Of a DNA stretch of 64,000 nt, positions 1 to 64,000 are shown in pieces. The stretch is from the NCBI GenBank assembly GCA_029551395.1, contig JAKPFN010000106.1, positions 1 through 64,000 on the forward strand. Direction: 5' to 3'. The DNA is from Armatimonadota bacterium (lineage in GTDB: Bacteria; Armatimonadota; UBA5829; DTLH01). The notes under the pieces are model-generated. The model was not told where the DNA came from, ran no database searches, and saw only the letters and a list, made by a program, of their open reading frames with translations. Position 1 is the stretch's first letter. Each line of letters starts with the position of its first letter. A program made the translations under genes and the position numbers.

Positions 1-19
1 TGATTCCAGAAAAAATTTC

Positions 20-37
20 CTGTGAATTTTTTCACTA
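20..37. promoter_or_regulatory. Distal Rex operator
   Basis: The sequence reads CTGTGAA-TTTT-TTCACTA. This matches the Rex consensus TTGTGAAnnnnTTCACAA at 12 of 14 specified bases with the correct 4-bp spacer. It lies about 33 bp upstream of the -35 box of rex, the gene for the presumed binder. The match is seen directly; binding is inferred. Confidence 0.65.
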
Positions 38-52
38 TTGGCTTGAGATTAC

Positions 53-81
53 TTGACAGACTGGCGTGGTGGGGGTAAAAT
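53..81 (+). promoter_or_regulatory. Sigma-70 type promoter of the rex-hyd operon
   Basis: TTGACA at 53-58, a 17-bp spacer and TAAAAT at 76-81 form a near-consensus promoter. Transcription should start near 88, inside the proximal Rex operator, so bound Rex would block initiation. A second TATAAT at 81-86 has a 22-bp spacer and is less likely. Confidence 0.75.
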
Positions 82-85
82 ATAA

Positions 86-103
86 TCGTTAAGGATTTAA
101 CGA
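86..103. promoter_or_regulatory. Proximal Rex operator overlapping the transcription start
   Basis: TCGTTAA-GGAT-TTAACGA is a perfect 7-4-7 inverted repeat of the clostridial Rex type (TTGTTAAnnnnTTAACAA). It starts 4 bp after the -10 box and ends 18 bp before the rex ATG. Autorepression of rex and NADH/NAD-dependent control of the whole hydrogenase operon is the straightforward inference. Confidence 0.8.
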
Positions 104-121
104 TAATCCGTGGTGTGTGGA

Positions 122-754
122 ATGACTGCCTTGAGGAAACCATCCAGAGCTTCTGTGCTCAGGCTTGAACTCTATCTGGAAGTAATTGACCAATTCCAGA
201 AAGAAGGCCGAACACACATAACCAGCGCTGAAATCGGCGAAGCGCTCGGTATACCTGATGTCAAAGTCAGGCAGGACATGTTCGGACTCGGTACAGCCGG
301 ACGGCCGAGAGTAGGCTATGAAGTAGAACACCTTGCACGGCTGATTCGTGAGGTCTTTGATATTGACAGGCCGAAATCAGCCTGTATCGTAGGATTCGGT
401 AACCTGGGACGCGCTCTGGCAGGAAGCAATATCTGGCCAAGGGCCGGATTCAAGCTGACTTCAGTGTTTGACCGAGACCCGAATGTGATTGGGACTGAGT
501 TTGGTGATATAAGGGTCAGAAGCGTCGCCGAGTTAATCGGAGTAGTCAAAACAGAGAAGATTGAAGCCGGTGTGATAACCGTTCCGGCCTCAGCAGCGCA
601 GGAAACTGCCGACCTGCTGGTTCTGGCCGGTGTTAAGGCAATCTGGAACTTTGCTCCGGTCAAGGTCTTCACGCCGGAATCCGTGGTAGTCGAAGATCAG
701 TCCCTTTCCTGGGGACTTGTAACGCTTTCGTATCGTTTGAAAACAAATCAATAA
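122..754 (+). CDS. rex: Redox-sensing transcriptional repressor Rex
   Basis: Rex senses the NADH/NAD+ ratio and represses fermentation genes until NADH accumulates. The first 75 residues or so form the winged helix (SAEIGEALGIPDVKVRQDMF, ending in FGLGTAGRPRVGY). The rest is a Rossmann domain with the dinucleotide motif VGFGNLGRAL and the acidic residue pair region FDRDPNVIG. About 210 residues is the family length. ATG at 122 is chosen because it leaves a short leader after the predicted start; in-frame GTG codons at 110 and 113 are alternatives. It is the first gene of the hydrogenase operon and is preceded by two Rex operators, so it probably controls itself and the genes downstream. Confidence 0.93.
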   Translation: MTALRKPSRASVLRLELYLEVIDQFQKEGRTHITSAEIGEALGIPDVKVRQDMFGLGTAGRPRVGYEVEHLARLIREVFDIDRPKSACIVGFGNLGRALAGSNIWPRAGFKLTSVFDRDPNVIGTEFGDIRVRSVAELIGVVKTEKIEAGVITVPASAAQETADLLVLAGVKAIWNFAPVKVFTPESVVVEDQSLSWGLVTLSYRLKTNQ

Positions 755-881
755 GACAGAATTGTTGGGTGCTGGTGTCAGGTGTTGGTACCTTGACTCT
801 TTTCCGCCCGGTCCTATGGTTCACACGGCCAATATCGGACACCCTCCCAACATGCTTTAGTGAATTATGGAGGTTCAGCAG

Positions 882-1406
882 TTGGCTCAGGCAACAGCAG
901 CATCTGAGAAGGAATCAAGAGCGAGCCGCCGGTTTGAGAAAATCCAGGCGATAGTTGAGCAGTACGGGGCTGCGGAGAGCGCTCTTATACCCATTCTCCA
1001 GAAGGTGCAGGAAGAATACAGGTATCTCCCGGAAGAGATTCTTACCTTTGTGGCGACGGCGCTCAATCTGCCGCCAGCGACAGTATACGGGGTAGCTACC
1101 TTTTATGCGCAGTTTTCTCTCGAACCTAAGGGCAAGTACATTGTCCGGGTATGTGACGGAACTGCCTGCCACGTTCGGAAGAATCAGACACTAATCTCTA
1201 CTGTTAAAGAGTGGCTCGGACTCAAAGAAGGTCAAAGTACAACCGAAGATATGCGCTACACGTTGGAAATCGTAAGCTGCATAGGGGCATGTGCTCTTGC
1301 ACCTGCAGTAGTCATAAACGGCAAAGTTCACGGCCAGATGACTCCAGAAAAAGTTACCAAGGCTCTGGAAGAACTGGAAGCGGCTGAGAAGGCGGAGGAT
1401 AAGTAA
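882..1406 (+). CDS. hydC: HydC/NuoE-like [2Fe-2S] subunit of bifurcating [FeFe]-hydrogenase
   Basis: This thioredoxin-fold ferredoxin carries one [2Fe-2S] cluster ligated by the two Cys of CDGTAC and the two Cys of CIGAC, as in NuoE and Thermotoga HydC. It passes electrons within the soluble HydABC complex in the cytoplasm. Start choice matters: ATG at 867 has no ribosome site upstream, while GGAGG at 869-873 sits 8 nt before TTG at 882, so TTG 882 (174 aa) is preferred. A helical N-terminal domain of about 70 residues precedes the ferredoxin fold. The gene is 1 bp from hydB. Confidence 0.9.
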   Translation: MAQATAASEKESRASRRFEKIQAIVEQYGAAESALIPILQKVQEEYRYLPEEILTFVATALNLPPATVYGVATFYAQFSLEPKGKYIVRVCDGTACHVRKNQTLISTVKEWLGLKEGQSTTEDMRYTLEIVSCIGACALAPAVVINGKVHGQMTPEKVTKALEELEAAEKAEDK

Positions 1407-1407
1407 A

Positions 1408-3297
1408 ATGACACCTGTCACAAAACTTAGTTCACCACAGGAACTCGCAGAAGTCAAGCAGAAAACACTCAGCGCGCTTGAGACCGGCTGCACTCGCGTA
1501 CTTGTATGCGGCGGCACCGGTTGTATGGCAAACGGCGCTCCGGCGGTTATGGAAGCGCTTCAGAAGGCGCTCGATGAGCGCAACGTGCCTGTCAGAGTAG
1601 ATTTGGTCGATGACAGTAAAGAAGGAACTGTCCGTTTGGGCTACAGCGGCTGCCCTGGATTCTGCCAGGTAGGGCCTATCGTTCGAATTCTCCCTTCAGA
1701 CTACTTCTACATCAAAGTTACTCCCGAAGATGCAGCCGAAATAGTCGAAAAGACAGTTCAGAAAGGCGAAGTCGTAGACCGCCTGCTCTTTACCGATAAT
1801 GACGGCAAGACCTACGCAAAACGCAACGAGCTTCCGTTCTACAGAGACCAGGTAAATGTCGTCCTGGCTGACAGCGGTATCATCGAACCTGGAGATATTC
1901 GGGATTACATCGCCAAGGATGGTTATAAGGCCATCGCAGAGGCGCTTTTTGGCATGACTTCAGAGGCTGTTATTGCAGAAGTCACTCAGTCCGGTCTGAG
2001 AGGCCGTGGAGGCGGCGGATTCCCAACAGGAGTCAAGTGGGGATTCACCCAGAGAGTCCAAAGCCCGAAAAAATACGTTGTCTGCAACGCTGACGAAGGC
2101 GACCCCGGCGCGTTCATGGACGAAAGTATCATGGAAGGCAACCCGCACGCGCTTCTTGAAGGGATGGTCATAGCAGGTTATGCCATCGGGGCAGACGAAG
2201 GCTATATTTATGTAAGAGCTGAGTACCCGCTAGCAATCACAAGACTTCGCACTGCAATCGCTCAGGCTGAAGCAGCAAATCTCCTTGGCGATAACATCCT
2301 TGGAAGCCCGTTCTCCTTCCACATTCACATAAAGGAAGGCGCGGGAGCGTTCGTATGCGGTGAAGAGACCGCTTTGATAAGCTCGATTGAGGGCAAGCGG
2401 GGTATGCCTCGCCCGAAACCGCCGTTCCCTGCAAACTCAGGACTCTGGGGCAAGCCAACCGTTGTAAACAACGTGGAAACATTCGCAAACGTTCCAAAGA
2501 TTATCCTGAATGGGGCCGAGTGGTTCAGAAGCTTTGGTGTTGAGAAGTCGACAGGCACCAAGGTCTTTGCTCTGACTGGTGCTGTTGTCAACACGGGGCT
2601 GATTGAGGTTCCTATGGGTACCACGCTTGGCGATGTGGTCTTCAAAATTGGCGGCGGTATCCGAACAGGCAAGGGTTTCAAGGCTGTTCAGATCGGCGGA
2701 CCGTCTGGTGGATGTCTGACAACTGAGCACATCGATCTTCCTTTAGATTACGATTCATTGAAGGCAGCCGGTGCGATGGTCGGCTCAGGCGGACTGGTTG
2801 TAATGGACGAAGATACCTGTATGGTGGAAGTCGCCCGTTACTTTATGCAGTTCACTCAGAAAGAGTCCTGCGGCAAGTGCGTTCTCTGCCGAGAAGGAAC
2901 CAAGCAGATGCTTGCACTGCTTGAGAAGATTGTTGGAGGAGAAGGTACGCTTGAGGACATCGAGCTTCTTGAGGAATTGGCTGTAGCAGTGCGTGATGGG
3001 TCACTCTGCGGACTCGGAAAGACTGCTCCTAACCCGGTCCTTTCGACACTCAAGTATTTCAGGGATGAATATCTTGCTCACGTAGTAGACAAGAAATGTC
3101 CTGCTGGTGAGTGCAAAGCCTTCAAGGGCTACAGGATTATAGAAGAAAAATGCAAAGGCTGCAGCCTGTGCGCACGCAAGTGTCCGGTTGGCGCGATATC
3201 TGGTGAGCCGAAACAGCCTTATACGATTGATCAGGAAACGTGTATCAAGTGCGGCGTGTGCTTCGATGTATGCCGCTTCGGAGCAGTGGAGAAATAG
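1408..3297 (+). CDS. hydB: HydB/NuoF-like NADH-binding subunit of bifurcating [FeFe]-hydrogenase
   Basis: This flavin subunit binds NAD(H) and FMN and is where electron bifurcation is thought to occur. Domain order is an N-terminal thioredoxin-like [2Fe-2S] domain (CGGTGC and GCPGFC, about residues 25-125), then the NuoF core with the glycine-rich FMN/NADH motif RGRGGGGFPTG and the segment AFVCGEETAL. A SLBB-like region and the CGKCVLCREG cluster motif follow. The C-terminus is a 2[4Fe-4S] ferredoxin with CKGCSLCARKCP and CIKCGVCFDVC. At 629 aa it has the full length of bifurcating HydB/HndC proteins. It is 3 bp from hydA, so the subunits are almost certainly co-translated. Confidence 0.95.
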   Translation: MTPVTKLSSPQELAEVKQKTLSALETGCTRVLVCGGTGCMANGAPAVMEALQKALDERNVPVRVDLVDDSKEGTVRLGYSGCPGFCQVGPIVRILPSDYFYIKVTPEDAAEIVEKTVQKGEVVDRLLFTDNDGKTYAKRNELPFYRDQVNVVLADSGIIEPGDIRDYIAKDGYKAIAEALFGMTSEAVIAEVTQSGLRGRGGGGFPTGVKWGFTQRVQSPKKYVVCNADEGDPGAFMDESIMEGNPHALLEGMVIAGYAIGADEGYIYVRAEYPLAITRLRTAIAQAEAANLLGDNILGSPFSFHIHIKEGAGAFVCGEETALISSIEGKRGMPRPKPPFPANSGLWGKPTVVNNVETFANVPKIILNGAEWFRSFGVEKSTGTKVFALTGAVVNTGLIEVPMGTTLGDVVFKIGGGIRTGKGFKAVQIGGPSGGCLTTEHIDLPLDYDSLKAAGAMVGSGGLVVMDEDTCMVEVARYFMQFTQKESCGKCVLCREGTKQMLALLEKIVGGEGTLEDIELLEELAVAVRDGSLCGLGKTAPNPVLSTLKYFRDEYLAHVVDKKCPAGECKAFKGYRIIEEKCKGCSLCARKCPVGAISGEPKQPYTIDQETCIKCGVCFDVCRFGAVEK

Positions 3298-3300
3298 AAG

Positions 3301-5340
3301 ATGGACAAAAAGAGCGAAGGATACGTAATAGTAGATGGGGTTAAAACCCCGATAAACGGCCACAAGAACCTGCTTGAGGTAATTCGCGCATCCGGAGTGG
3401 ATCTGCCGACCTTCTGCTACCACTCTGAGCTGTCGGTCTACGGGGCTTGCCGGATGTGCATTGCTGAGATAGAAGGTCGTGGTGTGCAGCCGACGTGTTC
3501 CACTCCTCCGGAGGATGGGATGGTCGTGCGGACCAACACCGAGGCAGCAATGCGGATCAGGCGCATGTCGCTTGAACTGATGCTTGCGAACCACCATGGC
3601 AACTGTCAGACTTGTGATAAAAACACTCACTGCCGTCTGCAGGAGCTTGCCGAAAGACTTGGAGTCAAAAAAGTCAGGTTCGAGGAGCCGGAGGCTGATG
3701 TCGTCCCGGTTGATGAATCCAACCAGTCGATCGTGCGTGACCCTAACAAGTGCATACTCTGCGGTGACTGCGTGAGGATGTGCAAGGAAATCCAGGGAAT
3801 AGGTGTTCTGGATTTCGCAGGTCGCGGCAGCAATGCTCGAGTGACCTCTGCATTTGGCAAGGGGCTGAACCAGGTGGAGTGCGTATATTGCGGACAGTGC
3901 GCGGCGGTTTGTCCGACCGGTGCATTGACCGTTAAAAGCGTCCTTGACCAGGTTTGGAAAGCGATCCATGACAAAAACAAGACTGTAGTTGTGCAGATTG
4001 CGCCTGCAGTCCGGGCTGCAATCGCTCAGGAGTATGGTATTCCGAGCGGCGAGCAGGCAATGGGCAAGATTGTAACTGCTCTTCGCAGGATCGGGTTCGA
4101 CTATGTCTACGATACATCGTTCACAGCCGACCTTACGACTGTTGAAGAAGCAACCGAGTTCCTTGGCCGCGTAGCTGAAGGCAAGAATCTGCCTCAGTTC
4201 ACAAGCTGTTGCCCTGCATGGGTGAAGTTTGCCGAGCAGTTCTATCCGGATTACCTGGAGAACCTATCGACATGTAAAAGCCCTCAGCAGATGTTCGGCT
4301 CTTTGGTGAAGAAATATCACGCAGAGAAGCTGGGCGTGCCCAGGGAAGACATCTATGTTGTTTCGGTTATGCCATGCACAGCTAAGAAATTCGAGGCAAA
4401 GCGCCCTGAGTTCAGCGTAAATAACGACCCGGATGTAAATGCAGTGCTTTCCAGCCAGGAACTGATCAGGATGATCGGTCAGTCTGGAATCAAGCTCGCA
4501 GACCTTCCGCTTGACTCGATGGACCTGCCGTTCGGCTTCAAAACTGGAGCAGGAGTCATCTTTGGAGCAAGCGGTGGAGTTGCGGAAGCTGTTTTGAGAA
4601 TGGCGGCCACAACTGAAGGATCTCATGGTCACACACCGGAGTTCCACGAGGTTCGCGGACTTGATGGACTGAAGGAAGCCAGTATAACACTCGATGGCAA
4701 AGAGATAAAACTCGCAGTCGTCAGTGGACTGGCTAATGCTCGCAATGTGCTTGATAAGATAAAAGCAGGCGAGGTCCATTATGACATCGTAGAGATCATG
4801 GCCTGCCGCGGAGGATGCATCGGTGGAGGTGGACAGCCGCTTCCAAACGACATGGAAGCCCGCGAAGAGCGGAAAAACATGATCTATGACTGCGATGCCG
4901 TTCAGTCACTGCACAACGCAGCAGATAACCCGTTCGTCAAGGAGCTTTATGCGACCTTGCTTGAAAAACCGAACAGTCATATAGCGCATGAGCTGCTGCA
5001 TACGCATTATTATCCTAGAAAGCGCATCGATGGCCAACCGGTAGAGCTTTCTCCGGCCAAACCTGAGGAAAAAATTCCGGTCCAGGTTTGTGTGGGAACC
5101 AATTGCTATCTGCGAGGCTCTTATGATACGCTGAAGAAGCTGATTGAGGCTGCAAAGCAAGCTGGAGTGGCTGATAAGCTGGACTTTAAGGCTACTTTCT
5201 GCTTCGAAAAATGCGTGAGCAGTCCCAATGTTCAGGTTGATGGAAAGATATATGGTTCCGTAACACCTGATAAAGCGGAGGAGTTCTTCAAAGAGACGAT
5301 TAAGCCGGTAATAGAGAGCCAGGAAAAAGTGGAGGCTTAA
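3301..5340 (+). CDS. hydA: Catalytic subunit of NAD/ferredoxin-dependent bifurcating [FeFe]-hydrogenase
   Basis: It reduces protons or oxidises H2 at the H-cluster, coupling ferredoxin and NADH in HydABC complexes (group A3). N-terminal domains are a plant-type [2Fe-2S] (CYHSELSVYGACRMC), a His/Cys3 [4Fe-4S] site (HHGNCQTCDKNTHC) and a 2[4Fe-4S] ferredoxin. The H-cluster motifs are intact: TSCCPAW at 301-307, MPCTAKK from 357, and MACRGGCIGGGGQP from 500. Ligands are C304, C359, C502 and C506, with C303 as the proton-relay Cys. A small-subunit-like tail ending HTHYYPRK is followed by an extra thioredoxin-like [2Fe-2S] domain (about 595-670). The maturation genes hydE, hydF and hydG are not in this window. 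Confidence 0.96.
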   Translation: MDKKSEGYVIVDGVKTPINGHKNLLEVIRASGVDLPTFCYHSELSVYGACRMCIAEIEGRGVQPTCSTPPEDGMVVRTNTEAAMRIRRMSLELMLANHHGNCQTCDKNTHCRLQELAERLGVKKVRFEEPEADVVPVDESNQSIVRDPNKCILCGDCVRMCKEIQGIGVLDFAGRGSNARVTSAFGKGLNQVECVYCGQCAAVCPTGALTVKSVLDQVWKAIHDKNKTVVVQIAPAVRAAIAQEYGIPSGEQAMGKIVTALRRIGFDYVYDTSFTADLTTVEEATEFLGRVAEGKNLPQFTSCCPAWVKFAEQFYPDYLENLSTCKSPQQMFGSLVKKYHAEKLGVPREDIYVVSVMPCTAKKFEAKRPEFSVNNDPDVNAVLSSQELIRMIGQSGIKLADLPLDSMDLPFGFKTGAGVIFGASGGVAEAVLRMAATTEGSHGHTPEFHEVRGLDGLKEASITLDGKEIKLAVVSGLANARNVLDKIKAGEVHYDIVEIMACRGGCIGGGGQPLPNDMEAREERKNMIYDCDAVQSLHNAADNPFVKELYATLLEKPNSHIAHELLHTHYYPRKRIDGQPVELSPAKPEEKIPVQVCVGTNCYLRGSYDTLKKLIEAAKQAGVADKLDFKATFCFEKCVSSPNVQVDGKIYGSVTPDKAEEFFKETIKPVIESQEKVEA

Positions 5341-5344
5341 GCCG

Positions 5345-5593
5345 GTGCTCGAAGTTCGAGTCTGTGTAGGAAGTTCATGCCATATCAGAGGCGGCGCTAA
5401 GACGTTGAAGACGCTAAAGTCGCTTATAGAATCGCATGGGTTGGCTGATAAGGTTGACCTTTCAGCCGACTTATGTTTGGACAACTGTATGCAAGCGCCT
5501 AATGTAATAGTAGATGGCGCCATTTTCGGCGGAATAACACCTGATAGGGCAGAGAAGTTCTTTACAGATTACATATTGAAGAAGCTGCAATAG
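5345..5593 (+). CDS. Small thioredoxin-like [2Fe-2S] ferredoxin
   Basis: This 82-residue protein begins with GTG, with GGAGG at 5331-5335 inside the end of hydA, 9 nt upstream. Four Cys in the spacing CVGSSC ... CLDNC match the [2Fe-2S] thioredoxin-like ferredoxin fold. It is clearly related to the C-terminal domain of HydA just upstream; both share a CVG..C..RG start and a PNV.VDG.I.G.TPD.AE.FF ending. A tandem duplication is likely. It may be an electron carrier or an accessory subunit for the hydrogenase or for the HydS-type protein that follows; the exact role is unknown. Confidence 0.85.
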   Translation: MLEVRVCVGSSCHIRGGAKTLKTLKSLIESHGLADKVDLSADLCLDNCMQAPNVIVDGAIFGGITPDRAEKFFTDYILKKLQ

Positions 5594-5759
5594 GCAGCCT
5601 GAGGGTACTTTGATGGCCCGATGCAGAATCTGTATCGGGCCAATAGTCACATCAGGACTAAGGGACAAGGATTACCTAAAGAATATGGGGAATCCTGCCC
5701 TTGGTTGATTGTACCTGGAGAACCGACAAAAGCACGCCAGAAAAGAGGTGCTGCGGACT

Positions 5760-7514
5760 ATGCCGATGCAAGGGATTATATCCACGAATAAGGCCAGATG
5801 CAGGGACTGCTACAGATGCATCCGAGTCTGTCCAGTTAAGGCAATAAAAATCTCTGATGGCCAAGCTCAGGTTGACAGGGATAAATGTATTGTTTGCGGG
5901 ACGTGTGTTAGAGAATGTCCACAGCAGGCAAAACAGGTGAGGTCGGACCTCGAACGAGTGCAGCAGATGGTTCAGTCAGGCGGTTTGGTAATTGCATCTG
6001 TTGCTCCGTCTTATGTAGCGGCTTTTCCTGATTACGGCGGCGGACTGTTTCCGGCGCTTTTAAAGCAATTGGGGTTTAGTCTGGTAACAGAAACGGCAGT
6101 TGGGGCTGAAATGGTTGCCAGGGAAACTGCTGATGTGATCAATCAGGAACCGCATGCTCAGGTATCGTCAGCATGTCCTGTGCTTGTTGACCTGATCGCA
6201 AAGTACCACAACTGGGCGGTTGGTATGGTCACCCCCATTGTGTCTCCCATGATCGCTCACGGCCGCTATTTGAAATCCAAATATGGTGCTGAAGCTAAAG
6301 TTGTGTTTATTGGCCCATGTCCTGCAAAAAAGGCAGAGGCCGAACAGCCGGATTTGGCTGGCATAATTGACGCAGTTCTGACATTTGAAGAGCTTCGCAC
6401 ATGGGTGGTTTCGGCTGAAGTGAAGATAGACCAGCTTCGGTCGGTCGATATGGATGATCTGCCTGCCTCTCAAGCACGGGTATTTCCGTTGGAAGGCGGA
6501 TTGGCATTAGCTGCATCGCTGAGGCCGGATCTTCTGCGTCAGGATTTTGCAGCGGTATCAGGAATCGTTGAAGTAAAAGAGATGCTTGATAATCTGAGGG
6601 CCGGAAGCAGCATCAAGCTTTTTGAAGCATTGTTCTGTCCTGGAGGCTGCATCAATGGCGCTTGTTTTGGAGATGCAAGGGATGTTTTCCGCCGCCGAAA
6701 CTGGGTTTTACAGCATGAAAGACGGACCCAGCGCAAGGCCGAAGAGGAAGATATCAGGGCAGCGATGGAAAATGTTGAGCTGAGAAGGACGATCAGCGAG
6801 AAGTCTATCGGGTTAATGCAGTTCTCAGAGGAAGAGATACGTGAGGTTATGGCCCGGACAGGCAAGACTTCACCTGAAGATGAGTTGAACTGCGGCGCGT
6901 GCGGTTATTCGTCCTGCAGAGAGAACGCTGTAGCTGTGCTGTCTGAAATGGCAGAGCACACGATGTGCATTCCCTGGATGCGCAAGCTGGCTGAGCGCAA
7001 GGCAGACCGGGTTATTGATGAGAGTCCGAATGCGATAGTTATCGTCGATTCGAATATGAGAATCGTGGAATTCAACCCGGCATTTGCAGCGCTGTTCTTA
7101 TGCACGCCTGGGATAGTCGGCAAGCCGCTTTCAGTGCTTATGGACCCGTCGGATTTCGAGCGGGTGTTGGCTGAAGCAGTGGACCGTATTACGAACAAGC
7201 TGGTATCGTATCCTAACTACCATGTAAGCGGCAGCTTGAACGTTTACCGGCTCGAGGATGAAGACCTTGTAGTTGGAATTCTCGCAAATGTAAACAGGTC
7301 TACTGAGGGGCTTTCGAGACTGGATCATATTCGGGAAGAAACGCTTGCCAATGCTGAAAAGGTCATTGAAAAACAGATGCTGATGGCCCAGGAGATTGCC
7401 GGAATTCTCGGCGAGACAACGAGCGAAACAAGGCTTTTACTTAGAAAACTAACAGAGCTTATGAAAGAATCGGAGGATGAAGGAACAGGTAACAGGACTG
7501 AAGAGAAGAAATAG
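5760..7514 (+). CDS. HydS-type sensory [FeFe]-hydrogenase with PAS domain
   Basis: It has the architecture of group C (sensory) [FeFe]-hydrogenases. Domain order is a 2[4Fe-4S] ferredoxin (CRDCYRCIRVCP, CIVCGTCVRECP), the H-cluster domain, a four-Cys Fe-S domain (CGACGYSSC from 378) and a PAS domain (about 415-520), then a C-terminal helix. H-cluster ligands are kept at C139, C187, C293 and C297. The proton-relay Cys is Ala (SSACP, 136-140) and the MPC and GGGQP motifs are changed (GPC, GACFGD), as expected for a sensor rather than a turnover enzyme. ATG 5760 with AGAGGTG upstream is preferred over TTG 5709. It likely signals H2 or redox state to the phosphatase encoded next. Confidence 0.88.
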   Translation: MPMQGIISTNKARCRDCYRCIRVCPVKAIKISDGQAQVDRDKCIVCGTCVRECPQQAKQVRSDLERVQQMVQSGGLVIASVAPSYVAAFPDYGGGLFPALLKQLGFSLVTETAVGAEMVARETADVINQEPHAQVSSACPVLVDLIAKYHNWAVGMVTPIVSPMIAHGRYLKSKYGAEAKVVFIGPCPAKKAEAEQPDLAGIIDAVLTFEELRTWVVSAEVKIDQLRSVDMDDLPASQARVFPLEGGLALAASLRPDLLRQDFAAVSGIVEVKEMLDNLRAGSSIKLFEALFCPGGCINGACFGDARDVFRRRNWVLQHERRTQRKAEEEDIRAAMENVELRRTISEKSIGLMQFSEEEIREVMARTGKTSPEDELNCGACGYSSCRENAVAVLSEMAEHTMCIPWMRKLAERKADRVIDESPNAIVIVDSNMRIVEFNPAFAALFLCTPGIVGKPLSVLMDPSDFERVLAEAVDRITNKLVSYPNYHVSGSLNVYRLEDEDLVVGILANVNRSTEGLSRLDHIREETLANAEKVIEKQMLMAQEIAGILGETTSETRLLLRKLTELMKESEDEGTGNRTEEKK

Positions 7515-7547
7515 CAGTATAGTTCCATGTCCTGCCGCCACTAACCT

Positions 7548-8696
7548 ATGAAGAGTTTTGCAGTAGATGTGGCAGTTCGCCAGTTCTCCAAAAAAGGCGA
7601 AGATATATATGGGGATGCTGTAAAGGTGTCGCAGACGCCGGACTCGACGATCATCGTAATGTCTGATGGTCTCGGAAGCGGTGTTAAGGCTAATGTTCTT
7701 GCCACTCTCACTGTTGAGCTGGCTTCGGGGCTGTTCCAGGGCGATCTCTCGCTCCATGAGATCATCGAGACACTTATCGCAACACTCCCTGTCTGCAAAT
7801 GGAGGAATATCGCTTATTCTACGTTCTCCATAGTCCGCATCTACGACACAGGACACGTCACCGTTGCCGAATATGACAGTCCGGGGCTTATCTACCTTCG
7901 TGAAGGGAACAGCGCGGTACCTATCAGCACCACAGAGCGTACTATTTTCGACCGGACAATCCGTGAATCCTACTTCAAGATGAACCCTGGGGACATGTTG
8001 GTTATGTACTCGGACGGTATCCTGTATGCCGGAGTTGGTGAAGGACTGCGTATGGGATGGCAGGAAGAGGGGATTCTGGAGTATGTTTCTGAGATTGTCC
8101 CGACTCTTTCAAACGATTCCAAAGAGCTTGCTGATGCTATTGCTGACAGGGCAATAGGGTTCTGGGCGAACCGTCCGGGTGATGATGGGACCGTTCTGTG
8201 CGCAAAATACCGTAAGGCACGGTTGGCTACAGTGCTTTCTGGCCCGCCGATGGACAGAGGATTGGTAGGAAGGCAGATTATGGATTTCCTTGCCAGTCCG
8301 GGAGCAAAGATTGTCTGCGGCGGGACTACATCTCACCTAGTTGCTGATTATCTTAATGAGGAACTGCAACTTGACGAGCGGTTTTTGGACACAGATTTGC
8401 CTCCAACAGGAAAGATTAGAGGGATTGACCTGGTAACAGAGGGGATTTTGACCTTGAGCCGGGCCGCTGAATATCTGAAAAACGGCATTCCTGAGGATAA
8501 AGCCGACGGTGCAACGGCGCTTTTGGACCAGTTGCTCAAAGCTGACGGCATAAAGTTCATAGTCGGGATGGCTCGCAATCCTGCTCATCAAAACACCGGC
8601 CTGCCGGACTCCATTTTCCTTAGAAGAACAGTAGTAGAAGACCTCGCCACACTGCTCAATGACATGGGCAAAGAAACTGAGCTGGTTTATTACTGA
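7548..8696 (+). CDS. SpoIIE-family (PP2C) protein phosphatase of the hydrogenase operon
   Basis: Residues 1 to about 215 form a SpoIIE/PP2C serine phosphatase domain with the metal-binding acidic motifs SDGLGSG, SDGILY and GDDGTV. A second domain of about 165 residues follows, with CGGTTSHLVADYL and LVTEGILTLSRA, which I cannot assign to a named function. Such phosphatases occur beside HydS-type sensors in anaerobes, so an H2 or redox signal is probably turned into dephosphorylation of a protein. No STAS or HATPase partner is encoded in this operon; the nearest STAS gene in the window is at 47.3 kb. It is the last gene of the rex-hyd operon. Confidence 0.88.
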   Translation: MKSFAVDVAVRQFSKKGEDIYGDAVKVSQTPDSTIIVMSDGLGSGVKANVLATLTVELASGLFQGDLSLHEIIETLIATLPVCKWRNIAYSTFSIVRIYDTGHVTVAEYDSPGLIYLREGNSAVPISTTERTIFDRTIRESYFKMNPGDMLVMYSDGILYAGVGEGLRMGWQEEGILEYVSEIVPTLSNDSKELADAIADRAIGFWANRPGDDGTVLCAKYRKARLATVLSGPPMDRGLVGRQIMDFLASPGAKIVCGGTTSHLVADYLNEELQLDERFLDTDLPPTGKIRGIDLVTEGILTLSRAAEYLKNGIPEDKADGATALLDQLLKADGIKFIVGMARNPAHQNTGLPDSIFLRRTVVEDLATLLNDMGKETELVYY

Positions 8697-8770
8697 TAAT
8701 GCGGGAAATGTGTTTTCCTATTTCGCGTTTTCGTTCCTTTCACCTTTTTGCGATTGAATTCGAACCCGTT

Positions 8771-9481
8771 CTATCTATGCCCCATCACCCCTACCTGCTG
8801 GCACATATCGAGGATGGGGCAGGTGGAGCAGTAGGGGAGCTTTCCAGTGCAGATGTGTTTGCCGAACGGGACTAACAGCCGGTTGATATCTACCCAATAC
8901 CGCTTTGGCAGTTTTTCTTCCAGAGCTTTGGATGACTCCTCGGGGGTTTTTGTATCTATGTAGCCCCAACGGTTCGTAATCCGGTGAACATGCACGTCTG
9001 CGGAGACTCTTGGCTGGTTGCAGGAGATTCCCAATACGAGATTCGCGCACTTTACTCCGACTCCTCGGAAAGACTGGATGGTTTCTGAGTCACAGGGCAG
9101 TTGACCGTTGTAGTCATCTACTATCCTGCGGGCTATCGTGTGGATTTGCGGCGCTTTGGCCTCGTGGAATGTGGATTTACTTATCAATGCTTCAATTTCC
9201 TTCGGAGCAAGCCAGACCATCTGCTGCGGTGTTCTGGCGGCCTCGAACAACCTGCGAGCCTCTATGACAGTGGTCTCATCGAGTGTGCGGATGGAGATTA
9301 TGCAGGCAACTAACTGCTCGAACGGCGAGTTGAATCCTTCATCTGCCAGTTCAAACATCGCTGCCTTGGGAAACGGCCGGACTGCTGTTTGAACCCGGTC
9401 CATCATAACATCGATATCATGCGGTTTCTTATTTCCTGCGCCATGAATCCTGCAAAACTGCTCGTGCTGATTGATTGCCAT
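8771..9481 (-). CDS. nth: Endonuclease III-like DNA glycosylase/AP lyase
   Basis: This HhH-GPD base-excision repair enzyme removes oxidised pyrimidines and cuts at abasic sites. The helix-hairpin-helix segment FRGVGVKCANLVLG contains the catalytic Lys, and ADVHVHRITNR contains the catalytic Asp. The C-terminal [4Fe-4S] cluster has the exact C-x6-C-x2-C-x5-C spacing. An N-terminal extension of about 25 residues precedes the usual start of the fold; 236 aa is slightly long for Nth. It is convergent with the hydrogenase operon and divergent from nadD. Confidence 0.93.
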   Translation of the reverse strand: MAINQHEQFCRIHGAGNKKPHDIDVMMDRVQTAVRPFPKAAMFELADEGFNSPFEQLVACIISIRTLDETTVIEARRLFEAARTPQQMVWLAPKEIEALISKSTFHEAKAPQIHTIARRIVDDYNGQLPCDSETIQSFRGVGVKCANLVLGISCNQPRVSADVHVHRITNRWGYIDTKTPEESSKALEEKLPKRYWVDINRLLVPFGKHICTGKLPYCSTCPILDMCQQVGVMGHR

Positions 9482-9588
9482 CGATTTTCACCTGGATTTA
9501 GGTACTGTCGATGGATTTCCCGCGTATACAACAGGCAAAACGTTTTCCCATGAGCAAGATAAGCGTAAAATGGAAATAGGCTGAAAAG

Positions 9589-9617
9589 TTGAATATGAAG
9601 CCGCAGGCAGTTATAAT
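9589..9617 (+). promoter_or_regulatory. Promoter of the nadD-LCP-rsfS operon
   Basis: TTGAAT at 9589-9594, a 17-bp spacer and TATAAT at 9612-9617 lie about 50 bp before the nadD start. The spacing is ideal and the -10 is consensus. Confidence 0.65.
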
Positions 9618-9668
9618 ACAGTAGAGCTTTATAGTTCATCAAGCTTGCCGCTGCCAGTGAGATAGTAT

Positions 9669-10298
9669 ATGGAATCTGCGAAAAACAACTTACCACGCCG
9701 TATTGGAATCATTGGCGGCACATTCGACCCTGTTCACATAGGCCATCTGATCATTGCTCAGGAAGCGTGGCATAAGCTGGAGCTGGAAAAAGTGGTCTTT
9801 GTCCCGGCTGGCATCCAACCGCACAAGCCGGACAGACCGGTTACGGACCGTGAGCATAGATTCAACATGGTCAAGCTCGCTGTGGAGGACAATCCCGTAT
9901 TTGAGGTCTCAAGAGCCGAATTAGACCGCCCAGGACCATCTTTTACAGTTGACACGCTGGCCGAATTCAAGAGAATCTATGGTGATGAGACCCGTCTATT
10001 CTTTATAGCAGGAGCCGATGCAATACTTGAAATACAAACCTGGCATCAACCGGATAAAATAATAGAGTATGCCGCACTTGTTGCTGCTGCGCGGCCTGGT
10101 TACGATTTATCCAGGGCAAAAAAGCTGCTGCCGGAGGAGTTTCTGCAGCGTATAATCTTTCTGGAAGCGCCAAGTGTTGATATTTCTGCTACTCAACTGA
10201 GGGAAAGAGTTGCAAATGGTATTCCTGTCAGGTATTTGATTCCAGACCCAGTGGTAAGGTATATAATAGAGAACAGGTTATTTGAGGCCAATATATAA
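9669..10298 (+). CDS. nadD: Nicotinate-nucleotide adenylyltransferase
   Basis: It adenylates nicotinate mononucleotide to deamido-NAD in NAD synthesis. The nucleotidyltransferase signature GGTFDPVHIGHL is near residue 16, and the second motif appears late as SVDISATQLRE. Both match NadD rather than CoaD. Length 209 aa is typical. The stop overlaps the ATG of the LCP gene (TAATG), so the two are translationally coupled. The order nadD...rsfS is conserved in many Gram-positive and related bacteria. Confidence 0.95.
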   Translation: MESAKNNLPRRIGIIGGTFDPVHIGHLIIAQEAWHKLELEKVVFVPAGIQPHKPDRPVTDREHRFNMVKLAVEDNPVFEVSRAELDRPGPSFTVDTLAEFKRIYGDETRLFFIAGADAILEIQTWHQPDKIIEYAALVAAARPGYDLSRAKKLLPEEFLQRIIFLEAPSVDISATQLRERVANGIPVRYLIPDPVVRYIIENRLFEANI

Positions 10299-11533
10299 TG
10301 CAGTACCAGCATAGCCAGAGAAGAGTTAGAAGAAGAAGCAAGGTATGGCTCTGGATCATAGTAGTTATTGCCGGCATAATAGCCGGCGTAATCGGAGGCC
10401 TTGCATACAGGTTCTTTTCAATAACGAATACAACTCCTTTGGACTTTGTCCAGAAGCCGTTCGGTGGGCAGAGGATTATCAGGATTCTTGCTCTTGGTGA
10501 AGACAACACCCATAAATCGTCCAAAACAGGTCGAGGGCTTTCTGATACCATCATGGTTGCTGCTGTAGACCTTGATGCAAAGACAGTCCGCGCCATTTCC
10601 ATACCGAGAGATACGCGAGTCGAAGTTGCTGGGCATGGTATAGAGAAAATCAATACCTGTTACTCTATTGGCGGCCCTGAGCTGGCTATAGAAGCTGCCC
10701 AGGCTGTACTTGGCGTTCCTGTCGACTACTACATCAAGACCGATATCTCTGGACTTAAAGAAATCGTAGACCTCGTCGGCGGTGTTGGGATTGAAGTCGA
10801 GAAAAACATGTATTACCGCGACCGCCGTGGTGGATTATATATAAATCTCAAAAAGGGCTACAGGCATCTGAACGGTGACCAGGCTTTGCAGTATGTGCGT
10901 TACCGCCGGGATGTTATGGGCGATATCACCCGAATCCAACGCCAGCAGAAGTTCTTGCGTGCCCTGGCCAGGCATTCATTGCAAAAGGAAAACTGGGCGA
11001 AACTCCCTTCAATTGCCACTGAGATTTATGAGAATAAATATGTTGAGACAAACATGAACCTCAAGGACATCAAGGCTCTTGTGGAGCTTGCCAGAGACAT
11101 CCCGCCTGATCAGATGGAGATGGAAACAGTCCCAGGAACACCGCAGACCATCAGTGGCGTCAGTTACTGGATTCCAGACCTTGAGAAGACAGCAGAGCTT
11201 GTGGATATGCTCCTTGAACCATCTTCGACTCATACAGCTAAAACTCCAAATGCAAAGGTGGAAGTGTTGAACGGTTCGGGGATATCAGGAGTCGCTAAAG
11301 AGGTGGCAGATCAGCTTGAAAAATACGGCTATGTCATAACAAATACCGGCAACGCTTCAAGGTTCAATTATGACTCTTCTCAGATTATTGTTCATAATGG
11401 CAAAGTGGATGGTGCGGACAGGATAGCTCAGTTGATCGGCTGTACAAAGATCAGGACTTTGGATGCATCAGCAGGCTCGCACGATGGCCCGGATATTACT
11501 GTGATTGTGGGCAAAGACTACAGGCAGAACTGA
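10298..11533 (+). CDS. LytR-CpsA-Psr (LCP) family cell-wall polymer transferase
   Basis: LCP proteins transfer undecaprenyl-linked glycopolymers to peptidoglycan at the outer face of the cytoplasmic membrane. A basic cytoplasmic start (RRVRRRSK) is followed by one membrane helix at about residues 17-40. The LCP domain (about 65-290) contains the conserved Arg/Asp motifs SDTIMVAAVD, SIPRDTRVEV and YVRYRRDVMGDITR. A C-terminal LytR_C domain begins with VEVLNGSGISGVA. Length 411 aa fits. It lies between nadD and rsfS in one operon. Confidence 0.92.
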   Translation: MQYQHSQRRVRRRSKVWLWIIVVIAGIIAGVIGGLAYRFFSITNTTPLDFVQKPFGGQRIIRILALGEDNTHKSSKTGRGLSDTIMVAAVDLDAKTVRAISIPRDTRVEVAGHGIEKINTCYSIGGPELAIEAAQAVLGVPVDYYIKTDISGLKEIVDLVGGVGIEVEKNMYYRDRRGGLYINLKKGYRHLNGDQALQYVRYRRDVMGDITRIQRQQKFLRALARHSLQKENWAKLPSIATEIYENKYVETNMNLKDIKALVELARDIPPDQMEMETVPGTPQTISGVSYWIPDLEKTAELVDMLLEPSSTHTAKTPNAKVEVLNGSGISGVAKEVADQLEKYGYVITNTGNASRFNYDSSQIIVHNGKVDGADRIAQLIGCTKIRTLDASAGSHDGPDITVIVGKDYRQN

Positions 11534-11544
11534 AAGGTAATAAA

Positions 11545-11898
11545 ATGACAAAACTACCAACTGACCGCAAGTTGGAGATCATCAAACAGACGCTGGAAGA
11601 CCGCAAGGCGGAGAATGTAGAGGTCCTTGACCTGCGGGATAAGACAATCATGGCTGATTACTTTGTCCTGGCAAGCGGTAATTCCAACATACACATCAAA
11701 TCTATCGTCGATGGCACAATAGAGAAGTTGAAAAAAGAGAAAGAACGAGCCGAACGGATCGAAGGATACGCTGAAGCAAAATGGATCCTGGTTGATTATG
11801 GCGACATAGTGCTTCATGTGTTCGCCCCGGAAGAGCGGGAATTCTACGATCTTGAGTCGCTGTGGAGAGCTACTGCAGAAAGGCTGACTGCGAGGTAG
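11545..11898 (+). CDS. rsfS: Ribosomal silencing factor RsfS
   Basis: RsfS binds ribosomal protein L14 and blocks 30S-50S joining when nutrients are short. The 117-residue protein shows family motifs VLDLRDKTIMADYFVLASG, the KEKERAERIEGYAEAKWIL segment, and DYGDIVLHVFAPEEREFYDLESLW. Position downstream of nadD is the classic context. It is 12 bp after the LCP gene. Confidence 0.95.
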   Translation: MTKLPTDRKLEIIKQTLEDRKAENVEVLDLRDKTIMADYFVLASGNSNIHIKSIVDGTIEKLKKEKERAERIEGYAEAKWILVDYGDIVLHVFAPEEREFYDLESLWRATAERLTAR

Positions 11899-11904
11899 GT
11901 TTGT

Positions 11905-12600
11905 ATGACGATAAACCCCGAAGATGTTAAGCGCTCGGCTGAAATAGACAGGTTGATGTCGCGCGCTAACGTTCACCGCATGCGCGGGGAATACATTGAA
12001 GTAGAAGACCTGTGCAAGCAGATTATCGAATTAGACGAAAACAATGCTGATGCTCGTGAACTGATGGCTGATATGCTTTTTGCCCGTGGACAGCTTCAAC
12101 CAGCAGCAGATGAGTACAAAAAGCTGCTGGAATACCACCCGGATCGGGTATCAGCGGAAACGAAATATGCTAAAGTCATACTGGAGATGGGAGAAAACGA
12201 GCATGAGAGGCAAATAGCGCAGGAAATGCTCGAAAACCCCGGTAAATACAAAGAACCTCAGAGTCACCCTCTACTTGCATTTATTTTCTCAGCAGTGGTA
12301 CCAGGTGTCGGTCAGCTTTATAACCGTGAAATGATTAAAGGCTACATCATCCTTGGGGTATTTATATTCTCTCTGCTGATTCTGGCGATGTCTCCTGACA
12401 CAAAAAACCTTCTGCAGGCTTTTGGCGCGTTAATGAACCCGCAGGATGCACCCACTAAGCCGCCACCGGTCGGTACGCTGGTTATTTTGATGGTAGGTGC
12501 GCTTGTTTTTACTTACATATATGCAGTAATCGATGCTCCCATTGCTGCTGCCAAGGCGGCTGATAAGGTTCGTGAGAAACTATCAGAACCGGGAAGTTAG
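11905..12600 (+). CDS. TPR membrane protein of unknown function
   Basis: The N-terminal part (about 1-110) is helical with tetratricopeptide-type repeats (RGQLQPAADEYKKLLEYHPD). A hydrophobic region begins at HPLLAFIFSAVVPGVGQLYNREMIKG, resembling small DUF5683/TM2-like membrane modules. Two more predicted membrane helices follow, around residues 150-165 and 190-210. It is 6 bp from rsfS. I can name no substrate; a scaffold role in the membrane is only a guess. Confidence 0.75.
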   Translation: MTINPEDVKRSAEIDRLMSRANVHRMRGEYIEVEDLCKQIIELDENNADARELMADMLFARGQLQPAADEYKKLLEYHPDRVSAETKYAKVILEMGENEHERQIAQEMLENPGKYKEPQSHPLLAFIFSAVVPGVGQLYNREMIKGYIILGVFIFSLLILAMSPDTKNLLQAFGALMNPQDAPTKPPPVGTLVILMVGALVFTYIYAVIDAPIAAAKAADKVREKLSEPGS

Positions 12601-12640
12601 CTCCGGTTTTTCCAATAAGTAAACAGGAGGATGCTGCACA

Positions 12641-13456
12641 ATGCGCTGCCCTAAATGTGGTGCCATCAGCCCCGAGAACTCCATCAGATGTGTTTCGTGT
12701 GGACAACCGCTCCCAGATGCTCCAGTTCACGGCACATCTCAGCCTGCCCAGCCAGTACAAGTTAAAAACAGCGGAATGGCTATTGCTGCGTTAGTGTTGG
12801 GAATCTTGACGCTGTTTTCCTGCGGTTTACTTGCTCTGCCTGCGTTGATCGTCTCCATTGTCGCTTTGGTTCAGATTAATAAGAGCCAGGGGCAGCTCAA
12901 AGGACAAGGGCAAGCCATAGGAGGATTGGTCCTTTCCGCAGGGAGTCTGTTGCTTGTTCCAATAATGGTGGCAATACTCTTTCCGGTCTTTGCCAGAGCA
13001 AGAGACGCGGCCAGGATGTCATCTTGCCAGTTAAACATAAAGCAAATCGGCGTTGCTTTGCAAATGTACGCTGTGGATTACGGTGAAACTCTACCATCTG
13101 CAGATAAATGGTCTGACGCTATGCCCATTTATCTCAAGGATAAAGATAATAGCCGCCAAATATTCAAGTGTCCCAGCAGCCCTGACAGCAGACCAGAGGG
13201 ATATTTGCTCAATGAAAGACTGAGCGGAATCAATACTGCTGTGCTTCCAAGTCCGAGCAATGTTTATATGATTTTTGAAGGGAATGGTTTTTGGAACGCA
13301 TACGGAGGTCCGGGCGATGTAGATTACAGGCATAATAGTTACACCAACGTATGCTTTATCGATGGAAGAGTCATAAAAACTAAAAAGGTATATGAGAAAG
13401 CATTCGACCCGGATAATACTGAAGAAGTGCCTGAAGAGTCTGGACCGAAATATTAG
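12641..13456 (+). CDS. Zinc-ribbon, DUF4190-like, H-X9-DG prepilin-like membrane protein
   Basis: It starts with a zinc ribbon (CPKCGAISPENSIRCVSC). A DUF4190-like pair of membrane helices follows (about 45-80), then a third hydrophobic helix leading into FPVFARARDAARMSSCQLNI, the prepilin/pseudopilin-like segment. The C-terminus has H-NSYTNVCFI-DG, an exact H-X9-DG motif. This mix is common in Armatimonadota and Planctomycetes, where such proteins are abundant and of unknown function. AGGAGG lies upstream of the ATG. A strong hairpin follows the gene at 13471-13499. Confidence 0.85.
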   Translation: MRCPKCGAISPENSIRCVSCGQPLPDAPVHGTSQPAQPVQVKNSGMAIAALVLGILTLFSCGLLALPALIVSIVALVQINKSQGQLKGQGQAIGGLVLSAGSLLLVPIMVAILFPVFARARDAARMSSCQLNIKQIGVALQMYAVDYGETLPSADKWSDAMPIYLKDKDNSRQIFKCPSSPDSRPEGYLLNERLSGINTAVLPSPSNVYMIFEGNGFWNAYGGPGDVDYRHNSYTNVCFIDGRVIKTKKVYEKAFDPDNTEEVPEESGPKY

Positions 13457-13470
13457 ATAGATAAAAGAGC

Positions 13471-13499
13471 AGCGGCCGTGCAATTTAAGCACGGCCGCT
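13471..13499. terminator. Hairpin terminator between convergent genes
   Basis: An 11-bp perfect stem (AGCGGCCGTGC / GCACGGCCGCT) closes a 7-nt loop. On the - strand it is followed by GCTCTTTTATC, a modest U-rich run, so it fits best as the terminator of the LuxR-type gene. It may serve both directions. Confidence 0.7.
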
Positions 13500-13532
13500 T
13501 GCGGGTAGGAGTAAAATTGCGTGCCAGGGTTG

Positions 13533-13790
13533 CTACTTGGACACAGTCATCTCCAGTGGAATCAGTCCAAGTCGCGTGGCACGGCGGAATGCCTGTACCC
13601 TATTGGACACCTGCAATTTATCATATATGTTGGCCAGGTGGAAATCTACGGTCCGCTTGCTGACATAAAGAGCATCAGCGACATCCTTGCTGGACTTCCC
13701 TTCGACCACCAGCATTAGGACCTCCAATTCACGTTTGGTGAGCCGGACCGCGCGGTTCTCCTGGACCTCAGGTATCCCCATAGCCGCCAT
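13533..13790 (-). CDS. Stand-alone LuxR/GerE-type HTH regulator
   Basis: The 85-residue protein is essentially one LuxR C-terminal DNA-binding domain: LTKRELEVLMLVVEGKSSKDVADALYVSKRTVDFHLANIYDKLQV contains all four helices, including the recognition helix KRTVDFHL. There is no receiver or ligand-binding domain. AAAGGAGA lies 10 nt before the ATG. It is a GerE-like small regulator with unknown targets, and it sits alone between two converging blocks. Confidence 0.88.
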   Translation of the reverse strand: MAAMGIPEVQENRAVRLTKRELEVLMLVVEGKSSKDVADALYVSKRTVDFHLANIYDKLQVSNRVQAFRRATRLGLIPLEMTVSK

Positions 13791-13995
13791 ATACGGTGAT
13801 CTCCTTTCCCTGCTCGCCTCTCACTCGTATTCTTCCATACACTGTTCGGTATATGATACGGAATTGAGAATGAGATTAGAGAAGGTGAGGAAATTTGCAA
13901 AAATTATCTTGTTTACAAGCTAAACACCGTAATGTGCAAAGGGGTGCGGTTATAAACTGGTCGTCTGTAGCCACACCCTGATATAGCGGTTTTTC

Positions 13996-14532
13996 TTACC
14001 CTGCCAGCTCAGCACCTCGCTTCAATGCCTGTTCATTCAGCGGCAGCAGGTTATGCCGATGCGGAGGTAAGACATTCCTCAATGCCAGAAAAACCGACTC
14101 CAGTTTTACGGGTCTAAGCAGTTCCACAAACGCTCCAAGCATCACCATGTTGGCAATTTTCAGGTTGCCCAGTTCAACAGCAATATCATTTGCGGGCACA
14201 CTGATTATTCTGCAGTCGCTGCGATCTTTTGGCACTTCGGCAAGCGATGAGTTAATCACTATCACTCCCTCGCGCTTAACACTTGCTACGAACTTGTTTA
14301 GAGGGATTTGATTCATTGCTATTAGTGTGTCGGGATTCTCCGTCATCGGTGAGCCGATTTGATCAGTGGAGACTATAACCGTGCAGTCTGCCGATCCACC
14401 CCGACTTTCCGGGCCATACGAAGGAAACCACACTACATTCTTATCTTCAATAACCGCAGCATGTGCAAGGAGTTGGCCCATAACCATAACGCCTTGTCCG
14501 CCGCTTCCGGCCATAATTATCTCTTGATGCAT
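13996..14532 (-). CDS. 2-oxoacid:ferredoxin oxidoreductase, gamma subunit
   Basis: The gamma subunit of the four-part oxidoreductase that oxidatively decarboxylates 2-oxoacids to acyl-CoA and reduces ferredoxin. GSGGQGVMVMGQLLAHAA is the glycine-rich signature, followed by SYGPESRGGSADC. Length 178 aa is normal. It is the last gene of a ferredoxin-alpha-beta-gamma set, 12 bp after beta. KorC and VorC members cannot be told apart from sequence alone. Confidence 0.92.
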   Translation of the reverse strand: MHQEIIMAGSGGQGVMVMGQLLAHAAVIEDKNVVWFPSYGPESRGGSADCTVIVSTDQIGSPMTENPDTLIAMNQIPLNKFVASVKREGVIVINSSLAEVPKDRSDCRIISVPANDIAVELGNLKIANMVMLGAFVELLRPVKLESVFLALRNVLPPHRHNLLPLNEQALKRGAELAG

Positions 14533-14544
14533 CGCTTCCGTCTC

Positions 14545-15282
14545 CTATCGGTCAACAAACTCGCCCAGCGGGTAGTGCTTGGTAGCTGTCTCTTCAATCC
14601 ACTTCAGGCTGTCTATCGGGGACATATTCCACTGAGTAGGGCAGTTAGAGAGCACTTCCACAAGTGAGAACCCTTTGCCATCGAGCTGTTTCTGGAATGC
14701 TTTCTTAATTGCCGCTTTGGTCTTGGCTAGACCGCCTGCAGAAACCGGCGCTACGCGGGCAATATACGATGGGCCATCCAGCGAAGAAAGAAGTTCGCAG
14801 ACCTTGATCGGATAACCGGCAATTGCCGGGTCTCGGCCTTCCGGACAGGTGGTTGTTTTAGCTCCGACGAGAGTTGTAGGGGCCATCTGCCCTCCGGTCA
14901 TACCGTAGGTGCCGTTGTTGATGAATACTACTGAGATATTCTCGCCTCTGGCAGCCGAATGTATTGTCTCAGCAGTGCCTATGGCCGCGAGGTCGCCATC
15001 TCCCTGATATGCGAACACGAAAGAACCAGGAAGTATTCGCTTGACTCCAGTAGCAACCGCAGGAGCACGCCCATGAGATGCTTCAATCATATCGCATTCC
15101 ATGTAGTCATACATAAAGACCGAGCATCCTACAGGACATATACCGACTGTCCGCTCCATCAAGTCTAGTTCGTCGATAACCTCAGCTATCAGCCTGTGAA
15201 CCACTCCATGCAGACAGCCAGCGCAGTAGGAGAATGTGTTTTCTGAAAGCGCTCGAGGCCGCTCGAAAACTTTTTGCGTCAT
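14545..15282 (-). CDS. 2-oxoacid:ferredoxin oxidoreductase, beta (TPP-binding) subunit
   Basis: The thiamine pyrophosphate subunit. The start is ATG 15282 with GAGGAGG upstream; a longer frame to 15324 has no ribosome site. FSYCAGCLHGVVHR and GICPVGC hold Cys residues typical of KorB/VorB. The TPP motif runs from GDGDLAAIGTAE to INNGTYGMTGGQMAPTT. It overlaps the end of alpha by 4 bp. Substrate is likely a branched 2-oxoacid or 2-oxoglutarate. The reduced ferredoxin made here could feed the bifurcating hydrogenase. Confidence 0.93.
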   Translation of the reverse strand: MTQKVFERPRALSENTFSYCAGCLHGVVHRLIAEVIDELDLMERTVGICPVGCSVFMYDYMECDMIEASHGRAPAVATGVKRILPGSFVFAYQGDGDLAAIGTAETIHSAARGENISVVFINNGTYGMTGGQMAPTTLVGAKTTTCPEGRDPAIAGYPIKVCELLSSLDGPSYIARVAPVSAGGLAKTKAAIKKAFQKQLDGKGFSLVEVLSNCPTQWNMSPIDSLKWIEETATKHYPLGEFVDR

Positions 15283-16385
15283 CGTGACACCTCCTCGCTC
15301 CTGGTCCGGCAGCAGCATGAGCAACTGGAACCGCCATTCAATGTATCGCGGACCTGGTTTAGTATTTCGCTTGGTGTTGGCACCATTCCACCGCTTCTGC
15401 CGTAGAATCCGACGCTCGTTTTACCGTTTACAGACAGTCTTACGTCTTCCACCATCTGTCCGTGGCTCATTTCAACGACCAGCAGCTTCTTTCCTCGCTC
15501 GGCAAGCCCTTCCAGAGGTATGCTTGGGAACGGGAAGAGGCTGATTGGCCGGAAAAGTCCAACATTAAGCCCTTCTTTTCGGGCCATATCGACCACAGTC
15601 TTACAAAGTCTTGATGTAGTGCCGTATGCAACGAGTACTAAATCAGCGTCTTCTACTTTGTACTCGTCGTAGCGCACTTCATGTTCTATCATCAATGCGT
15701 ATTTAGCCTGCAGCTTGAGATTGAGTTCTTCAAGGACCTGCGGGACTATCCAGAGCGAATTGATGATGTTTTTATCTCTGTTTTTCCTGCCAGTGGTAGC
15801 CCAGGGCTTAGGCGGGATGTAGGTTTCGATCTTGTCAGGCACTTCTATTGTTTCGATCATCTGTCCGAGGATCGCATCTGCAAGCACCATGACCGGGTTG
15901 CGGTATTTATCGGCGAGATCGAATGCAAGTGCAGTTAAATGATAGCATTCTGAAACAGACCACGGCGCAAGTGTAAGGAGCTTATAGTCTCCGTGTCCGC
16001 CGCCTTTTACAGCCTGAAAATAGTCAGCCTGACCTACGGCAATGTTGCCAAGTCCCGGCCCGCCTCTCTGAACATTGACAATAACTGCCGGGAGTTCAGC
16101 GCCGGCTATGTAGGATATTCCTTCTTGCATCAGGCTAATTCCAGGGCTGGATGATGTAGTCATAACTCGTGTGCCTGTGCAGGCCGCGCCGTAGACCATG
16201 TTGATTGACGCAACCTCGCTTTCCGCCTGGACGAATACGCCTCCGGCTTTTGGCATCAGGGATGACATATACTCCGGAATTTCATTTTGAGGGGTAATTG
16301 GATAGCCGAAAAATCCACGGCATCCCGCCGCAATCGCTCCTTTGACTATCGCTTCATTCCCCTTCATTAGAGTTTTAGTCGCCAT
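15279..16385 (-). CDS. 2-oxoacid:ferredoxin oxidoreductase, alpha subunit (VorB/KorA-like)
   Basis: This subunit carries the pyrimidine-binding domain: KGNEAIVKGAIAAGCRGFFGYPITPQNEI and MTTSSSPGISLMQEGISYIAGAELP are family signatures, and QRGGPGLGN follows. The start is ATG 16385 with AGGAGG 6 nt upstream. The C-terminus ends with a Cys-rich stretch (SCSCCC), unusual for this family. The single-domain alpha with separate beta, gamma and delta fits the 4-gene VorABCD/KorABCD layout. VorB similarity suggests branched-chain 2-oxoacids, at modest confidence. Confidence 0.92.
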   Translation of the reverse strand: MATKTLMKGNEAIVKGAIAAGCRGFFGYPITPQNEIPEYMSSLMPKAGGVFVQAESEVASINMVYGAACTGTRVMTTSSSPGISLMQEGISYIAGAELPAVIVNVQRGGPGLGNIAVGQADYFQAVKGGGHGDYKLLTLAPWSVSECYHLTALAFDLADKYRNPVMVLADAILGQMIETIEVPDKIETYIPPKPWATTGRKNRDKNIINSLWIVPQVLEELNLKLQAKYALMIEHEVRYDEYKVEDADLVLVAYGTTSRLCKTVVDMARKEGLNVGLFRPISLFPFPSIPLEGLAERGKKLLVVEMSHGQMVEDVRLSVNGKTSVGFYGRSGGMVPTPSEILNQVRDTLNGGSSCSCCCRTRSEEVSR

Positions 16386-16594
16386 TGACAACCTCCTGTG
16401 AGGGCATGGGTGATGAGGTATGGGTCATGAGAAAGTCCACACCTTCCAGGCTAACTGATATAAAGAGAAGTGAATGCCTCTCCTTTAGCAGATAACCTTT
16501 TTCATAAACAATCATTAGATAATGTAACGTCTCTCCGAGCTTATAAAAAGCTTTGTTCATCAAGTGATGGCATTTAAGCCATCGATAACCTGTG

Positions 16595-16798
16595 TTATCT
16601 CCATACTTCAATGGCTACATCAGGGCAGATTTTTGCACAAAGCGCGCAGCCGGTGCATTCACCGTTCTCGATGTAGCTGGAATACTGATAACCTTTGGCG
16701 TTAAACCCGTCGGACATCTTGATGACCTTCTTAGGGCAGAAGTGTACGCAGAGTTCGCAGCCTTTACAGAGTTCTTTGTTAATCGTGATTAGCGCCAT
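16595..16798 (-). CDS. 2[4Fe-4S] ferredoxin, delta subunit of the 2-oxoacid oxidoreductase
   Basis: This 67-residue ferredoxin has two complete motifs, CKGCELCVHFCP and CTGCALCAKICP, each binding a [4Fe-4S] cluster. It precedes the alpha, beta and gamma genes and should be the electron-transfer delta subunit. It is 2 bp from the GT4 gene upstream, so it probably belongs to the same transcript. The 209 bp between it and alpha hold no convincing gene. Confidence 0.92.
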   Translation of the reverse strand: MALITINKELCKGCELCVHFCPKKVIKMSDGFNAKGYQYSSYIENGECTGCALCAKICPDVAIEVWR

Positions 16799-16800
16799 TG

Positions 16801-17616
16801 CTATCTCACCCCCAGTTTAGAGTCGATATACCCGAGTACAGGGTTCCGTTCTATCAATTTAGAGATAGACCGCCTTTCAGAGTATACATTAATAAGCATA
16901 AATATTGCCACCACAGCTATTTTCCCGGCAAGCCCTGCTTCCAGCGCAAATGTCAGGCCGAGCACTGCTCCGAGAGTGTTAGAACCGACATCTCCAAGCA
17001 TGGCTCTGCCTCGGACATCATAATAAGAGACTCCTCCCGCCGCTGCCGAAGCTGCAAGGATGGCTATCGGAGCAGCGAATATTCCACATTTGATTGCAGC
17101 TACAGGTGCAAGTCCGAGAAAGAACAAAAATAGCGCACGTCCTGGGCGGAGATCCAGCAGATTAATCGTGTTGGCAGCCAGTGCTATCAAAGCCGCATCC
17201 AGAACCCATCTCCAGATAAGCCCATCAGATGTTTTATATGCCAGATAGACTGCCAGAAGTCCGCCGCCGAGAGCTTTGACAACCCCCGTCGTCAGCTTGC
17301 CTTCCAATAATAACTTCTTGAAATGTCCGCCAAAACCTCCTACATTTCTTGACCCTAAGAGATCGTCGAGAAGCCCAAGCAGTCCGAACCCGAGGATGGC
17401 AATGAGATACAGTGTTGCTGCTGGATGAGAGCCGAATGGAAGAAAATGCGAGATACCCGCACCGACAGCGCCCCAGGTGACTATATACAACCCGAAAACG
17501 TGCGGTATTGTATCGCCTTTGAAGTTCTCCATCCGCCATTTGAACCGGCGGATGGACAAGGAGACAAGTAAATGTAAAGCCACGGCTAAAACCGCAGCAG
17601 CGGCATAATTAATCAT
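16801..17616 (-). CDS. MraY/WecA-like glycosyltransferase family 4 membrane protein
   Basis: This polytopic protein has about eight to nine membrane helices. It has the acidic motifs of polyprenyl-phosphate sugar-phosphate transferases: GLLDDLLGS (MraY DD motif), NTINLLDLRPGRA (equivalent of NxxNxxDGxD), and AMLGDVGSNTLG (MGDTGS equivalent). It may load a sugar-phosphate onto undecaprenyl phosphate. It overlaps the GT2 gene by 4 bp and follows steA-steB, linking it to envelope or division work. It is not mraY itself, since it lacks cell-wall cluster neighbours and is shorter. Confidence 0.82.
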   Translation of the reverse strand: MINYAAAAVLAVALHLLVSLSIRRFKWRMENFKGDTIPHVFGLYIVTWGAVGAGISHFLPFGSHPAATLYLIAILGFGLLGLLDDLLGSRNVGGFGGHFKKLLLEGKLTTGVVKALGGGLLAVYLAYKTSDGLIWRWVLDAALIALAANTINLLDLRPGRALFLFFLGLAPVAAIKCGIFAAPIAILAASAAAGGVSYYDVRGRAMLGDVGSNTLGAVLGLTFALEAGLAGKIAVVAIFMLINVYSERRSISKLIERNPVLGYIDSKLGVR

Positions 17617-18323
17617 TGCTGTTCCAAGTTCTTATCTGGTGCGTATTTTCTCAATCCCAACCATCGCACGACCAGCGCTCTAAAAATATCTTTGAACTGT
17701 TTTCCTCTGTGGATGAAGCCTTTTACCGACTTTCCAGTTGTTCTGTGGGAAATCTCTACAGGCACTTCTTCAACAGTGTAGCCCATTTTGAAGGCATCTA
17801 TTGTTAGCCCTGTCTCCACACCAAACCCAGGGTCAAATCCGCCCATTCTCTGGATGATTTCCCGCTTCAACGCTCTCTGGCCGGACAGTGGAGCTTTCAT
17901 CACGTGCCCGGTGGATTTTCTGATACCCCATCTGGATAGCTTTACAGCAAATCCGAACCCTCCAGACCCTTTGACGGACGGCAGCACGGCAATTGTCATA
18001 TCGACCTGGCCTGATAAAACCGGTTCAAGCAATGCGCCAGCCGCCGAAGCTGAGGATGCCAGGTCTGCATCCAGCATCAGCACAATTTCGGCTTCCGTGG
18101 ACTTCACTCCGGCCATCAGCGCAGCGCCTTTCCCTGAGTTTTTTTCCAATCTCACTACCCGGTCTGCCCCGGCAGAACTGGCTTTCTCAGCGGTGTCGTC
18201 GGTCGAACCATCATCTATAACGACAACCTCGGACACTCTCTCAAGCGCTTTTGCTGCTATAACTGTCTCTGTTATTCGGTCTGCCTCGTTATATGCCGGG
18301 ATTAGCGCAGCGACACTAATCAT
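17613..18323 (-). CDS. Glycosyltransferase family 2 (polyprenyl-phosphate sugar transferase type)
   Basis: GT-A fold enzyme of the DPM1/DPG-synthase type. The N-terminus has the nucleotide-binding motifs ALIPAYNEADRI and VVIDDGSTDDT. The metal site is MLDADLA. Near 140-150 is the motif APLSGQRALKRE, typical of the group. No membrane helices are visible, so it is a peripheral enzyme transferring a sugar onto a lipid carrier. It overlaps steB upstream by 8 bp and GT4 downstream by 4 bp, which argues for a joint glycolipid or polymer pathway. Confidence 0.88.
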   Translation of the reverse strand: MISVAALIPAYNEADRITETVIAAKALERVSEVVVIDDGSTDDTAEKASSAGADRVVRLEKNSGKGAALMAGVKSTEAEIVLMLDADLASSASAAGALLEPVLSGQVDMTIAVLPSVKGSGGFGFAVKLSRWGIRKSTGHVMKAPLSGQRALKREIIQRMGGFDPGFGVETGLTIDAFKMGYTVEEVPVEISHRTTGKSVKGFIHRGKQFKDIFRALVVRWLGLRKYAPDKNLEQQ

Positions 18324-19206
18324 TCGTGCTCTCCAGGGTCTTTGGAATCAGCCGGTCAGCAGTCCTCTTCTGTCCGAAATGTCCTTTTTCTCCGCCGATT
18401 GCACAGAGCAGCGCAGCTTTACCGCATGACCTGTCAGCATTGTCTACAGTCGATACATCATGCCGTTTCCACACCTGTACATAAGACGCCTTTGCGTTAA
18501 GCGGCTCACATGCCACTACATTAGCTCCGAGGCTTATCAGTTCATCTATCAACGGCGCGTCGATTACCTCTGCCTGGTGTGATGAACTCGATACCGAACC
18601 TCCTATAACCACCACATTCCTGTTCCACCGGGTATAATCACCGGACAGGTTTATCACCTTGTTCTCTTCAAGAGAGCGGAGCTTGTCCGCATTTCTGGCA
18701 TTGACTAACGCTTCGGCTATGGTGTGCAGGATGGCAGTGCGGCCGCTTTCATCGCGCTCTTGGACTATTCCAGCCTCGATTAGCGCCTCAGAGACATCAT
18801 TAGGGTTCTCAAAATCGAATGATGAAGATATTTTGGTTACGCTTGTAACCGTGCCGCCTGAGGCTTCAATAACCGTGCGCAGACTGGTTGTCAACTCGTC
18901 GTAGTCTCCGGTCTGGACTATTGCCACATTGTGGTAAAGAAGTTTGTCTTTGAATGCAAGCGGCATCAAGGTCTCGCACATCTTCTCTGCCCGGTTAAAA
19001 TCTGCCCGTGTGCTTCGGAGATCGTTCTGCTGCTTGCGTATGGCGTTCTGAAGCCCTTCCAGATTCCGCTCATACCGTTCAGCTATACGCAGCATCTGCT
19101 CCCTGTCCGCAGGTTTTCCGACAAATGATGTGCCGATTACTATACCTATGGCCAGCGCAAAAAAAACAGCCGCCAAGCTGTATACATGATAACGGAGATC
19201 TATCAC
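18316..19206 (-). CDS. SteB/MctB-family membrane-anchored coiled-coil protein
   Basis: The start MIDLRYHVYSLAAVFFALAIGIVIGTS is the MctB/SteB N-terminal signature: a short cytoplasmic tag and a single membrane helix. A coiled coil (about 35-75) and an extracytoplasmic domain follow. In actinobacteria the homologue sits beside steA and is linked to the division site or to copper handling. Here it is 4 bp after steA in the order recN-steA-steB, which supports the SteB assignment over a copper channel. Confidence 0.85.
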   Translation of the reverse strand: MIDLRYHVYSLAAVFFALAIGIVIGTSFVGKPADREQMLRIAERYERNLEGLQNAIRKQQNDLRSTRADFNRAEKMCETLMPLAFKDKLLYHNVAIVQTGDYDELTTSLRTVIEASGGTVTSVTKISSSFDFENPNDVSEALIEAGIVQERDESGRTAILHTIAEALVNARNADKLRSLEENKVINLSGDYTRWNRNVVVIGGSVSSSSHQAEVIDAPLIDELISLGANVVACEPLNAKASYVQVWKRHDVSTVDNADRSCGKAALLCAIGGEKGHFGQKRTADRLIPKTLESTND

Positions 19207-19210
19207 TTGA

Positions 19211-20395
19211 TTACCTCTCCCATAACCTTAGCTGGACCCACAGGTCCCATAACCGTGCCTTGTGCTCTATCATAAACAACCTTATCTGATCCTGGATGGC
19301 AGGAGACGATGCTATAACCGTAACAAGCGCCGCCATTGCCGCAAGGACCAGTATTCCGGCATACTGCACTCCAGACCTGTTCTGGTAGAGCTTGCTCGCG
19401 CCTCTTGCATCTACCAGCTTGGAGCCGACCTTTAGCCGGACAAGGAACGTGCTGGACATTCCTTTCCGACCTTTATCCAAAAAATCTATGAGATTCGAAT
19501 GCGTGCCTACCGCCACTATAAGTTCAGCCCCTTTTTCATAGGCAAGGAGCATAGCCACATCCTCACTGGTTCCAGGGACTGCGGCTATTGTGGCTCCCAG
19601 CCCGAGCTGTTTCAACCTGGCCATCCCCGGAGCAGTCCTTGCTGCGTCTGTGTAGGCATGGACGATTATCTCTGCGCCACATTTTAATGCCTTATCGCTT
19701 ACGCTGTCCATATCTCCGATGATGATATGAGGCTTGTAACCCATACCGAGCAGCGCATCAGCGCCGCCATCGACCCCTATCAGCACCGGTTTGACCTCAT
19801 TTATATAAGCCCGAAGGCTTACAAGGTCTTCTTTATAACCTTCGCCTCTTACGACTATCAATACGTGCTTTCCTGCAATTTGCGTATCGATATCAGGAAG
19901 CTTGGTCGCGTCCAGAAGTAGGGATTTCTCTTTCAGGACATAGCTCAGAGTGTTTTCTGCGAATCTTTCCAGTTCTACATCGAGATTCTGCTTGGCTTCT
20001 TCAAGCATATGCTCGACATCTTCAGCAGTCAGTTGCTTGCCGCTGCATACCAAGACACCATCTGCATGAAGCTGGCAGCCTGTTATCTCAACCATGTCGC
20101 CTTCACGTATGCGGTCCCACATCTCATTCCCGACGTCATCGATTATCGGGATACCCGCATCAAGGAGCATTTTAGGCCCAAGGTTGGGATACCTGCCTGA
20201 TATTGACTTGCTTGCATTGATAACTGCCGATATCCGTCTGTCTATCAGCATCTGGGCAGATACGGAATCTATATCCTGATGGTCGATTAAGGCTATCTCG
20301 CCTGGCTTGAGCCTCTTGGCAAGGTTTTTCGTCCGTTTATCGAGCCTGATTGTACCAGTTAGTTTCAATGTCATAGGTAATGAGTTATCAGCCAT
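19211..20395 (-). CDS. steA: SteA-like cytokinetic ring protein (TPK-fold)
   Basis: SteA-family proteins join a thiamine-pyrophosphokinase-like domain to a C-terminal membrane helix. The frame shows GTIRLDKRTKNLAKRLKPGEIALIDH, then the TPK-like core LIGVDGGADALLGMGYKPHIIIGDMDSVSD, and one membrane helix at AGILVLAAMAALVTVIAS. No catalytic thiamine role is implied. Start is uncertain: ATG 20395 or ATG 20374, either close to the recN stop. Synteny nadK-recN-steA-steB is shared with actinobacteria, where steA mutants show division and envelope defects. Confidence 0.85.
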   Translation of the reverse strand: MADNSLPMTLKLTGTIRLDKRTKNLAKRLKPGEIALIDHQDIDSVSAQMLIDRRISAVINASKSISGRYPNLGPKMLLDAGIPIIDDVGNEMWDRIREGDMVEITGCQLHADGVLVCSGKQLTAEDVEHMLEEAKQNLDVELERFAENTLSYVLKEKSLLLDATKLPDIDTQIAGKHVLIVVRGEGYKEDLVSLRAYINEVKPVLIGVDGGADALLGMGYKPHIIIGDMDSVSDKALKCGAEIIVHAYTDAARTAPGMARLKQLGLGATIAAVPGTSEDVAMLLAYEKGAELIVAVGTHSNLIDFLDKGRKGMSSTFLVRLKVGSKLVDARGASKLYQNRSGVQYAGILVLAAMAALVTVIASSPAIQDQIRLFMIEHKARLWDLWVQLRLWER

Positions 20396-22079
20396 GGGAA
20401 GATAACCTATAGCCAGCTTCAAGCATCTCTCGCGCGTGTTGCGCTGCAGTCTGCGAGTCTTCGGTTCCGCCAAGCATCCTTGCGATTTCGTCTACCCGGT
20501 CATCATTTTTCAGCAGCCGAATACTAACGAGCGTGCGGTCGCCTTTGACACTTTTTTCGACCGAATAATGATGGTTCGCGCGGCTTGCTATCTGCGGCAG
20601 ATGAGTTACGCACATCACCTGGGCCATTTGGGCTACAACTGCAAGTTTTTGCCCGAGAATTTGCGCCGTCCGCCCGCCGATACCTGTATCTATCTCGTCA
20701 AAAATCAGAGTTGGGACTTTGTCAGCGCCTGCAGCTACGGTTTTGAGCGCAAGCATTACTCTGGAAGTCTCTCCTCCTGATGCAATCTTTGCCAAAGGCT
20801 TAAGCGGCTCTCCTGGGTTAGGTGAGATAACGAATTCCACCGCATCTATACCCCGCGAACCAGGTTCACATTCAGTAAACGATACATCAAACCTGGTGCT
20901 GGACATAGCCAGGTCTGCCAGTTCGGCCTCTACAGCCTTTGCAAACTCAGATGCACGCACTTTCCGCAAATCAGAAAGCCTTCGGGCCACTCCTAAAAGC
21001 TCATCCTCGACCTTTTCGATCTGTTCGGTTAGCTCCGCAGCCCGTTCTTCGCTGTTTGCAAGCCCTTCTATCTTTTTGGCAACTTCAGCGCCGTATGCGT
21101 TGATCTCCTCTATCGTGTCTCCGTACTTGCGCTTCAGCGTTCTAATCAAGTCCAGGCGTTCCTCAACAGCCTCCAGCTTCTCAGGATTGAACTCGATGTC
21201 ATCTCTGTAAGCCCGGATAGCTGTTTGAGCCTGTTCTGCAGCATAAAGCGCAGTTTCAATATCCTGAACAACTGAAGAAAGCGATTCATCCAGTGCAGCC
21301 ATCGATTGCGCCTGAGACAGGGCAGACGAGAGCAAGTCCGATGCGCCGATTTCAAGCCCAGAACCACTGAGTACAGAGTATATCTCAGAAGCAAGCTCAT
21401 GCAGCTTTTCAGCATTGGCAAGCCGAGACCGTTCGGCCATAAGCTCCTCATCTTCGCCTGCCGATAGCTTCGCAGCCTCTATCTCGTTTCTCTGGAACTC
21501 GTACAGGTCCAAAAGCCTTGCCCGTTCGCGCTCATCCCGCTTAAGCTGTTCCAGTTCATCCTTCAACTTGCGAAGATTTGAGTATAATTCGGCGGTTTTG
21601 CTCCTTAGTTCAACAGCTTCCGGCCCGCACCATTGGTCTAAGATGTCCAGATGCTTCTGTGCGTCCAGCAACCACTGATGTTCGTGCTGGCCATGAACAT
21701 CGATTAGCCCGGATGTCAGCTCTTTAAGCATAGAGATGGTCGAAAGCCTGCCGTTGATTCTGCACTGGGACTTTCCTGTTGATGATATCTCCCTTGATAT
21801 CAACAGCATCCCATCTTCCATATCAAATCCCAGTTCAGCAGCTTTGGAGTGTGCTCTTTCGTTGCCGGAAAGGTCAAACGCAGCCTCAACTACGGCTTTA
21901 TCCGCACCGGTGCGTATCATTTCAGATGATATTCGCTCACCGAGTATTGCTGTAATTGCGTCGATTATAATCGACTTGCCTGCGCCAGTCTCACCAGTGA
22001 GTACATTGAACCCATCGCCAAGTTCAATGCTCAAATCATCTATAAGCGCGAAGTTTTTTATTTGCAAATGCGATAACAT
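20388..22079 (-). CDS. recN: DNA repair protein RecN
   Basis: SMC-like ATPase for double-strand break repair. Residues 30-40 hold Walker A (LTGETGAGKS), and the C-terminal part has the signature ASGGETSRVMLAL and Walker B IFDEIDTGIGG. A long coiled coil (about 155-365) lies between them. Length 563 aa is typical. It follows nadK and overlaps the start region of steA. Confidence 0.96.
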   Translation of the reverse strand: MLSHLQIKNFALIDDLSIELGDGFNVLTGETGAGKSIIIDAITAILGERISSEMIRTGADKAVVEAAFDLSGNERAHSKAAELGFDMEDGMLLISREISSTGKSQCRINGRLSTISMLKELTSGLIDVHGQHEHQWLLDAQKHLDILDQWCGPEAVELRSKTAELYSNLRKLKDELEQLKRDERERARLLDLYEFQRNEIEAAKLSAGEDEELMAERSRLANAEKLHELASEIYSVLSGSGLEIGASDLLSSALSQAQSMAALDESLSSVVQDIETALYAAEQAQTAIRAYRDDIEFNPEKLEAVEERLDLIRTLKRKYGDTIEEINAYGAEVAKKIEGLANSEERAAELTEQIEKVEDELLGVARRLSDLRKVRASEFAKAVEAELADLAMSSTRFDVSFTECEPGSRGIDAVEFVISPNPGEPLKPLAKIASGGETSRVMLALKTVAAGADKVPTLIFDEIDTGIGGRTAQILGQKLAVVAQMAQVMCVTHLPQIASRANHHYSVEKSVKGDRTLVSIRLLKNDDRVDEIARMLGGTEDSQTAAQHAREMLEAGYRLSSHG

Positions 22080-22181
22080 TTCAGGTTGTATGGTACAAGG
22101 TTCGGGAAATGTGCGTCAATCTACGGCAGACTCGATAATCCTGGGAGCAAAAAGGCCGGACCCGCAATCCGAACCAGAAAT

Positions 22182-23054
22182 CTACGTGCTAAACCTTTCT
22201 CCCCACTTGAGCCTGCGCTGCAGCTTATCATAAAAGCTCATCGGATCCCAGTAGACTATCCTGGCATTATAATCAGCGCGGCGGATGTCTACTTTATCGT
22301 TGCACTCCATTTTGAAGCCTACCTGCCCATCTATTGTGAGCATCATAATGTCATTTCCATTCTGACCGCACTCTCCGATAATCTGCACACATTCGTCACT
22401 CGGGATAACGAGCGACCGTGCGTTTAACGTATGCGGACAGATTGGCGTGATGATCATAACTTCAACATTTGGGTTGACGACCGGTCCACCTGCTGAGAGC
22501 GAGTAGGCGGTAGAACCTGTGGGGCTTGATACGATTATCCCGTCTGCTGCGTAGGTAGCAATAAGCTGGCTGTTGACCAGTGTGTGCAGTTTGAGCAGTC
22601 TGGCCAAAGGGCCTTTCGACACTACTACATCATTGAGCGCTGGAGTTGAAAAAACCTCTTCTTCTCCACGATAAAGCACCGCGTGAAGCATCATCCGTTC
22701 GCTGATTCGGTAGTCGCCATCAAGAACACGCTCTAGTGCAGGTTTTACATCCGGCGGGTGGACTTCTGTGATGAACCCGTATTGTCCAAAATGCACACCG
22801 AGTATAGGGGTGCCCTTCGGGCCGGCAACACGCGCAGCCCGAAGGATAGTTCCATCGCCGCCGAGGACCATTACCATGTCCGTTTCGTAGACTGCATCCT
22901 CACTGGCAGCCAAGTCGTTATGATTAATCATCTGCGCTGGCTCTTCTTCGATTAGCACTTCAACGTTTCGGGAGATGAGCCAAGACGCCAGCTCTGCAGC
23001 TAACTGCAGAGCTCCACCCTTCATGGGATTGACGATGAATCCTATTGATTTCAC
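22182..23054 (-). CDS. nadK: NAD kinase
   Basis: It phosphorylates NAD+ to NADP+. Characteristic motifs are VLGGDGTILRAAR, ALNDVVVSKG and SSPTGSTAYSLSAGGP, with VMIITPICPHTL following. Length 290 aa is normal. It lies 102 bp upstream of recN and 23 bp downstream of the TPR gene. Confidence 0.95.
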   Translation of the reverse strand: MKSIGFIVNPMKGGALQLAAELASWLISRNVEVLIEEEPAQMINHNDLAASEDAVYETDMVMVLGGDGTILRAARVAGPKGTPILGVHFGQYGFITEVHPPDVKPALERVLDGDYRISERMMLHAVLYRGEEEVFSTPALNDVVVSKGPLARLLKLHTLVNSQLIATYAADGIIVSSPTGSTAYSLSAGGPVVNPNVEVMIITPICPHTLNARSLVIPSDECVQIIGECGQNGNDIMMLTIDGQVGFKMECNDKVDIRRADYNARIVYWDPMSFYDKLQRRLKWGERFST

Positions 23055-23077
23055 ATTACACTCGATTTACAGGCTTG

Positions 23078-24568
23078 TTACTCGCGCTCAATTGCCGGTT
23101 CCAGCCGTGCCAGGTTTGCTTTTGCATCGGAGTAATCCGGGTCCAGGTCAAGAGCTTTCTTATACTGCTCTCTTGCCTCTTCTACAAGCCCGTTCTTCTC
23201 CAGTGCTACGCCATAATTATTATATGCTGAAGCCATCTTTGGATGCGCATTAACCAAGTATTTATACTGCTCTATCGCTTCCTGGAGTTTCCCCTGCTCG
23301 ACCAGTACTAACCCAAGCCCAAGTCTGGCCTGCGAGCTGTTTGGATCGACTGTTATCGCAGCCTGATACTCCTCAGCAGCCCTATCTATCTGCCCTGCAT
23401 CCAGATAGAGGTTAGCAAGGTTGACATGAGCTGCTGTGTCCTCTGGCGAGAGTTTTATCACCTGAGTCCAGGCAGCTATGCCTCCAGTCCTGTATCTGGA
23501 CTTGAGTGCTTCATCCTCAGCGGCTTCATTCTCATAGCTGTAGATTGTAGCAAGCCGTTTTTGTGCGTTTAACGAAGCAGGGTCTTGTTCTACAGCAACA
23601 TTAAGCTGCTTGATGGCATCTTCCACGCGGCCTGATTTATACAGAGACCATCCCAAACCAGCCATTGTCTCTACGTCTGTCGGTCTTACCCGCAGTGCGG
23701 CGGCGTAAGAATCTACCGCTGCCTTGTGCTTGCCCTGTTTGGCAAGAAGCATACCCAGATTGTAGTGCGGAGCGAACTGCTCAGGCCGGAGACTTGCTGC
23801 CTGCTGATAGTTCTGGATAGCAGCATCGGTCTGTCCACTCTCGGCAAGGATTTCACCAAGGGCAACGTGAGCATAATAGTTGTCCGTGCTGATTTTGGCT
23901 AATTTCTCAAATGCCTGTTTTGCTGCAGCTTTGTCACCTTTTGCCTTCAATGCGGTGCCATAGTTCAAAACAAATGTAGGATTGTCTGGATCAAGGTCTA
24001 CGGCTGCTTTGAAGTTGGTTACAGCTTCATCCAGCTTATTCTGCTGCTGGAGAGCAAGCCCCAGGTTATTGAGAATGTTCGAATCATTCGGCTTGAGAGT
24101 CTTTGCCTGCTTGAACAGCTTCTCAGCCTCTGCTGCATCTCCCAACCGGAGCTTGGCGTTAGCCAGATTGTAGACGTAGTCTGCAGAATTTGGTTTAATC
24201 TTTACAGCTTCAGCGTAAGCTGCTGCTGCCTTCTGTGTCTCGCTGATAAGCAGGTATGCTGTGCCCAGGTTGTTCCATACTTCAGAGTCTTTAGGCAGAA
24301 GTTCAGAAGCGCGCTGAAGATGCGCCACGGCATCTGCGCCTTTATTCTGCTTCAAAAGAAGGAAACCCAGCCAACTGCGTGCTGAAGCGTTGTCAGCATC
24401 GATCTCAACCGCTTTTTGCACTTCTGCGGTTGCTGCTGCAAGATCGCCACTCTTGTAATACTCTATACCCTTCCTTAGGCTGGCATTAGCTGACGCTGCC
24501 ATTACTGGGACTGTTAATCCCATTATAAACAGAATGGCAACTATTACTGCGATTCCTCGAATTCTCAT
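23078..24568 (-). CDS. Secreted or periplasmic multi-TPR protein
   Basis: A signal peptide (about 1-25, ending PVMAASA) is followed by some 13 tandem tetratricopeptide repeats that fill the rest of the 496 residues, each with the pattern N-LG-A---G----A---Y--A. TPR arrays bind other proteins; partner unknown. AAAGGAGGGG lies 7 nt before the ATG, and a TTGTTT-17-TATAAT promoter is at 24663-24691. The gene may start the nadK-recN-steA transcript. Confidence 0.9.
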   Translation of the reverse strand: MRIRGIAVIVAILFIMGLTVPVMAASANASLRKGIEYYKSGDLAAATAEVQKAVEIDADNASARSWLGFLLLKQNKGADAVAHLQRASELLPKDSEVWNNLGTAYLLISETQKAAAAYAEAVKIKPNSADYVYNLANAKLRLGDAAEAEKLFKQAKTLKPNDSNILNNLGLALQQQNKLDEAVTNFKAAVDLDPDNPTFVLNYGTALKAKGDKAAAKQAFEKLAKISTDNYYAHVALGEILAESGQTDAAIQNYQQAASLRPEQFAPHYNLGMLLAKQGKHKAAVDSYAAALRVRPTDVETMAGLGWSLYKSGRVEDAIKQLNVAVEQDPASLNAQKRLATIYSYENEAAEDEALKSRYRTGGIAAWTQVIKLSPEDTAAHVNLANLYLDAGQIDRAAEEYQAAITVDPNSSQARLGLGLVLVEQGKLQEAIEQYKYLVNAHPKMASAYNNYGVALEKNGLVEEAREQYKKALDLDPDYSDAKANLARLEPAIERE

Positions 24569-24662
24569 CCCAACCCCTCCTTTTACCAGCCGTGGGGGAA
24601 ATGGAGTGTGGTAACACCCAATATGATTGATTATTCAGGCTGGTAGTTTGTATGTCTCAGCC

Positions 24663-24691
24663 ATTATACCAACTCGGCAATTCCTAAACAA
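24663..24691 (-). promoter_or_regulatory. Promoter of the TPR-nadK-recN operon
   Basis: On the - strand TTGTTT, a 17-bp spacer and TATAAT (ATTATA at 24663-24668 on +) lie about 95 bp before the TPR gene start. Confidence 0.65.
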
Positions 24692-24804
24692 GCAGGAGCA
24701 ATTGAATAGCTTGACGCGATGGTAATATGACTGACTATTATATAACATGCAAATTCATTGCCTGTGATACAGTTTAAGTCAGATAGAGGAAAAATATGCT
24801 CTAC

Positions 24805-25167
24805 CTCGGGAGAAATTTACAATTTTCCCTCGGGAGAAATTTGCAATTTTTCCCGGACAAGCTATCTTTACAGGCAAGCTCTCGGGGGAAATTTGCAATT
24901 TCCCTCGGACAAGCAGCCTCCTCTCGGGAGGGATTTGCAATCCCTCCCGGACTGATAGCTAAAGAATCTGTGATTCCGGATGATTATCTAAATACCAAGG
25001 AACGGGATTGCAAATCCCTTCCCGTCATGCTGAACTTGTTTCAGCACCTCCTAACAGCCATGAGACCCTGAAACAAGTTCAGGGTGACTGCTAATCATAA
25101 ATATCAATAATCGGGATTGCAAATCCCTTGGTTACTTTTCCGGGCTAAATTGCAAATTCAGCCCGAG
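24805..25167. repeat. Composite palindromic repeat cluster, copy 1
   Basis: The 615-bp gap between the TPR gene and DUF3842 holds no gene but a dense array of 5-nt-loop palindromes. Three adjoining variants of a TTGCA-loop hairpin (24805-24828, 24829-24856, 24881-24908) are followed by a perfect one (24923-24950). Then come GAAT-CTGTG-ATTC (24964-24976), a GGGAT-TGCAA-ATCCC unit (25004-25018), a pair of CTTGT/ACAAG-loop hairpins (25028-25046, 25066-25084), another GGGAT unit (25113-25127) and GGGCTAAAT-TGCAA-ATTCAGCCC (25142-25164). The order is the reverse of copies at 33.1 and 41.9 kb. Confidence 0.85.
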
Positions 25168-25183
25168 AATAGGTGGTGATTTT

Positions 25184-25606
25184 TCATGATGCAGCCCGCT
25201 TAAGCAGTTCTGCCACTCGCGATGCAAGTTCATCAAGCGTCAAAGAAAGCGGCCTTGCTTCCATCCCTACCAACTCCACATGCGGCTGTTGAACCGGTAC
25301 CAGGACTTTTACTGCATGCGACGATGCGATAATGGCTGCCATAACCGGTGTAATCTCGCCCATCAACGAGTTCGGAATGATAATCCCCACAGGCCCGACT
25401 ACCACATCCGCCTGCGGAACCGTTACAGCCATTGCATTCTCTCCGGTTGCGCCGACATCCGCGCCTGCCTTGACCATAACCGCCGTAGCTGTCGCATTAG
25501 CCCCAAGCGCTATCAACTGGTGAGGGCTATCGATTACCTGCCGCAGCCGGGACACGATTTGCGTGCCAATTCCTCCACCCATGCCATCGATTACAACTAC
25601 TTTCAT
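25184..25606 (-). CDS. DUF3842 family protein
   Basis: A 140-residue Rossmann-like protein starting VVIDGMGGGIGTQIV, with a conserved ALGANATATAVMVKAGAD segment and GPVGIIIPNSLMGEITP. These match DUF3842, a family found mainly in clostridia and other anaerobes, with unknown function. The start overlaps the stop of maf by 4 bp (ATGA), so it is translationally coupled. The glycine-rich start suggests nucleotide or dinucleotide binding (inference). Confidence 0.85.
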   Translation of the reverse strand: MKVVVIDGMGGGIGTQIVSRLRQVIDSPHQLIALGANATATAVMVKAGADVGATGENAMAVTVPQADVVVGPVGIIIPNSLMGEITPVMAAIIASSHAVKVLVPVQQPHVELVGMEARPLSLTLDELASRVAELLKRAAS

Positions 25607-26199
25607 CTACAGGACATCACCTCCACTCCGAACTCTTTCAATAGGCAGCTCAATTTATATATTGGCAGCCCTACAACATTGAAATAACAACCGGTTATCC
25701 CTTTAATCAGCACTGATGCCTTACCCTGGATAGCATAGGCTCCGGCTTTATCGAGAGGTTCGCCGGTTTTTACATACCGCTCGATGGTTTCGTCGGATAA
25801 TTCGCAGAAGTGGACATTGGTACACTCAAAATCAGCCTTTTCCTGTATATTGCCGTTCTCTACTTTGATGACATGAACCCCAGTATATACCTGATGTGTC
25901 CGTCCAGAAAGCATTTTGAGCATCCTTTTTGCGTCTTCCTCATTCTCCGGCTTGCCCAAAATATGCTCGTCCACTGCAACAACGGTATCAGAGCCGATTA
26001 CTATACCCTTCCTTATTCCAGAAGCGACATCTTTTGCCTTCTCTGCTGCGGACATCATCACATGCTCGCGTGGAGACAGGTCTTCGGGTATCAGCGACTC
26101 GTCGAACGCAGACGGTACAACCTTGAAATCAGGATTTATCAGTGCCAGAAGCTCTCTCCGTCTTGGAGAAGCAGATGCAAGTATAATTCTCGTTTTCAC
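25603..26199 (-). CDS. maf: Maf-like nucleoside triphosphate pyrophosphatase
   Basis: Maf proteins hydrolyse modified or canonical dTTP/UTP to the monophosphate and are linked to septum control. The start is ILASASPRRRELL, then IGSDTVVAVDEHILGKP and SGRTHQVYTGV, with KAGAYAIQGKASVLI near the end. Length 198 aa is typical of the YhdE subgroup. It sits between yvcK and DUF3842. Confidence 0.94.
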   Translation of the reverse strand: MKTRIILASASPRRRELLALINPDFKVVPSAFDESLIPEDLSPREHVMMSAAEKAKDVASGIRKGIVIGSDTVVAVDEHILGKPENEEDAKRMLKMLSGRTHQVYTGVHVIKVENGNIQEKADFECTNVHFCELSDETIERYVKTGEPLDKAGAYAIQGKASVLIKGITGCYFNVVGLPIYKLSCLLKEFGVEVMSCR

Positions 26200-26204
26200 A
26201 GAGA

Positions 26205-26252
26205 AAGTGTAAAGGGGAAAGCGAAAAGTGTAAAGTAATAAGTGTAAAGTTA
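26205..26252. repeat. Short AGTGTAAAG tandem repeats
   Basis: Between maf and yvcK, AGTGTAAAG occurs three times within about 45 bp (from 26209, 26228 and 26241). The reverse complement CTTTACACTTT recurs at 45356-45382. The unit resembles the short tandem heptamer/nonamer tracts elsewhere in the window. Confidence 0.6.
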
Positions 26253-27551
26253 TTAGTACATCAGCCTGATAATCGCGTCAGCAAGCCGTTTTGGGTCGTG
26301 CCGAACGACATCAGTTTCGCTCATGAAGTCACCGATAACTGCGCGGTATCCCATTTCGCGTATTTTGTCTATATCCGGCAGCACCAGTTCCGCGCCTTTT
26401 TCCCGGTATTTATCCAAAAGGTCTAACCTCGGCACCTGACGGTTTACCAGAACATAGTTAAATATCTTCTTATCTACGTGGTTGGCGACCGCGCAAACGT
26501 GTTCAGATGCTGTGAATCCGTCAGTTTCACCGGGCTGAGTCATTACGTTGCATACGAATATTTTGACAGCATCCGATTCAGCTATGGCATCGGCGATTCC
26601 TTTTACCAGCAGGTTCGGAATAATGCTAGTGTAGACGCTTCCGGGGCCGATGACTATTGCATCAGCCAATTTGATTGCATGTATGGCTTCATCGAGCGGT
26701 CTTACATCCGCTGGCGTCAGGAATATGTGCTTCACCGGTTGCCCTGACTCGACGATATTAGTCTCACCATCTGCCAGTGTGCCGTCTGCAAGCTCTGCAT
26801 GTATTTGAACGTTCTCGATAGTAGATGGCAGCACTCGTCCCCGGATAGCCAGAATGTTACTGGTCTCTTTGACTGCACGCTCAAAATCACCTGTAATGTT
26901 GGTCATGGCAGCTATAAGCAGGTTGCCGAACGAGTGCCCTTGCAGAGTGCCTGTGCCTCCATTGAACCGGTACTGTAAAAGCTCAGTCATGAGAGGTTCT
27001 TCGTCAGCCAGAGCAACGATACAGTTGCGGATGTCTCCCGGAGGCAGCATGCCAAGTTCCCTGTGAAGAACGCCTGAGCTTCCACCGTCATCAGTAACCG
27101 TAACTATTGCTACTATGTTGCTCGTATACTGTTTTAGACCTCGAAGCATCGTGGAAAGCCCGGTTCCTCCGCCGACTACCACGATTCTTCGTCCCTGTGC
27201 CAGGTATCTGTTCTGGAAAATAACATCTGCCAGCTTATCTTGAGCGCTCGGGCTTACTACGCTGATAATTGACCTGATAACCTGCCTTATGGAGACGAAA
27301 ATAAGTGCAAGTCCAAAGGAGATCGAGACCACGCTTACGGAGATGAGCGTTGCTGGTTGGCGCAAATTGATACCAAACTGCGAAAGCGCAAACCGGCCAA
27401 TGGCGTCAAGGTAATCAATTACCGCAACGTTGGCAAGCAGCGCTACCCCGACGATGATAGAAAACGTCCCCACAGGCACTAGTAAAAGCCAGCGCTTTAC
27501 CCGCATGCCCGGATATAGCCATTTAAGAGAGCTCCAGATGCTTCTTTTCAT
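26253..27551 (-). CDS. yvcK: YvcK-family gluconeogenesis factor with N-terminal membrane segments
   Basis: The C-terminal 315 residues or so form the CofD/YvcK fold, starting VVVGGGTGLSTMLRGLK, with TDDGGSSGVLHRELGMLPPGDIRNC. YvcK is needed for growth on gluconeogenic substrates and for cell shape in Bacillus, and binds UDP-sugars. The N-terminal 115 residues add two membrane helices (about 22-45 and 67-90), an arrangement seen in some clostridial and thermophile proteins. It lies 3 bp from rapZ. The usual third partner, whiA, is absent. Confidence 0.9.
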   Translation of the reverse strand: MKRSIWSSLKWLYPGMRVKRWLLLVPVGTFSIIVGVALLANVAVIDYLDAIGRFALSQFGINLRQPATLISVSVVSISFGLALIFVSIRQVIRSIISVVSPSAQDKLADVIFQNRYLAQGRRIVVVGGGTGLSTMLRGLKQYTSNIVAIVTVTDDGGSSGVLHRELGMLPPGDIRNCIVALADEEPLMTELLQYRFNGGTGTLQGHSFGNLLIAAMTNITGDFERAVKETSNILAIRGRVLPSTIENVQIHAELADGTLADGETNIVESGQPVKHIFLTPADVRPLDEAIHAIKLADAIVIGPGSVYTSIIPNLLVKGIADAIAESDAVKIFVCNVMTQPGETDGFTASEHVCAVANHVDKKIFNYVLVNRQVPRLDLLDKYREKGAELVLPDIDKIREMGYRAVIGDFMSETDVVRHDPKRLADAIIRLMY

Positions 27552-27554
27552 ATC

Positions 27555-28448
27555 CTAGCCTTTCGGGCAGTCCCTGTGTTCCACTAACACATTGAAGTCG
27601 CGGACGCTCAAATAACGCGCAAGTTCATTTGCTACAACTACAGACCTGTGACGCCCGCCGGTGCAGCCGATGGCTATGGACAGATATGCTTTTCCTTCTT
27701 TCTCATACTGCGGTATCGAGAACTCAATAAGGCTGCACAGCCGTTCCATCAACGGTTCCGTCAACGGATCAGACAGGACATAGTGCCGTACCTCTTCCTG
27801 GTTTCCATCCAGTTTTGAGAGCTTCTCGACCCAATAAGGATTTGCCAGGAAACGCACATCGAACACCAGGTCCGCATCGAGTGGTACGCCATATTTGTAC
27901 CCAAAGGAGATGACTGTTATCACCATGCCTTCTCTGGCTCCCTGTGGGCCAAAATAACGGCGGATTTCCCTGCGAAACCCCTCTGGTTCCAGGTTGGATG
28001 TATCGATGACCTTGTCAGCCTTCTCCTTGATGTCAGCCAGAATGTGGCGCTCTTCTTTTATGCTTTCGAGAATGCCTTTTCCTTCTGCCACCAGCGGATG
28101 CTTGCGTCTGGTTTCCTTGAACCGGCGAATAAGAATCGGGTCTGATGCGTCCAGAAAGAGTATCTTTGCGCGGCTGTAACCCTTTACCTGAGCCGAAGTC
28201 AACTCTTCGTATGCCTGCATAAAATCGCCAAAAAACTGACCTGTACGAACATCGACCACAATCGCCAGCCCATCAGCATCCACCCCGGATTCTTTCCAGA
28301 GGTTGACCAGATTAGCCAGAAGGTCAGGCGGAAGGTTGTCTATGCAAAAATAATTGAGATCTTCGAAGGTTCTTATTGCCAGAGTCTTTCCTGCACCGGA
28401 CATGCCGGTTATGACTACAAGCTGTTTCTGCGAGTCTTTACTATTCAT
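27555..28448 (-). CDS. rapZ: RNase adapter RapZ / nucleotide-binding protein YvcJ
   Basis: P-loop protein with Walker A at ITGMSGAGKT, then CIDNLPPDLL and VDVRTGQFF. The C-terminal domain ends with IGCTGGRHRSVVVANEL, typical of RapZ/YvcJ. In enterobacteria it steers RNase E to small RNAs; in Bacillus the role is less defined. Length 297 aa. It overlaps yvlD upstream by 8 bp and is next to yvcK, the standard pair. Confidence 0.94.
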   Translation of the reverse strand: MNSKDSQKQLVVITGMSGAGKTLAIRTFEDLNYFCIDNLPPDLLANLVNLWKESGVDADGLAIVVDVRTGQFFGDFMQAYEELTSAQVKGYSRAKILFLDASDPILIRRFKETRRKHPLVAEGKGILESIKEERHILADIKEKADKVIDTSNLEPEGFRREIRRYFGPQGAREGMVITVISFGYKYGVPLDADLVFDVRFLANPYWVEKLSKLDGNQEEVRHYVLSDPLTEPLMERLCSLIEFSIPQYEKEGKAYLSIAIGCTGGRHRSVVVANELARYLSVRDFNVLVEHRDCPKG

Positions 28449-28827
28449 CTGCTCTTGACCGCCGTTTAGCGTAGGAGTTTATAAGCCCGCTCAGCACGCT
28501 GAGAACAATAGATCCGAACAAAGCGGCCCAGAAAGTCGTTACAGTGACTCCGCCCGTTATTGCTGCTGCCAGCCAGAACATAAGCGCATTTACAATAAAT
28601 GCAAATAATCCAAATGTCAGACAGTTAATCGGCCATGTGAAGAGTTTCACTAGAGGACGAATCAACGCATTGACCACTGCCAGGACTATTATGAATAGAA
28701 ACGCTTTGAAAGCCCCGCCCCATTCAAGGTTAACAGGCAATCCGAGCCGGTTTGAGGTAAACTGTGCGATTATAACTGTTGCCCACACAGCAACCAGTGC
28801 TAATATCCAGCGTATTAAAAAGTTCAA
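28441..28827 (-). CDS. YvlD-like four-helix membrane protein (phage holin family 4)
   Basis: A 128-residue protein with four membrane helices (about 4-24, 40-55, 65-88 and 96-118) and the motif VNALIRPLVKLFTWPINCLTFGLFAFIVNALM, typical of the YvlD/holin-4 superfamily. Despite the name it is a normal membrane protein of many genomes, not evidence of a phage. The start overlaps ogt by 4 bp. Function is unknown. Confidence 0.85.
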   Translation of the reverse strand: MNFLIRWILALVAVWATVIIAQFTSNRLGLPVNLEWGGAFKAFLFIIVLAVVNALIRPLVKLFTWPINCLTFGLFAFIVNALMFWLAAAITGGVTVTTFWAALFGSIVLSVLSGLINSYAKRRSRADE

Positions 28828-29318
28828 ATCGACACACCCTCCAGAGCAAGAAGTTTCCGTTTAAGGTTCAGCCCTGCGGAATATCCGCCGATGCCGCCGC
28901 TAGAATACAATACCCTGTGACACGGCACAATTATCAGCAGCGGATTCTTTCTCATGGCATTACCAACAGCCCTTGCCGCACCGGGAGAACCGGCAATCGC
29001 AGCAAGCTCTCCGTAACTTGTGATACTGCCATAAGGAATCCTCATCGTTTCGATGAGCACAGATTTCTCAAACTCACCCAGGCCATCCAGCTCAACCGGA
29101 ACACGCGAAAAGTCCACAGGTTTTCCCTGGAAGTATAGACGCAGGAGTTCTATAATCTCGCCAAATCCTGACTCTGATTCTTCTGCCTCAGGTGGGACAT
29201 CGGAAATGGCTTCTTCTCTGCTTGGCTTAGGCCGATGGAGTTCAACAAGCTTTCCATCTTTGCCCACCAATAGCAGCCACCCCAGTGGTGATTCGAATGT
29301 AGTGTAGTAGAGTTTCAT
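28824..29318 (-). CDS. ogt: Methylated-DNA-protein-cysteine methyltransferase
   Basis: It repairs O6-alkylguanine by moving the alkyl group to its own Cys. The active site is PCHRVLYSSGGIGGYSAG, with AVGNAMRKNP upstream. ATG 29318 is preferred because AAGGA lies 4 nt upstream; a longer frame to 29336 lacks this. About 164 aa fits Ogt. It is coupled to yvlD downstream. Confidence 0.94.
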   Translation of the reverse strand: MKLYYTTFESPLGWLLLVGKDGKLVELHRPKPSREEAISDVPPEAEESESGFGEIIELLRLYFQGKPVDFSRVPVELDGLGEFEKSVLIETMRIPYGSITSYGELAAIAGSPGAARAVGNAMRKNPLLIIVPCHRVLYSSGGIGGYSAGLNLKRKLLALEGVSI

Positions 29319-29400
29319 ACTATCCTTATTACGCATAATACGCTGTTCAAAGTCTCACAGTCATAGGTTTTGGAACATAAGCCCCTTTCCAAAGAAGCAG

Positions 29401-30420
29401 TTAGATTTTAATCAACTCTATCTTAGACAGGTCTGCTTCTCCAACACCGGATGTGGCTGCTGTAGTAATCCACTTCACTCTTTCAAGGCCCAGTTCTTCC
29501 CGCCCCATTTGTTTTCTCTGCTGGTCGATAATATCCAGTCCTACTCTGTCTATTGCCAGTGGATCAAACCCTACAAGCAATCCATAGTAATCGAATTGGT
29601 ATTTGACCTGAAGACCTGGTCCGCCGTCGCACTGCAGCCGAGCAGCATCGACAACCACCAGCCGTGTCTTGTCTTTAATCTGCGGAATCGCATTGAGTTC
29701 TGCAAGCCAGGGATTGCAGCCGCCTTTGTGACCAGCGCCGGGATTGTCGAATGAGCCATAATGGTTCTTTAGCGCGCAGCTTATTCCAGCCATACCGTGA
29801 GTCTTCAATATCGGGACATTTACCAAAGCAGTTATCTTTTCCGTGAGGATTTTACTCAACCTGCCGTGGAAACTGCCGTTTTTGACCTCGTTACCCCAAT
29901 CGCCATCGTCTGCAAGTACCTTTATGCCAGCTCCTTTGTTGGGTATATAGCCGCATTTCACCAAATCCCCGGTGCTTCTGTCCCAAATGATGATGTTTTC
30001 CGGTTTTACGCCTGCAAGCTGGAGTCCGGCAGCAACAGCATAAGCAATTTCGGGATGAGTCGAAACACCTTTGCCGAAAAGGCAGTTTACCTTGATTCCC
30101 ACAACATCTGTCGGTTTGAAAAGCGATTTCCAGGCTTCTGCACCGGATGATTTCCCTGTAAGCTTAGCTACAGCCCGGCCCAGCATCTGTTCAGCTGCCT
30201 TCTGGTTGATTCCATCGTCACCTAGAATCGATTTATCTCTTACGATAACGACTTTCGGCTTGCCGGAAGCTGATTTGGCCGGATTTGCGGGCTGTGGTTG
30301 TATTGTAACGCTGTCTGCAGCGCTGCATCCTTCACTTAGAATGGCCAGCCCTGCTGCTGCTGTGCCAAGCAGTGCCGACTGCTTTAAAAGCTGTCTGCGA
30401 GTAAGCTTTTTCTCCTCCAT
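29401..30420 (-). CDS. Tat-exported DUF362 domain protein
   Basis: The start is ATG 30420, with AAAGGAG upstream. The N-terminus has a Tat signal (TRRQLLKQ, then a hydrophobic stretch and Cys at SEGCSA, possibly a lipoprotein or plain cleavage site). The DUF362 domain follows (about 55-320) with IVRDKSILGDDGINQ, VVGIKVNCLFGKG and PILKTHGMAGISCALKNHYG. DUF362 proteins are often tied to Fe-S chemistry, but the four-Cys ferredoxin part is missing. Tat export suggests a folded or cofactor-bearing extracytoplasmic protein. Confidence 0.85.
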   Translation of the reverse strand: MEEKKLTRRQLLKQSALLGTAAAGLAILSEGCSAADSVTIQPQPANPAKSASGKPKVVIVRDKSILGDDGINQKAAEQMLGRAVAKLTGKSSGAEAWKSLFKPTDVVGIKVNCLFGKGVSTHPEIAYAVAAGLQLAGVKPENIIIWDRSTGDLVKCGYIPNKGAGIKVLADDGDWGNEVKNGSFHGRLSKILTEKITALVNVPILKTHGMAGISCALKNHYGSFDNPGAGHKGGCNPWLAELNAIPQIKDKTRLVVVDAARLQCDGGPGLQVKYQFDYYGLLVGFDPLAIDRVGLDIIDQQRKQMGREELGLERVKWITTAATSGVGEADLSKIELIKI

Positions 30421-30472
30421 TTTAAGACTCCTTTCCTGCAATCCCAACAAATGAGTCAAGCGAGACCCAATA

Positions 30473-31153
30473 CTACTCCCAGGAAAACGATCTAATCTCG
30501 GGGAGTGTGGTCAATTCCGAATTAACTGATGCCATATCCAATCCCGGTGGGATTCTAAGATGCAATCTGGCAATAAACAAACCTGCTTCGGTTTCCTCGC
30601 TGCGAATCCCAAGCACGGAAATCCCAAATCGGCTGAGAATTTCCATGATGCTGGTTATTCCTGACCTTCCCCCTGGCAGTACTACTGTGAGGTCATGTAT
30701 TGACTGCCTTTCGAGCATCAAGTGTTCGATTCGGGTTATCGTGCTGAGTGTAACGAAGACAATGACGGATGCTACAATGGCCAGATAAGTCAAATCACCA
30801 CCGCGTCCTGCTGCCATTCCGATAGCTGCCGTAGTCCACAGGCTTGCCGCCGTGGTAAGCCCTCGGATGATGCTTCCCTGCCGGATAATCGTTCCGGCTC
30901 CCAGAAAACCTATTCCGCTGACTATCTGGCTTGCTATCCGGCTTGGGTCTGACTGCGGGCCGCCGTAGCTTTGTGAGATGATGGTAAACAGCCCTGCCCC
31001 AAGCGAGACGAGGATATGCGTGCGAAGCCCTGCAGGCCGTCCATGCGCTTCACGTTCGAGTCCAATCAACCCACCCAGGGCTGCCGCTAAAAGCAGCCTG
31101 AGTATCATTGTAAACAGGTTGAGGTTGTCCATAAGTTTAATAAAACGATTCAC
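30473..31153 (-). CDS. MgtC/SapB family membrane protein
   Basis: It has about five membrane helices in the first 145 residues, with the signature LGGLIGLEREAHGRPAGLRTHILV and the acid-rich SGIGFLGAGTIIRQG segment. A cytoplasmic C-terminal domain of about 80 residues, ACT-like, follows. Homologues modulate F-type ATPase or magnesium adaptation in some pathogens; in free-living bacteria the role is uncertain. Start may be ATG 31132 rather than GTG 31153; neither has a clear ribosome site. Confidence 0.88.
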   Translation of the reverse strand: MNRFIKLMDNLNLFTMILRLLLAAALGGLIGLEREAHGRPAGLRTHILVSLGAGLFTIISQSYGGPQSDPSRIASQIVSGIGFLGAGTIIRQGSIIRGLTTAASLWTTAAIGMAAGRGGDLTYLAIVASVIVFVTLSTITRIEHLMLERQSIHDLTVVLPGGRSGITSIMEILSRFGISVLGIRSEETEAGLFIARLHLRIPPGLDMASVNSELTTLPEIRSFSWE

Positions 31154-31203
31154 AGAACGAGGAACAGGCGGAATTCATCCTGAACCTCGTTCTTATACTA
31201 CTA

Positions 31204-32946
31204 CTACACAGTATATTTATCCGCTTCGTCAAGCAATTTGCGCTTTTCAGCCTGGACTGCTGCTGCTATTTCGTCTGTAGCTTCGTTCAGTGCAACTTCG
31301 CGCTTGTTCTGCTTGTCCCAGCGCAGTCTCATCTCCACTTTTCCTTCTGAAGCCAATCTGCCGACAACTACTTGAACAGGTATCCCTATCAGGTCTGCGT
31401 CCTTAAACTTTACTCCTGAACGCTCATCCCGCTCATCCAGAAGGACATCTATTCCGCGATTCTGAAGCTCCTCATATATTCTGACAGCCGCCGCAGCCTG
31501 CGCCTCATCCAATGGGTTCAACAGAAGGATAACTACCTCGAATGGCGCAATGGAAACAGGCCAGATGATACCGTCATCATCACGCCGAGCCTCAGAGACA
31601 GCAGCAAGCATCCTCGATACTCCAAGGCCGTAACATCCCATAATAAACGGTTTCTCTTTGCCGTCTTCATCAAGGAACGTTGCACCCATAGCCTCAGAAT
31701 ACTTGGTTCCGAGCTTGAAGATATGGCCGACCTCTATGCCGCGCTCTGCCTGAAGCACTCCTTCGCACCTCGGGCATGGGTCCTGGTCTGAGGCGACCTT
31801 TATATCAGCCCATTCGTCAACATTGAAATCTCGTCCGATGTTGACATTGACGTAATGCGTGTCCGTCTTGTTTGCCCCGGTCACGAAGTTTGCCATAGAC
31901 CTGACTTCATAATCTGCTACAATCCTCACACCTTTCAGCCCAACAGGCCCGGAGAAGCCTACTTCTGCCCCAGTCAGTTCGAGTATCAACTCAGGTCCAG
32001 CCATCTCAAGTTTGTATATATCCAGGTTCCGGCTGAATTTCGCCTCGTTAAGCTCTCTATCGCCTCTTACAAGCGCCGCAATGGGCTTGCCGTCGGCTAC
32101 ATAGATTAAAGTCTTGACCAGGTTCTCAGGTTTCGTCTTCAGGAAGCCTGTTACCTGCTCAACAGTCTTTGCTCCCGGCGTATCTACTGCCTGAATAGGC
32201 TTGGCAGGCTCATTGGATGGCTCATAGCCACGGTCTGCAACCTCGCAGCGCTCGGCATTGGCTGCATAATCGCATTCTTTACAGTGCAGGATGGAATCTT
32301 CACCGGCAGGAGTAATTACAGTAAACTCCTGGTTGTCTTTCCCGCCGATAGCCCCCGATTCAGCCTCGACAATTAGAAAATCAATCCCGCATCGCGCAAA
32401 TGACCTTGCAAACGCTGCCCTCATCTTTCTGTAAGACAGGTCAAGTTCTTCATCATTGCGGTCGAATGTGTAGGAGTCCAGCATGATGAACTCTCTGCCG
32501 CGTATAACGCCGCCTCTTGGCCTTGGTTCATCCCGGAACTTCGTTTGGATTTGATAAAGGTTGAGCGGAAGCTCGCGGTAGGAGCGCACATCGTGACGGA
32601 CGATGTCTGTTATGACCTCCTCATGCGTCATACCAAGAGCGTGCCATCTGTCGGCCCTGTCCTTGAGCTTGAACAACGTGTCCACTTCCCACCTGTTGGT
32701 TTCCTGCCAGAGTTCAGCAGGCTGGAGTGCAGGCATTAGTAGTTCCTGCCCTCCGGCTGCATCGGTTTCCTCTCGGATAATCTTTTCGACCTTCTTGATG
32801 ACCTTGTAACCAAGCGGCAGGTACGAGTAGACTCCCGCGGAGAGCTTGCGGATGAATCCACCGCGAAGCAGCAGCCGATGGCTCGCCAATTCCGCCTCAG
32901 CCGGTATTTCTCTTAATGTCGGAAAGAACAGTTGTGATGCTCGCAT
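31204..32946 (-). CDS. proS: Prolyl-tRNA synthetase
   Basis: Class II synthetase of the bacterial type. The N-terminal catalytic part has LPLGYKVIKKVEKIIREE (motif 1), YQIQTKFRDEPRPRGGVIRG (motif 2) and GCYGLGVSRMLAA (motif 3). The editing (INS) domain sits between motifs 2 and 3 (about 220-400). The anticodon-binding domain is at the C-terminus. At 580 aa it is full-length. Confidence 0.97.
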   Translation of the reverse strand: MRASQLFFPTLREIPAEAELASHRLLLRGGFIRKLSAGVYSYLPLGYKVIKKVEKIIREETDAAGGQELLMPALQPAELWQETNRWEVDTLFKLKDRADRWHALGMTHEEVITDIVRHDVRSYRELPLNLYQIQTKFRDEPRPRGGVIRGREFIMLDSYTFDRNDEELDLSYRKMRAAFARSFARCGIDFLIVEAESGAIGGKDNQEFTVITPAGEDSILHCKECDYAANAERCEVADRGYEPSNEPAKPIQAVDTPGAKTVEQVTGFLKTKPENLVKTLIYVADGKPIAALVRGDRELNEAKFSRNLDIYKLEMAGPELILELTGAEVGFSGPVGLKGVRIVADYEVRSMANFVTGANKTDTHYVNVNIGRDFNVDEWADIKVASDQDPCPRCEGVLQAERGIEVGHIFKLGTKYSEAMGATFLDEDGKEKPFIMGCYGLGVSRMLAAVSEARRDDDGIIWPVSIAPFEVVILLLNPLDEAQAAAAVRIYEELQNRGIDVLLDERDERSGVKFKDADLIGIPVQVVVGRLASEGKVEMRLRWDKQNKREVALNEATDEIAAAVQAEKRKLLDEADKYTV

Positions 32947-33033
32947 AAATAACTATCAGCAATCAACTGGCAGTATTGCTATAACTGAGCCGTAATTGCT
33001 TAATCCTCCAAAAATGTCAATTTATTCAGGTAA

Positions 33034-33395
33034 CACATTCGGGCTACCACATCCACACTCGGGCCACTACACTCGGGCCCCACACTCGGGCTAAATTTGC
33101 AATTTAGCCCGGAAAGATAGCCAAGGGATTTGCAATCCCGATTATTGATATTTAAGATAATCATTCGGAATCACAGATTCCTCAGCTACTTATCCGGGAG
33201 GGATTGCAAATCCCTCCCGAGAGTACGAGAGTATATTGCGTCATCCTGAACTTGTTTCAGGATCTAAATCGAGATGCCGAAACAAGTTCGGCATGACGGT
33301 ATGGCCATCACCTTACACTCGGGCTACCCCACACTCGGGCTAAATTTGCAATTTAGCCCGAAAGAATAGCCAAGGGTTTTGTAATCCCGTTCTTT
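33034..33395. repeat. Composite palindromic repeat, copy 2, with iterated left arms
   Basis: The proS-argA gap (449 bp) holds no gene. Three truncated left arms ending in TCGGGC (33038-33080) precede a full composite: GGGCTAAAT-TTGCA-ATTTAGCCC (33088-33110), GGGAT-TTGCA-ATCCC (33125-33139), GGAAT-CACAG-ATTCC (33167-33181) and CGGGAGGGAT-TGCAA-ATCCCTCCCG (33195-33219). Two CTTGT/ACAAG hairpins follow (33243-33263, 33274-33294), then another iterated left arm (33317-33323) and a second partial copy (33331-33390) whose last hairpin is degraded. Confidence 0.85.
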
Positions 33396-33851
33396 TCAGA
33401 TGTCCATTATCAATGCTTCCTCACCGCAATCCGGGAATTTAGGACAATTGATGCACTCTGACCAGATTTTTCGCGGTAAGTCGTCCTTGCTTATCCTGGT
33501 AAACCCCAGTTTTTCAAAGAAAACAGGCTTGTAGGTGAGCGTAAACACCTTGGGCAGTTCCAGTTGTCTGGCTTCTTCTATACAATGAAGCACCAAATCT
33601 TTGCCAAAACCGCGTCCCTGGCACTCATCGCATACTGCAAGTGCTTTTACTTCAGCCAAATCGTTCCAGCTTATATGAAGAGCACAGCAGCCCACTACAT
33701 TACCGCCTAAATCTACTACCGAATAATCTCTGATGTTCTCATATATATCATTCAGCGATCGTGGGAGCATTTCGCCTCGGTCTGCGAATGTATTAATCAA
33801 CTTCTGTATTACTGGAACATCAACTATTTTTGCTTTTCTTATTACGCTCAA
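33396..33851 (-). CDS. argA: Short-form N-acetylglutamate synthase (GNAT)
   Basis: A GNAT acetyltransferase with the CoA motif [14 protein letters not shown]. The C-terminal [17 protein letters not shown] matches the Cys-rich tail of short ArgA-type N-acetylglutamate synthases, the first step of arginine synthesis. The start is TTG, overlapping the ispG stop as TTGA. Length 151 aa is normal for this class. No other arg gene is nearby. Confidence 0.83.
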
Positions 33852-34930
33852 CTACTCAACTCTTCCTTGCTTTTGGTATTACTCTCGATAGACCGGATTT
33901 CCTTCATGAGTTCGTCTACCAGTTTATCTTCGGATACTCTTCTAAGCATTTTGCCTTTAGCGAAGATCAAACCTGCACCACGTCCGCCTGCAATGCCTAC
34001 ATCAGCCATCTCAGCTTCCCCAGGCCCGTTTACCACGCAGCCCATTACTGCCACTTTTATCGGCCTTGAAGGCGGATTTTCGGCCAACCGGCGCCTGACT
34101 TCATTTGCAACTGACTGAAGATCTATCTCACATCGTCCGCAGGTAGGACATGATACCATTGTATACGGTTTCGATCTCAGGTTCAGCGCACTCAGGATTT
34201 CTGTGCCGACCTCTACCTCTTCAACCGGGTCACCGGTAAGCGACACTCGAATAGTATCACCAATACCTTCGGCAAGCAGTGTCCCAATTCCTACTGCAGA
34301 TCTGATTGTGCCTTCCCAGGGCAGTCCGGCCTCGGTTATCCCCAAATGAAGCGGGTAGGGGACCAGTTCTGCAATCTTCCGGTAGGCCTCTATGGTCATT
34401 GGCACATCGAACGCTTTCAAAGAGATGACTATATCCCTGAAATCCATATCTTCCAGGATTTTGACCTGGTCCAGTGCACTTGCAACCAGAGAATCAGCAG
34501 ACGGCTCTCCGTAGCGTTTCTTATCGATAGACCCGAAGTTCGCACCTACTCTGATAGGTATGCCTCTTTCTTTAGCTGCCTTGGCTATTTCTTCGACTCT
34601 TTCACGCGGGCCGATATTCCCAGGGTTTATCCGCAGCTTGTCCACTCCTGCTTCTATAGCAGCAAGTGCAAGCAGATAATTGAAGTGAATATCAGCAATA
34701 AGCGGAATTGTTATCTGGAGCTTGATCTCTCTCAGAGCAGCAGCGGCTTTTTCATCAGGCACAGCGACTCTTACAATATCGCACCCTGCATTCTCAAGAG
34801 CTTTTATCTGTTTGACAGTCGATGCAACGTCTCTTGTGTCTGTGTTGGTCATCGATTGAACGCTGACCGGCGCATCTTGCCCGATTACAACATTTCCAAC
34901 TTTTACCGCTATGCTGTTTCTTCGTTTCAT
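33848..34930 (-). CDS. ispG: 4-hydroxy-3-methylbut-2-enyl diphosphate synthase IspG
   Basis: MEP-pathway enzyme that reduces the cyclic diphosphate MEcPP to HMBPP with a [4Fe-4S] cluster. N-terminal [12 protein letters not shown], the TIM-barrel segment [12 protein letters not shown] and [10 protein letters not shown], and the C-terminal cluster ligands [12 protein letters not shown] and [12 protein letters not shown] are all present. Length 360 aa fits the bacterial form. It is coupled to argA. A perfect 14-bp hairpin lies 20 bp before the start. Confidence 0.96.
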
Positions 34931-34950
34931 TTTATCGATTTGTCTAAGAT

Positions 34951-34983
34951 AATACCGCCCAGGAGCATATCCTGGGCGGTATT
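34951..34983. promoter_or_regulatory. Perfect hairpin in the ispG leader
   Basis: A 14-bp stem (AATACCGCCCAGGA / TCCTGGGCGGTATT) closes a 5-nt loop, 20 bp upstream of ispG. On the - strand it is followed by ATCTTAGAC, so it is not a good terminator. It may be an upstream gene's terminator relic, an RNA-stabilising element or another member of the 5-nt-loop palindromes. Confidence 0.55.
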
Positions 34984-34993
34984 AGCGTCCTTT

Positions 34994-35040
34994 TCCGATT
35001 GCCGATTGCCCTGTTGCCGATTGCCAATTGCCGATTGCCC
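34994..35040. repeat. Heptameric short tandem repeat tract
   Basis: Seven-base units CCGATTG, CCGATTG, CCCTGTT(G), CCGATTG, CCAATTG and CCGATTG follow one another. This resembles the short tandemly repeated repetitive (STRR) heptamers of cyanobacteria. A GC-rich hairpin (CCGCACG-TCCC-CGTGCGG, 35069-35086) lies just beyond. Confidence 0.7.
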
Positions 35041-35102
35041 GGCTCGTCCTCGCGCCGGGCAGATATATCCGCACGTCCCCGTGCGGAAAAAACGACGTAA
35101 GA

Positions 35103-35286
35103 GATGCTGAATCAAGTTCGGCATGACGAAAAAACGTCATTCTCCATCTCTCGTGAGGGATTTGCAATCCCTCACGGCCAAGCAAGCGAGGAATCTGTGA
35201 TTCCGGTTTATGATTTGAAGCATTAATGACCGGGATTGCAAATCCCTCAGCTATCCTTCCGGGCTAAATTGCAAATTTAGCCCGAG
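35103..35286. repeat. Composite palindromic repeat, copy 3 (reverse orientation)
   Basis: In the ispG-rseP gap (491 bp, no gene). Units are ATGCTGAA-TCAAG-TTCGGCAT (35104-35124), CGTGAGGGAT-TTGCA-ATCCCTCACG (35152-35176), GGAAT-CTGTG-ATTCC (35190-35204), GGGAT-TGCAA-ATCCC (35232-35246) and GGGCTAAAT-TGCAA-ATTTAGCCC (35261-35283). The stem CGTGAGGGAT differs from other copies (CGGGAGGGAT) but is fully complementary within itself. Confidence 0.85.
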
Positions 35287-35321
35287 TGTAGAAACAAGTT
35301 CAGCATGACGTACATTAACGG

Positions 35322-35349
35322 ATCGCCTGGGATATGTATCCCAGGCGAT
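35322..35349. terminator. Possible terminator after rseP
   Basis: ATCGCCTGGGAT and ATCCCAGGCGAT form a 12-bp perfect stem with a 4-nt loop, 73 bp after the rseP stop on the - strand. No run of U follows, so factor-independent termination is uncertain. Confidence 0.45.
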
Positions 35350-35421
35350 AGTTTGACGGATATTCATCCGCTTAAAATAATCTCCCTCAGGATGGAGTGA
35401 TTTGCAGGCCTTCCTACAATC

Positions 35422-36516
35422 TTACTTCGCTCCAGGCAGATTGCCAGTGGCTATTCTTGCAATATCGAAGTAAACAAGGAACACAGCGAGCATTATCAAC
35501 GCTGCCATTCCTGCCAACTGGATTTTATACCATAGTTCAGGCTGTAGTCTCTTGCCTCTTATCTTCTCTATTGTCAGATACAGAAGGTGTCCTCCGTCAA
35601 GAACCGGTATCGGAAGCAGGTTCATGATGCCCAGCGTGAGCGACAACAGCGCAAGCACGAAGAAGATCAACCTCGGCCCTTGCTGGACAGCTCCATGCGT
35701 CACATATCCGATCATCACGATTCCACCGACTTCGTTCTTCACTCGCTTGCTGAAGATCGTGGTTATGGTATCGTGACCGAACCTGTATGCCTCGATAGTC
35801 CCAACTGGAATAGACTGAGTGAATGACGGTTTTATATGTTTATAACTCAATCCAACGCCAAGACGAGCAACTTGAGCATTTTTATCTATCTTTGGAGTGA
35901 CATGCAGCCTCAGTTTTTCACCCTTTCGGTCAACAAGCAGAGTCATCTCCTTGTCTGCGTTTCGGGATGTAACTGTTCTAAGTAGCCATCCATCTCCAGA
36001 GCCTTTCAGAAGCTCGCGGGCAATGTAGCCATTATCGAGTCTCTTGCCATCCAGAGCAAGAATTACGTCGCCTTTTTTTATTCCGGCCTGTGCAGCAGGT
36101 GAACCTTTGACAACCTCTGCAACATTAGTTGTATTTACATATGTTCCCCAGACCATTCCTATGCCTATCAGAACAATGTAACCAAGAAACAGACTCATAA
36201 ATGGCCCAGCGAAGATTACCAGCGCCCTCTGCCAGATTGGCTTCGAGTTGAATCCGCCTTCTTCTGCTTCTTCTCCTGGCTCCATTCCAGCTATACGGAC
36301 GAATCCCCCAAGAGGTATCCAACGGATGCTGAACTGCGTCTCTCCCCTTTTGAACAGACGCGCAAGCACCGGCCCAAAACCAAATGCAAACTCATGAACT
36401 CGCATCCGCGTGAGCTTGGCTACTGTGTAGTGCCCAAACTCATGAACCACTACCAACACTCCCAGCAACAGCGCGAACACGATTATGCTCTTCAAAACAC
36501 TAAAGATTTGATCCAA
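35422..36516 (-). CDS. rseP: RIP metalloprotease RseP / site-2 protease
   Basis: Membrane zinc protease that cuts within the membrane. The zinc motif VVVHEFGHYTVAKL is in the first helix, and the third zinc ligand is in NLLPIPVLDGGHLL near residue 305. Between them lie a PDZ domain (KGSPAAQAGIKKGDVILALDG) and three further membrane helices. Length 364 aa suits the single-PDZ form. It overlaps dxr by 17 bp. Confidence 0.95.
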   Translation of the reverse strand: MDQIFSVLKSIIVFALLLGVLVVVHEFGHYTVAKLTRMRVHEFAFGFGPVLARLFKRGETQFSIRWIPLGGFVRIAGMEPGEEAEEGGFNSKPIWQRALVIFAGPFMSLFLGYIVLIGIGMVWGTYVNTTNVAEVVKGSPAAQAGIKKGDVILALDGKRLDNGYIARELLKGSGDGWLLRTVTSRNADKEMTLLVDRKGEKLRLHVTPKIDKNAQVARLGVGLSYKHIKPSFTQSIPVGTIEAYRFGHDTITTIFSKRVKNEVGGIVMIGYVTHGAVQQGPRLIFFVLALLSLTLGIMNLLPIPVLDGGHLLYLTIEKIRGKRLQPELWYKIQLAGMAALIMLAVFLVYFDIARIATGNLPGAK

Positions 36517-37675
36517 TCCCTATTCCTCCTGTGAGCGCTGAAGTCTGCTCCCTTGCCCATCCATCTGCAGACAATATCTCATCAAGAGATGGATGAGATA
36601 TTGGGTTGTGCATCTCCATCACGCGCTCCACAAGCCTCGCAATTTCGAGAAAACTGATCTTCCTATCCAAGAACAATTGGACAGCAACTTCATCTGCAGC
36701 ATTCATCACCGCAGGCATCGTACCCCCGATACGTGCAGCTTCATGCGCCAGTTTAAGCGCCGGAAATCTCTTAGTGTCCGGCGCAGAAAACTCCAACGAA
36801 CCCACCTGAAGTATATCTACCCTTGGAAGGCCCGAATCATACCTGAGCGGATACAGCAGAGCATATTGTATCGGCAGCCTCATATCCGGCAGGCCGATTT
36901 GAGCCATAACTGAACCATCCGAGAACATTACCATCGAGTGTACAATGCTCTTTGGATGGATTACTACCTCTATATTTTCAGGTTCAATGTCAAACAGCCA
37001 CCTTGCCTCTATTATCTCCAACCCTTTGTTCATAAGTGTGGCTGAGTCTATTGTTACTTTCCGACCCATTCGCCAGGTTGGATGGCTCAGCGCCTGTTCA
37101 GGCGTCACTTCCCGCATTTCTTCGGTTGTCTTATCTTTAAATGCCCCACCGGACGCGGTCAGATATATCTTTTCTACGGATTTTACATCTTCTCCGTTCA
37201 AGCATTGGAAAATCGCCGAGTGTTCGCTGTCTATTGGTACTATCTTCACTCCGTGCTGTGCAGCCTTCTGAGTGACTATCTCTCCTGCACAGACAAGCAC
37301 TTCCTTGCTTGCAAGCGCGATTTCCTTACCTGCGTCGATTGCTGCAAGCGTCGGCATCAGCCCCGGAGTTCCTGCAACCGATACTACAACTCTGTCAGCG
37401 TAATCCGTAGTAGCTGCGGCTATCCATCCCTCATTACCTGCAAGCACTTCGATGCTCGAACCATCCAGCAGGCTGCGAAGCTCCGGTTCCAGTTCTTTTT
37501 TACCGATACACACCAGCTTTGGCCGAAATTTCAACGCCTGCTGTGCCAGCAAGTCAACGTTAGAGTGAGCAGCCAGAGCAACTACCTCTATCATCTCCGG
37601 CAGCCGTTCAGCCACATCGAGCACTTGAGTGCCTATCGAACCAGTCGAACCAAGTATGGAAATCTGCTTAGTCAT
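36500..37675 (-). CDS. dxr: 1-deoxy-D-xylulose 5-phosphate reductoisomerase
   Basis: Second step of the MEP isoprenoid pathway. NADPH is bound at ILGSTGSIGTQ; the metal and substrate residues are in PIDSEHSAIFQ and LTASGGAF; ALSHPTWRMG and SATLMNKGLEIIEA follow. Length 391 aa is typical. It lies between uppS and rseP; cdsA, which usually sits between uppS and dxr, is missing. Confidence 0.96.
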   Translation of the reverse strand: MTKQISILGSTGSIGTQVLDVAERLPEMIEVVALAAHSNVDLLAQQALKFRPKLVCIGKKELEPELRSLLDGSSIEVLAGNEGWIAAATTDYADRVVVSVAGTPGLMPTLAAIDAGKEIALASKEVLVCAGEIVTQKAAQHGVKIVPIDSEHSAIFQCLNGEDVKSVEKIYLTASGGAFKDKTTEEMREVTPEQALSHPTWRMGRKVTIDSATLMNKGLEIIEARWLFDIEPENIEVVIHPKSIVHSMVMFSDGSVMAQIGLPDMRLPIQYALLYPLRYDSGLPRVDILQVGSLEFSAPDTKRFPALKLAHEAARIGGTMPAVMNAADEVAVQLFLDRKISFLEIARLVERVMEMHNPISHPSLDEILSADGWAREQTSALTGGIGIGSNL

Positions 37676-37684
37676 TTATTTCCG

Positions 37685-38422
37685 TTAACTCTTTTCTTCT
37701 ACTACCGCCCCGAATTTTCTTGTCCTGCCCTGGTAATCAATGATAGCTTCTATCAAATCTTCTTTAGTGAACTCCGGCCAGAGCTTCTTTGTGACATAAA
37801 TCTCGCTGTAAGCTATCTCCCATAGCAGAAAGTTGCTGATGCGCATCTCATTGGCTGTGCGTATCAACAGGTCCGGGTCAGGCAGCTCAGGCGAGTAAAG
37901 ATACTGAGAGAAAAGATGCTCATCTATATCCTCAGGCTTAAAATCACCTGCAGCAACACGTCTGGCTATCTTCCGCGCCGCATCTACTATCTCTCGGCGG
38001 CCTCCATAATTGATCGCCAGGTTCAGTATCATCTTTGTGTTGCCCTTGGTGGCCTCTATGTCCTGCAGAAGTTCTTCCCTTGTAGCATCAGGCAGTTCCT
38101 CGATGCGCCCGCTGACCATCAACCGGACTCCAAGCTCCTGCATGTCAGCGATCTCCGCTCGCGCAGCCTGGACGATGAGCTTCATAAGCGCATCTACTTC
38201 TTCCTTCGGCCTTGTCCAGTTCTCGGTCGAAAAAGTATACGTAGTCAACACTTCTACGCCCAGGTTGCTTGCATCTTCGACGATCCTCCGGAGCGTTTTA
38301 TAGCCCTGGATATGACCTTCTATCCTGTTAAGCCCCTGGCGCGTAGCCCACCTGCCGTTTCCGTCCATTATAACTGCCACATGCTTTGGCACGCGCGTTG
38401 GATCTATCTCTTTTTCGATCAA
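37685..38422 (-). CDS. uppS: Undecaprenyl diphosphate synthase
   Basis: cis-prenyltransferase that makes the C55 lipid carrier for peptidoglycan and glycan export. The catalytic VAVIMDGNGRWATRQG, TYTFSTENW, and the basic NLAINYGGRREI and PDLLIRTANEMRISNFLLW motifs are intact. Length 245 aa. It is 9 bp from dxr, and feeds the LCP, GT4 and GT2 enzymes encoded elsewhere here. Confidence 0.96.
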   Translation of the reverse strand: MIEKEIDPTRVPKHVAVIMDGNGRWATRQGLNRIEGHIQGYKTLRRIVEDASNLGVEVLTTYTFSTENWTRPKEEVDALMKLIVQAARAEIADMQELGVRLMVSGRIEELPDATREELLQDIEATKGNTKMILNLAINYGGRREIVDAARKIARRVAAGDFKPEDIDEHLFSQYLYSPELPDPDLLIRTANEMRISNFLLWEIAYSEIYVTKKLWPEFTKEDLIEAIIDYQGRTRKFGAVVEEKS

Positions 38423-38441
38423 ATTCTATCCTCATAAAAGC

Positions 38442-38523
38442 GATTAGCCGTCAGCAAACAGCTACAGCTATCATCCAGTATAACTACGGAAAATAGCCGA
38501 TAACTGGCAGCTAACGGCTGATC
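38442..38523. repeat. Imperfect inverted repeat between frr and uppS
   Basis: GATTAGCCGTCAGC (38442-38455) and GCTAACGGCTGATC (38510-38523) pair at 12 of 14 positions around a 54-nt spacer. It may be a weak hairpin in the transcript or a repeat relic. Confidence 0.4.
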
Positions 38524-38541
38524 TGTGACTATCTATATTGC

Positions 38542-39099
38542 TTAAACTTCCATCAACTCGGCTTCTTTAGCCTGTGCCAGCTTGTCCATCTGTTCTATAT
38601 ACTTATCGGTCAGTTTCTGCACCTGTTCCTGAGCGCGTTTGCTCTCGTCTTCGCCTATCTCGTGCTTTTTCTCCAGGTCTTTGAGATGCTCATTTGCGTC
38701 GCGTCGCACATTCCTCACAGCGACCTTATGCTCCTCAACCTTCTTGTGGAGCACTTTGATAAGGTCCTTACGGCGTTCTTCTGTCAGATACGGAACCTGA
38801 AGCCGGATCACATTCCCGTCACTCATCGGTGTCATGCCGACATCCGAGTTCATGATCGCCTTTTCGATGGCATTAATCGCACCTTTGTCCCATGGAGTTA
38901 CCACAAGCAGCCTTGGCTCTGGAGCCGAGATGCCTGCAAGCTGGTTGATGGGTGTTTTCGTGCCATAATAATCAACCTGAATGCCTTCCAAGATGACAGG
39001 GTTTGCACGTCCGGTGCGTATAGTGGAAAAGTCGTGTTGTGCAGCTTCCACTGCCTTGGACATTCGATATTCTGTGTCCTTTAATATCTCAGGTATCAC
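38542..39099 (-). CDS. frr: Ribosome recycling factor
   Basis: It splits the post-termination ribosome together with EF-G. The family signature [14 protein letters not shown] and the C-terminal [26 protein letters not shown] are clear. Start is GTG 39099, overlapping the pyrH stop as GTGA; a frame extension to 39141 runs into pyrH. About 185 aa is normal. Confidence 0.96.
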
Positions 39100-39824
39100 T
39101 CGTTCTTCCCCCCAACAATCGTTCCTATCGGTTCGCCCCACACCGCGCGTTTGATGTTCCCACGCTTGGTGATATTGAATACGACAATCGGCATGTTATG
39201 GTTCATACAGAGTGTAAATGCCGTTAAGTCCATGATGCCCAGATTTCTATTGATGGCTTCCATATAGTCGAGTTCCTGAAGCATTTGAGCATCAGGATAT
39301 TTCCGTGGGTCTTTATCGTAGACTCCGTTGACATTGGTAGCCTTCAGTACTGCCTGGGCTTTCATTTCAAGCGCTCTGAGCGCTGCGGCTGAGTCTGTAG
39401 TAAAGTATGGATTTCCTGTTCCGGCTGCGAAGATGACTATTCGTCCTTTTTCCAGATGTCTGAGCGCTCTTCTTCTGATGAAAGGTTCAGCCACTTCAGC
39501 CATAGTGATTGCAGCCTGTACTCTGGTTTCTGCGTCGAGCTTTTCCAGAGCGTCTTGAAGCGCCAATGCGTTGATAACTGTGGCAAGCATGCCCATGTAA
39601 TCGGCGCTTGCGCGGTCCATCCCTGCTGTCTCTGCCGCTTTTCCGCGTATTATGTTCCCACCGCCAACAACGATGGCTATATCAACTCCGCCGTCGGAAA
39701 CCTCTTTGACATCGGATGCTATTCTTGCAACCGTATCATAGCAAATGCCAAAGCTATCATCACCGGCGAATACCTGTCCCGAGAGCTTGAGCAGCACCCG
39801 GGTCCAGCGGGGTTTATTTTCCAT
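39096..39824 (-). CDS. pyrH: UMP kinase
   Basis: Amino-acid-kinase-fold enzyme making UDP. Motifs are [22 protein letters not shown], the [19 protein letters not shown] helix and [18 protein letters not shown]. Length 242 aa. It follows tsf after a 219-bp gap with one hairpin (39901-39934) and is translationally coupled to frr. Confidence 0.96.
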
Positions 39825-39900
39825 TTTGTATATTCAGGTCGGAGAGTTGAGCAATCCAGAGTGCTTCCCGGCCTGTGCCCGTTTTTTATGTGATAACAGC

Positions 39901-39934
39901 CAACTTGAGATGGTCAGTCTGCCACCTCAAGTTG
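39901..39934. promoter_or_regulatory. Hairpin between tsf and pyrH
   Basis: CAACTTGAGATGG and CCACCTCAAGTTG pair over 13 bp with one mismatch around an 8-nt loop. No U run follows directly on the - strand, so it is more likely an mRNA processing or attenuation structure than a terminator. Confidence 0.45.
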
Positions 39935-40043
39935 ACATAAGACCTTCAGCGCGGGATACATCGGTCAGTCAGCCTGTGGTAATGCAGTGCAGGCGCGTTT
40001 TAGCCGGCACCCAACTTCCAACCTCTGACCTCCGACCTTTAGA

Positions 40044-40643
40044 TTAGCCTGATTCTCCCACGCGGTACCTTACAAACCGCTGAATAACGATCTTCTCGCC
40101 AAGTCTTCCCATAACGTCATTTATAAGATCGCCGATTTTGATGTCTGAGTCGCGAATGAACGGCTGGTCCATAAGTACTATGTCCTCAAAGAACCGCTCC
40201 ATGCGTCCGGTTACGATATTATCGATAGCTTTCTCAGGTTTACCTTCTTTGATTGCCCACTGGCGATGGACTTCGCGTTCTTTGGCTATCTCGTCTTCCG
40301 GCACATCTTCTCTGTGGAGATACTTAGGGTTTCCCCAAGCTATCTGCATGGCTATGTCTCTGGCGAGTGCTTGGAACTCATCTGTCTTGGCAACGAAGTC
40401 GGTCTCGCATCCAAGCTCTACAAGCACGCCGATCTTTCCGCCAGTGTGGATGTAAGCGCCGATAGTGCCTTCATTGGCTGCCTTGGTCTCGCGCTTGGCA
40501 GCAACTGCGATTCCCTTCTGCCTGAGAAGGTTCGCTGCCTTCTCGAAATCCCCGCCGGTTTCCTCGAGCGCCTTCTTGCAGTCCATCATTCCGGCGCCGG
40601 TCTTCTCTCTTAGTTCCTTGACCATATTGGCCGTTATTGCCAC
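40044..40643 (-). CDS. tsf: Elongation factor Ts (short form)
   Basis: Nucleotide exchange factor for EF-Tu. The N-terminal VKELREKTGAGMMDCKKALEETGGDFEKA and VLVELGCETDFVAK are diagnostic. Start is GTG 40643 with GGAGG 6 nt upstream; it gives about 199 residues. This is the short form found in several Gram-positive and thermophilic groups, lacking part of the second core subdomain. Confidence 0.95.
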   Translation of the reverse strand: MAITANMVKELREKTGAGMMDCKKALEETGGDFEKAANLLRQKGIAVAAKRETKAANEGTIGAYIHTGGKIGVLVELGCETDFVAKTDEFQALARDIAMQIAWGNPKYLHREDVPEDEIAKEREVHRQWAIKEGKPEKAIDNIVTGRMERFFEDIVLMDQPFIRDSDIKIGDLINDVMGRLGEKIVIQRFVRYRVGESG

Positions 40644-40806
40644 TTGTTGCCTCCAAAACGTTACAGAGTTGCGGGACGTGAGCACATATGCCCAGTCCCG
40701 TTCTATACTTAGGGCTGGTGCGGCAGCACTCGGCCCCCAATGTTTTTAGCCGACGCTTTACGCCGAATCTTTGGTATCCAGTGCAAAACGCCTTTGCTAC
40801 ATACAT

Positions 40807-40837
40807 GTTTGCGCAGGACAATCTGCCCTGCGCAAAC
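40807..40837. promoter_or_regulatory. Hairpin between rpsB and tsf
   Basis: An 11-bp perfect stem (GTTTGCGCAGG / CCTGCGCAAAC) with a 9-nt loop lies 33 bp after the rpsB stop on the - strand. No U run follows, so it may stabilise or partially terminate the transcript. Confidence 0.45.
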
Positions 40838-40869
40838 CGATCTTTTTTCTTATCCTGATGGTTCAGATA

Positions 40870-41706
40870 TTATTCTTCGTCTGCCACTGGAGCATCTTCG
40901 AAGAACACTTCTAAATCATCCCCAGATTCTTCCATTACTTCAACCTTGACTTCGTCGGTTTCTTCCTCTGCCGACTCTTCGGCTGCTGCAGGTGTTTCCT
41001 CTTCAGCCTCTTCGCCTTCGGTCACTACCTGTCGGACTTCGATGATAGCATCTGCGATCTTGTTGGAGATCAGCTTTATTGCGCGGATGGCATCATCGTT
41101 GCCCGGAATTACGTAATCCACTTCGTCGGGGTCGCAGTTGGTATCGACTATCGCCACGACTGGGACATTAAGCTTGCGGGCTTCTGCCAGTGCGATTCTT
41201 TCTTTCTTCAGGTCAACGATAAAGACGGCTCCTGGGAGCTTAGGCATATCCTTGATACCGCCGAGGAATCTTTCCAGCCTGTCGGTTTCTTCTTTAAGGA
41301 TTGCGGCTTCTTTTTTGGTAAGCTGCTCGAAGATGCCTTCAGATTCCATCTTCTTAAGCTCGTTAAGCCTGGAAATTCTTGTCTGGATAGTTTTCCAGTT
41401 GGTGAGCATTCCACCGAGCCAGCGCTGGTTGACGTAGTACATTCCGCAGCGTTTTGCTGCTTCTTCCACGGCTTCCTGGGCCTGTTTTTTTGTTCCTACG
41501 AAGAGGACAACCTCTCCCTGGGATGCTACTTCCTGGATGAACTGCCGGGCCTCTTCGAAAAGCTTGAGGGTCTGATGCAGGTCGATGATATAGATTCCGT
41601 TGCGGCCTCCGTAGATGTACCTTTTCATCTTAGGGTTCCATCTGCGGGTCTGATGGCCGAAGTGTACTCCTGCTTCCAGCAGTTCTTTCATTGTAATTGA
41701 TGCCAA
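40870..41706 (-). CDS. rpsB: 30S ribosomal protein S2
   Basis: [24 protein letters not shown] and [37 protein letters not shown] are S2 signatures. The start is TTG 41706, giving the expected [18 protein letters not shown] lies 11 nt upstream. A tail of about 55 residues, very rich in Glu and Asp, extends beyond the usual end (278 aa in all). It heads the rpsB-tsf-pyrH-frr cluster and has a structured leader. Confidence 0.96.
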
Positions 41707-41740
41707 GTTCTAAATATCCTCCTTTGGTTGTTTTCCTCCC

Positions 41741-41806
41741 GCTCCATCATCCCGGAGCCGACCTCGTATCGCCGAGGCACCTCGGCACCCGATCAGGATG
41801 CGGTGC
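41741..41806 (-). promoter_or_regulatory. Structured rpsB leader, candidate S2 autoregulatory RNA
   Basis: The 5' leader has GCTCC/GGAGC (41741-41758) and GCACC/GGTGC (41785-41806) stems. Between them are two mutually exclusive pairings of one strand: CCTCG (41762-41766) with CGAGG (41773-41777), or CCGAGG (41772-41777) with CCTCGG (41780-41785). This is a possible switch. It does not match any leader I can recall with certainty. Confidence 0.45.
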
Positions 41807-41823
41807 GTGATGCAAACCTTATA

Positions 41824-41852
41824 AGTTTACCATGTATGAGGGCTAATTTCAA
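41824..41852 (-). promoter_or_regulatory. Promoter of the rpsB-tsf operon
   Basis: On the - strand TTGAAA (TTTCAA at 41847-41852), a 17-bp spacer and TAAACT (AGTTTA at 41824-41829) lie about 120 bp before rpsB, leaving a long leader. Confidence 0.65.
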
Positions 41853-41936
41853 TATATTGAAAAACAATGAATGCTAAAGCACACGTTCGGGCAGATTTGT
41901 AATACGTGTCGGGAAGGCAAAAGAGGGATCTACATT

Positions 41937-42077
41937 ACACTCGGGCTGAATTTGCAATTTAGCCCGGAATAGTGGATAAGGGATTTGCAATCCCGATTGT
42001 TGATATTTAAGATAATCATCTGGGATCACAAATCCCTCAGCTGCTTATTCGGGAGAAATTGCAAATTTCTCCCGAAA
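41937..42077. repeat. Composite palindromic repeat, copy 4
   Basis: A full copy lies between rpsB and the SIS gene, in a gap of 444 bp that holds no gene. Units are GGGCTGAAT-TTGCA-ATTTAGCCC (41943-41965, one G-U pair), GGGAT-TTGCA-ATCCC (41980-41994), GGGAT-CACAA-ATCCC (42022-42036) and CGGGAGAAAT-TGCAA-ATTTCTCCCG (42050-42074). The third and fourth stems differ from copy 2 with paired changes. A decayed relative lies at 41881-41915. Confidence 0.88.
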
Positions 42078-42116
42078 TAGATAGGTCTCATCACTCGTAA
42101 CTCGTCACTCTCCCTT

Positions 42117-42150
42117 CATTCCGCACTCCGCACTCCGCATTCCGCACTTG
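42117..42150. repeat. CCGCACT/CCGCATT heptamer tract (left of SIS gene)
   Basis: CATT-CCGCACT-CCGCACT-CCGCATT-CCGCACT-TG is a heptamer tract abutting the stop of the SIS gene. Its near reverse complement lies at 42921-42953 on the other side of the gene, and a third tract at 43286-43309. Confidence 0.75.
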
Positions 42151-42858
42151 CTACAGTCCTCTAATCCGCCCTTTATATTTCGCCCGCATGCGGTCGTTAT
42201 GTTCGTCGCTGCCGTCGAGGTTGGCGCTGATGAGGATAGGAGGTGTTACGCCCATTTTGGTCAGGTTTTCCACTGCCTGGACAAGTATCGAGTTGATAAT
42301 GAACGTACAGGCGACCGATGAAGTCGCTCCGACCTTCCCAGGAAGCCCTTCTATCTCAACCACGGCGTCTCCCGGCTCGCAGCAGTTGTCAACTACTATG
42401 TCTGCAATCTCAAACAGCCGTTTCCCGCTCGGATGCCTCGCGGTTACAGACTGAGAATGTGCAAGCGAGGTCAGTGCAATTACCTTTGCCCCTCGTTTTT
42501 TGCTTTCCAGTGCCACTTCTATAGGCAGAGCGTTCCGGCCGGAGTTGGATATCACTATCACGATTCCGTTATCAACCTCGTAGTCCTTCAGAAGATACTC
42601 TGCGTAGCCCGAAAGCCGCTCTATCTTGCCGAACGTTTTATCGAAAATGATATCTATAGGTACCATCCCGCCGGCGCGGCCCGATGACTCAAGCGCCGTA
42701 ATAAGCGAATGCCCGCTCCCCAGCAGGTAAAGTATGCCGTTGTTGGCTATATGCTCTGCGATGACCTTTGCTGCAGCCTCGATGGCCTCGCCTTGGGTTT
42801 CTGCTATCTTGTTAAGCACACCAAATGCCTTGTTCTGATATTCCTGATATTTAGGCAA
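42151..42858 (-). CDS. SIS-domain sugar isomerase/phosphosugar-binding protein (UPF0309 type)
   Basis: The protein is a single SIS domain: LLGSGHSLITALESSGRAGG and IVIVISNSGRNALPIEVALESKKRGAKVIALTS are the phosphosugar-binding motifs. Length 235 aa and the family pattern VGATSSVACTFIINSI point to the UPF0309/YckF-like group, whose substrate is not known. There are no sugar-transport genes beside it. It is enclosed by inverted heptamer-repeat tracts and then by composite palindromic repeats, which suggests an inserted cassette. Confidence 0.85.
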   Translation of the reverse strand: MPKYQEYQNKAFGVLNKIAETQGEAIEAAAKVIAEHIANNGILYLLGSGHSLITALESSGRAGGMVPIDIIFDKTFGKIERLSGYAEYLLKDYEVDNGIVIVISNSGRNALPIEVALESKKRGAKVIALTSLAHSQSVTARHPSGKRLFEIADIVVDNCCEPGDAVVEIEGLPGKVGATSSVACTFIINSILVQAVENLTKMGVTPPILISANLDGSDEHNDRMRAKYKGRIRGL

Positions 42859-42920
42859 GCTGATATTCCTCCAGTTAAGCTTCTTTCATCATGGTAACAC
42901 GATGACCAAGGAAGGTCTAC

Positions 42921-42953
42921 CAAGTGCGGAGTGCGGAATGCGGAATGTGGAAT
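42921..42953. repeat. Heptamer tract (right of SIS gene, inverted)
   Basis: CAAGTGCGGAGTGCGGAATGCGG and onward is, read in reverse complement, the same tract as 42117-42150, with one heptamer fewer and a few substitutions. A third copy is at 43286-43309. Confidence 0.72.
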
Positions 42954-42972
42954 AAGGGAGATGCGGAAAATT

Positions 42973-43150
42973 ACTCTCGGGGCTGTCTACTCTCGGGCCT
43001 ACTACTCTCGGGCTAAATTTGCACCTACTCTCGGGCTAAATTTGCACCTACTCTCGGGCTAAATTTGCAATTTAGCCCGGAAAATAGCCGAGGGATTTGC
43101 AATCCCGGTCATTGATACATCAGATGATTATACAGAATCACAGCTCCCTC
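42973..43150. repeat. Composite palindromic repeat, copy 5, with five iterated left arms
   Basis: In the SIS-DUF169 gap (467 bp, no gene). Left arms starting ACTCTCGGG repeat at 42973, 42989, 43004, 43027 and 43050. The third and fourth are identical 23-bp units ending in the middle of the hairpin loop (TTTGCACCT). The fifth continues into the complete GGGCTAAAT-TTGCA-ATTTAGCCC hairpin (to 43080). A GGGAT-TTGCA-ATCCC unit (43092-43106) and a damaged third hairpin follow, and the fourth hairpin is absent. Confidence 0.85.
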
Positions 43151-43185
43151 AGCCTTACTATCTGTCCCCGGACGAGTGGTAATGT

Positions 43186-43239
43186 CGATTAAGACTCATA
43201 ACTAGGCATCGGCGCAAAAACCCGCGCCGCCGCAAATAA
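43186..43239. repeat. Dispersed 54-bp repeat, copy A
   Basis: CGATTAAGACTCATAACT and the GC-rich hairpin that follows recur at 45295-45347 with about 85 percent identity by eye. Both copies carry an arm pair of the GCGTCGGTGC / GCGCCGACGC type around an A5 loop; here it is imperfect. Confidence 0.75.
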
Positions 43240-43325
43240 TTATGCACAATTTTTACTTAACAGTTACTCATACCTCATACCTGAGATTCCGCACTCCGCA
43301 TTCCGCATTTGATAGGCTCCGTATT

Positions 43326-44051
43326 TTATCTATTTCTTATCTTCGTCCACGGTTCGATCTCCACGAAGCTGCCTGGGAGGTTTTCAAGCATTTCGACGAA
43401 CATCTTCCAAGGCACTGCGAAGCTCAGCAGATGTTTTTCTACGCTTATTCTTGCTGATGGGTCGAACATCCCAAGGACAGCCTTTGGCTCATCTTTCAAC
43501 ATCTGTGCCCGAGGCTCGCTTACGAGGCTCCCGCAGCCTGCTGTAAACGGAGCGATTACCGCCTGTTCCTTTCGTCCATAGTTGGCAAGCCAAACCAGGC
43601 CGCTGATACCATCGGCATCAGCATAAAAATCGACTACTTCCGGGGTGATTTCTTCCGGTACATCGATCAACCGCTGAAATATGCAGTATTGGCCGTTTGC
43701 AGGAACAAATTCACGGTTCTCGATGAATGCTCTGGCGATTTCCGGAGTCTTTTTATAACGTTCGCCTTTGCCTTCCGCGTCGTGAGACAGAAATTCCTCA
43801 AATCCAGGACGCATTTCCTTTGACCATCCAAGGAAGAACGCTGTGCCTCCGCAGCCGGGAGTTTTTCCATTGATTGCAAGCGGTTTGCCTTTCCTGACAG
43901 CCACTTGCGGTGTTACGGTGCAGAAATGCCCACCTGTGCAGTTCCACTCGTAAGCCCCTTCAGGCTTTTCGTCTGAGTAATACGCGGCAATCGGTTCTTC
44001 ATCAAGCCCCAGCGCCGTTTTGATTTTCTCTGCCATCTCTTTATGTGTCAT
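43326..44051 (-). CDS. DUF169 domain protein
   Basis: A soluble 241-residue protein matching DUF169 in its start MAEKIKTALGLDEEPIAAYYSDEKPEG and in the Cys-rich segments WNCTGGHFC and KTPGCGGTAFFLGW, with NGQYCIFQRL later. The conserved Cys could bind a metal or cluster. Homologues occur in anaerobes and methanogens; no reaction is established. It is divergent from the peroxiredoxin-like gene. Confidence 0.85.
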   Translation of the reverse strand: MTHKEMAEKIKTALGLDEEPIAAYYSDEKPEGAYEWNCTGGHFCTVTPQVAVRKGKPLAINGKTPGCGGTAFFLGWSKEMRPGFEEFLSHDAEGKGERYKKTPEIARAFIENREFVPANGQYCIFQRLIDVPEEITPEVVDFYADADGISGLVWLANYGRKEQAVIAPFTAGCGSLVSEPRAQMLKDEPKAVLGMFDPSARISVEKHLLSFAVPWKMFVEMLENLPGSFVEIEPWTKIRNR

Positions 44052-44245
44052 TTGCCTGCTCCTTACAAAAATCGTTGCAATTCCGCTGACAATGGTAGCG
44101 CACTTCGGTATTAGCCGTAAACGGGTAAAACTAATGTTGGATTTAGTATTACCTTGGGTTTGATAATTCTAACATCGAAGCACTGCACGTGTGTTTTTCT
44201 GCTGTTGTTGCGAATAGAGAGCGTGTATTAACTGGAGGAGATGTT

Positions 44246-44722
44246 ATGGATACTGTTAAAGAACGCGAGTTGCTGCCGGGATTCCGGCTTAAGTCGGTCT
44301 CAGGAAGTCTAGTTGGCCCTCAGGATTACCGTGGGAAGAAGAATGTGGTAGTTGTGTTTTTCGACCCGCTTTGCGCGGAGTGCAGCGATTTTCTGAACAG
44401 GATGTCGGAGCGGTATGACGACTATAAAGAAGCAGATGCCGAAATTCTGGCTGTTGGTGTAGGTAGAGTCTCTGATGTGAGAGATTTTTCGGAGAAGAGA
44501 AACCTGCCGTTTCCGGTGCTTGCTGACGAAGAGCAGTTGGTAATGCTCAGATACGCTACCGAATTGCCATCGATCTTCGTTGCAGACCGTTACGGAGAGG
44601 TCAGGATAGTAATCACGCCTGATAAGACCAGTCATTTCCCTGAACAGACCAGGATTCTGGACAGGCTACAGTTGATAGAACTGGAATGCCCCGAGTGCGG
44701 TGTCCCAACCTGGACTCCGTAG
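44246..44722 (+). CDS. Peroxiredoxin/redoxin-like thiol protein
   Basis: An AhpC/TSA-fold protein of 158 residues, starting at ATG 44246 with GGAGGAG upstream. The active site reads DPLCAECSDF, a CxxC-type pair as in TlpA/BCP-like redoxins. The C-terminus adds a second CxxC, LECPECGVPTW, not usual in the family and possibly a zinc or redox site. It probably reduces peroxides or protein disulfides. Confidence 0.8.
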   Translation: MDTVKERELLPGFRLKSVSGSLVGPQDYRGKKNVVVVFFDPLCAECSDFLNRMSERYDDYKEADAEILAVGVGRVSDVRDFSEKRNLPFPVLADEEQLVMLRYATELPSIFVADRYGEVRIVITPDKTSHFPEQTRILDRLQLIELECPECGVPTWTP

Positions 44723-44744
44723 TCATCTAGTTTTGTAATATAAG

Positions 44745-44784
44745 GATGGCGGTTCAATCGAAGGAATAAAGATTAACCGCCATC
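44745..44784 (+). terminator. Inverted repeat after the redoxin gene
   Basis: GATGGCGGTT and AACCGCCATC form a 10-bp perfect stem with a 20-nt loop, 22 bp after the stop. There is no U run, so termination is only a possibility. Confidence 0.45.
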
Positions 44785-45161
44785 TATGTATCAACGCGCG
44801 TTTTCTATGCCGATGTCTATGCATCAGCGGTCTTTTGTTACTTCGAGATAGACTATAATAAGTGTAAAATGTTAAATCGATTACTTAAGGGCTTTATCGG
44901 ATGCTTTATGCTAGGTCTTTTTGAATAGTTGAGGCATAGCCTTTCGTGCCTTTCGTCCAATTTCGTGCCCTTCGTGTTTCAAATACAGATGAAAAACATC
45001 CACAAATCCACACAAGCACCCGTTCGCATAAATATCCCTGAAATATACCAGTTTCATCTGTACTTTTTGGCTGAGTTGTTGTCTTATAATTATGAACAAT
45101 ATATTCTGATAGTTGTAGATCTACTCACTGTGTAACATCTCATAACAAGATACAGAAAAAG

Positions 45162-45250
45162 CCGGAACAAACTCAAACAGCTATTTTTGAGCTTAAAATC
45201 TTGAGTTCGTTCCAGAAAACAACTAAAAAAACAAGTCGGAACAAACTCAA
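45162..45250. repeat. GGAACAAACTCAA repeats, two direct and one inverted
   Basis: CCGGAACAAACTCAA at 45162-45176 and TCGGAACAAACTCAA at 45236-45250 flank TTGAGTTCGTTCC (45201-45213), their near reverse complement. The 674-bp gap (44723-45396) has no gene. It holds this trio, a TTCGTGCC-rich stretch at 44940-44980, the dispersed repeat at 45295, and CTTTACACTTT units at 45356-45382. Confidence 0.65.
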
Positions 45251-45294
45251 GAAAGATTAATCAGGATAATAGAACAAATTTCCCAGACGAATGA

Positions 45295-45347
45295 CGATTA
45301 AGACTCATAACTGAGCGTCGGTGCAAAAAGCACGCGCCGACGCATAT
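45295..45347. repeat. Dispersed 54-bp repeat, copy B
   Basis: Second copy of the repeat at 43186. The stem GCGTCGGTGC / GCGCCGACGC is complete here apart from one G-U pair. The start of the similarity extends upstream to the CCC.GACGA motif in both copies. Confidence 0.75.
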
Positions 45348-45396
45348 AACTTTCCACTTTACACTTTTCACTTTACACTTTAAAAATGCAGGAGTC

Positions 45397-47133
45397 TTAT
45401 TCGATAGTAAATTCCGCGGCTACTATGGTGCCGTTTTCACCTGTGGCAAGGTATACTTTATCGGCGGAAGCTATCATCAGCTTATAGCCCATTCCGCCTG
45501 TACCAACGGTTGAATAACCCATAACAAGCGCCACGCTTGGCAGGTTGAGTTCTTGTATCCCTGGGCCGTTATCTGAAACGGCAAAGAAGAACTTGTTATC
45601 TCTTATATGCACTGATGCAATGCCTTTTCCGGCATGTTTGATTGCGTTAGATGCAGCTTCCGTAACACATGTGACCAGTCTGTTGATACCGTCGCTGCTC
45701 ATTCCTGCAGACCGGGCCGCATCTGCAACATTCCTACGAAGCGCAGCTAACTCTGATATATTCGTGATTTCCCAACTGTGAGTAGGTTCACCTATCATAT
45801 CTTTGATTTCTTTTTCGCGTGTGATGAGGAGTTTACCTACTGTAGCAGCAAGGATGGTACGCTGGTAGAACTCAAGCTGTTTTTCTTCCAGTTCTTTCTC
45901 GTGCTGTTCAGCCAGCTTGCGTTCGGTGATATCCTGTATTATACCGAATCCTCCAACTGGTTGACCGCGCCAGTTGAACTCCATCTCTGCCAGTTCACGG
46001 ACCCATTTTACTTTATCATTTACAACAATGCGGTGCTCGATGTCATACGGCTCACCTGTCATGGCAGCCTTCCATTTCTTTTCGACGTACTCCCTGTCCT
46101 CTGGGTGGACCATCGATAAGAATGTCTCATAAGTTACAGGAGTCCCTATTGGAACCTCGAAAATCCGGTAGGTTTCATTGGACCAGGATAAAATATTTCT
46201 TTCTATGTCCAACCGCCAGCTTCCGATGTGAGCTACGGCCTGTGCTCGGTTCAATGCTTCTTCGTCTTTTTGAAGCCTTTGTACAGCATCTTTTTCACGT
46301 CCGAGCAGCCTGATATATTCAAAAAGGAGTCCGAACAAGACAATCATTGACCCTAAGATCAGGGTCACTCGGTTTAAATACCACCAGGGATCATAACGCT
46401 GATCCCCGATCATTGTTGATATCGAGCTAAAGATAAATGCTATCTGGAAGAATGCTATGTAACCTGGAAGGGCATCTCTGGATATCAGATGGTAGCGGAC
46501 TGAGAGAACTGTACCTACCATAGAAAGGAGCAGTAAAAATATGTTCCAAACCTTAAGCGCCGTTGTGAATGTGCCCTCTGCTGTAATGAACACAGGCAGA
46601 GCATTCTCGAAAACCACAATGAGTATGTATATTAACGTGACAATTGCAAGCCAGGAGAATACAAAGTATAACCAGCTTATTTGGGCAAATTCACGTTCGT
46701 CAGGCCATTTAGCCAAAACAGCCGCAATCAACAAAATACCAGGTATGATAGGCACTATTATGGTTATTACAGATGCTGTGTTGGAAAGACTTGCAATAAT
46801 AGAGCGACCTTCCGGCAGAAGGCCAGGCCATGCCAGGATATCGAATATCAGACCGATACTCAAACTGGAAAAGGCCATACCAGTCCAGAAGGAAACAGGG
46901 TCTCTCAGCACCTGATAGCGTCCGAAAGAAAGAAATGCAACGCTGATTGAGGTCAATGTAAGGAAAGAGAATACTATCAGGCTAAACCAGGGAATCTCAA
47001 CAAATATTGGCTCAGGCATCCAGTATATATGCAGAGCAATATACAGCACACCGAGCAGTATAGTAAAGCCAATGATGGCGCGAAGAAAGTTATCTGCAGC
47101 TACATATTTAATAAATCTTGAGATAGCAACCAT
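45397..47133 (-). CDS. Membrane PAS sensor with RsbW-type ATPase domain
   Basis: About eight membrane helices (residues 1-290) are followed by a PAS domain (about 305-425) and a coiled linker. A C-terminal HATPase of the anti-sigma type has N box VTEAASNAIKHA and G1 box VSDNGPGI. No His-containing dimerisation domain is evident, so it is a Ser/Thr-type kinase or anti-sigma-like protein, not a classical histidine kinase. Start ATG 47133 with GGAG upstream is preferred; a frame to 47253 lacks a ribosome site. It forms a module with the STAS and SpoIIE genes upstream. Confidence 0.85.
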   Translation of the reverse strand: MVAISRFIKYVAADNFLRAIIGFTILLGVLYIALHIYWMPEPIFVEIPWFSLIVFSFLTLTSISVAFLSFGRYQVLRDPVSFWTGMAFSSLSIGLIFDILAWPGLLPEGRSIIASLSNTASVITIIVPIIPGILLIAAVLAKWPDEREFAQISWLYFVFSWLAIVTLIYILIVVFENALPVFITAEGTFTTALKVWNIFLLLLSMVGTVLSVRYHLISRDALPGYIAFFQIAFIFSSISTMIGDQRYDPWWYLNRVTLILGSMIVLFGLLFEYIRLLGREKDAVQRLQKDEEALNRAQAVAHIGSWRLDIERNILSWSNETYRIFEVPIGTPVTYETFLSMVHPEDREYVEKKWKAAMTGEPYDIEHRIVVNDKVKWVRELAEMEFNWRGQPVGGFGIIQDITERKLAEQHEKELEEKQLEFYQRTILAATVGKLLITREKEIKDMIGEPTHSWEITNISELAALRRNVADAARSAGMSSDGINRLVTCVTEAASNAIKHAGKGIASVHIRDNKFFFAVSDNGPGIQELNLPSVALVMGYSTVGTGGMGYKLMIASADKVYLATGENGTIVAAEFTIE

Positions 47134-47265
47134 CAATATTGCTCCATCTCTTCTGCTGCTAGTAGCGGATTTCGTTGAAGATTGTGGATTGACTCTCGCA
47201 TTTTTCAATGGTAAACACGCGGAACTGAAGCCGAAGCTTTCCACAAAATTCAAGGAAAGTATGCA

Positions 47266-47604
47266 CTAGTCGCTGCCATCAGGTTCTATGCTTACAATAT
47301 CTACGATTATGTTGAAACCGACAGTCTCAAGCACAAACTCAGGATGGCTGCCTGATGTAACAAGAATCTTCAACCTGTCTCCTCTATTAAAGATAGTCTT
47401 TCCATGTTTTATTATGGATTGGAGAATTGCCGAATCAATAAAAGTAGCACCTGTCAGGTCTACTACTACAGACTTATTAGATGATACAGCGTCAGTAAGC
47501 GCTTTATCGAACTGACTGATATAATACAGGTCGAGTTCTCCAAGACCAATGACTGTGGCCCTATCATCTGTATACGCTACCTTAACTTTTTCTGGCTCAA
47601 CCAT
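47266..47604 (-). CDS. STAS-domain anti-anti-sigma factor
   Basis: A 112-residue SpoIIAA/RsbV-type protein. VVVDLTGATFIDSAILQSIIKHGK has the conserved Asp-Ser that is phosphorylated by RsbW-like kinases. Its start codon directly follows the stop of the SpoIIE phosphatase gene. It is the expected substrate of that phosphatase and of the HATPase domain encoded next. No sigma factor gene is nearby. Confidence 0.9.
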   Translation of the reverse strand: MVEPEKVKVAYTDDRATVIGLGELDLYYISQFDKALTDAVSSNKSVVVDLTGATFIDSAILQSIIKHGKTIFNRGDRLKILVTSGSHPEFVLETVGFNIIVDIVSIEPDGSD

Positions 47605-49887
47605 TTAATCCCCATCCCTTTGTAATCCAAAAACTACGACAGCAGCATCATCCTTTAGTTTACCCCCGGAGAAGTCCTTTGCTGCCTGAAGCAGGTCCTT
47701 TGCTATCTCTTCAGCGTTTATATTCTGAGTAGTTGCCAGAAAAGAACTTACTCCTTCTTTACCAAAAATGTTGCTACCATTTGTTCTTGCCTCGGTCACT
47801 CCATCAGTAAACGTTACAACACGGTCTTTGTCATGGAGAAGAGCACTTTGCTCCTTATATTGGTACCCAGGCATTACCCCAAAGACTAAACCTTCGGCAT
47901 TGAGTTCTTCCACCTCTCCATAAAACCGGCGGATAAATGGTATTTCATGCCCAGCATTTGCATAAGTCAGAGCACCGATACTGGTATCCAGTACTGCAAA
48001 GAACGCAGTTACCATTGTGATTTCCGTGCTTGAGTCTCTTGAAAGCGCTTCATTTGCAAGTGTCAGGACACGGCCAGGTCTTGGGTCAAGAAAAGCATAA
48101 CTGCGGATGGTGTGCCTGACTGCTGCAACCTGTATGGAAGCCTCAAGCCCTTTGCCTGCCACATCTCCTATCAGTATGGCGATTTTATTCTCACTAATCT
48201 CAAAGATGTCGTAGAAGTCTCCTCCAACCCGTGCTTCAGCATAGGCAGACTCATATCTGATTCCCAAATCACAACATGGTATATGGTAATCTGCTTCAGG
48301 AATCAGCGCTTTTTGCAGGACTTCTGAGATATGCTGCTCTTTTTCAAGGAGTTTTGCTTGCTGCCTCTCGAACTCGACTGCCTCCTTGATATCTCGGAAG
48401 ATTGTAGTCGCTCCAATTACCTTTCCAGAAGAATCACGCACTGGTGATGCACTTGCGCTTACCATGATTTCCTTGCCGTCTGGAGTTATAACTATGTGCT
48501 TCAAGTCTCTGATTGTCTCACCTTGGAGTGCTCGATATGAAGCGGCTCTATGCCTTTCCATAGACTCCCCTTGAAGAGTCCGTAAATTGTAATCTGACAG
48601 TGAGCCAGGTGTCGGTGCGTTATCCGGTATTTTAAGTATTTCTCTCCCAGCAGCGTTTAAGTAGGTAAGCTTGCCGGATGCATCGATAAGCACAGCTCCC
48701 TCTGCCATACTCTCGAAGTAAGACGTCAATTCGGCTGACCTGCGTTCAGCTTCCTCACGAGCTTGATTAAGCGCTTCTTCTGCCCGTTTGCGGTCGCTGA
48801 TGTCTTCGATGATAGCAATCTCGTAATCCGGCTGTCCTTGTGCATCCCGGACAAGTGAAAGAGTAAGACGTGCCCAGACGTAATATCCTTCTTTGTGCAA
48901 AAACCGCTTTTCAACGGAGTAGCTGTTCAACTTGTTTGCTGCCATCTGCCTGAAGGGTATCAGTTCCAGGTCGATATCATCCGGGTGTGTAATCTCCGGC
49001 CAAGGGGTGGCTCTGAACTCCTCGACGCTGTAACCGAGCATCTTACAAAGCACTTCATTGACGTCAATCCACTTTGCATCTTTAAAGCTGATGCGTCCCA
49101 TGCCAATAGCAGCCTGCTCGAATACAGCCCTGAACTTTTCTTCACTTTCATGAAGCTGTTCCTGAGTCTCTTTTACTTCATGAATGTCTGTTGCTGTGCC
49201 AAACCACTTGATGGTACCGTCATGTTGGCGGACTGGATAAGCGCGGCTCAAGTGCCAGCGGTATGAGCCGTCAATCATACGAACGCGCTGTTCAACTTCA
49301 TATATTTGTTTATTGGACATTGCCGACTGCCATGCAATGATGGTTGCTTCGACATCATCGGGGTGCAGTACCGGCTGCCAGGCCCAAGTGCCATCAGGTT
49401 TACGCTCAAAGCCGCTGTACTGAGCAACACGGGAGTTATAGTAATCTACCGTGCCGTCCGCATTAGCTGTCCAGACTAAATGAGGTAACGACTCTGCAAG
49501 ATTACGGAAGCGTTCTTCACTCTCACGCAGCGCTGCCTCAGCCTTACGCTGCTCTGTCAAATCATAAATAGAAAGAAAAATCAGCCGTTCACCGCTTGCA
49601 GTTTCCACCATAGAGCCGGAATAGGAGATTATCCTTTCCCAGTCCTGATCGAGCCTGCGCAGCCGAAGTTCCAAATCCCGCACAGTCTCGCCGCGCTTCA
49701 TACGTTTTAACGGCCACTCATCTAACTCCAGCAGATGGCAGCCGTCAGGAGTCCACAGCTCATAGCTCAGCTGAGCTTCTTTGAGTGAGACAATGCTATC
49801 TTCAGGCATCTTGAAGCCATGTATTTCTCTGGCTGCTGGATTCCAGTAGATTAACTGATCATCTTCAGTGGCTATAATAATGCCCAC
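47605..49887 (-). CDS. Multi-PAS SpoIIE phosphatase, 3' part of a split gene
   Basis: This frame encodes four PAS domains (about 1-115, 125-240, 245-375, 375-500) and a SpoIIE phosphatase domain (about 540-755) with metal motifs VGGDFYD, IGDVAGKGLEA, FTDGVTEAR and LKDDAAVVV. The catalytic domain looks intact. Reading upstream in frame continues coding through NSN, KW and EEALQRSE to a TGA at 49954-49956, then joins the PAS protein at 49957-50781. The GTG at 49887 has no ribosome site. The whole is one 1058-codon gene interrupted by one stop. Confidence 0.88.
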   Translation of the reverse strand: MGIIIATEDDQLIYWNPAAREIHGFKMPEDSIVSLKEAQLSYELWTPDGCHLLELDEWPLKRMKRGETVRDLELRLRRLDQDWERIISYSGSMVETASGERLIFLSIYDLTEQRKAEAALRESEERFRNLAESLPHLVWTANADGTVDYYNSRVAQYSGFERKPDGTWAWQPVLHPDDVEATIIAWQSAMSNKQIYEVEQRVRMIDGSYRWHLSRAYPVRQHDGTIKWFGTATDIHEVKETQEQLHESEEKFRAVFEQAAIGMGRISFKDAKWIDVNEVLCKMLGYSVEEFRATPWPEITHPDDIDLELIPFRQMAANKLNSYSVEKRFLHKEGYYVWARLTLSLVRDAQGQPDYEIAIIEDISDRKRAEEALNQAREEAERRSAELTSYFESMAEGAVLIDASGKLTYLNAAGREILKIPDNAPTPGSLSDYNLRTLQGESMERHRAASYRALQGETIRDLKHIVITPDGKEIMVSASASPVRDSSGKVIGATTIFRDIKEAVEFERQQAKLLEKEQHISEVLQKALIPEADYHIPCCDLGIRYESAYAEARVGGDFYDIFEISENKIAILIGDVAGKGLEASIQVAAVRHTIRSYAFLDPRPGRVLTLANEALSRDSSTEITMVTAFFAVLDTSIGALTYANAGHEIPFIRRFYGEVEELNAEGLVFGVMPGYQYKEQSALLHDKDRVVTFTDGVTEARTNGSNIFGKEGVSSFLATTQNINAEEIAKDLLQAAKDFSGGKLKDDAAVVVFGLQRDGD

Positions 49888-49953
49888 GTTAGAGTTCTCA
49901 ATGGCTGCGTTCCATTTTGCCTCGCTCCGCTGCAGCGCTTCTTCAGCCAGCTT

Positions 49954-49956
49954 TCA
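49954..49956 (-). other. In-frame TGA splitting the PAS-SpoIIE gene
   Basis: Read on the - strand, GAC GTC ACA AAA TGA AAG CTG is D-V-T-K-stop-K-L. PAS domains commonly end in DVTERK or DITERK, so the TGA sits where Arg (CGA) is usual. One C-to-T change would create it. The frame upstream and downstream is the same. Confidence 0.9.
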
Positions 49957-50781
49957 TTTTGTGACGTCATGTCCATACAGGTTTACATACTTTTGTTCTG
50001 TTATCGGTGCCAGGATGAATGAAATGGTCTTGCCTTGACAGGCTACTTCAACCTCTTTTGTAGAACCTGTAGATAGAGCATCGGTTACTGCTGACAACAG
50101 CGTGTCTGGAATTCCGCGTTCGAAGGCTGAGCACCAATTCTGAAGAAACTCATTGCCGGATTCGTTGATATACAGAAGTTCTCCAATATCGGAGATGCGC
50201 ATAACCGGATTTGGGTTTTCATCAGGAAACAAGGCCACGCTTCCAAGCTTTTCCTCGGCCTGTTTCCTCTCACGGATGTCAACACCTATGCCAACTATCG
50301 TGTCATCAGAAAGCTTGATGTTGGCCCAGGAACTCTCGACTTCACTTCCATCTTTGGCGGTGGTCTTAAAATCCCTCCAACCCGGCTCAAGAGATTGCAT
50401 ATATTCCGTAGCCATCTGCCGATACTCCGGGTCGGGGTAGACTTTTTCCATAAAGTCACCATCGACTGCATCAGCTTCTGTCCAGCCAAGCACATCCCTG
50501 AAATTCTTGTTGAACTGGAACGTATTCAGATGCGGATCGTAGATGACAATCATCACCGGGATGGTGTCAATAATGGCGTGAAACAGCTCATGCTGCAAAT
50601 CCAGCCGTTCTGCTGCACCAGGAGCGCTGACAATCAGGTCGTAGTTATCTGATTCGAGGTTCTGTTTGGCTTTTTCTTCAGAATTCGCTACTTCGACCTG
50701 ATAACCTGCGGACTTCAGGATTTCGATATATTCACTTTTAGTGTCGTCGTTTACTACGAGAACTTTGCGTGCCTTGTTCAT
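49954..50781 (-). CDS. Receiver-like and PAS part, 5' half of the split SpoIIE gene
   Basis: Residues 1 to about 55 look like a response-regulator receiver (VLVVNDDTKSEYIEIL), but the phosphoacceptor Asp position reads YDLIVSAPG, with Ser in its place, and the domain is cut short. Two PAS domains follow (about 68-180 and 185-275). The frame ends inside the typical PAS terminus (GHDVTK) at the TGA at 49954. If translated alone it lacks any output domain; joined with the downstream frame it would give a REC-like/six-PAS/SpoIIE protein. Confidence 0.85.
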   Translation of the reverse strand: MNKARKVLVVNDDTKSEYIEILKSAGYQVEVANSEEKAKQNLESDNYDLIVSAPGAAERLDLQHELFHAIIDTIPVMIVIYDPHLNTFQFNKNFRDVLGWTEADAVDGDFMEKVYPDPEYRQMATEYMQSLEPGWRDFKTTAKDGSEVESSWANIKLSDDTIVGIGVDIRERKQAEEKLGSVALFPDENPNPVMRISDIGELLYINESGNEFLQNWCSAFERGIPDTLLSAVTDALSTGSTKEVEVACQGKTISFILAPITEQKYVNLYGHDVTK

Positions 50782-50915
50782 GTTATCTTATCCTGCGATT
50801 CACAATTATATCATATATTAATCTTGAGACCAACCATGATACCTGTGAACCAGAAGGAAAGGAACAATGCAATTATACCCGGCAATCGCCTGAATGCTTG
50901 TGATATTTACAAAGA

Positions 50916-50944
50916 GGGCGCACTATTGAATTGATAGTACGCCC
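50916..50944 (-). terminator. Terminator of the DapA-family gene
   Basis: GGGCGCACTAT and ATAGTACGCCC form an 11-bp stem with one mismatch and a 7-nt loop, 49 bp after the gene on the - strand. It is followed by TCTTTGT. Confidence 0.65.
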
Positions 50945-50992
50945 AGTTGTATTTAGAGTAATATTGACGATGTATTATCCTGGCTTCAGCCC

Positions 50993-52042
50993 CTATGGAT
51001 GTGCTAACTCCTGCCACACGTTATCATCCGAAATCTGCTTTTCGATATCTATCCCGTAGAACTCGGCTATCGGGTTCAGGATCTCCGGGTTCTTCTCCCA
51101 GACAGCCTTCACTGCCTGCCGGACTGTATCTACTCCCAGTTTGGTCATCTTGCCGAGCGGAGGTCTGGTTGGGCCAGAGGGCATTCCGAGCGCGTTCATC
51201 AGCGTCTTAACAGCCAATGGGTTCCTGTATTTGTCCATAACTTTGACGGTCCTGCCATCCGGGAGCAGCCTGTCATTTTCTACTTTGACAGTCACGACTC
51301 CAAAGAGCGGTGACAGCGCATTTTGCAGCTTTTCAGCCTTTGTAGTATCTCCCGAACGAGCAGCAGAGACCATCTCTTCGATTGCTGCTGGTGTAATGTT
51401 GCTCATAACGGAGATTACGCCATCTGCAGCAATCTCCGGGTCTGTAATCATCTTGTAAGTCAGGTCATCATCGCCTGAGAGAATGGAAAACTCATCGCCG
51501 CACAGTTTTCTGGTCAGTTTCATCCGTTCCAGGTCACCTGTAGCTTCCTTTACGGCAGAAATCTGAGGATGTCTTGCGTAAAGTATTGCCAGGTCTTCAA
51601 CAGCAAGCGCAGTAGCTGTTCTTCCAGGGATAATGTAAGGGATAATCGACACTTCAGGGACCAGATCTGCGATTGCAGAGTAGTAATCGTCTCTTAGCTC
51701 TAGTGAAGATGGCCCGTTGTAGTAGCAATCGACCATCAACACCGCTTTGACTCCTGCTTGAGCCGCATGAGTAGTCCTCATCAGCGCTTCTTCAGTCGAG
51801 TTGCTACCTGTACCGGCTATAATCTGACATCTGCCGCCTGCAAACTCTACGCATTTATCGATTACTGCCGCATGGTCGTCCCAGCCAAGGGTAGGGGACT
51901 CGCCAGTGGTTCCAGCGGGAACGATTCCTGTTATGCCCTGAGATATTTGAAACTCCACGTTCTTCTGGAATCCCTCATAATCAAAGGTTCCATCTGAAAG
52001 CATGGGTGTGACTATCGCAGTATAAGCGCCTTCAAACTTCAT
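50993..52042 (-). CDS. DapA-family lyase/synthase (dihydrodipicolinate synthase-like)
   Basis: TIM-barrel enzyme of the DHDPS/NAL family. The motifs GTTGESPTL, PYIIPGRT and SAVKEATGD give the catalytic Thr, Tyr and Schiff-base Lys. At 349 aa it is about 50 residues longer than DapA. An insertion of about 12 residues sits before the last helices (around residue 265), and a C-terminal tail ends DDNVWQELAHP. It may be DapA or a related 2-keto-acid aldolase; no lysine gene is near. A 94-bp gap separates it from the glycosidase-like gene. Confidence 0.8.
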   Translation of the reverse strand: MKFEGAYTAIVTPMLSDGTFDYEGFQKNVEFQISQGITGIVPAGTTGESPTLGWDDHAAVIDKCVEFAGGRCQIIAGTGSNSTEEALMRTTHAAQAGVKAVLMVDCYYNGPSSLELRDDYYSAIADLVPEVSIIPYIIPGRTATALAVEDLAILYARHPQISAVKEATGDLERMKLTRKLCGDEFSILSGDDDLTYKMITDPEIAADGVISVMSNITPAAIEEMVSAARSGDTTKAEKLQNALSPLFGVVTVKVENDRLLPDGRTVKVMDKYRNPLAVKTLMNALGMPSGPTRPPLGKMTKLGVDTVRQAVKAVWEKNPEILNPIAEFYGIDIEKQISDDNVWQELAHP

Positions 52043-52136
52043 CTATGCCTCCTGTTGCTGGCTTCGTTGCAGTATATTCTACGGATATATGCTCTTTAAC
52101 GCAAGTCAGCAAGTGTCCGTTATCCGTGTCTCTTTA

Positions 52137-54317
52137 CTAAAAGCTGCAAATAACTTCCGTCTTCCCGCTAATCTTACCCAGGTTGACTGACTGCTTCTTG
52201 AAATCTTTCCAAGGTTTGCCGTTTACAGTGACTTCTCTGATGTAACCGTACCTCACTGGCGGACGGACATGCAGGATGATTTCGGCAGTTTCTTTAACGG
52301 GAGGATCGATTGTTATCCGCACATCACCAGATTTGACGCTGGAAACGGCCGTAAGGTTTACCTCTCCGAAGTAAGTGGGAGCTTTTTTAATTTCGATTTG
52401 TTTACCATCGCTCAGCCATCTTCTTGGAGTTCCGGGCAGAAGGTGGAGCGTGCTGCCATCTTCGACAAGAAGCGCTATACGGAGCATGTCCAGCACTCGG
52501 CTGTTGGAGTAAGTATCGGGTTGGCTTTCATCCCAGGCACTGCCTGTGTAACCTGTGATTATATTGTTGCGGCTGGCAGTGGTATATGTCGTCCGGGATT
52601 GACCATAAGCAAAGAGGCTGTAGAATGTCCAGACAAACTTGTCTGTCTCGCCGCGAAGAAGCTGAGATAGCGCCTGGTTGTAGATGTAGTGCGGATGAAT
52701 CTCCTCAAGCGCGCATAATCCGCTGCAGAGACCGAATTTCTCCGTCCAGTAGTTCGCATAGTGTACCTTCTGGTCTTTTGCATCTAGAATTCCAGCTTCA
52801 ACAAGACATACTGGGCTTAATACGGGATAACCTGTAGCCACCATATAGTCTGCTGATGGAGTTTCAGACATATACGGCCCTGGTGGAAGGAATGGAGGCG
52901 TGCAGTTGGTGTTGATGGAATGCTCAACTGATTCTAATATGCACTTTCTATAATCCTCCGCCTCGTGAGCAAGCCTTGCTGAGTCTGCATCAAGACCAAT
53001 TTCGGATAAAACATCAGCCGCTGACATCAGACCTGCATAGCAAAAAGCATCAGTCCAATACCAGTAGTCTTTCCGGCTGCCGTCAAAGGGAGAACTTTCC
53101 GGTATCAGCCCGTAGTGTGCCGGTTTGATATCGTTTTCGAGTGTTTTTGTCTTTGCTCGCTCTTTTGCTATCCATTCTGCCGATTTTACTATATCCGGCG
53201 CTGCTTTTCTCAGCCAGTTTTGATTTTTCGTCAGCAGATAATGCTGGGTAGCTGCCCACAAAGAAAGATGATTATCGTGTTCAGGTAAAATCCGGGCAAG
53301 AAGCTGCTTGGATTCTTCGTAGTATCCCAGCCTGTCCATCGCTCTAGCCGTTACAGCCGGATTGCTTTTTGAACCATGCATCAGGATAAGATTGGATGCT
53401 ATTATTGCTCTATAGGAGTCCTGTATCCGCTTCTCAGGCACTATGAACTGGGTGTTTCTGTCCAGTTCATACCTCCAGAACCGTCGGAAAAGCCCCAATC
53501 GCTCATCAACTTTGACCCGCCTGAGAGTTTCTCTCTTATTCTGAGGCTGGGGGGAACAGGGAATCACCAGGTCTATGGATTTTGACTCTCTTGCACTCAG
53601 ATTTACATTTATTCTCAGCTGTTTTCGCTCCTGTTGGCTGTATAGTGAGGCGTCCAGACCTTTAGTGATGATGCATGCCAGGATATTTCCTTCAGGTTCT
53701 ACTATAAACGATGAATCAAGCGCTAACTCCTTGCTATATGGCTGAGGAAGCTGGTTCATGTTATGTCCTGCTTTGGCAAGCCCGAAATCGAGCCAAAGCG
53801 ATGCCTGATTAGCCTGACCTGACTGGTTTGTGAGAGTAAATCTGCATACTGCAGCGAGCGTATTACTGTCCAGCATCGAGCAAAACACCGTCTGGCTGGT
53901 ATGCAGGCCGTCTTTTGTCCAAAAACTCTGCACTCCGGGCATGTAACCGTCTATCAGCTTCTGGATTATCTGGTCAGGATTGAAAACAGCAGGTTTACCA
54001 TCCGGCCCGAGACTCGTCATGGGTGTAAGGTAAAGCCGAGTGCCGTCGTTTTGCTGCGGAAAGACCAGAGCACCTGTTTGGACAACTCGAATACTGTCTG
54101 GATGGTTCTTCCAACCGATGACCGGAGCAGCATACTTGAGCGGTGGGAAAGGCTGGCTTCCGACAACTGACTCGAAACAGGTGTCTTCGGAAATCCGCTC
54201 AGGATACGCGCGCAGATATGCGGACATATCACCAGAAGCTATGGCACCAGTGACGGCTGCGGATAGAACAACTGCCAGAATAAAGATTCTTCTTTTAATG
54301 CTTTGCTTGATACACAC
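52137..54317 (-). CDS. Secreted six-hairpin glycosidase-like protein
   Basis: The best start is GTG 54317, giving a signal peptide (IKRRIFILAVVLSAAVTGAIASG). A beta-sandwich-like part (about 60-260) is followed by an alpha-helical barrel region with DNHLSLWAATQHYLL, DYWYWTDAFCYAGLM and TGYTGSAWDESQPDTYSN. The length and order fit (alpha/alpha)6 glycoside hydrolases. I cannot name a family or substrate. A C-terminal beta domain follows (LLPGTPRRWLSDG onward). A longer frame to 54437 crosses a 16-bp inverted repeat and is unlikely. Confidence 0.75.
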   Translation of the reverse strand: MCIKQSIKRRIFILAVVLSAAVTGAIASGDMSAYLRAYPERISEDTCFESVVGSQPFPPLKYAAPVIGWKNHPDSIRVVQTGALVFPQQNDGTRLYLTPMTSLGPDGKPAVFNPDQIIQKLIDGYMPGVQSFWTKDGLHTSQTVFCSMLDSNTLAAVCRFTLTNQSGQANQASLWLDFGLAKAGHNMNQLPQPYSKELALDSSFIVEPEGNILACIITKGLDASLYSQQERKQLRINVNLSARESKSIDLVIPCSPQPQNKRETLRRVKVDERLGLFRRFWRYELDRNTQFIVPEKRIQDSYRAIIASNLILMHGSKSNPAVTARAMDRLGYYEESKQLLARILPEHDNHLSLWAATQHYLLTKNQNWLRKAAPDIVKSAEWIAKERAKTKTLENDIKPAHYGLIPESSPFDGSRKDYWYWTDAFCYAGLMSAADVLSEIGLDADSARLAHEAEDYRKCILESVEHSINTNCTPPFLPPGPYMSETPSADYMVATGYPVLSPVCLVEAGILDAKDQKVHYANYWTEKFGLCSGLCALEEIHPHYIYNQALSQLLRGETDKFVWTFYSLFAYGQSRTTYTTASRNNIITGYTGSAWDESQPDTYSNSRVLDMLRIALLVEDGSTLHLLPGTPRRWLSDGKQIEIKKAPTYFGEVNLTAVSSVKSGDVRITIDPPVKETAEIILHVRPPVRYGYIREVTVNGKPWKDFKKQSVNLGKISGKTEVICSF

Positions 54318-54363
54318 AAAAGTAGGGTAACACGCTGCGGTGTACTGGTCAACGAATTTAAGC

Positions 54364-54428
54364 TCAGGCGAGACATTTGCCCAGGGGTCTTGTTTGGCTT
54401 TCGCCGCAGCTACAAATGTCTCGCCTGA
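54364..54428. repeat. 16-bp perfect inverted repeat upstream of the glycosidase-like gene
   Basis: TCAGGCGAGACATTTG (54364-54379) and CAAATGTCTCGCCTGA (54413-54428) are exact reverse complements 33 bp apart, just upstream of the proposed start. This may be an operator, a leader hairpin or a small element relic. Confidence 0.75.
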
Positions 54429-54485
54429 ACGCTGCAAAATAGATAGAAGGATAATCTTACCGCTTAACTGGCGTTATGTGCTGCT

Positions 54486-54686
54486 TTAGCTTTCTTCTTC
54501 TTCCTTGGTGAAGTGCTCTTCGGTGCCTTCTTCAATGCCAATTTCCCAGGCCTCTGCCTCGCTTATATCTTCATCTTCCACGACCTGTTCTATCCGGGCA
54601 CGGTCCGCTTCTTCATCCAGTGCCCGTTTTACGCGCTCCTCGCTCTCCGTATATTTCGAGTATTGGGACTTTCTCTCGTCTTCCAT
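54486..54686 (-). CDS. Small acidic protein of unknown function
   Basis: A 66-residue protein starting at ATG 54686, with GGAGG 8 nt upstream. It is dominated by Glu and Asp (about a third of residues) in helical heptad-like stretches such as SEERVKRALDEEADRARI. No Cys, membrane helix or recognised domain. The strong ribosome site and the clean frame support a real gene. It lies alone between acrB and the glycosidase-like gene. Confidence 0.65.
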   Translation of the reverse strand: MEDERKSQYSKYTESEERVKRALDEEADRARIEQVVEDEDISEAEAWEIGIEEGTEEHFTKEEEES

Positions 54687-54781
54687 GCGACTAACCTCCA
54701 ATGCAGATCGAGTCAACATAGTAAGTTTTGCCCATGGAAGACCAGAGTAAACGGAAAGTAGGGATGTAAGCGATGAGGACG

Positions 54782-54834
54782 ATAAAAACAAGGTATGAAC
54801 CTTTATGCTGACTATGCACTCAGGCTCATACCTT
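54782..54834 (-). terminator. Terminator of the RND pump operon
   Basis: AAGGTATGA (54790-54798) and TCATACCTT (54826-54834) pair. On the - strand the stem is followed by GTTTTTATC, a U run. It lies 16 bp after the RND pump stop and fits factor-independent termination. Confidence 0.65.
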
Positions 54835-54849
54835 CTTATTCATTCGTTA

Positions 54850-57800
54850 TTATTTCTGCTCCGGAGTAACCTCAATCAATGGAGCATCTGCGTCAGTATC
54901 GGCACTTGGCTTAATCTGAGGTTTATTGTCCAGACCTATCAAGCGTCTGATAAACCTGATCAGATCATCCAATGCTGAGTAGAATGTCGGGATGACCAGG
55001 AGTGTGAGCATTGTGGACAGTATCAATCCACCTATAACCGCAACAGCCATAGGCGCTCGCCACTCAGCTCCACTGGACAGTACCAGCGCTGTCGGAAGCA
55101 TACCGCCAATCATAGCAAGTGTTGTCATCAAAATCGGCCGGAGTCTTGTAGGACCTGCTTCCAGGATAGCCTCATCCCGCTCGTAGCCTCTTCCGCGAAG
55201 CGTGTTGGTATAGTCAACAAGCAGGATTGCATTCTTGGCAACAAGTCCGACGAGCATGATTATACCAATCATTGTAACAATCGAGAGTGTATATCCAGTG
55301 AGCATCAATGCCAGAAGCGCTCCGACCATAGCCTGCGGCAGACTGAGCATGATAATCCATGGTGTTATTAATGACTCGAACAAGGCGGCCATAAGCATAT
55401 AGACCAGGATAATTGCCAGTATAAGGGCGCTAAACATGTAGACAGCACTTTCCAACATTATCTCGCCCATACCACCTGTGCCGATTCTCGTAGAACCTGT
55501 CTGAATCTGCTGTAGACTCTTATTGACTTCGTTCTGCACATTAGCAAGGCTGTAACCCTGGGCCAGGCCAGCGCTGACAGTTATCAACCGTTGGCGGTTT
55601 TTACGGTCTATCTTGTTCGGTGCTGCTGCAAGTTCGACCTTTGCAACATCTCTGAGATAGATGGGTGTGCCATTTGTGTGGCCGACTATAATGTTCGATA
55701 CATCAGCCGTACTTTGGCGGTTCAGTTTAGTCAGCCGGACTCTTATGTCATATTCTTCGCCTGCATCTCGCAGTTTGGCGTCAGAGTTACCCTCTATCGA
55801 TGTTCTAAGAGTAGAAGCAATCTGAGAAATACTCAGCCCCATGTCAGATGCGCGTATTCGGTCGATAGAAACTTGAAGCTCAGGTTTGTCGACTTCCCAA
55901 GAGTTCTGGACGTCTATGGCCCCCGGCACTTCTTTCATCTTAGCTTCTACCTGGTTCGCTACAGAAATTAAATCCTGCATATTCGGGCCGGTAATTTCCA
56001 TAGATAATGGTTGACCGCCACCTATGTTGCTCTCTATTGCAACCCGAATCTCTCCGCCAGGGATCAAGGCAGTCTTCTCTGATAGCTCGGTGATAATGTC
56101 TTCTACTGGTTTTCTTCTAGTCCATTGACCATTTACCTTTATTTTTTCCGAGCGGTCGACCATCGTTACAGTGACCTGGCCGTATTGAGGACCGCTGTCA
56201 CCAGCACCGAATATACCGGAGCTGGAGTTTCCTACACTGGACATGTAGTATTCGATTCCAGGCATGTCTTCCAATAGTGCTTCGATTTCTCTAACTACCT
56301 GGTCTGTGGCATCCAATCCACTGCCTGCAGGTAGTTCAACACTTACGGTAAACTTTCCCTGGTCTGTGGTAGGCAACATTTCTCCACCAATAGGGAAGCG
56401 GATAAATGCCAGCATCAATATTATTATCAAGCTGTAACCAACAGCTATCCGTCTTGATTCACGTCTGGCAAAAATCAAGGAAAGAGTAACAGCCAAAATG
56501 CCTACAACTATTCTGTACGCATTAAACTTTGGCCCTAATTCCAGCATTCCCAAGACTACAAATAAAGTAGATAACCCTATAACAAGCGTCAGTCCTCGGT
56601 TTGCCAGCGTCCAGGTTAGAAGTTTTCTGTAGTTTGCATCAAGAGAGCCGTAGAAAGCATCAAAGTGTGCAAACAACCTTCCAAAGAACCCGACTGGTTC
56701 ATCTTCTGTGGTTGGATGTGCGCCATTTGGCCCAGTATTGCTATTCTTCCTGGCATAAGCTTTCATCATCCGAGAGGCAAGCATAGGCGTCAGTGTAAAT
56801 GAAACAAACAGTGAGAACAACGTTGCAGTTGCTACTGTAATTCCGAACTGGCGGAAGAACTGGCCGACGATTCCTCCCATAAATGCTATCGGGATGAACA
56901 CTACTACGTCAACGAGTGTAATCGTAATAGCTGCAAGACCAATCTCAGACCGTCCATTCAACGCTGCATCAGGCGGATCTTCTCCCTTACGCAAGTGCCG
57001 CTCAATATTCTCAAGAACAACTATCGAGTCGTCTACCAGAATACCTACAACCAGTGCGAGCGCCAACAGCGTCATCATATTCAGTGTAAAACCAAACGCC
57101 CATATTGGCAGGAATGTAGCCACTATACACGTCGGAATTGCTGTTGCAACAATGAATGTTGCACGTACACTGTGCAGGAAGAGGAAGACAATCAGAACTA
57201 CTAGAATAATCCCTTCGGTAAGTGATTTCCTAACATCAGCCAAAGATTCTTCGACGAATTCCGATTCATCTGTTGTAATTAGAAGCTTGGCGCCTTTTGG
57301 AAGGGTACCTTTTATAACCTTACCTTTATTCGTGGTGTAGCCATTAAAACGATCAATCTCTTCCTTGATACCTCTTGCAACGGTCAAAGTGTTTGCGTCT
57401 GACTGCTTTTGAACCGCAAGCACAACACTGTCTTTGCCGTTCAGTCTGGTGATGGTATCTCTCTCTTCAATTGTATCTTGAATGACAGCTATATCACCCA
57501 GCCGGACAGTGCCTCCGTTCGGGCCGGGAATATTTATCCGCGTGTTAGAGATTTCGTCAGCAGATTTGAATTCACCGACTGTTCGAACGGTATAGCTTCG
57601 GGTAGAGAGTCCATCAGGGCCTTCCTTTACGGACCCGGAAGGCAGGTTCAGGTTCTCAGCTCGAAGAGCTGCTGCCAATTGGTCGATGGTAATACCGTAG
57701 GCATCCAGCCTGTTCTTATCGACAGAAACAGATACCTCTCTTATATCGCCGCCGCTGACACTCACTGAGGCGACGCCAGCGATTTTGGAGAACGAATCCT

Positions 57801-58281
57801 TAATCAATGTATCAGCAAGGATGCGCTTATCTTTGCTCGGCATATCGCCTTCAATGGCGATTGTCATGATAGGCTGTGAGGTGATATCTGCCTTATAAAT
57901 AGTCGGTTCCTCGATATCTCGAGGCAATCTGGCTTTGGCGGCTGTCAGTTTGTCGCGAACATCGGCAGCAGCGGCGTTAAGATCCGTGCCAAGCTCGAAC
58001 TCCAGACCGACCATAGATACACCGTCTCGAGATGTCGATGTGATATTGCGGAGTCCGCCTGTTGAACCGACTGCATCTTCTATCGGCTCCGAAACAAGCG
58101 TTTCCATTTCTTGCGGACCAGCGCCAGGATAGACTGTTACTATCGCAATAAATGGGAATTCTATCTTTGGCGTCAGCTCGTTCGGCATCTTGTTATATGC
58201 GGTGATGCCGAGAACAATCAACGCCATGATGACCATCGTTATGAACACCGGTCGGCGTATACTTACATCAGTTAGCCACAT
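54850..58281 (-). CDS. RND (HAE1/AcrB-type) efflux pump
   Basis: Proton-driven inner-membrane transporter, trimeric, linked to a fusion protein and TolC. Start MWLTDVSIRRPVFITMVIMALIVLG is the first helix. The relay Asp pair is in VVGILVDDSIVVLE (about residue 416), and the Lys in LVGLVAKNAILLVDY. At 1143 aa it is about 90 residues longer than AcrB. Around TM7 (about 560-630) two extra hydrophobic stretches (AYRIVVGILAVTLSLIFA and IAVGYSLIIILMLAFI) are inserted before the periplasmic loop start GEMLPTTDQGKF. Substrate is unknown. Confidence 0.94.
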   Translation of the reverse strand: MWLTDVSIRRPVFITMVIMALIVLGITAYNKMPNELTPKIEFPFIAIVTVYPGAGPQEMETLVSEPIEDAVGSTGGLRNITSTSRDGVSMVGLEFELGTDLNAAAADVRDKLTAAKARLPRDIEEPTIYKADITSQPIMTIAIEGDMPSKDKRILADTLIKDSFSKIAGVASVSVSGGDIREVSVSVDKNRLDAYGITIDQLAAALRAENLNLPSGSVKEGPDGLSTRSYTVRTVGEFKSADEISNTRINIPGPNGGTVRLGDIAVIQDTIEERDTITRLNGKDSVVLAVQKQSDANTLTVARGIKEEIDRFNGYTTNKGKVIKGTLPKGAKLLITTDESEFVEESLADVRKSLTEGIILVVLIVFLFLHSVRATFIVATAIPTCIVATFLPIWAFGFTLNMMTLLALALVVGILVDDSIVVLENIERHLRKGEDPPDAALNGRSEIGLAAITITLVDVVVFIPIAFMGGIVGQFFRQFGITVATATLFSLFVSFTLTPMLASRMMKAYARKNSNTGPNGAHPTTEDEPVGFFGRLFAHFDAFYGSLDANYRKLLTWTLANRGLTLVIGLSTLFVVLGMLELGPKFNAYRIVVGILAVTLSLIFARRESRRIAVGYSLIIILMLAFIRFPIGGEMLPTTDQGKFTVSVELPAGSGLDATDQVVREIEALLEDMPGIEYYMSSVGNSSSGIFGAGDSGPQYGQVTVTMVDRSEKIKVNGQWTRRKPVEDIITELSEKTALIPGGEIRVAIESNIGGGQPLSMEITGPNMQDLISVANQVEAKMKEVPGAIDVQNSWEVDKPELQVSIDRIRASDMGLSISQIASTLRTSIEGNSDAKLRDAGEEYDIRVRLTKLNRQSTADVSNIIVGHTNGTPIYLRDVAKVELAAAPNKIDRKNRQRLITVSAGLAQGYSLANVQNEVNKSLQQIQTGSTRIGTGGMGEIMLESAVYMFSALILAIILVYMLMAALFESLITPWIIMLSLPQAMVGALLALMLTGYTLSIVTMIGIIMLVGLVAKNAILLVDYTNTLRGRGYERDEAILEAGPTRLRPILMTTLAMIGGMLPTALVLSSGAEWRAPMAVAVIGGLILSTMLTLLVIPTFYSALDDLIRFIRRLIGLDNKPQIKPSADTDADAPLIEVTPEQK

Positions 58282-58372
58282 AGATTATCCTCCACGAGAG
58301 CCATGGACTCAGATTCTGGGTTTTGTGTCGTAACACAGCATTCAACAATCTCAAATCCATATTCGCATCTCG

Positions 58373-59845
58373 CTACTTTTTCGCCGGACCGCGATTAGTC
58401 ATATAAACCTTGTCGCCATCCTCCAGATACTCATTTCCGGAAGTAACAACCATATCGCCGGCCTCAAGTTCAGTCGGCATAAGAACCTCAACAAACTGCG
58501 TATTAGACAGCCCCTTGGTGATTGTGTGCATCTTTACCTTATTCTCTTCAACAGTGAAAACTATGCTTCGTCCTGCCCGGTCTTCAACGGCATCCTGAGG
58601 TACAAGCACCGCAGCTTTACTGCCTCCGGTTACAATCGACCCGCTGGCGAACATTCCCGGCTTCAACTGAGACTCAGGGTTCGGAACTTGAATCCTGACA
58701 CTGAAGTTCCTGGTCCCGGTAGATGCAGTCGGATAAAGCTTCTCAACCTTACCCACAAATGTCTGTCCCGGATATGCGTCAACTTTTACATGTACCGGCT
58801 GACCTGGTTTTACCTTGGCCAGGACCGTTTCCGACACGTTGGCCTGGAAGAATACCGTGCTCAGGCTTACGACCTCCATAAGCGGCATTCCCGGTGTTGC
58901 CATTTGTCCGGGTTCGGTCATACGCTTGGAGACGACTCCGTCTATAGGCGATGTAATTACCGTATTGTTCAACTGCTCTTGAGCTAAAGCCACCTGTGCT
59001 TTGGCTTGTGATACTCCGGCCATAGCGTTTTTGATATCTTCCTGGCGGAGTGCGTTCTGGGCAGCATTGGCTTTAGCTGCACGGAGACCTTCACGTGCCT
59101 GAGTAACCTGAGTCTCGGCGGCGCGAACATCCTCGGTTCGCGCACCTTCTTCCACAAGAGACAGGTTCTGCATAGCTGAGTTATACTGTGCCAATGCGAC
59201 ATCGTACTGCGTCTGATAGACATCCAACTGAGCCTTTGCAACTGCTCCCTGCTGGTAGAGCTGCTTGTAACGCTTCAGATTGGCATCAGCGTTGTTCAGA
59301 TTAGCCTTGGCAGTAGCTACCTGGTTCTCAGCAATCATCCGCTCCTGCGAGCGCGCACCTTTTTTGATTTTCTGCAAGTTTGCCTCTGCAGCAGCAAGAG
59401 CAGCCTCTGCCTGCCTGATACCGGCTGTTGACTGTACTTCGGTCACGGATGCGCTGGTTCTGGCCTGAGAGAGCCTTGCCTGAGCTGATTCAAGACCAGC
59501 GGTTGCCTGTCTCAGATTGGCCTCAGCATCGCTTCTGTCAAGCTGGACTATGACCTGGCCTGCTCTTACAATGTCTCCTTCGCGGACGGTAACATAAGAT
59601 ACCTTGCCGGAGATTTTTGGCGAAAGCGTGACGGTCTGCAGCGCAGTTATATCACCAGTGACCTCGATGGTGTCTTCGATGCCGCCTAACTCTATCCTCG
59701 ATGTTTGAATCGGCTTTCCGACTTCTGCATGTATCTGATCAGTTGTTTTTGTTTCCTTCTTGATTCCTCTTACTTTTGCCATTCCGAGGAGGCCAAAGAA
59801 AACCACTGCTATAAGTAAAAATGCAATAATTTTGCCTCGACTCAT
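58373..59845 (-). CDS. RND/HlyD periplasmic membrane-fusion protein
   Basis: One N-terminal membrane helix (IIAFLLIAVVFFGLLGM) is followed by the biotinyl-lipoyl part (GDIVRAGQVIVQLDRSDAE), a very long coiled-coil hairpin (about 105-290, rich in Ala, Gln), and the second lipoyl half (NNTVITSPIDGVVSKRMTEPG). Beta-barrel and membrane-proximal domains end the protein. At 490 aa it is long mainly because of the extended hairpin. It couples the RND pump to TolC. The start overlaps the TolC stop by 4 bp. Confidence 0.93.
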   Translation of the reverse strand: MSRGKIIAFLLIAVVFFGLLGMAKVRGIKKETKTTDQIHAEVGKPIQTSRIELGGIEDTIEVTGDITALQTVTLSPKISGKVSYVTVREGDIVRAGQVIVQLDRSDAEANLRQATAGLESAQARLSQARTSASVTEVQSTAGIRQAEAALAAAEANLQKIKKGARSQERMIAENQVATAKANLNNADANLKRYKQLYQQGAVAKAQLDVYQTQYDVALAQYNSAMQNLSLVEEGARTEDVRAAETQVTQAREGLRAAKANAAQNALRQEDIKNAMAGVSQAKAQVALAQEQLNNTVITSPIDGVVSKRMTEPGQMATPGMPLMEVVSLSTVFFQANVSETVLAKVKPGQPVHVKVDAYPGQTFVGKVEKLYPTASTGTRNFSVRIQVPNPESQLKPGMFASGSIVTGGSKAAVLVPQDAVEDRAGRSIVFTVEENKVKMHTITKGLSNTQFVEVLMPTELEAGDMVVTSGNEYLEDGDKVYMTNRGPAKK

Positions 59846-61269
59846 TCATTTGCTCCTTCAGGTGTTTCAGGTTCGACCTCTACATCCATAGTGGTTGGTG
59901 TAGTCAGTGCTTCATACTCTGGTTGAGAAGCCGTAGCTCTTTGCAGCCTTGCCTGTGCGGTCAGATAGTCATACCTCGCGTTTACCAGGTTTGTCAGAGC
60001 TTCCGTAAGCGCTGCTTCTGCACTGGTTACTTCAACTGAGGTCGCAACCCCTTCCTGGTATCTAACTCTGGAAAGCCGCAGCGATTCCTGGGCTAAATCA
60101 ACGTTTGCCTGTGCGGTCTGAACGCGCCTCGATGCTTCCATCACGTTCACTGCTGCGCTCCGCACATCAAGCCCTACACCTAAACTTGCCTGTTCCAGAT
60201 TCTGTCTTGCTATTTCTACCTCGCTTCGTGCCTGATTGACTCTGGCCTTTACAGCGCCTCCCTGGAAGAACGGCCAGGTAATCTGTGCTCCATAAGTATA
60301 GGAAGTATTCTCCGGGCTGAAAGCAGATGTTTGACCGGTCCAATCCGCTGAAGCTATCAGCGCAAGTGTTGGGTCATCCTGTTTTCTGGCAAAATCGACT
60401 GATGTCTCAGCAAGCTCTACTCCTAAAGTTGCCTGCTGGATCTCAGGTCTTGCCGCAAGAGCCTGTTCCGTAGCTGCATCAACATCTACAGTGACAGGGC
60501 CAACATCCACTACTATATCTTCGACAGTAAACGGACGGTTGATGTCGATGCCAATCGTCTGATTCAAAACTCCTTTGGCTATCTGCACATTGCCCTGCGC
60601 TTGAATTAGCTGCTGTCTCAGATTGGCTACATCAACTTCCGCCTGTGTAACATCAAACCTTGCTACTACGCCTGCTTCGAACTGTGCCTGTGCTATCCTG
60701 AGGCGTTCCAGCGCGACATCTATGGATGCCTGAATGACTTCCACATTTGCCTGTGCTCTGAGAACACCGTAGTAGGCATTTTTCACGTCCAGAATCAGTT
60801 GTTGAAGTGCTTGTGCTTCTCCAAACTGCTGGATATCAAGCTGTATATCAGCCAGTTGTACGCCTGTGCGTATGCGGCCGGTAATGTCGATTGGCTGGCT
60901 CACTGTGGCATTAATCGATGACTGACTGGAAGGTCTGGTTTCAACTTCCACAGGGCCGTCCGGGCCGGGTATTGTGAACGTTGAGACCGGACTGAACCGG
61001 AGATAACTAGCTGTTGCGCTGGCTTGCAGCCTGCCTTGCGACCGGGCTTCATCTACAGTCGCTTCAGCTCTCTCAACGCGCGCGCGTGCAGCAGCCAATG
61101 CAGGATTTGCTGCAACCGCCGTAGCTATTGCCTCCTCAAGCGTTACCAGAGGACCTGTTTCTTCCATAACAGGCGGTTCCTCTACACTAACCGGCGGCTC
61201 CTGTGCCGGAGCCTGCATCCCTACTGCCGCCAACAACAACATAACAATTGTCGCGACTCTAAAAAGCAA
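59842..61269 (-). CDS. TolC-family outer-membrane channel protein
   Basis: Outer-membrane efflux duct. The preferred start is TTG 61269, with GGAGG 6 nt upstream, giving a clean signal peptide (MLFRVATIVMLLLAAVGMQA); a longer TTG frame to 61323 spoils this. Two repeats of the TolC fold follow, with Ala/Gln-rich helical stretches such as AVAANPALAAARARVERAE and ARYDYLTAQARLQRA. The C-terminus is acidic (TMDVEVEPETPEGANE). The gene order TolC-MFP-RND shows a complete tripartite pump and a diderm envelope. Confidence 0.93.
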   Translation of the reverse strand: MLFRVATIVMLLLAAVGMQAPAQEPPVSVEEPPVMEETGPLVTLEEAIATAVAANPALAAARARVERAEATVDEARSQGRLQASATASYLRFSPVSTFTIPGPDGPVEVETRPSSQSSINATVSQPIDITGRIRTGVQLADIQLDIQQFGEAQALQQLILDVKNAYYGVLRAQANVEVIQASIDVALERLRIAQAQFEAGVVARFDVTQAEVDVANLRQQLIQAQGNVQIAKGVLNQTIGIDINRPFTVEDIVVDVGPVTVDVDAATEQALAARPEIQQATLGVELAETSVDFARKQDDPTLALIASADWTGQTSAFSPENTSYTYGAQITWPFFQGGAVKARVNQARSEVEIARQNLEQASLGVGLDVRSAAVNVMEASRRVQTAQANVDLAQESLRLSRVRYQEGVATSVEVTSAEAALTEALTNLVNARYDYLTAQARLQRATASQPEYEALTTPTTMDVEVEPETPEGANE

Positions 61270-61347
61270 TTCTCGCCTCCAATGTTGCGGTAGTTTATGC
61301 AATTCAGTAATGTTGACACCCAATAATCGGGCTTTACTGCATTACAA

Positions 61348-62049
61348 TTACTTACCTGAGCTTTTCTTCTGCTCGAAAATTTTGTCTGATAGTCCCTTGT
61401 TTACTTGATAGTTCTTTAGTTTTATTACAGCCGTGCCTTTACCTGTCTTCGCAGGCTTGACTTTGACCTCATCAGGGTCATACGCAGGAGATGATAATGT
61501 ACCGCTCATCTCCACCTTGATTTGCGAAGGGAGCCAGTATTTCTTGTCTACTTTTACATACGTCCATCGGGAAATCATGGTCATATCATTAGCCTTTGCT
61601 TCGCTTCCGACGATTACTCCCCGCTTTTTTTCGACAAAGAGCTTCATATTCCCAGGCGCGCTGGTGCTTTTAGGTGTTAGCTTCAGCACGTAGACCGGTT
61701 CACCGCCGAGTTTCGAATCTCCAGTGTATTCAACATTGAATTTCGACTTTATTTCTGTTGCTGGATTTCCTGCAAAGACCTGCGGCATCACCGCGAAACC
61801 TTCTTTAGCTTCGATTTTGACCTTATTCGGCTTCTTGAAGTAAATAGTCATCTTGCTGCCTTTTACATACAGTTGAGGACTGTCTATCGTTACTTCAGCA
61901 TCGACTTTATAATCATTGATGTCTTTGTAGTTCTTTTCGACCAGGGCAAGGATGGTGGCAGATGTTACTTTCTCTGCTGCAGCAATGGGTATTGTGACAG
62001 CAGACAACAGCATAGCACCTGCGCAGAAAACAGATACAGCAGTTCTCAT
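61348..62049 (-). CDS. LolA/LolB-fold periplasmic protein
   Basis: A signal peptide (cut near PIAAAEK) is followed by an outer-membrane lipoprotein-sorting-like domain: DYKVDAEVTIDSPQLYVKGSKMTIYFKKPNKVKIEAKEG and KSTSAPGNMKLFVEKKRGVIVGSE. Such proteins bind acyl chains of lipoproteins or lipids. It is coupled to the ABC permease gene by 4 bp, and lies before TolC, so it may work with the ABC pair in envelope lipid or lipoprotein traffic. Confidence 0.8.
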   Translation of the reverse strand: MRTAVSVFCAGAMLLSAVTIPIAAAEKVTSATILALVEKNYKDINDYKVDAEVTIDSPQLYVKGSKMTIYFKKPNKVKIEAKEGFAVMPQVFAGNPATEIKSKFNVEYTGDSKLGGEPVYVLKLTPKSTSAPGNMKLFVEKKRGVIVGSEAKANDMTMISRWTYVKVDKKYWLPSQIKVEMSGTLSSPAYDPDEVKVKPAKTGKGTAVIKLKNYQVNKGLSDKIFEQKKSSGK

Positions 62050-62888
62050 GACAACACATCCTTTCTATGAAATACGAACAAACCTGCCGCAAGGAATGCT
62101 AAAATATATGCGAATAAAATCCCAAGAGATTTTAACAAATCGCCCTTCGGAATCTCATTTATAAAGAATAATCCGAAGTTGCCCATATGTGTAGTGAAAA
62201 GGTAATCCTTTATCGGTTCAAAATACTTTATAATCCCAAGCAGGTTGGAAGCTATATAAAGCACCATCGCGCCGCCGATTGCTCCCAGCGAATTAGTAAC
62301 AAACGCAGAGATAAAGAATGCAATCGATGCCACGGAAAGCACTGCCACACTTGCATAAGCGTAAGCCCCAAGCAGTCTTAAAAGACCTTCAGCCTCAGGA
62401 TAGATATAGATACCCTGCGCTCCAAGCGCTGTTCCTTCTTGAAACGTTACCAAAGCTCCTCTTCCAAGAAAAATTGCCCCAAGCATATAACCGGCAACTC
62501 CTATAAAGAACGTCAGCGCTATTACATACAGAACAGAAACAATAAACTTGCTGAACAGAATTTTGCCTCGGCCTACCGGACGAGAAAGCATTGTTCGCAG
62601 TGTTCCGTCGTTTGCTTCACCAGAAACCATATCTCCGATTACAACGCAGGCGAATAATGGCAAAAACAGAGCCATCATTAATTTGAGCAGGAACCAAGCG
62701 GTAAATCCTCCGTTCAGGATGTTTCCGAATGTCATAAACCCCTGGTTTATCGACTGTTCAAATGGCGGCGGGCCTTCTTTCAGCCCCAGAACCACTAATC
62801 CTGCCAACGCAGAAAGAGCCGCGAAGCCTAGGTAGCTTCTGGCTCTGCGAACCAGCTTGAATATTTCCAGCTTGACCAGTGTTATCAT
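62046..62888 (-). CDS. ABC-2 type transporter permease
   Basis: A 280-residue membrane protein with six helices typical of ABC-2/NatB permeases. The segment VVIGDMVSGEANDGTLRTMLSRPVGRGKILFSKF is the coupling motif of the family. It overlaps both neighbours by 4 bp. Together with the ATPase it forms a transporter or exporter of unknown substrate. Confidence 0.92.
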   Translation of the reverse strand: MITLVKLEIFKLVRRARSYLGFAALSALAGLVVLGLKEGPPPFEQSINQGFMTFGNILNGGFTAWFLLKLMMALFLPLFACVVIGDMVSGEANDGTLRTMLSRPVGRGKILFSKFIVSVLYVIALTFFIGVAGYMLGAIFLGRGALVTFQEGTALGAQGIYIYPEAEGLLRLLGAYAYASVAVLSVASIAFFISAFVTNSLGAIGGAMVLYIASNLLGIIKYFEPIKDYLFTTHMGNFGLFFINEIPKGDLLKSLGILFAYILAFLAAGLFVFHRKDVLS

Positions 62889-63793
62889 ACTTGCTCCACC
62901 AGGAGTGAGAAGTAGAACTCCTCTAGCGATGTAGTTTCAGGCACAACGGCACTGACATCGAATCCTGCGGTTACGAGCCGCTTGTTTACCTCTGCCGTGA
63001 GATTATCTTTGACTTGAACCTTAATCCAGTCCGGACCAACCTCTATGACTTTTGTAGAATCCAGTCCATCGAGCGTGTTTGCAGCTTCAACGGGTTTATT
63101 TACTGCAATTCTGACCTGGCCACAGTTCGATAACAGTTCTGAAACTGACCCCCCAGCCACTTGTTTGCCTTGATGGATTACTGCAATCTTGCTGCATACC
63201 TGCTCAACTTCATGCAGGAGATGACTTGACAAAAAGATAGTCATTTGATGCTCTGCCGCGAGTTTTTGAATCAACTCCCTGACCTCTTTCATCCCCTGAG
63301 GGTCAAGCCCGTTGGTCGGTTCATCAAGAATTACCAGTTCTGGCTCTCCTACTATAGCCTGCGCAATCCCTAATCGCTGCCGCATACCGTGCGAATAGCC
63401 TTTTACTTTATCATCAGCCCTGTCAGAAAGTCCAACCTTTTCAAGCGCCAGGTCAACCGCTTCTTTTTTAGCCAAACCTGCAAGACTTGCGAAATGCCAT
63501 AAGTTCTGCCTGCCGGTCAGATATTTATATAATCCTGGTGATTCTACCAGCGCGCCTACTCTTGTCAATGCACGAGTCCGTTCATGCCAGACATTGTGCT
63601 CAAAGACTCGAACCGAACCATTTGTAGGACGAACCAGGCCCAGCATCATTCTGATGGTAGTGCTCTTACCTGCGCCATTCGGGCCGAGGAATCCAAATAC
63701 ATCTCCCCGCTCAACTGTCAGGTCAAGTCCGTCTACCGCCCAAAGCCGGCCATAACGTTTTTTCAGGTTGGAAATCTCAACAATTGGTTTCAT
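62885..63793 (-). CDS. ABC transporter ATP-binding protein
   Basis: CcmA/NatA-type ATPase of 302 residues. Walker A is GFLGPNGAGKSTTIRMM, the signature YSHGMRQRLGIAQA, Walker B LVILDEPTNGLDPQGM and the H-loop SSHLL. A C-terminal domain of about 85 residues is present. It pairs with the ABC-2 permease 4 bp downstream. Confidence 0.95.
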   Translation of the reverse strand: MKPIVEISNLKKRYGRLWAVDGLDLTVERGDVFGFLGPNGAGKSTTIRMMLGLVRPTNGSVRVFEHNVWHERTRALTRVGALVESPGLYKYLTGRQNLWHFASLAGLAKKEAVDLALEKVGLSDRADDKVKGYSHGMRQRLGIAQAIVGEPELVILDEPTNGLDPQGMKEVRELIQKLAAEHQMTIFLSSHLLHEVEQVCSKIAVIHQGKQVAGGSVSELLSNCGQVRIAVNKPVEAANTLDGLDSTKVIEVGPDWIKVQVKDNLTAEVNKRLVTAGFDVSAVVPETTSLEEFYFSLLVEQV

Positions 63794-63815
63794 ATACTGC
63801 TGGTCAATGATAGAC

Positions 63816-64000
63816 TCATTTTTCTTCGCTGTTTTGTATTATCTCATCTAGCTGATGTGAATCAACCTGTTGAGCTGCCGTATTCAATCCTTCCAAAAAG
63901 GAGGATAGCATGGAACGTAGTGAATCAACTTTAGTAAGAATAAGTCCTGCTGCAAATGGATGACCTAAAACTAGCAGTTTATCGCCAGGCTGTATATTCA
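63816..64000 (-). CDS. Partial C-terminal coding region at the window edge
   Basis: The frame runs off the end of the window and stops at TGA 63816-63818. About 60 codons are open: it starts NIQPGDKLLVLGHPFAAGLI and ends HQLDEIIQNSEEK. No domain is recognised. A C-terminal helical tail is visible. It lies 22 bp before the ABC ATPase, in the same direction, and is probably the preceding gene of the same operon. Confidence 0.55.
   Translation of the reverse strand, partial: NIQPGDKLLVLGHPFAAGLILTKVDSLRSMLSSFLEGLNTAAQQVDSHQLDEIIQNSEEK

Follow-up and report, generated by a model that had tools for sequence, protein, structure and literature searches.

Outward arrays of half-arms at both ends of a REPIN-like element in an Armatimonadota genome

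At 42972-43080 of the DNA considered here, partial copies of a hairpin arm stand in tandem before one complete hairpin. What is the unit that is repeated, at which ends of the element is it repeated and by what process? The window, the whole stretch of 64,000 nucleotides analysed, is contig C15 of a draft genome of 3.58 Mb in 165 contigs, 98.7% complete. The genus is represented by this genome only, and the family's one other genome has diverged too far for comparison at the same locus. A preliminary description of the window had proposed abortive copying that stops at the hairpin loop, either by replication slippage at a cruciform or in a REP-type transposition step.

The array at 43 kb and its element family

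Arm starts of the CTCGGG type occur at 42976, 42992, 43007, 43030 and 43053, all five with TACT on the 5′ side. The iterated half-palindromes described at 42973-43080 are therefore real, with the count amended from five copies of the arm before a hairpin to one complete left arm preceded by four partial ones; the full hairpin, CGGGCTAAATTTGCAATTTAGCCCG, forms only at the last start. Two identical 23-bp units had been said to break off at the loop, and these are found at 43003-43025 and 43026-43048 with the break point one base beyond the TGC loop. Both outer copies are cut off sooner, after CTCGGG and after CTCGGGC. The array constitutes the left end of a 141-bp element with four hairpins, and the members of this family recognized in the window are listed below.

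42972-42987, + strand: extra copy 1, outermost; TACT + CTCGGG + GCTGTC, the tail unlike the arm
42988-43002, + strand: extra copy 2; TACT + CTCGGGC + CTAC, break within the stem
43003-43025, + strand: extra copy 3; 23-nt unit TACTCTCGGGCTAAATTTGCACC, break just beyond the TGC loop
43026-43048, + strand: extra copy 4; 23-nt unit of the same sequence as copy 3
43049-43176, + strand: element proper; N4 (the four nucleotides 5′ of the hairpin) is TACT, complete hairpin 1 at 43054-43079, hairpin 2 is GGGATTTGCAATCCC
33034-33080, + strand: three outward partial left arms, hexamers at 33038, 33058 and 33072, preceding the element at 33081-33221
33081-33221, + strand: complete 141-bp element with four hairpins, CACA-CTCGGG ... 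CCCGAG
33218-33233, + strand: small iteration on the right, (C)CGAGAGTA CGAGAGTA, outward of the right end of the preceding element
33314-33329, + strand: one outward partial left arm, TACA-CTCGGGCTACCC
33330-33389, + strand: left half-element, hairpins 1 and 2, right end not found
35150-35290, − strand: complete element, no iteration
41937-42076, + strand: complete element, no iteration
25102-25175, − strand: left half-element, hairpins 1-2, among the other hairpins of a mosaic at 24800-25175

The right half of the element at 43049-43176 is degenerate; it ends at about CGAG (43173-43176) and its right terminal hairpin carries an internal deletion. The same pattern of half-palindromes had been reported at 33038-33110 and 33317-33360. 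Partial arms are indeed present there (three extra at 33034-33110 and one extra at 33314-33360) but they break in the stem and not in the loop.

Other palindromic sequences accompany these elements. The mosaic at 24800-25175 extends over 370 bp and combines several hairpin variants (GGGAGAAATTTGCAATTT..., GGGGGAAATTTGCAATTTCCC). The whole element at 43 kb is bracketed by another inverted repeat, TGCGGAATGCGGAATG..., which consists of iterated GCGGAATG units (42925-42953 and 43286-43307). Another palindromic family (GTCATCCTGAACTTGTTTCAGGATCT ... AGATGCCGAAACAAGTTCGGCATGAC) is seen at 33239-33298 and 25015-25085, one copy lying inside an element of the 141-bp family. Arms are fused to GGGGCTGTCTCAAAAGTACTG, which resembles the terminal repeat of a different insertion sequence, at 42976-42987 and upstream of the element at two further loci (L044 and L056). 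Rfam gave no match within positions 24000-44500 of the window.

Genome-wide, the arm with up to three mismatches gives 232 matches, against 10 for a reversed control pattern, far above chance. The element (CTCGGG...CCCGAG) is present in about 100 copies, and alignment of copies defines the four hairpins of the 141-bp unit as CTCGGGCTAAATTTGCAATTTAGCCCGG, GGGATTTGCAATCCC, GGAATCACAGATTCC and CCGGGAGGGATTGCAAATCCCTCCCGAG. The collected set holds 98 left ends and 66 complete units. Placement is extragenic, as seen within the window. When near-identical copies at different loci are compared the right tetranucleotide is kept and the left one varies; in 13 such pairs, which represent few independent lineages, the match at position −1 is 0.38 on the left and 0.69-0.92 on the right. 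At four loci (L074, L182, L184 and L185) the outer arm of some hairpins is swapped, from the loop outward, for (A)CTTTCGACAGTACTG, an exchange observed in both genomes of the family.

Iteration at both ends and the boundaries of the unit

Is iteration confined to the left arm, as the preliminary description held? The window itself holds a right-hand case (33218-33233), and genome-wide 44 of 98 left ends carry outward left-arm copies while 26 of 66 right ends carry outward right-arm copies. Because this sample had been retrieved with left-arm queries, a second was drawn on the exact right hairpin alone, and here 14/27 right ends and 11/23 left ends are iterated. Arms of opposite orientation are rare and mostly part of neighbouring elements. 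Iteration proceeds outward from each terminal hairpin, at both ends and with about equal frequency, which rules out a left-only polarity; such equality is the outcome that the preliminary description, in suggesting a survey of other copies, had itself named as incompatible with its proposal. The left-only impression at 43049 arose partly because that copy has lost most of its right hairpin.

Could the arrays be artefacts of assembly, with tandem repeats collapsed or misassembled from short reads? The genome is a draft and some contig ends do fall in these elements. The arrays however span about 40-110 bp, unequal units and unique flanks are common among them, and two other draft genomes of the order contain comparable arrays, so that this explanation is hardly credible.

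The start of the repeated unit lies four nucleotides outside CTCGGG, and in most cases the unit does not extend past the loop. Outermost and next copies agree at positions −1 to −4 (on the right 0.69-0.92 compared with 0.33-0.41 after shuffling) and fall to background at −5. In a stricter chain, limited to exact motifs, agreement is again in excess at −1 and −2 for either side and, for the right side, at −3 and −4 as well; the left-hand −3 and −4 are so conserved that they carry no information, and −5 on the left displays a marginal excess (p 0.05). We caution that the p-values are optimistic, since the samples partly share ancestry and mutation affects arms, flanks and copies alike.

Most 3′ breaks fall 6 to 16 bases into the arm, where 16 marks the end of the TGC loop. 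The idea that copying stops at the loop survives in part, the loop being one among several preferred break points, and a minority of units hold a whole hairpin. The base directly before N4 at the junctions is C in 49 of 76 cases on the left and 32 of 47 on the right, leaving about one-third of junctions without C. Counting distinct fragments, 38/61 on the left and 28/40 on the right end in C, where the C content of the arm is 16% and 8%, respectively. The boundary of the element itself, between −5 and −4, reads C|T in 45 of 97 left ends (background 5%), with C at the right boundary in 37 of 63. The C that ends a fragment is frequently not an arm base, as in TTTGC|C|N4 at five loci. In arrays with at least two extra copies the unit lengths are unequal in 29 of 41, and therefore the events recur.

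Replication slippage or template switching is the main rival to joining by a RAYT (REP-associated tyrosine transposase). Here the nascent strand would stop in the arm or loop, jump to a position outside the hairpin and recopy the arm, with the element still mobilised by a RAYT and no transposase taking part in iteration. Tandem direct repeats beside strong palindromes and stops at the loop are what slippage would leave, uniform arrays such as L101 and L086 resemble slippage expansion, and CTA, shared by flank and arm, offers slight microhomology on the left side. Slippage predicts variable 5′ boundaries with microhomology, however, whereas the boundary observed is fixed at −4 with background beyond, overlap at the junctions is near chance level and the C rule is left unexplained. 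In addition, related palindromic elements in another genome of the order (G018) carry no iteration. We regard slippage as an unlikely origin of the arrays as a whole. Slippage at a cruciform, as first put forward, may explain the minority of uniform arrays but not the fixed 5′ boundary, the absence of extra homology or the C rule. Given its fixed start and the C rule, the unit is not a random slippage product.

A fixed outer and a variable inner boundary extending up to the loop, at both ends, would also result from staggered nicks, one placed four nucleotides outside the hairpin base and the other in the arm or loop of the extruded hairpin, followed by fill-in and end joining to give a tandem duplication. 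Against this, no Ku gene was detected in the 98.7%-complete genome, and the C preference is unexplained unless it is the RAYT that makes the nick. This route is improbable, more so than slippage.

A RAYT gene between the same ends

What, then, mobilises the family? On contig C39 (L064) its two ends lie 700 bp apart and enclose an intact gene for a RAYT of 186 residues. Aligned with the 141-bp consensus, the left end is identical at 61 of 70 bases and the right at 50 of 62. The gene was missed by Pfam, the protein being below the Y1_Tnp cut-off, and was spotted by reading the sequence adjoining a half-element. The protein matches NCBIfam REP_Tyr_transpos (NF047646.1) with 86.1 bits (cut-off 80). 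The HUH histidines, His59 and His61, and the catalytic Tyr141 are invariant in ten relatives belonging to the same bacterial order, and the HUH/Tyr residues align with those of TnpArep (4er8), a weak match. In common with RAYT systems, this is a RAYT-family protein with an HUH motif and a catalytic tyrosine, and palindromes repeated in the genome flank its gene. The conserved GTAG tetranucleotide 5′ of the hairpin is absent; N4 differs among loci, left ends having (C)TACN, with CTAC in 28 of 97, and right ends being pyrimidine-rich. Since the gene sits between the same ends, the 141-bp units, with two inverted terminal hairpins, two inner ones and about 100 copies, are, judging by layout and sequence, most likely REPIN-like derivatives that a RAYT element produced by losing its gene.

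The matches to Pfam Y1_Tnp (an IS605 TnpA and two others) were considered as mobilisers and rejected, as unrelated hairpins flank them. Other Y1-type loci in the genome are a TnpA-TnpB pair of the IS605 type and four further Y1/RAYT-like genes, all accompanied by unrelated hairpins of their own (C29, L057; C109, L058; C84, L115; C162, L310; C126, L318); at L310, units of about 50 bp are repeated in tandem upstream. Beside the RAYT element at L064, positions 1590-1840 contain a second copy in which complete right-terminal hairpins stand in tandem as units of about 40 bp, so whole-hairpin iteration is also found.

Three genomes of other genera (G014, G017 and G018) encode relatives of the RAYT with 60-65% identity, in the same layout of two hairpins either side of the gene. 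In G018, inverted-pair matches mark gene-less copies of about 150 bp.

A MITE moved by a DDE-type transposase, with a 4-bp target duplication and with nested or deleted copies leaving half-ends, might be considered in view of the inverted termini and the four-base repeats beside each half-arm. No target-site duplication was found when direct matches of left and right flanks were sought at the boundary (k 2-10) and at all offsets of 0-14, and the family carries a Y1/HUH-type RAYT rather than a DDE gene. We consider a DDE-type origin very improbable.

The reading we prefer, with a probability of about one half, is that half-arms may be made by repeated RAYT cleavage and strand transfer in which an element end is joined to an aborted copy of itself. 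The full element would comprise hairpins 1-2, the gene and hairpins 3-4, the gene-less derivatives being 141 bp, and each terminal hairpin would act as a REP-like recognition site. The transposase would place its nick directly behind a C, with four nucleotides left between the nick and the hairpin (C|NNNN-CTCGGG...). The 5′-linked end would then be joined to a C-ended 3′ end from another copy of the same element end, this donor being a nascent or cleaved strand that ends at the loop or within the outer arm. Joining of this kind would leave NNNN + CTCGGG + a portion of the outer arm as a direct repeat and, with the same site on opposite strands at the two ends, iteration would be outward at both. 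Once two copies are present ordinary slippage could expand the array, and probably does so secondarily.

That the transposase performs the cuts and joins, and the order of these steps, are inferred from the sequences. The junction C and the C|T boundary match the RAYT rule for cleavage and joining and are suggestive of it. The fit to RAYT chemistry is incomplete because the junction C is often added and not derived from the arm, so that cleavage at Cs already present would account for the junctions only in part. Within arrays on the right, the innermost extra copy is closer than the outermost to the element's own N4 in 10 of 10 informative cases, which fits birth of new copies beside the hairpin or an outer flank derived from the target. 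With family ends flanking a RAYT gene, a fixed 4-nt boundary and a C| rule at the junctions, the REP-type transposition step is the better of the two mechanisms first proposed.

Relation to known systems and significance

The REPINs or REP doublets of Bertels and Rainey (2011, PMC3116915) are likewise high-copy, gene-less elements with inverted terminal palindromes, a RAYT gene lies between the same palindromes and no target duplication is seen. They differ in having two REPs in about 71-110 bp as opposed to four hairpins in 141 bp, and their ordered clusters consist of whole REPINs with flanks, whereas here there are outward tandem half-copies of the terminal REP. REP/BIME sequences with TnpA-REP (E. 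coli, S. maltophilia, Marinomonas) also involve an HUH/Tyr protein (PMC8266576). TnpA-REP cleaves C|T (C|A in Marinomonas) beside the REP and the 3′ base joined must be C (PMC8266576); the boundary and the junctions described here agree with such cleavage behind a C on the 5′ or the 3′ side of the hairpin. A conserved 5′ GTAG tag, reported to tolerate change in some systems (PMC8266576), belongs to REP/BIME and not to the present element.

IS200/IS605 elements resemble the family in their terminal hairpins and in the lack of target duplication. In IS200/IS605 the left cleavage tetranucleotide derives from the target and the right one from the element, and the left tetranucleotide that varies while the right is shared in a few near-identical copies here may point the same way. 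Unlike IS200/IS605, the present element has inverted near-symmetric ends with the hairpin right at the end, and a transposase of the RAYT branch. Foldback-type elements also have terminal inverted repeats made of tandem subrepeats; here the units are 10-25 bp, have a fixed 4-nt start and are located at a RAYT element.

Similar outward half-arms occur at a RAYT end in G001, where TGATGTCGGGGGAAGTAA units precede GTCGGGGGAATCCCTTCCCCCGAC. In G009 several of the 22 palindromes that were read carry them too, with a shared flank longer than 4 nt. No half-arm iteration was seen at about 25 loci read in G014, G017 and G018 (gene-less copies in G017 and G018), so iteration is not universal for such ends. 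A partial literature search found no description of half-REP iteration. As far as this search goes, iterated terminal half-arms that all begin 4 nt outside the hairpin are an undescribed variant.

How RAYT proteins spread REPs in vivo is an unsettled question, and in-vitro work on TnpA-REP has covered cleavage and strand transfer only (PMC8266576). We suggest, more tentatively than the mechanism itself, that RAYTs may leave a chromosomal record of failed strand transfers, in the form of outward half-REP arrays at either terminus of the element, each copy starting at a fixed 4 nt and joined through a terminal C, across several genera of a single order. Should the arrays be products of slippage instead, they would represent an unusually regular, palindrome-driven tandem duplication. 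If they are RAYT products, one genome holds well over 100 natural junctions, which would record the position of the cut, the joining rule and the direction of growth of a reaction that could be tested by sequence and plasmid assay.
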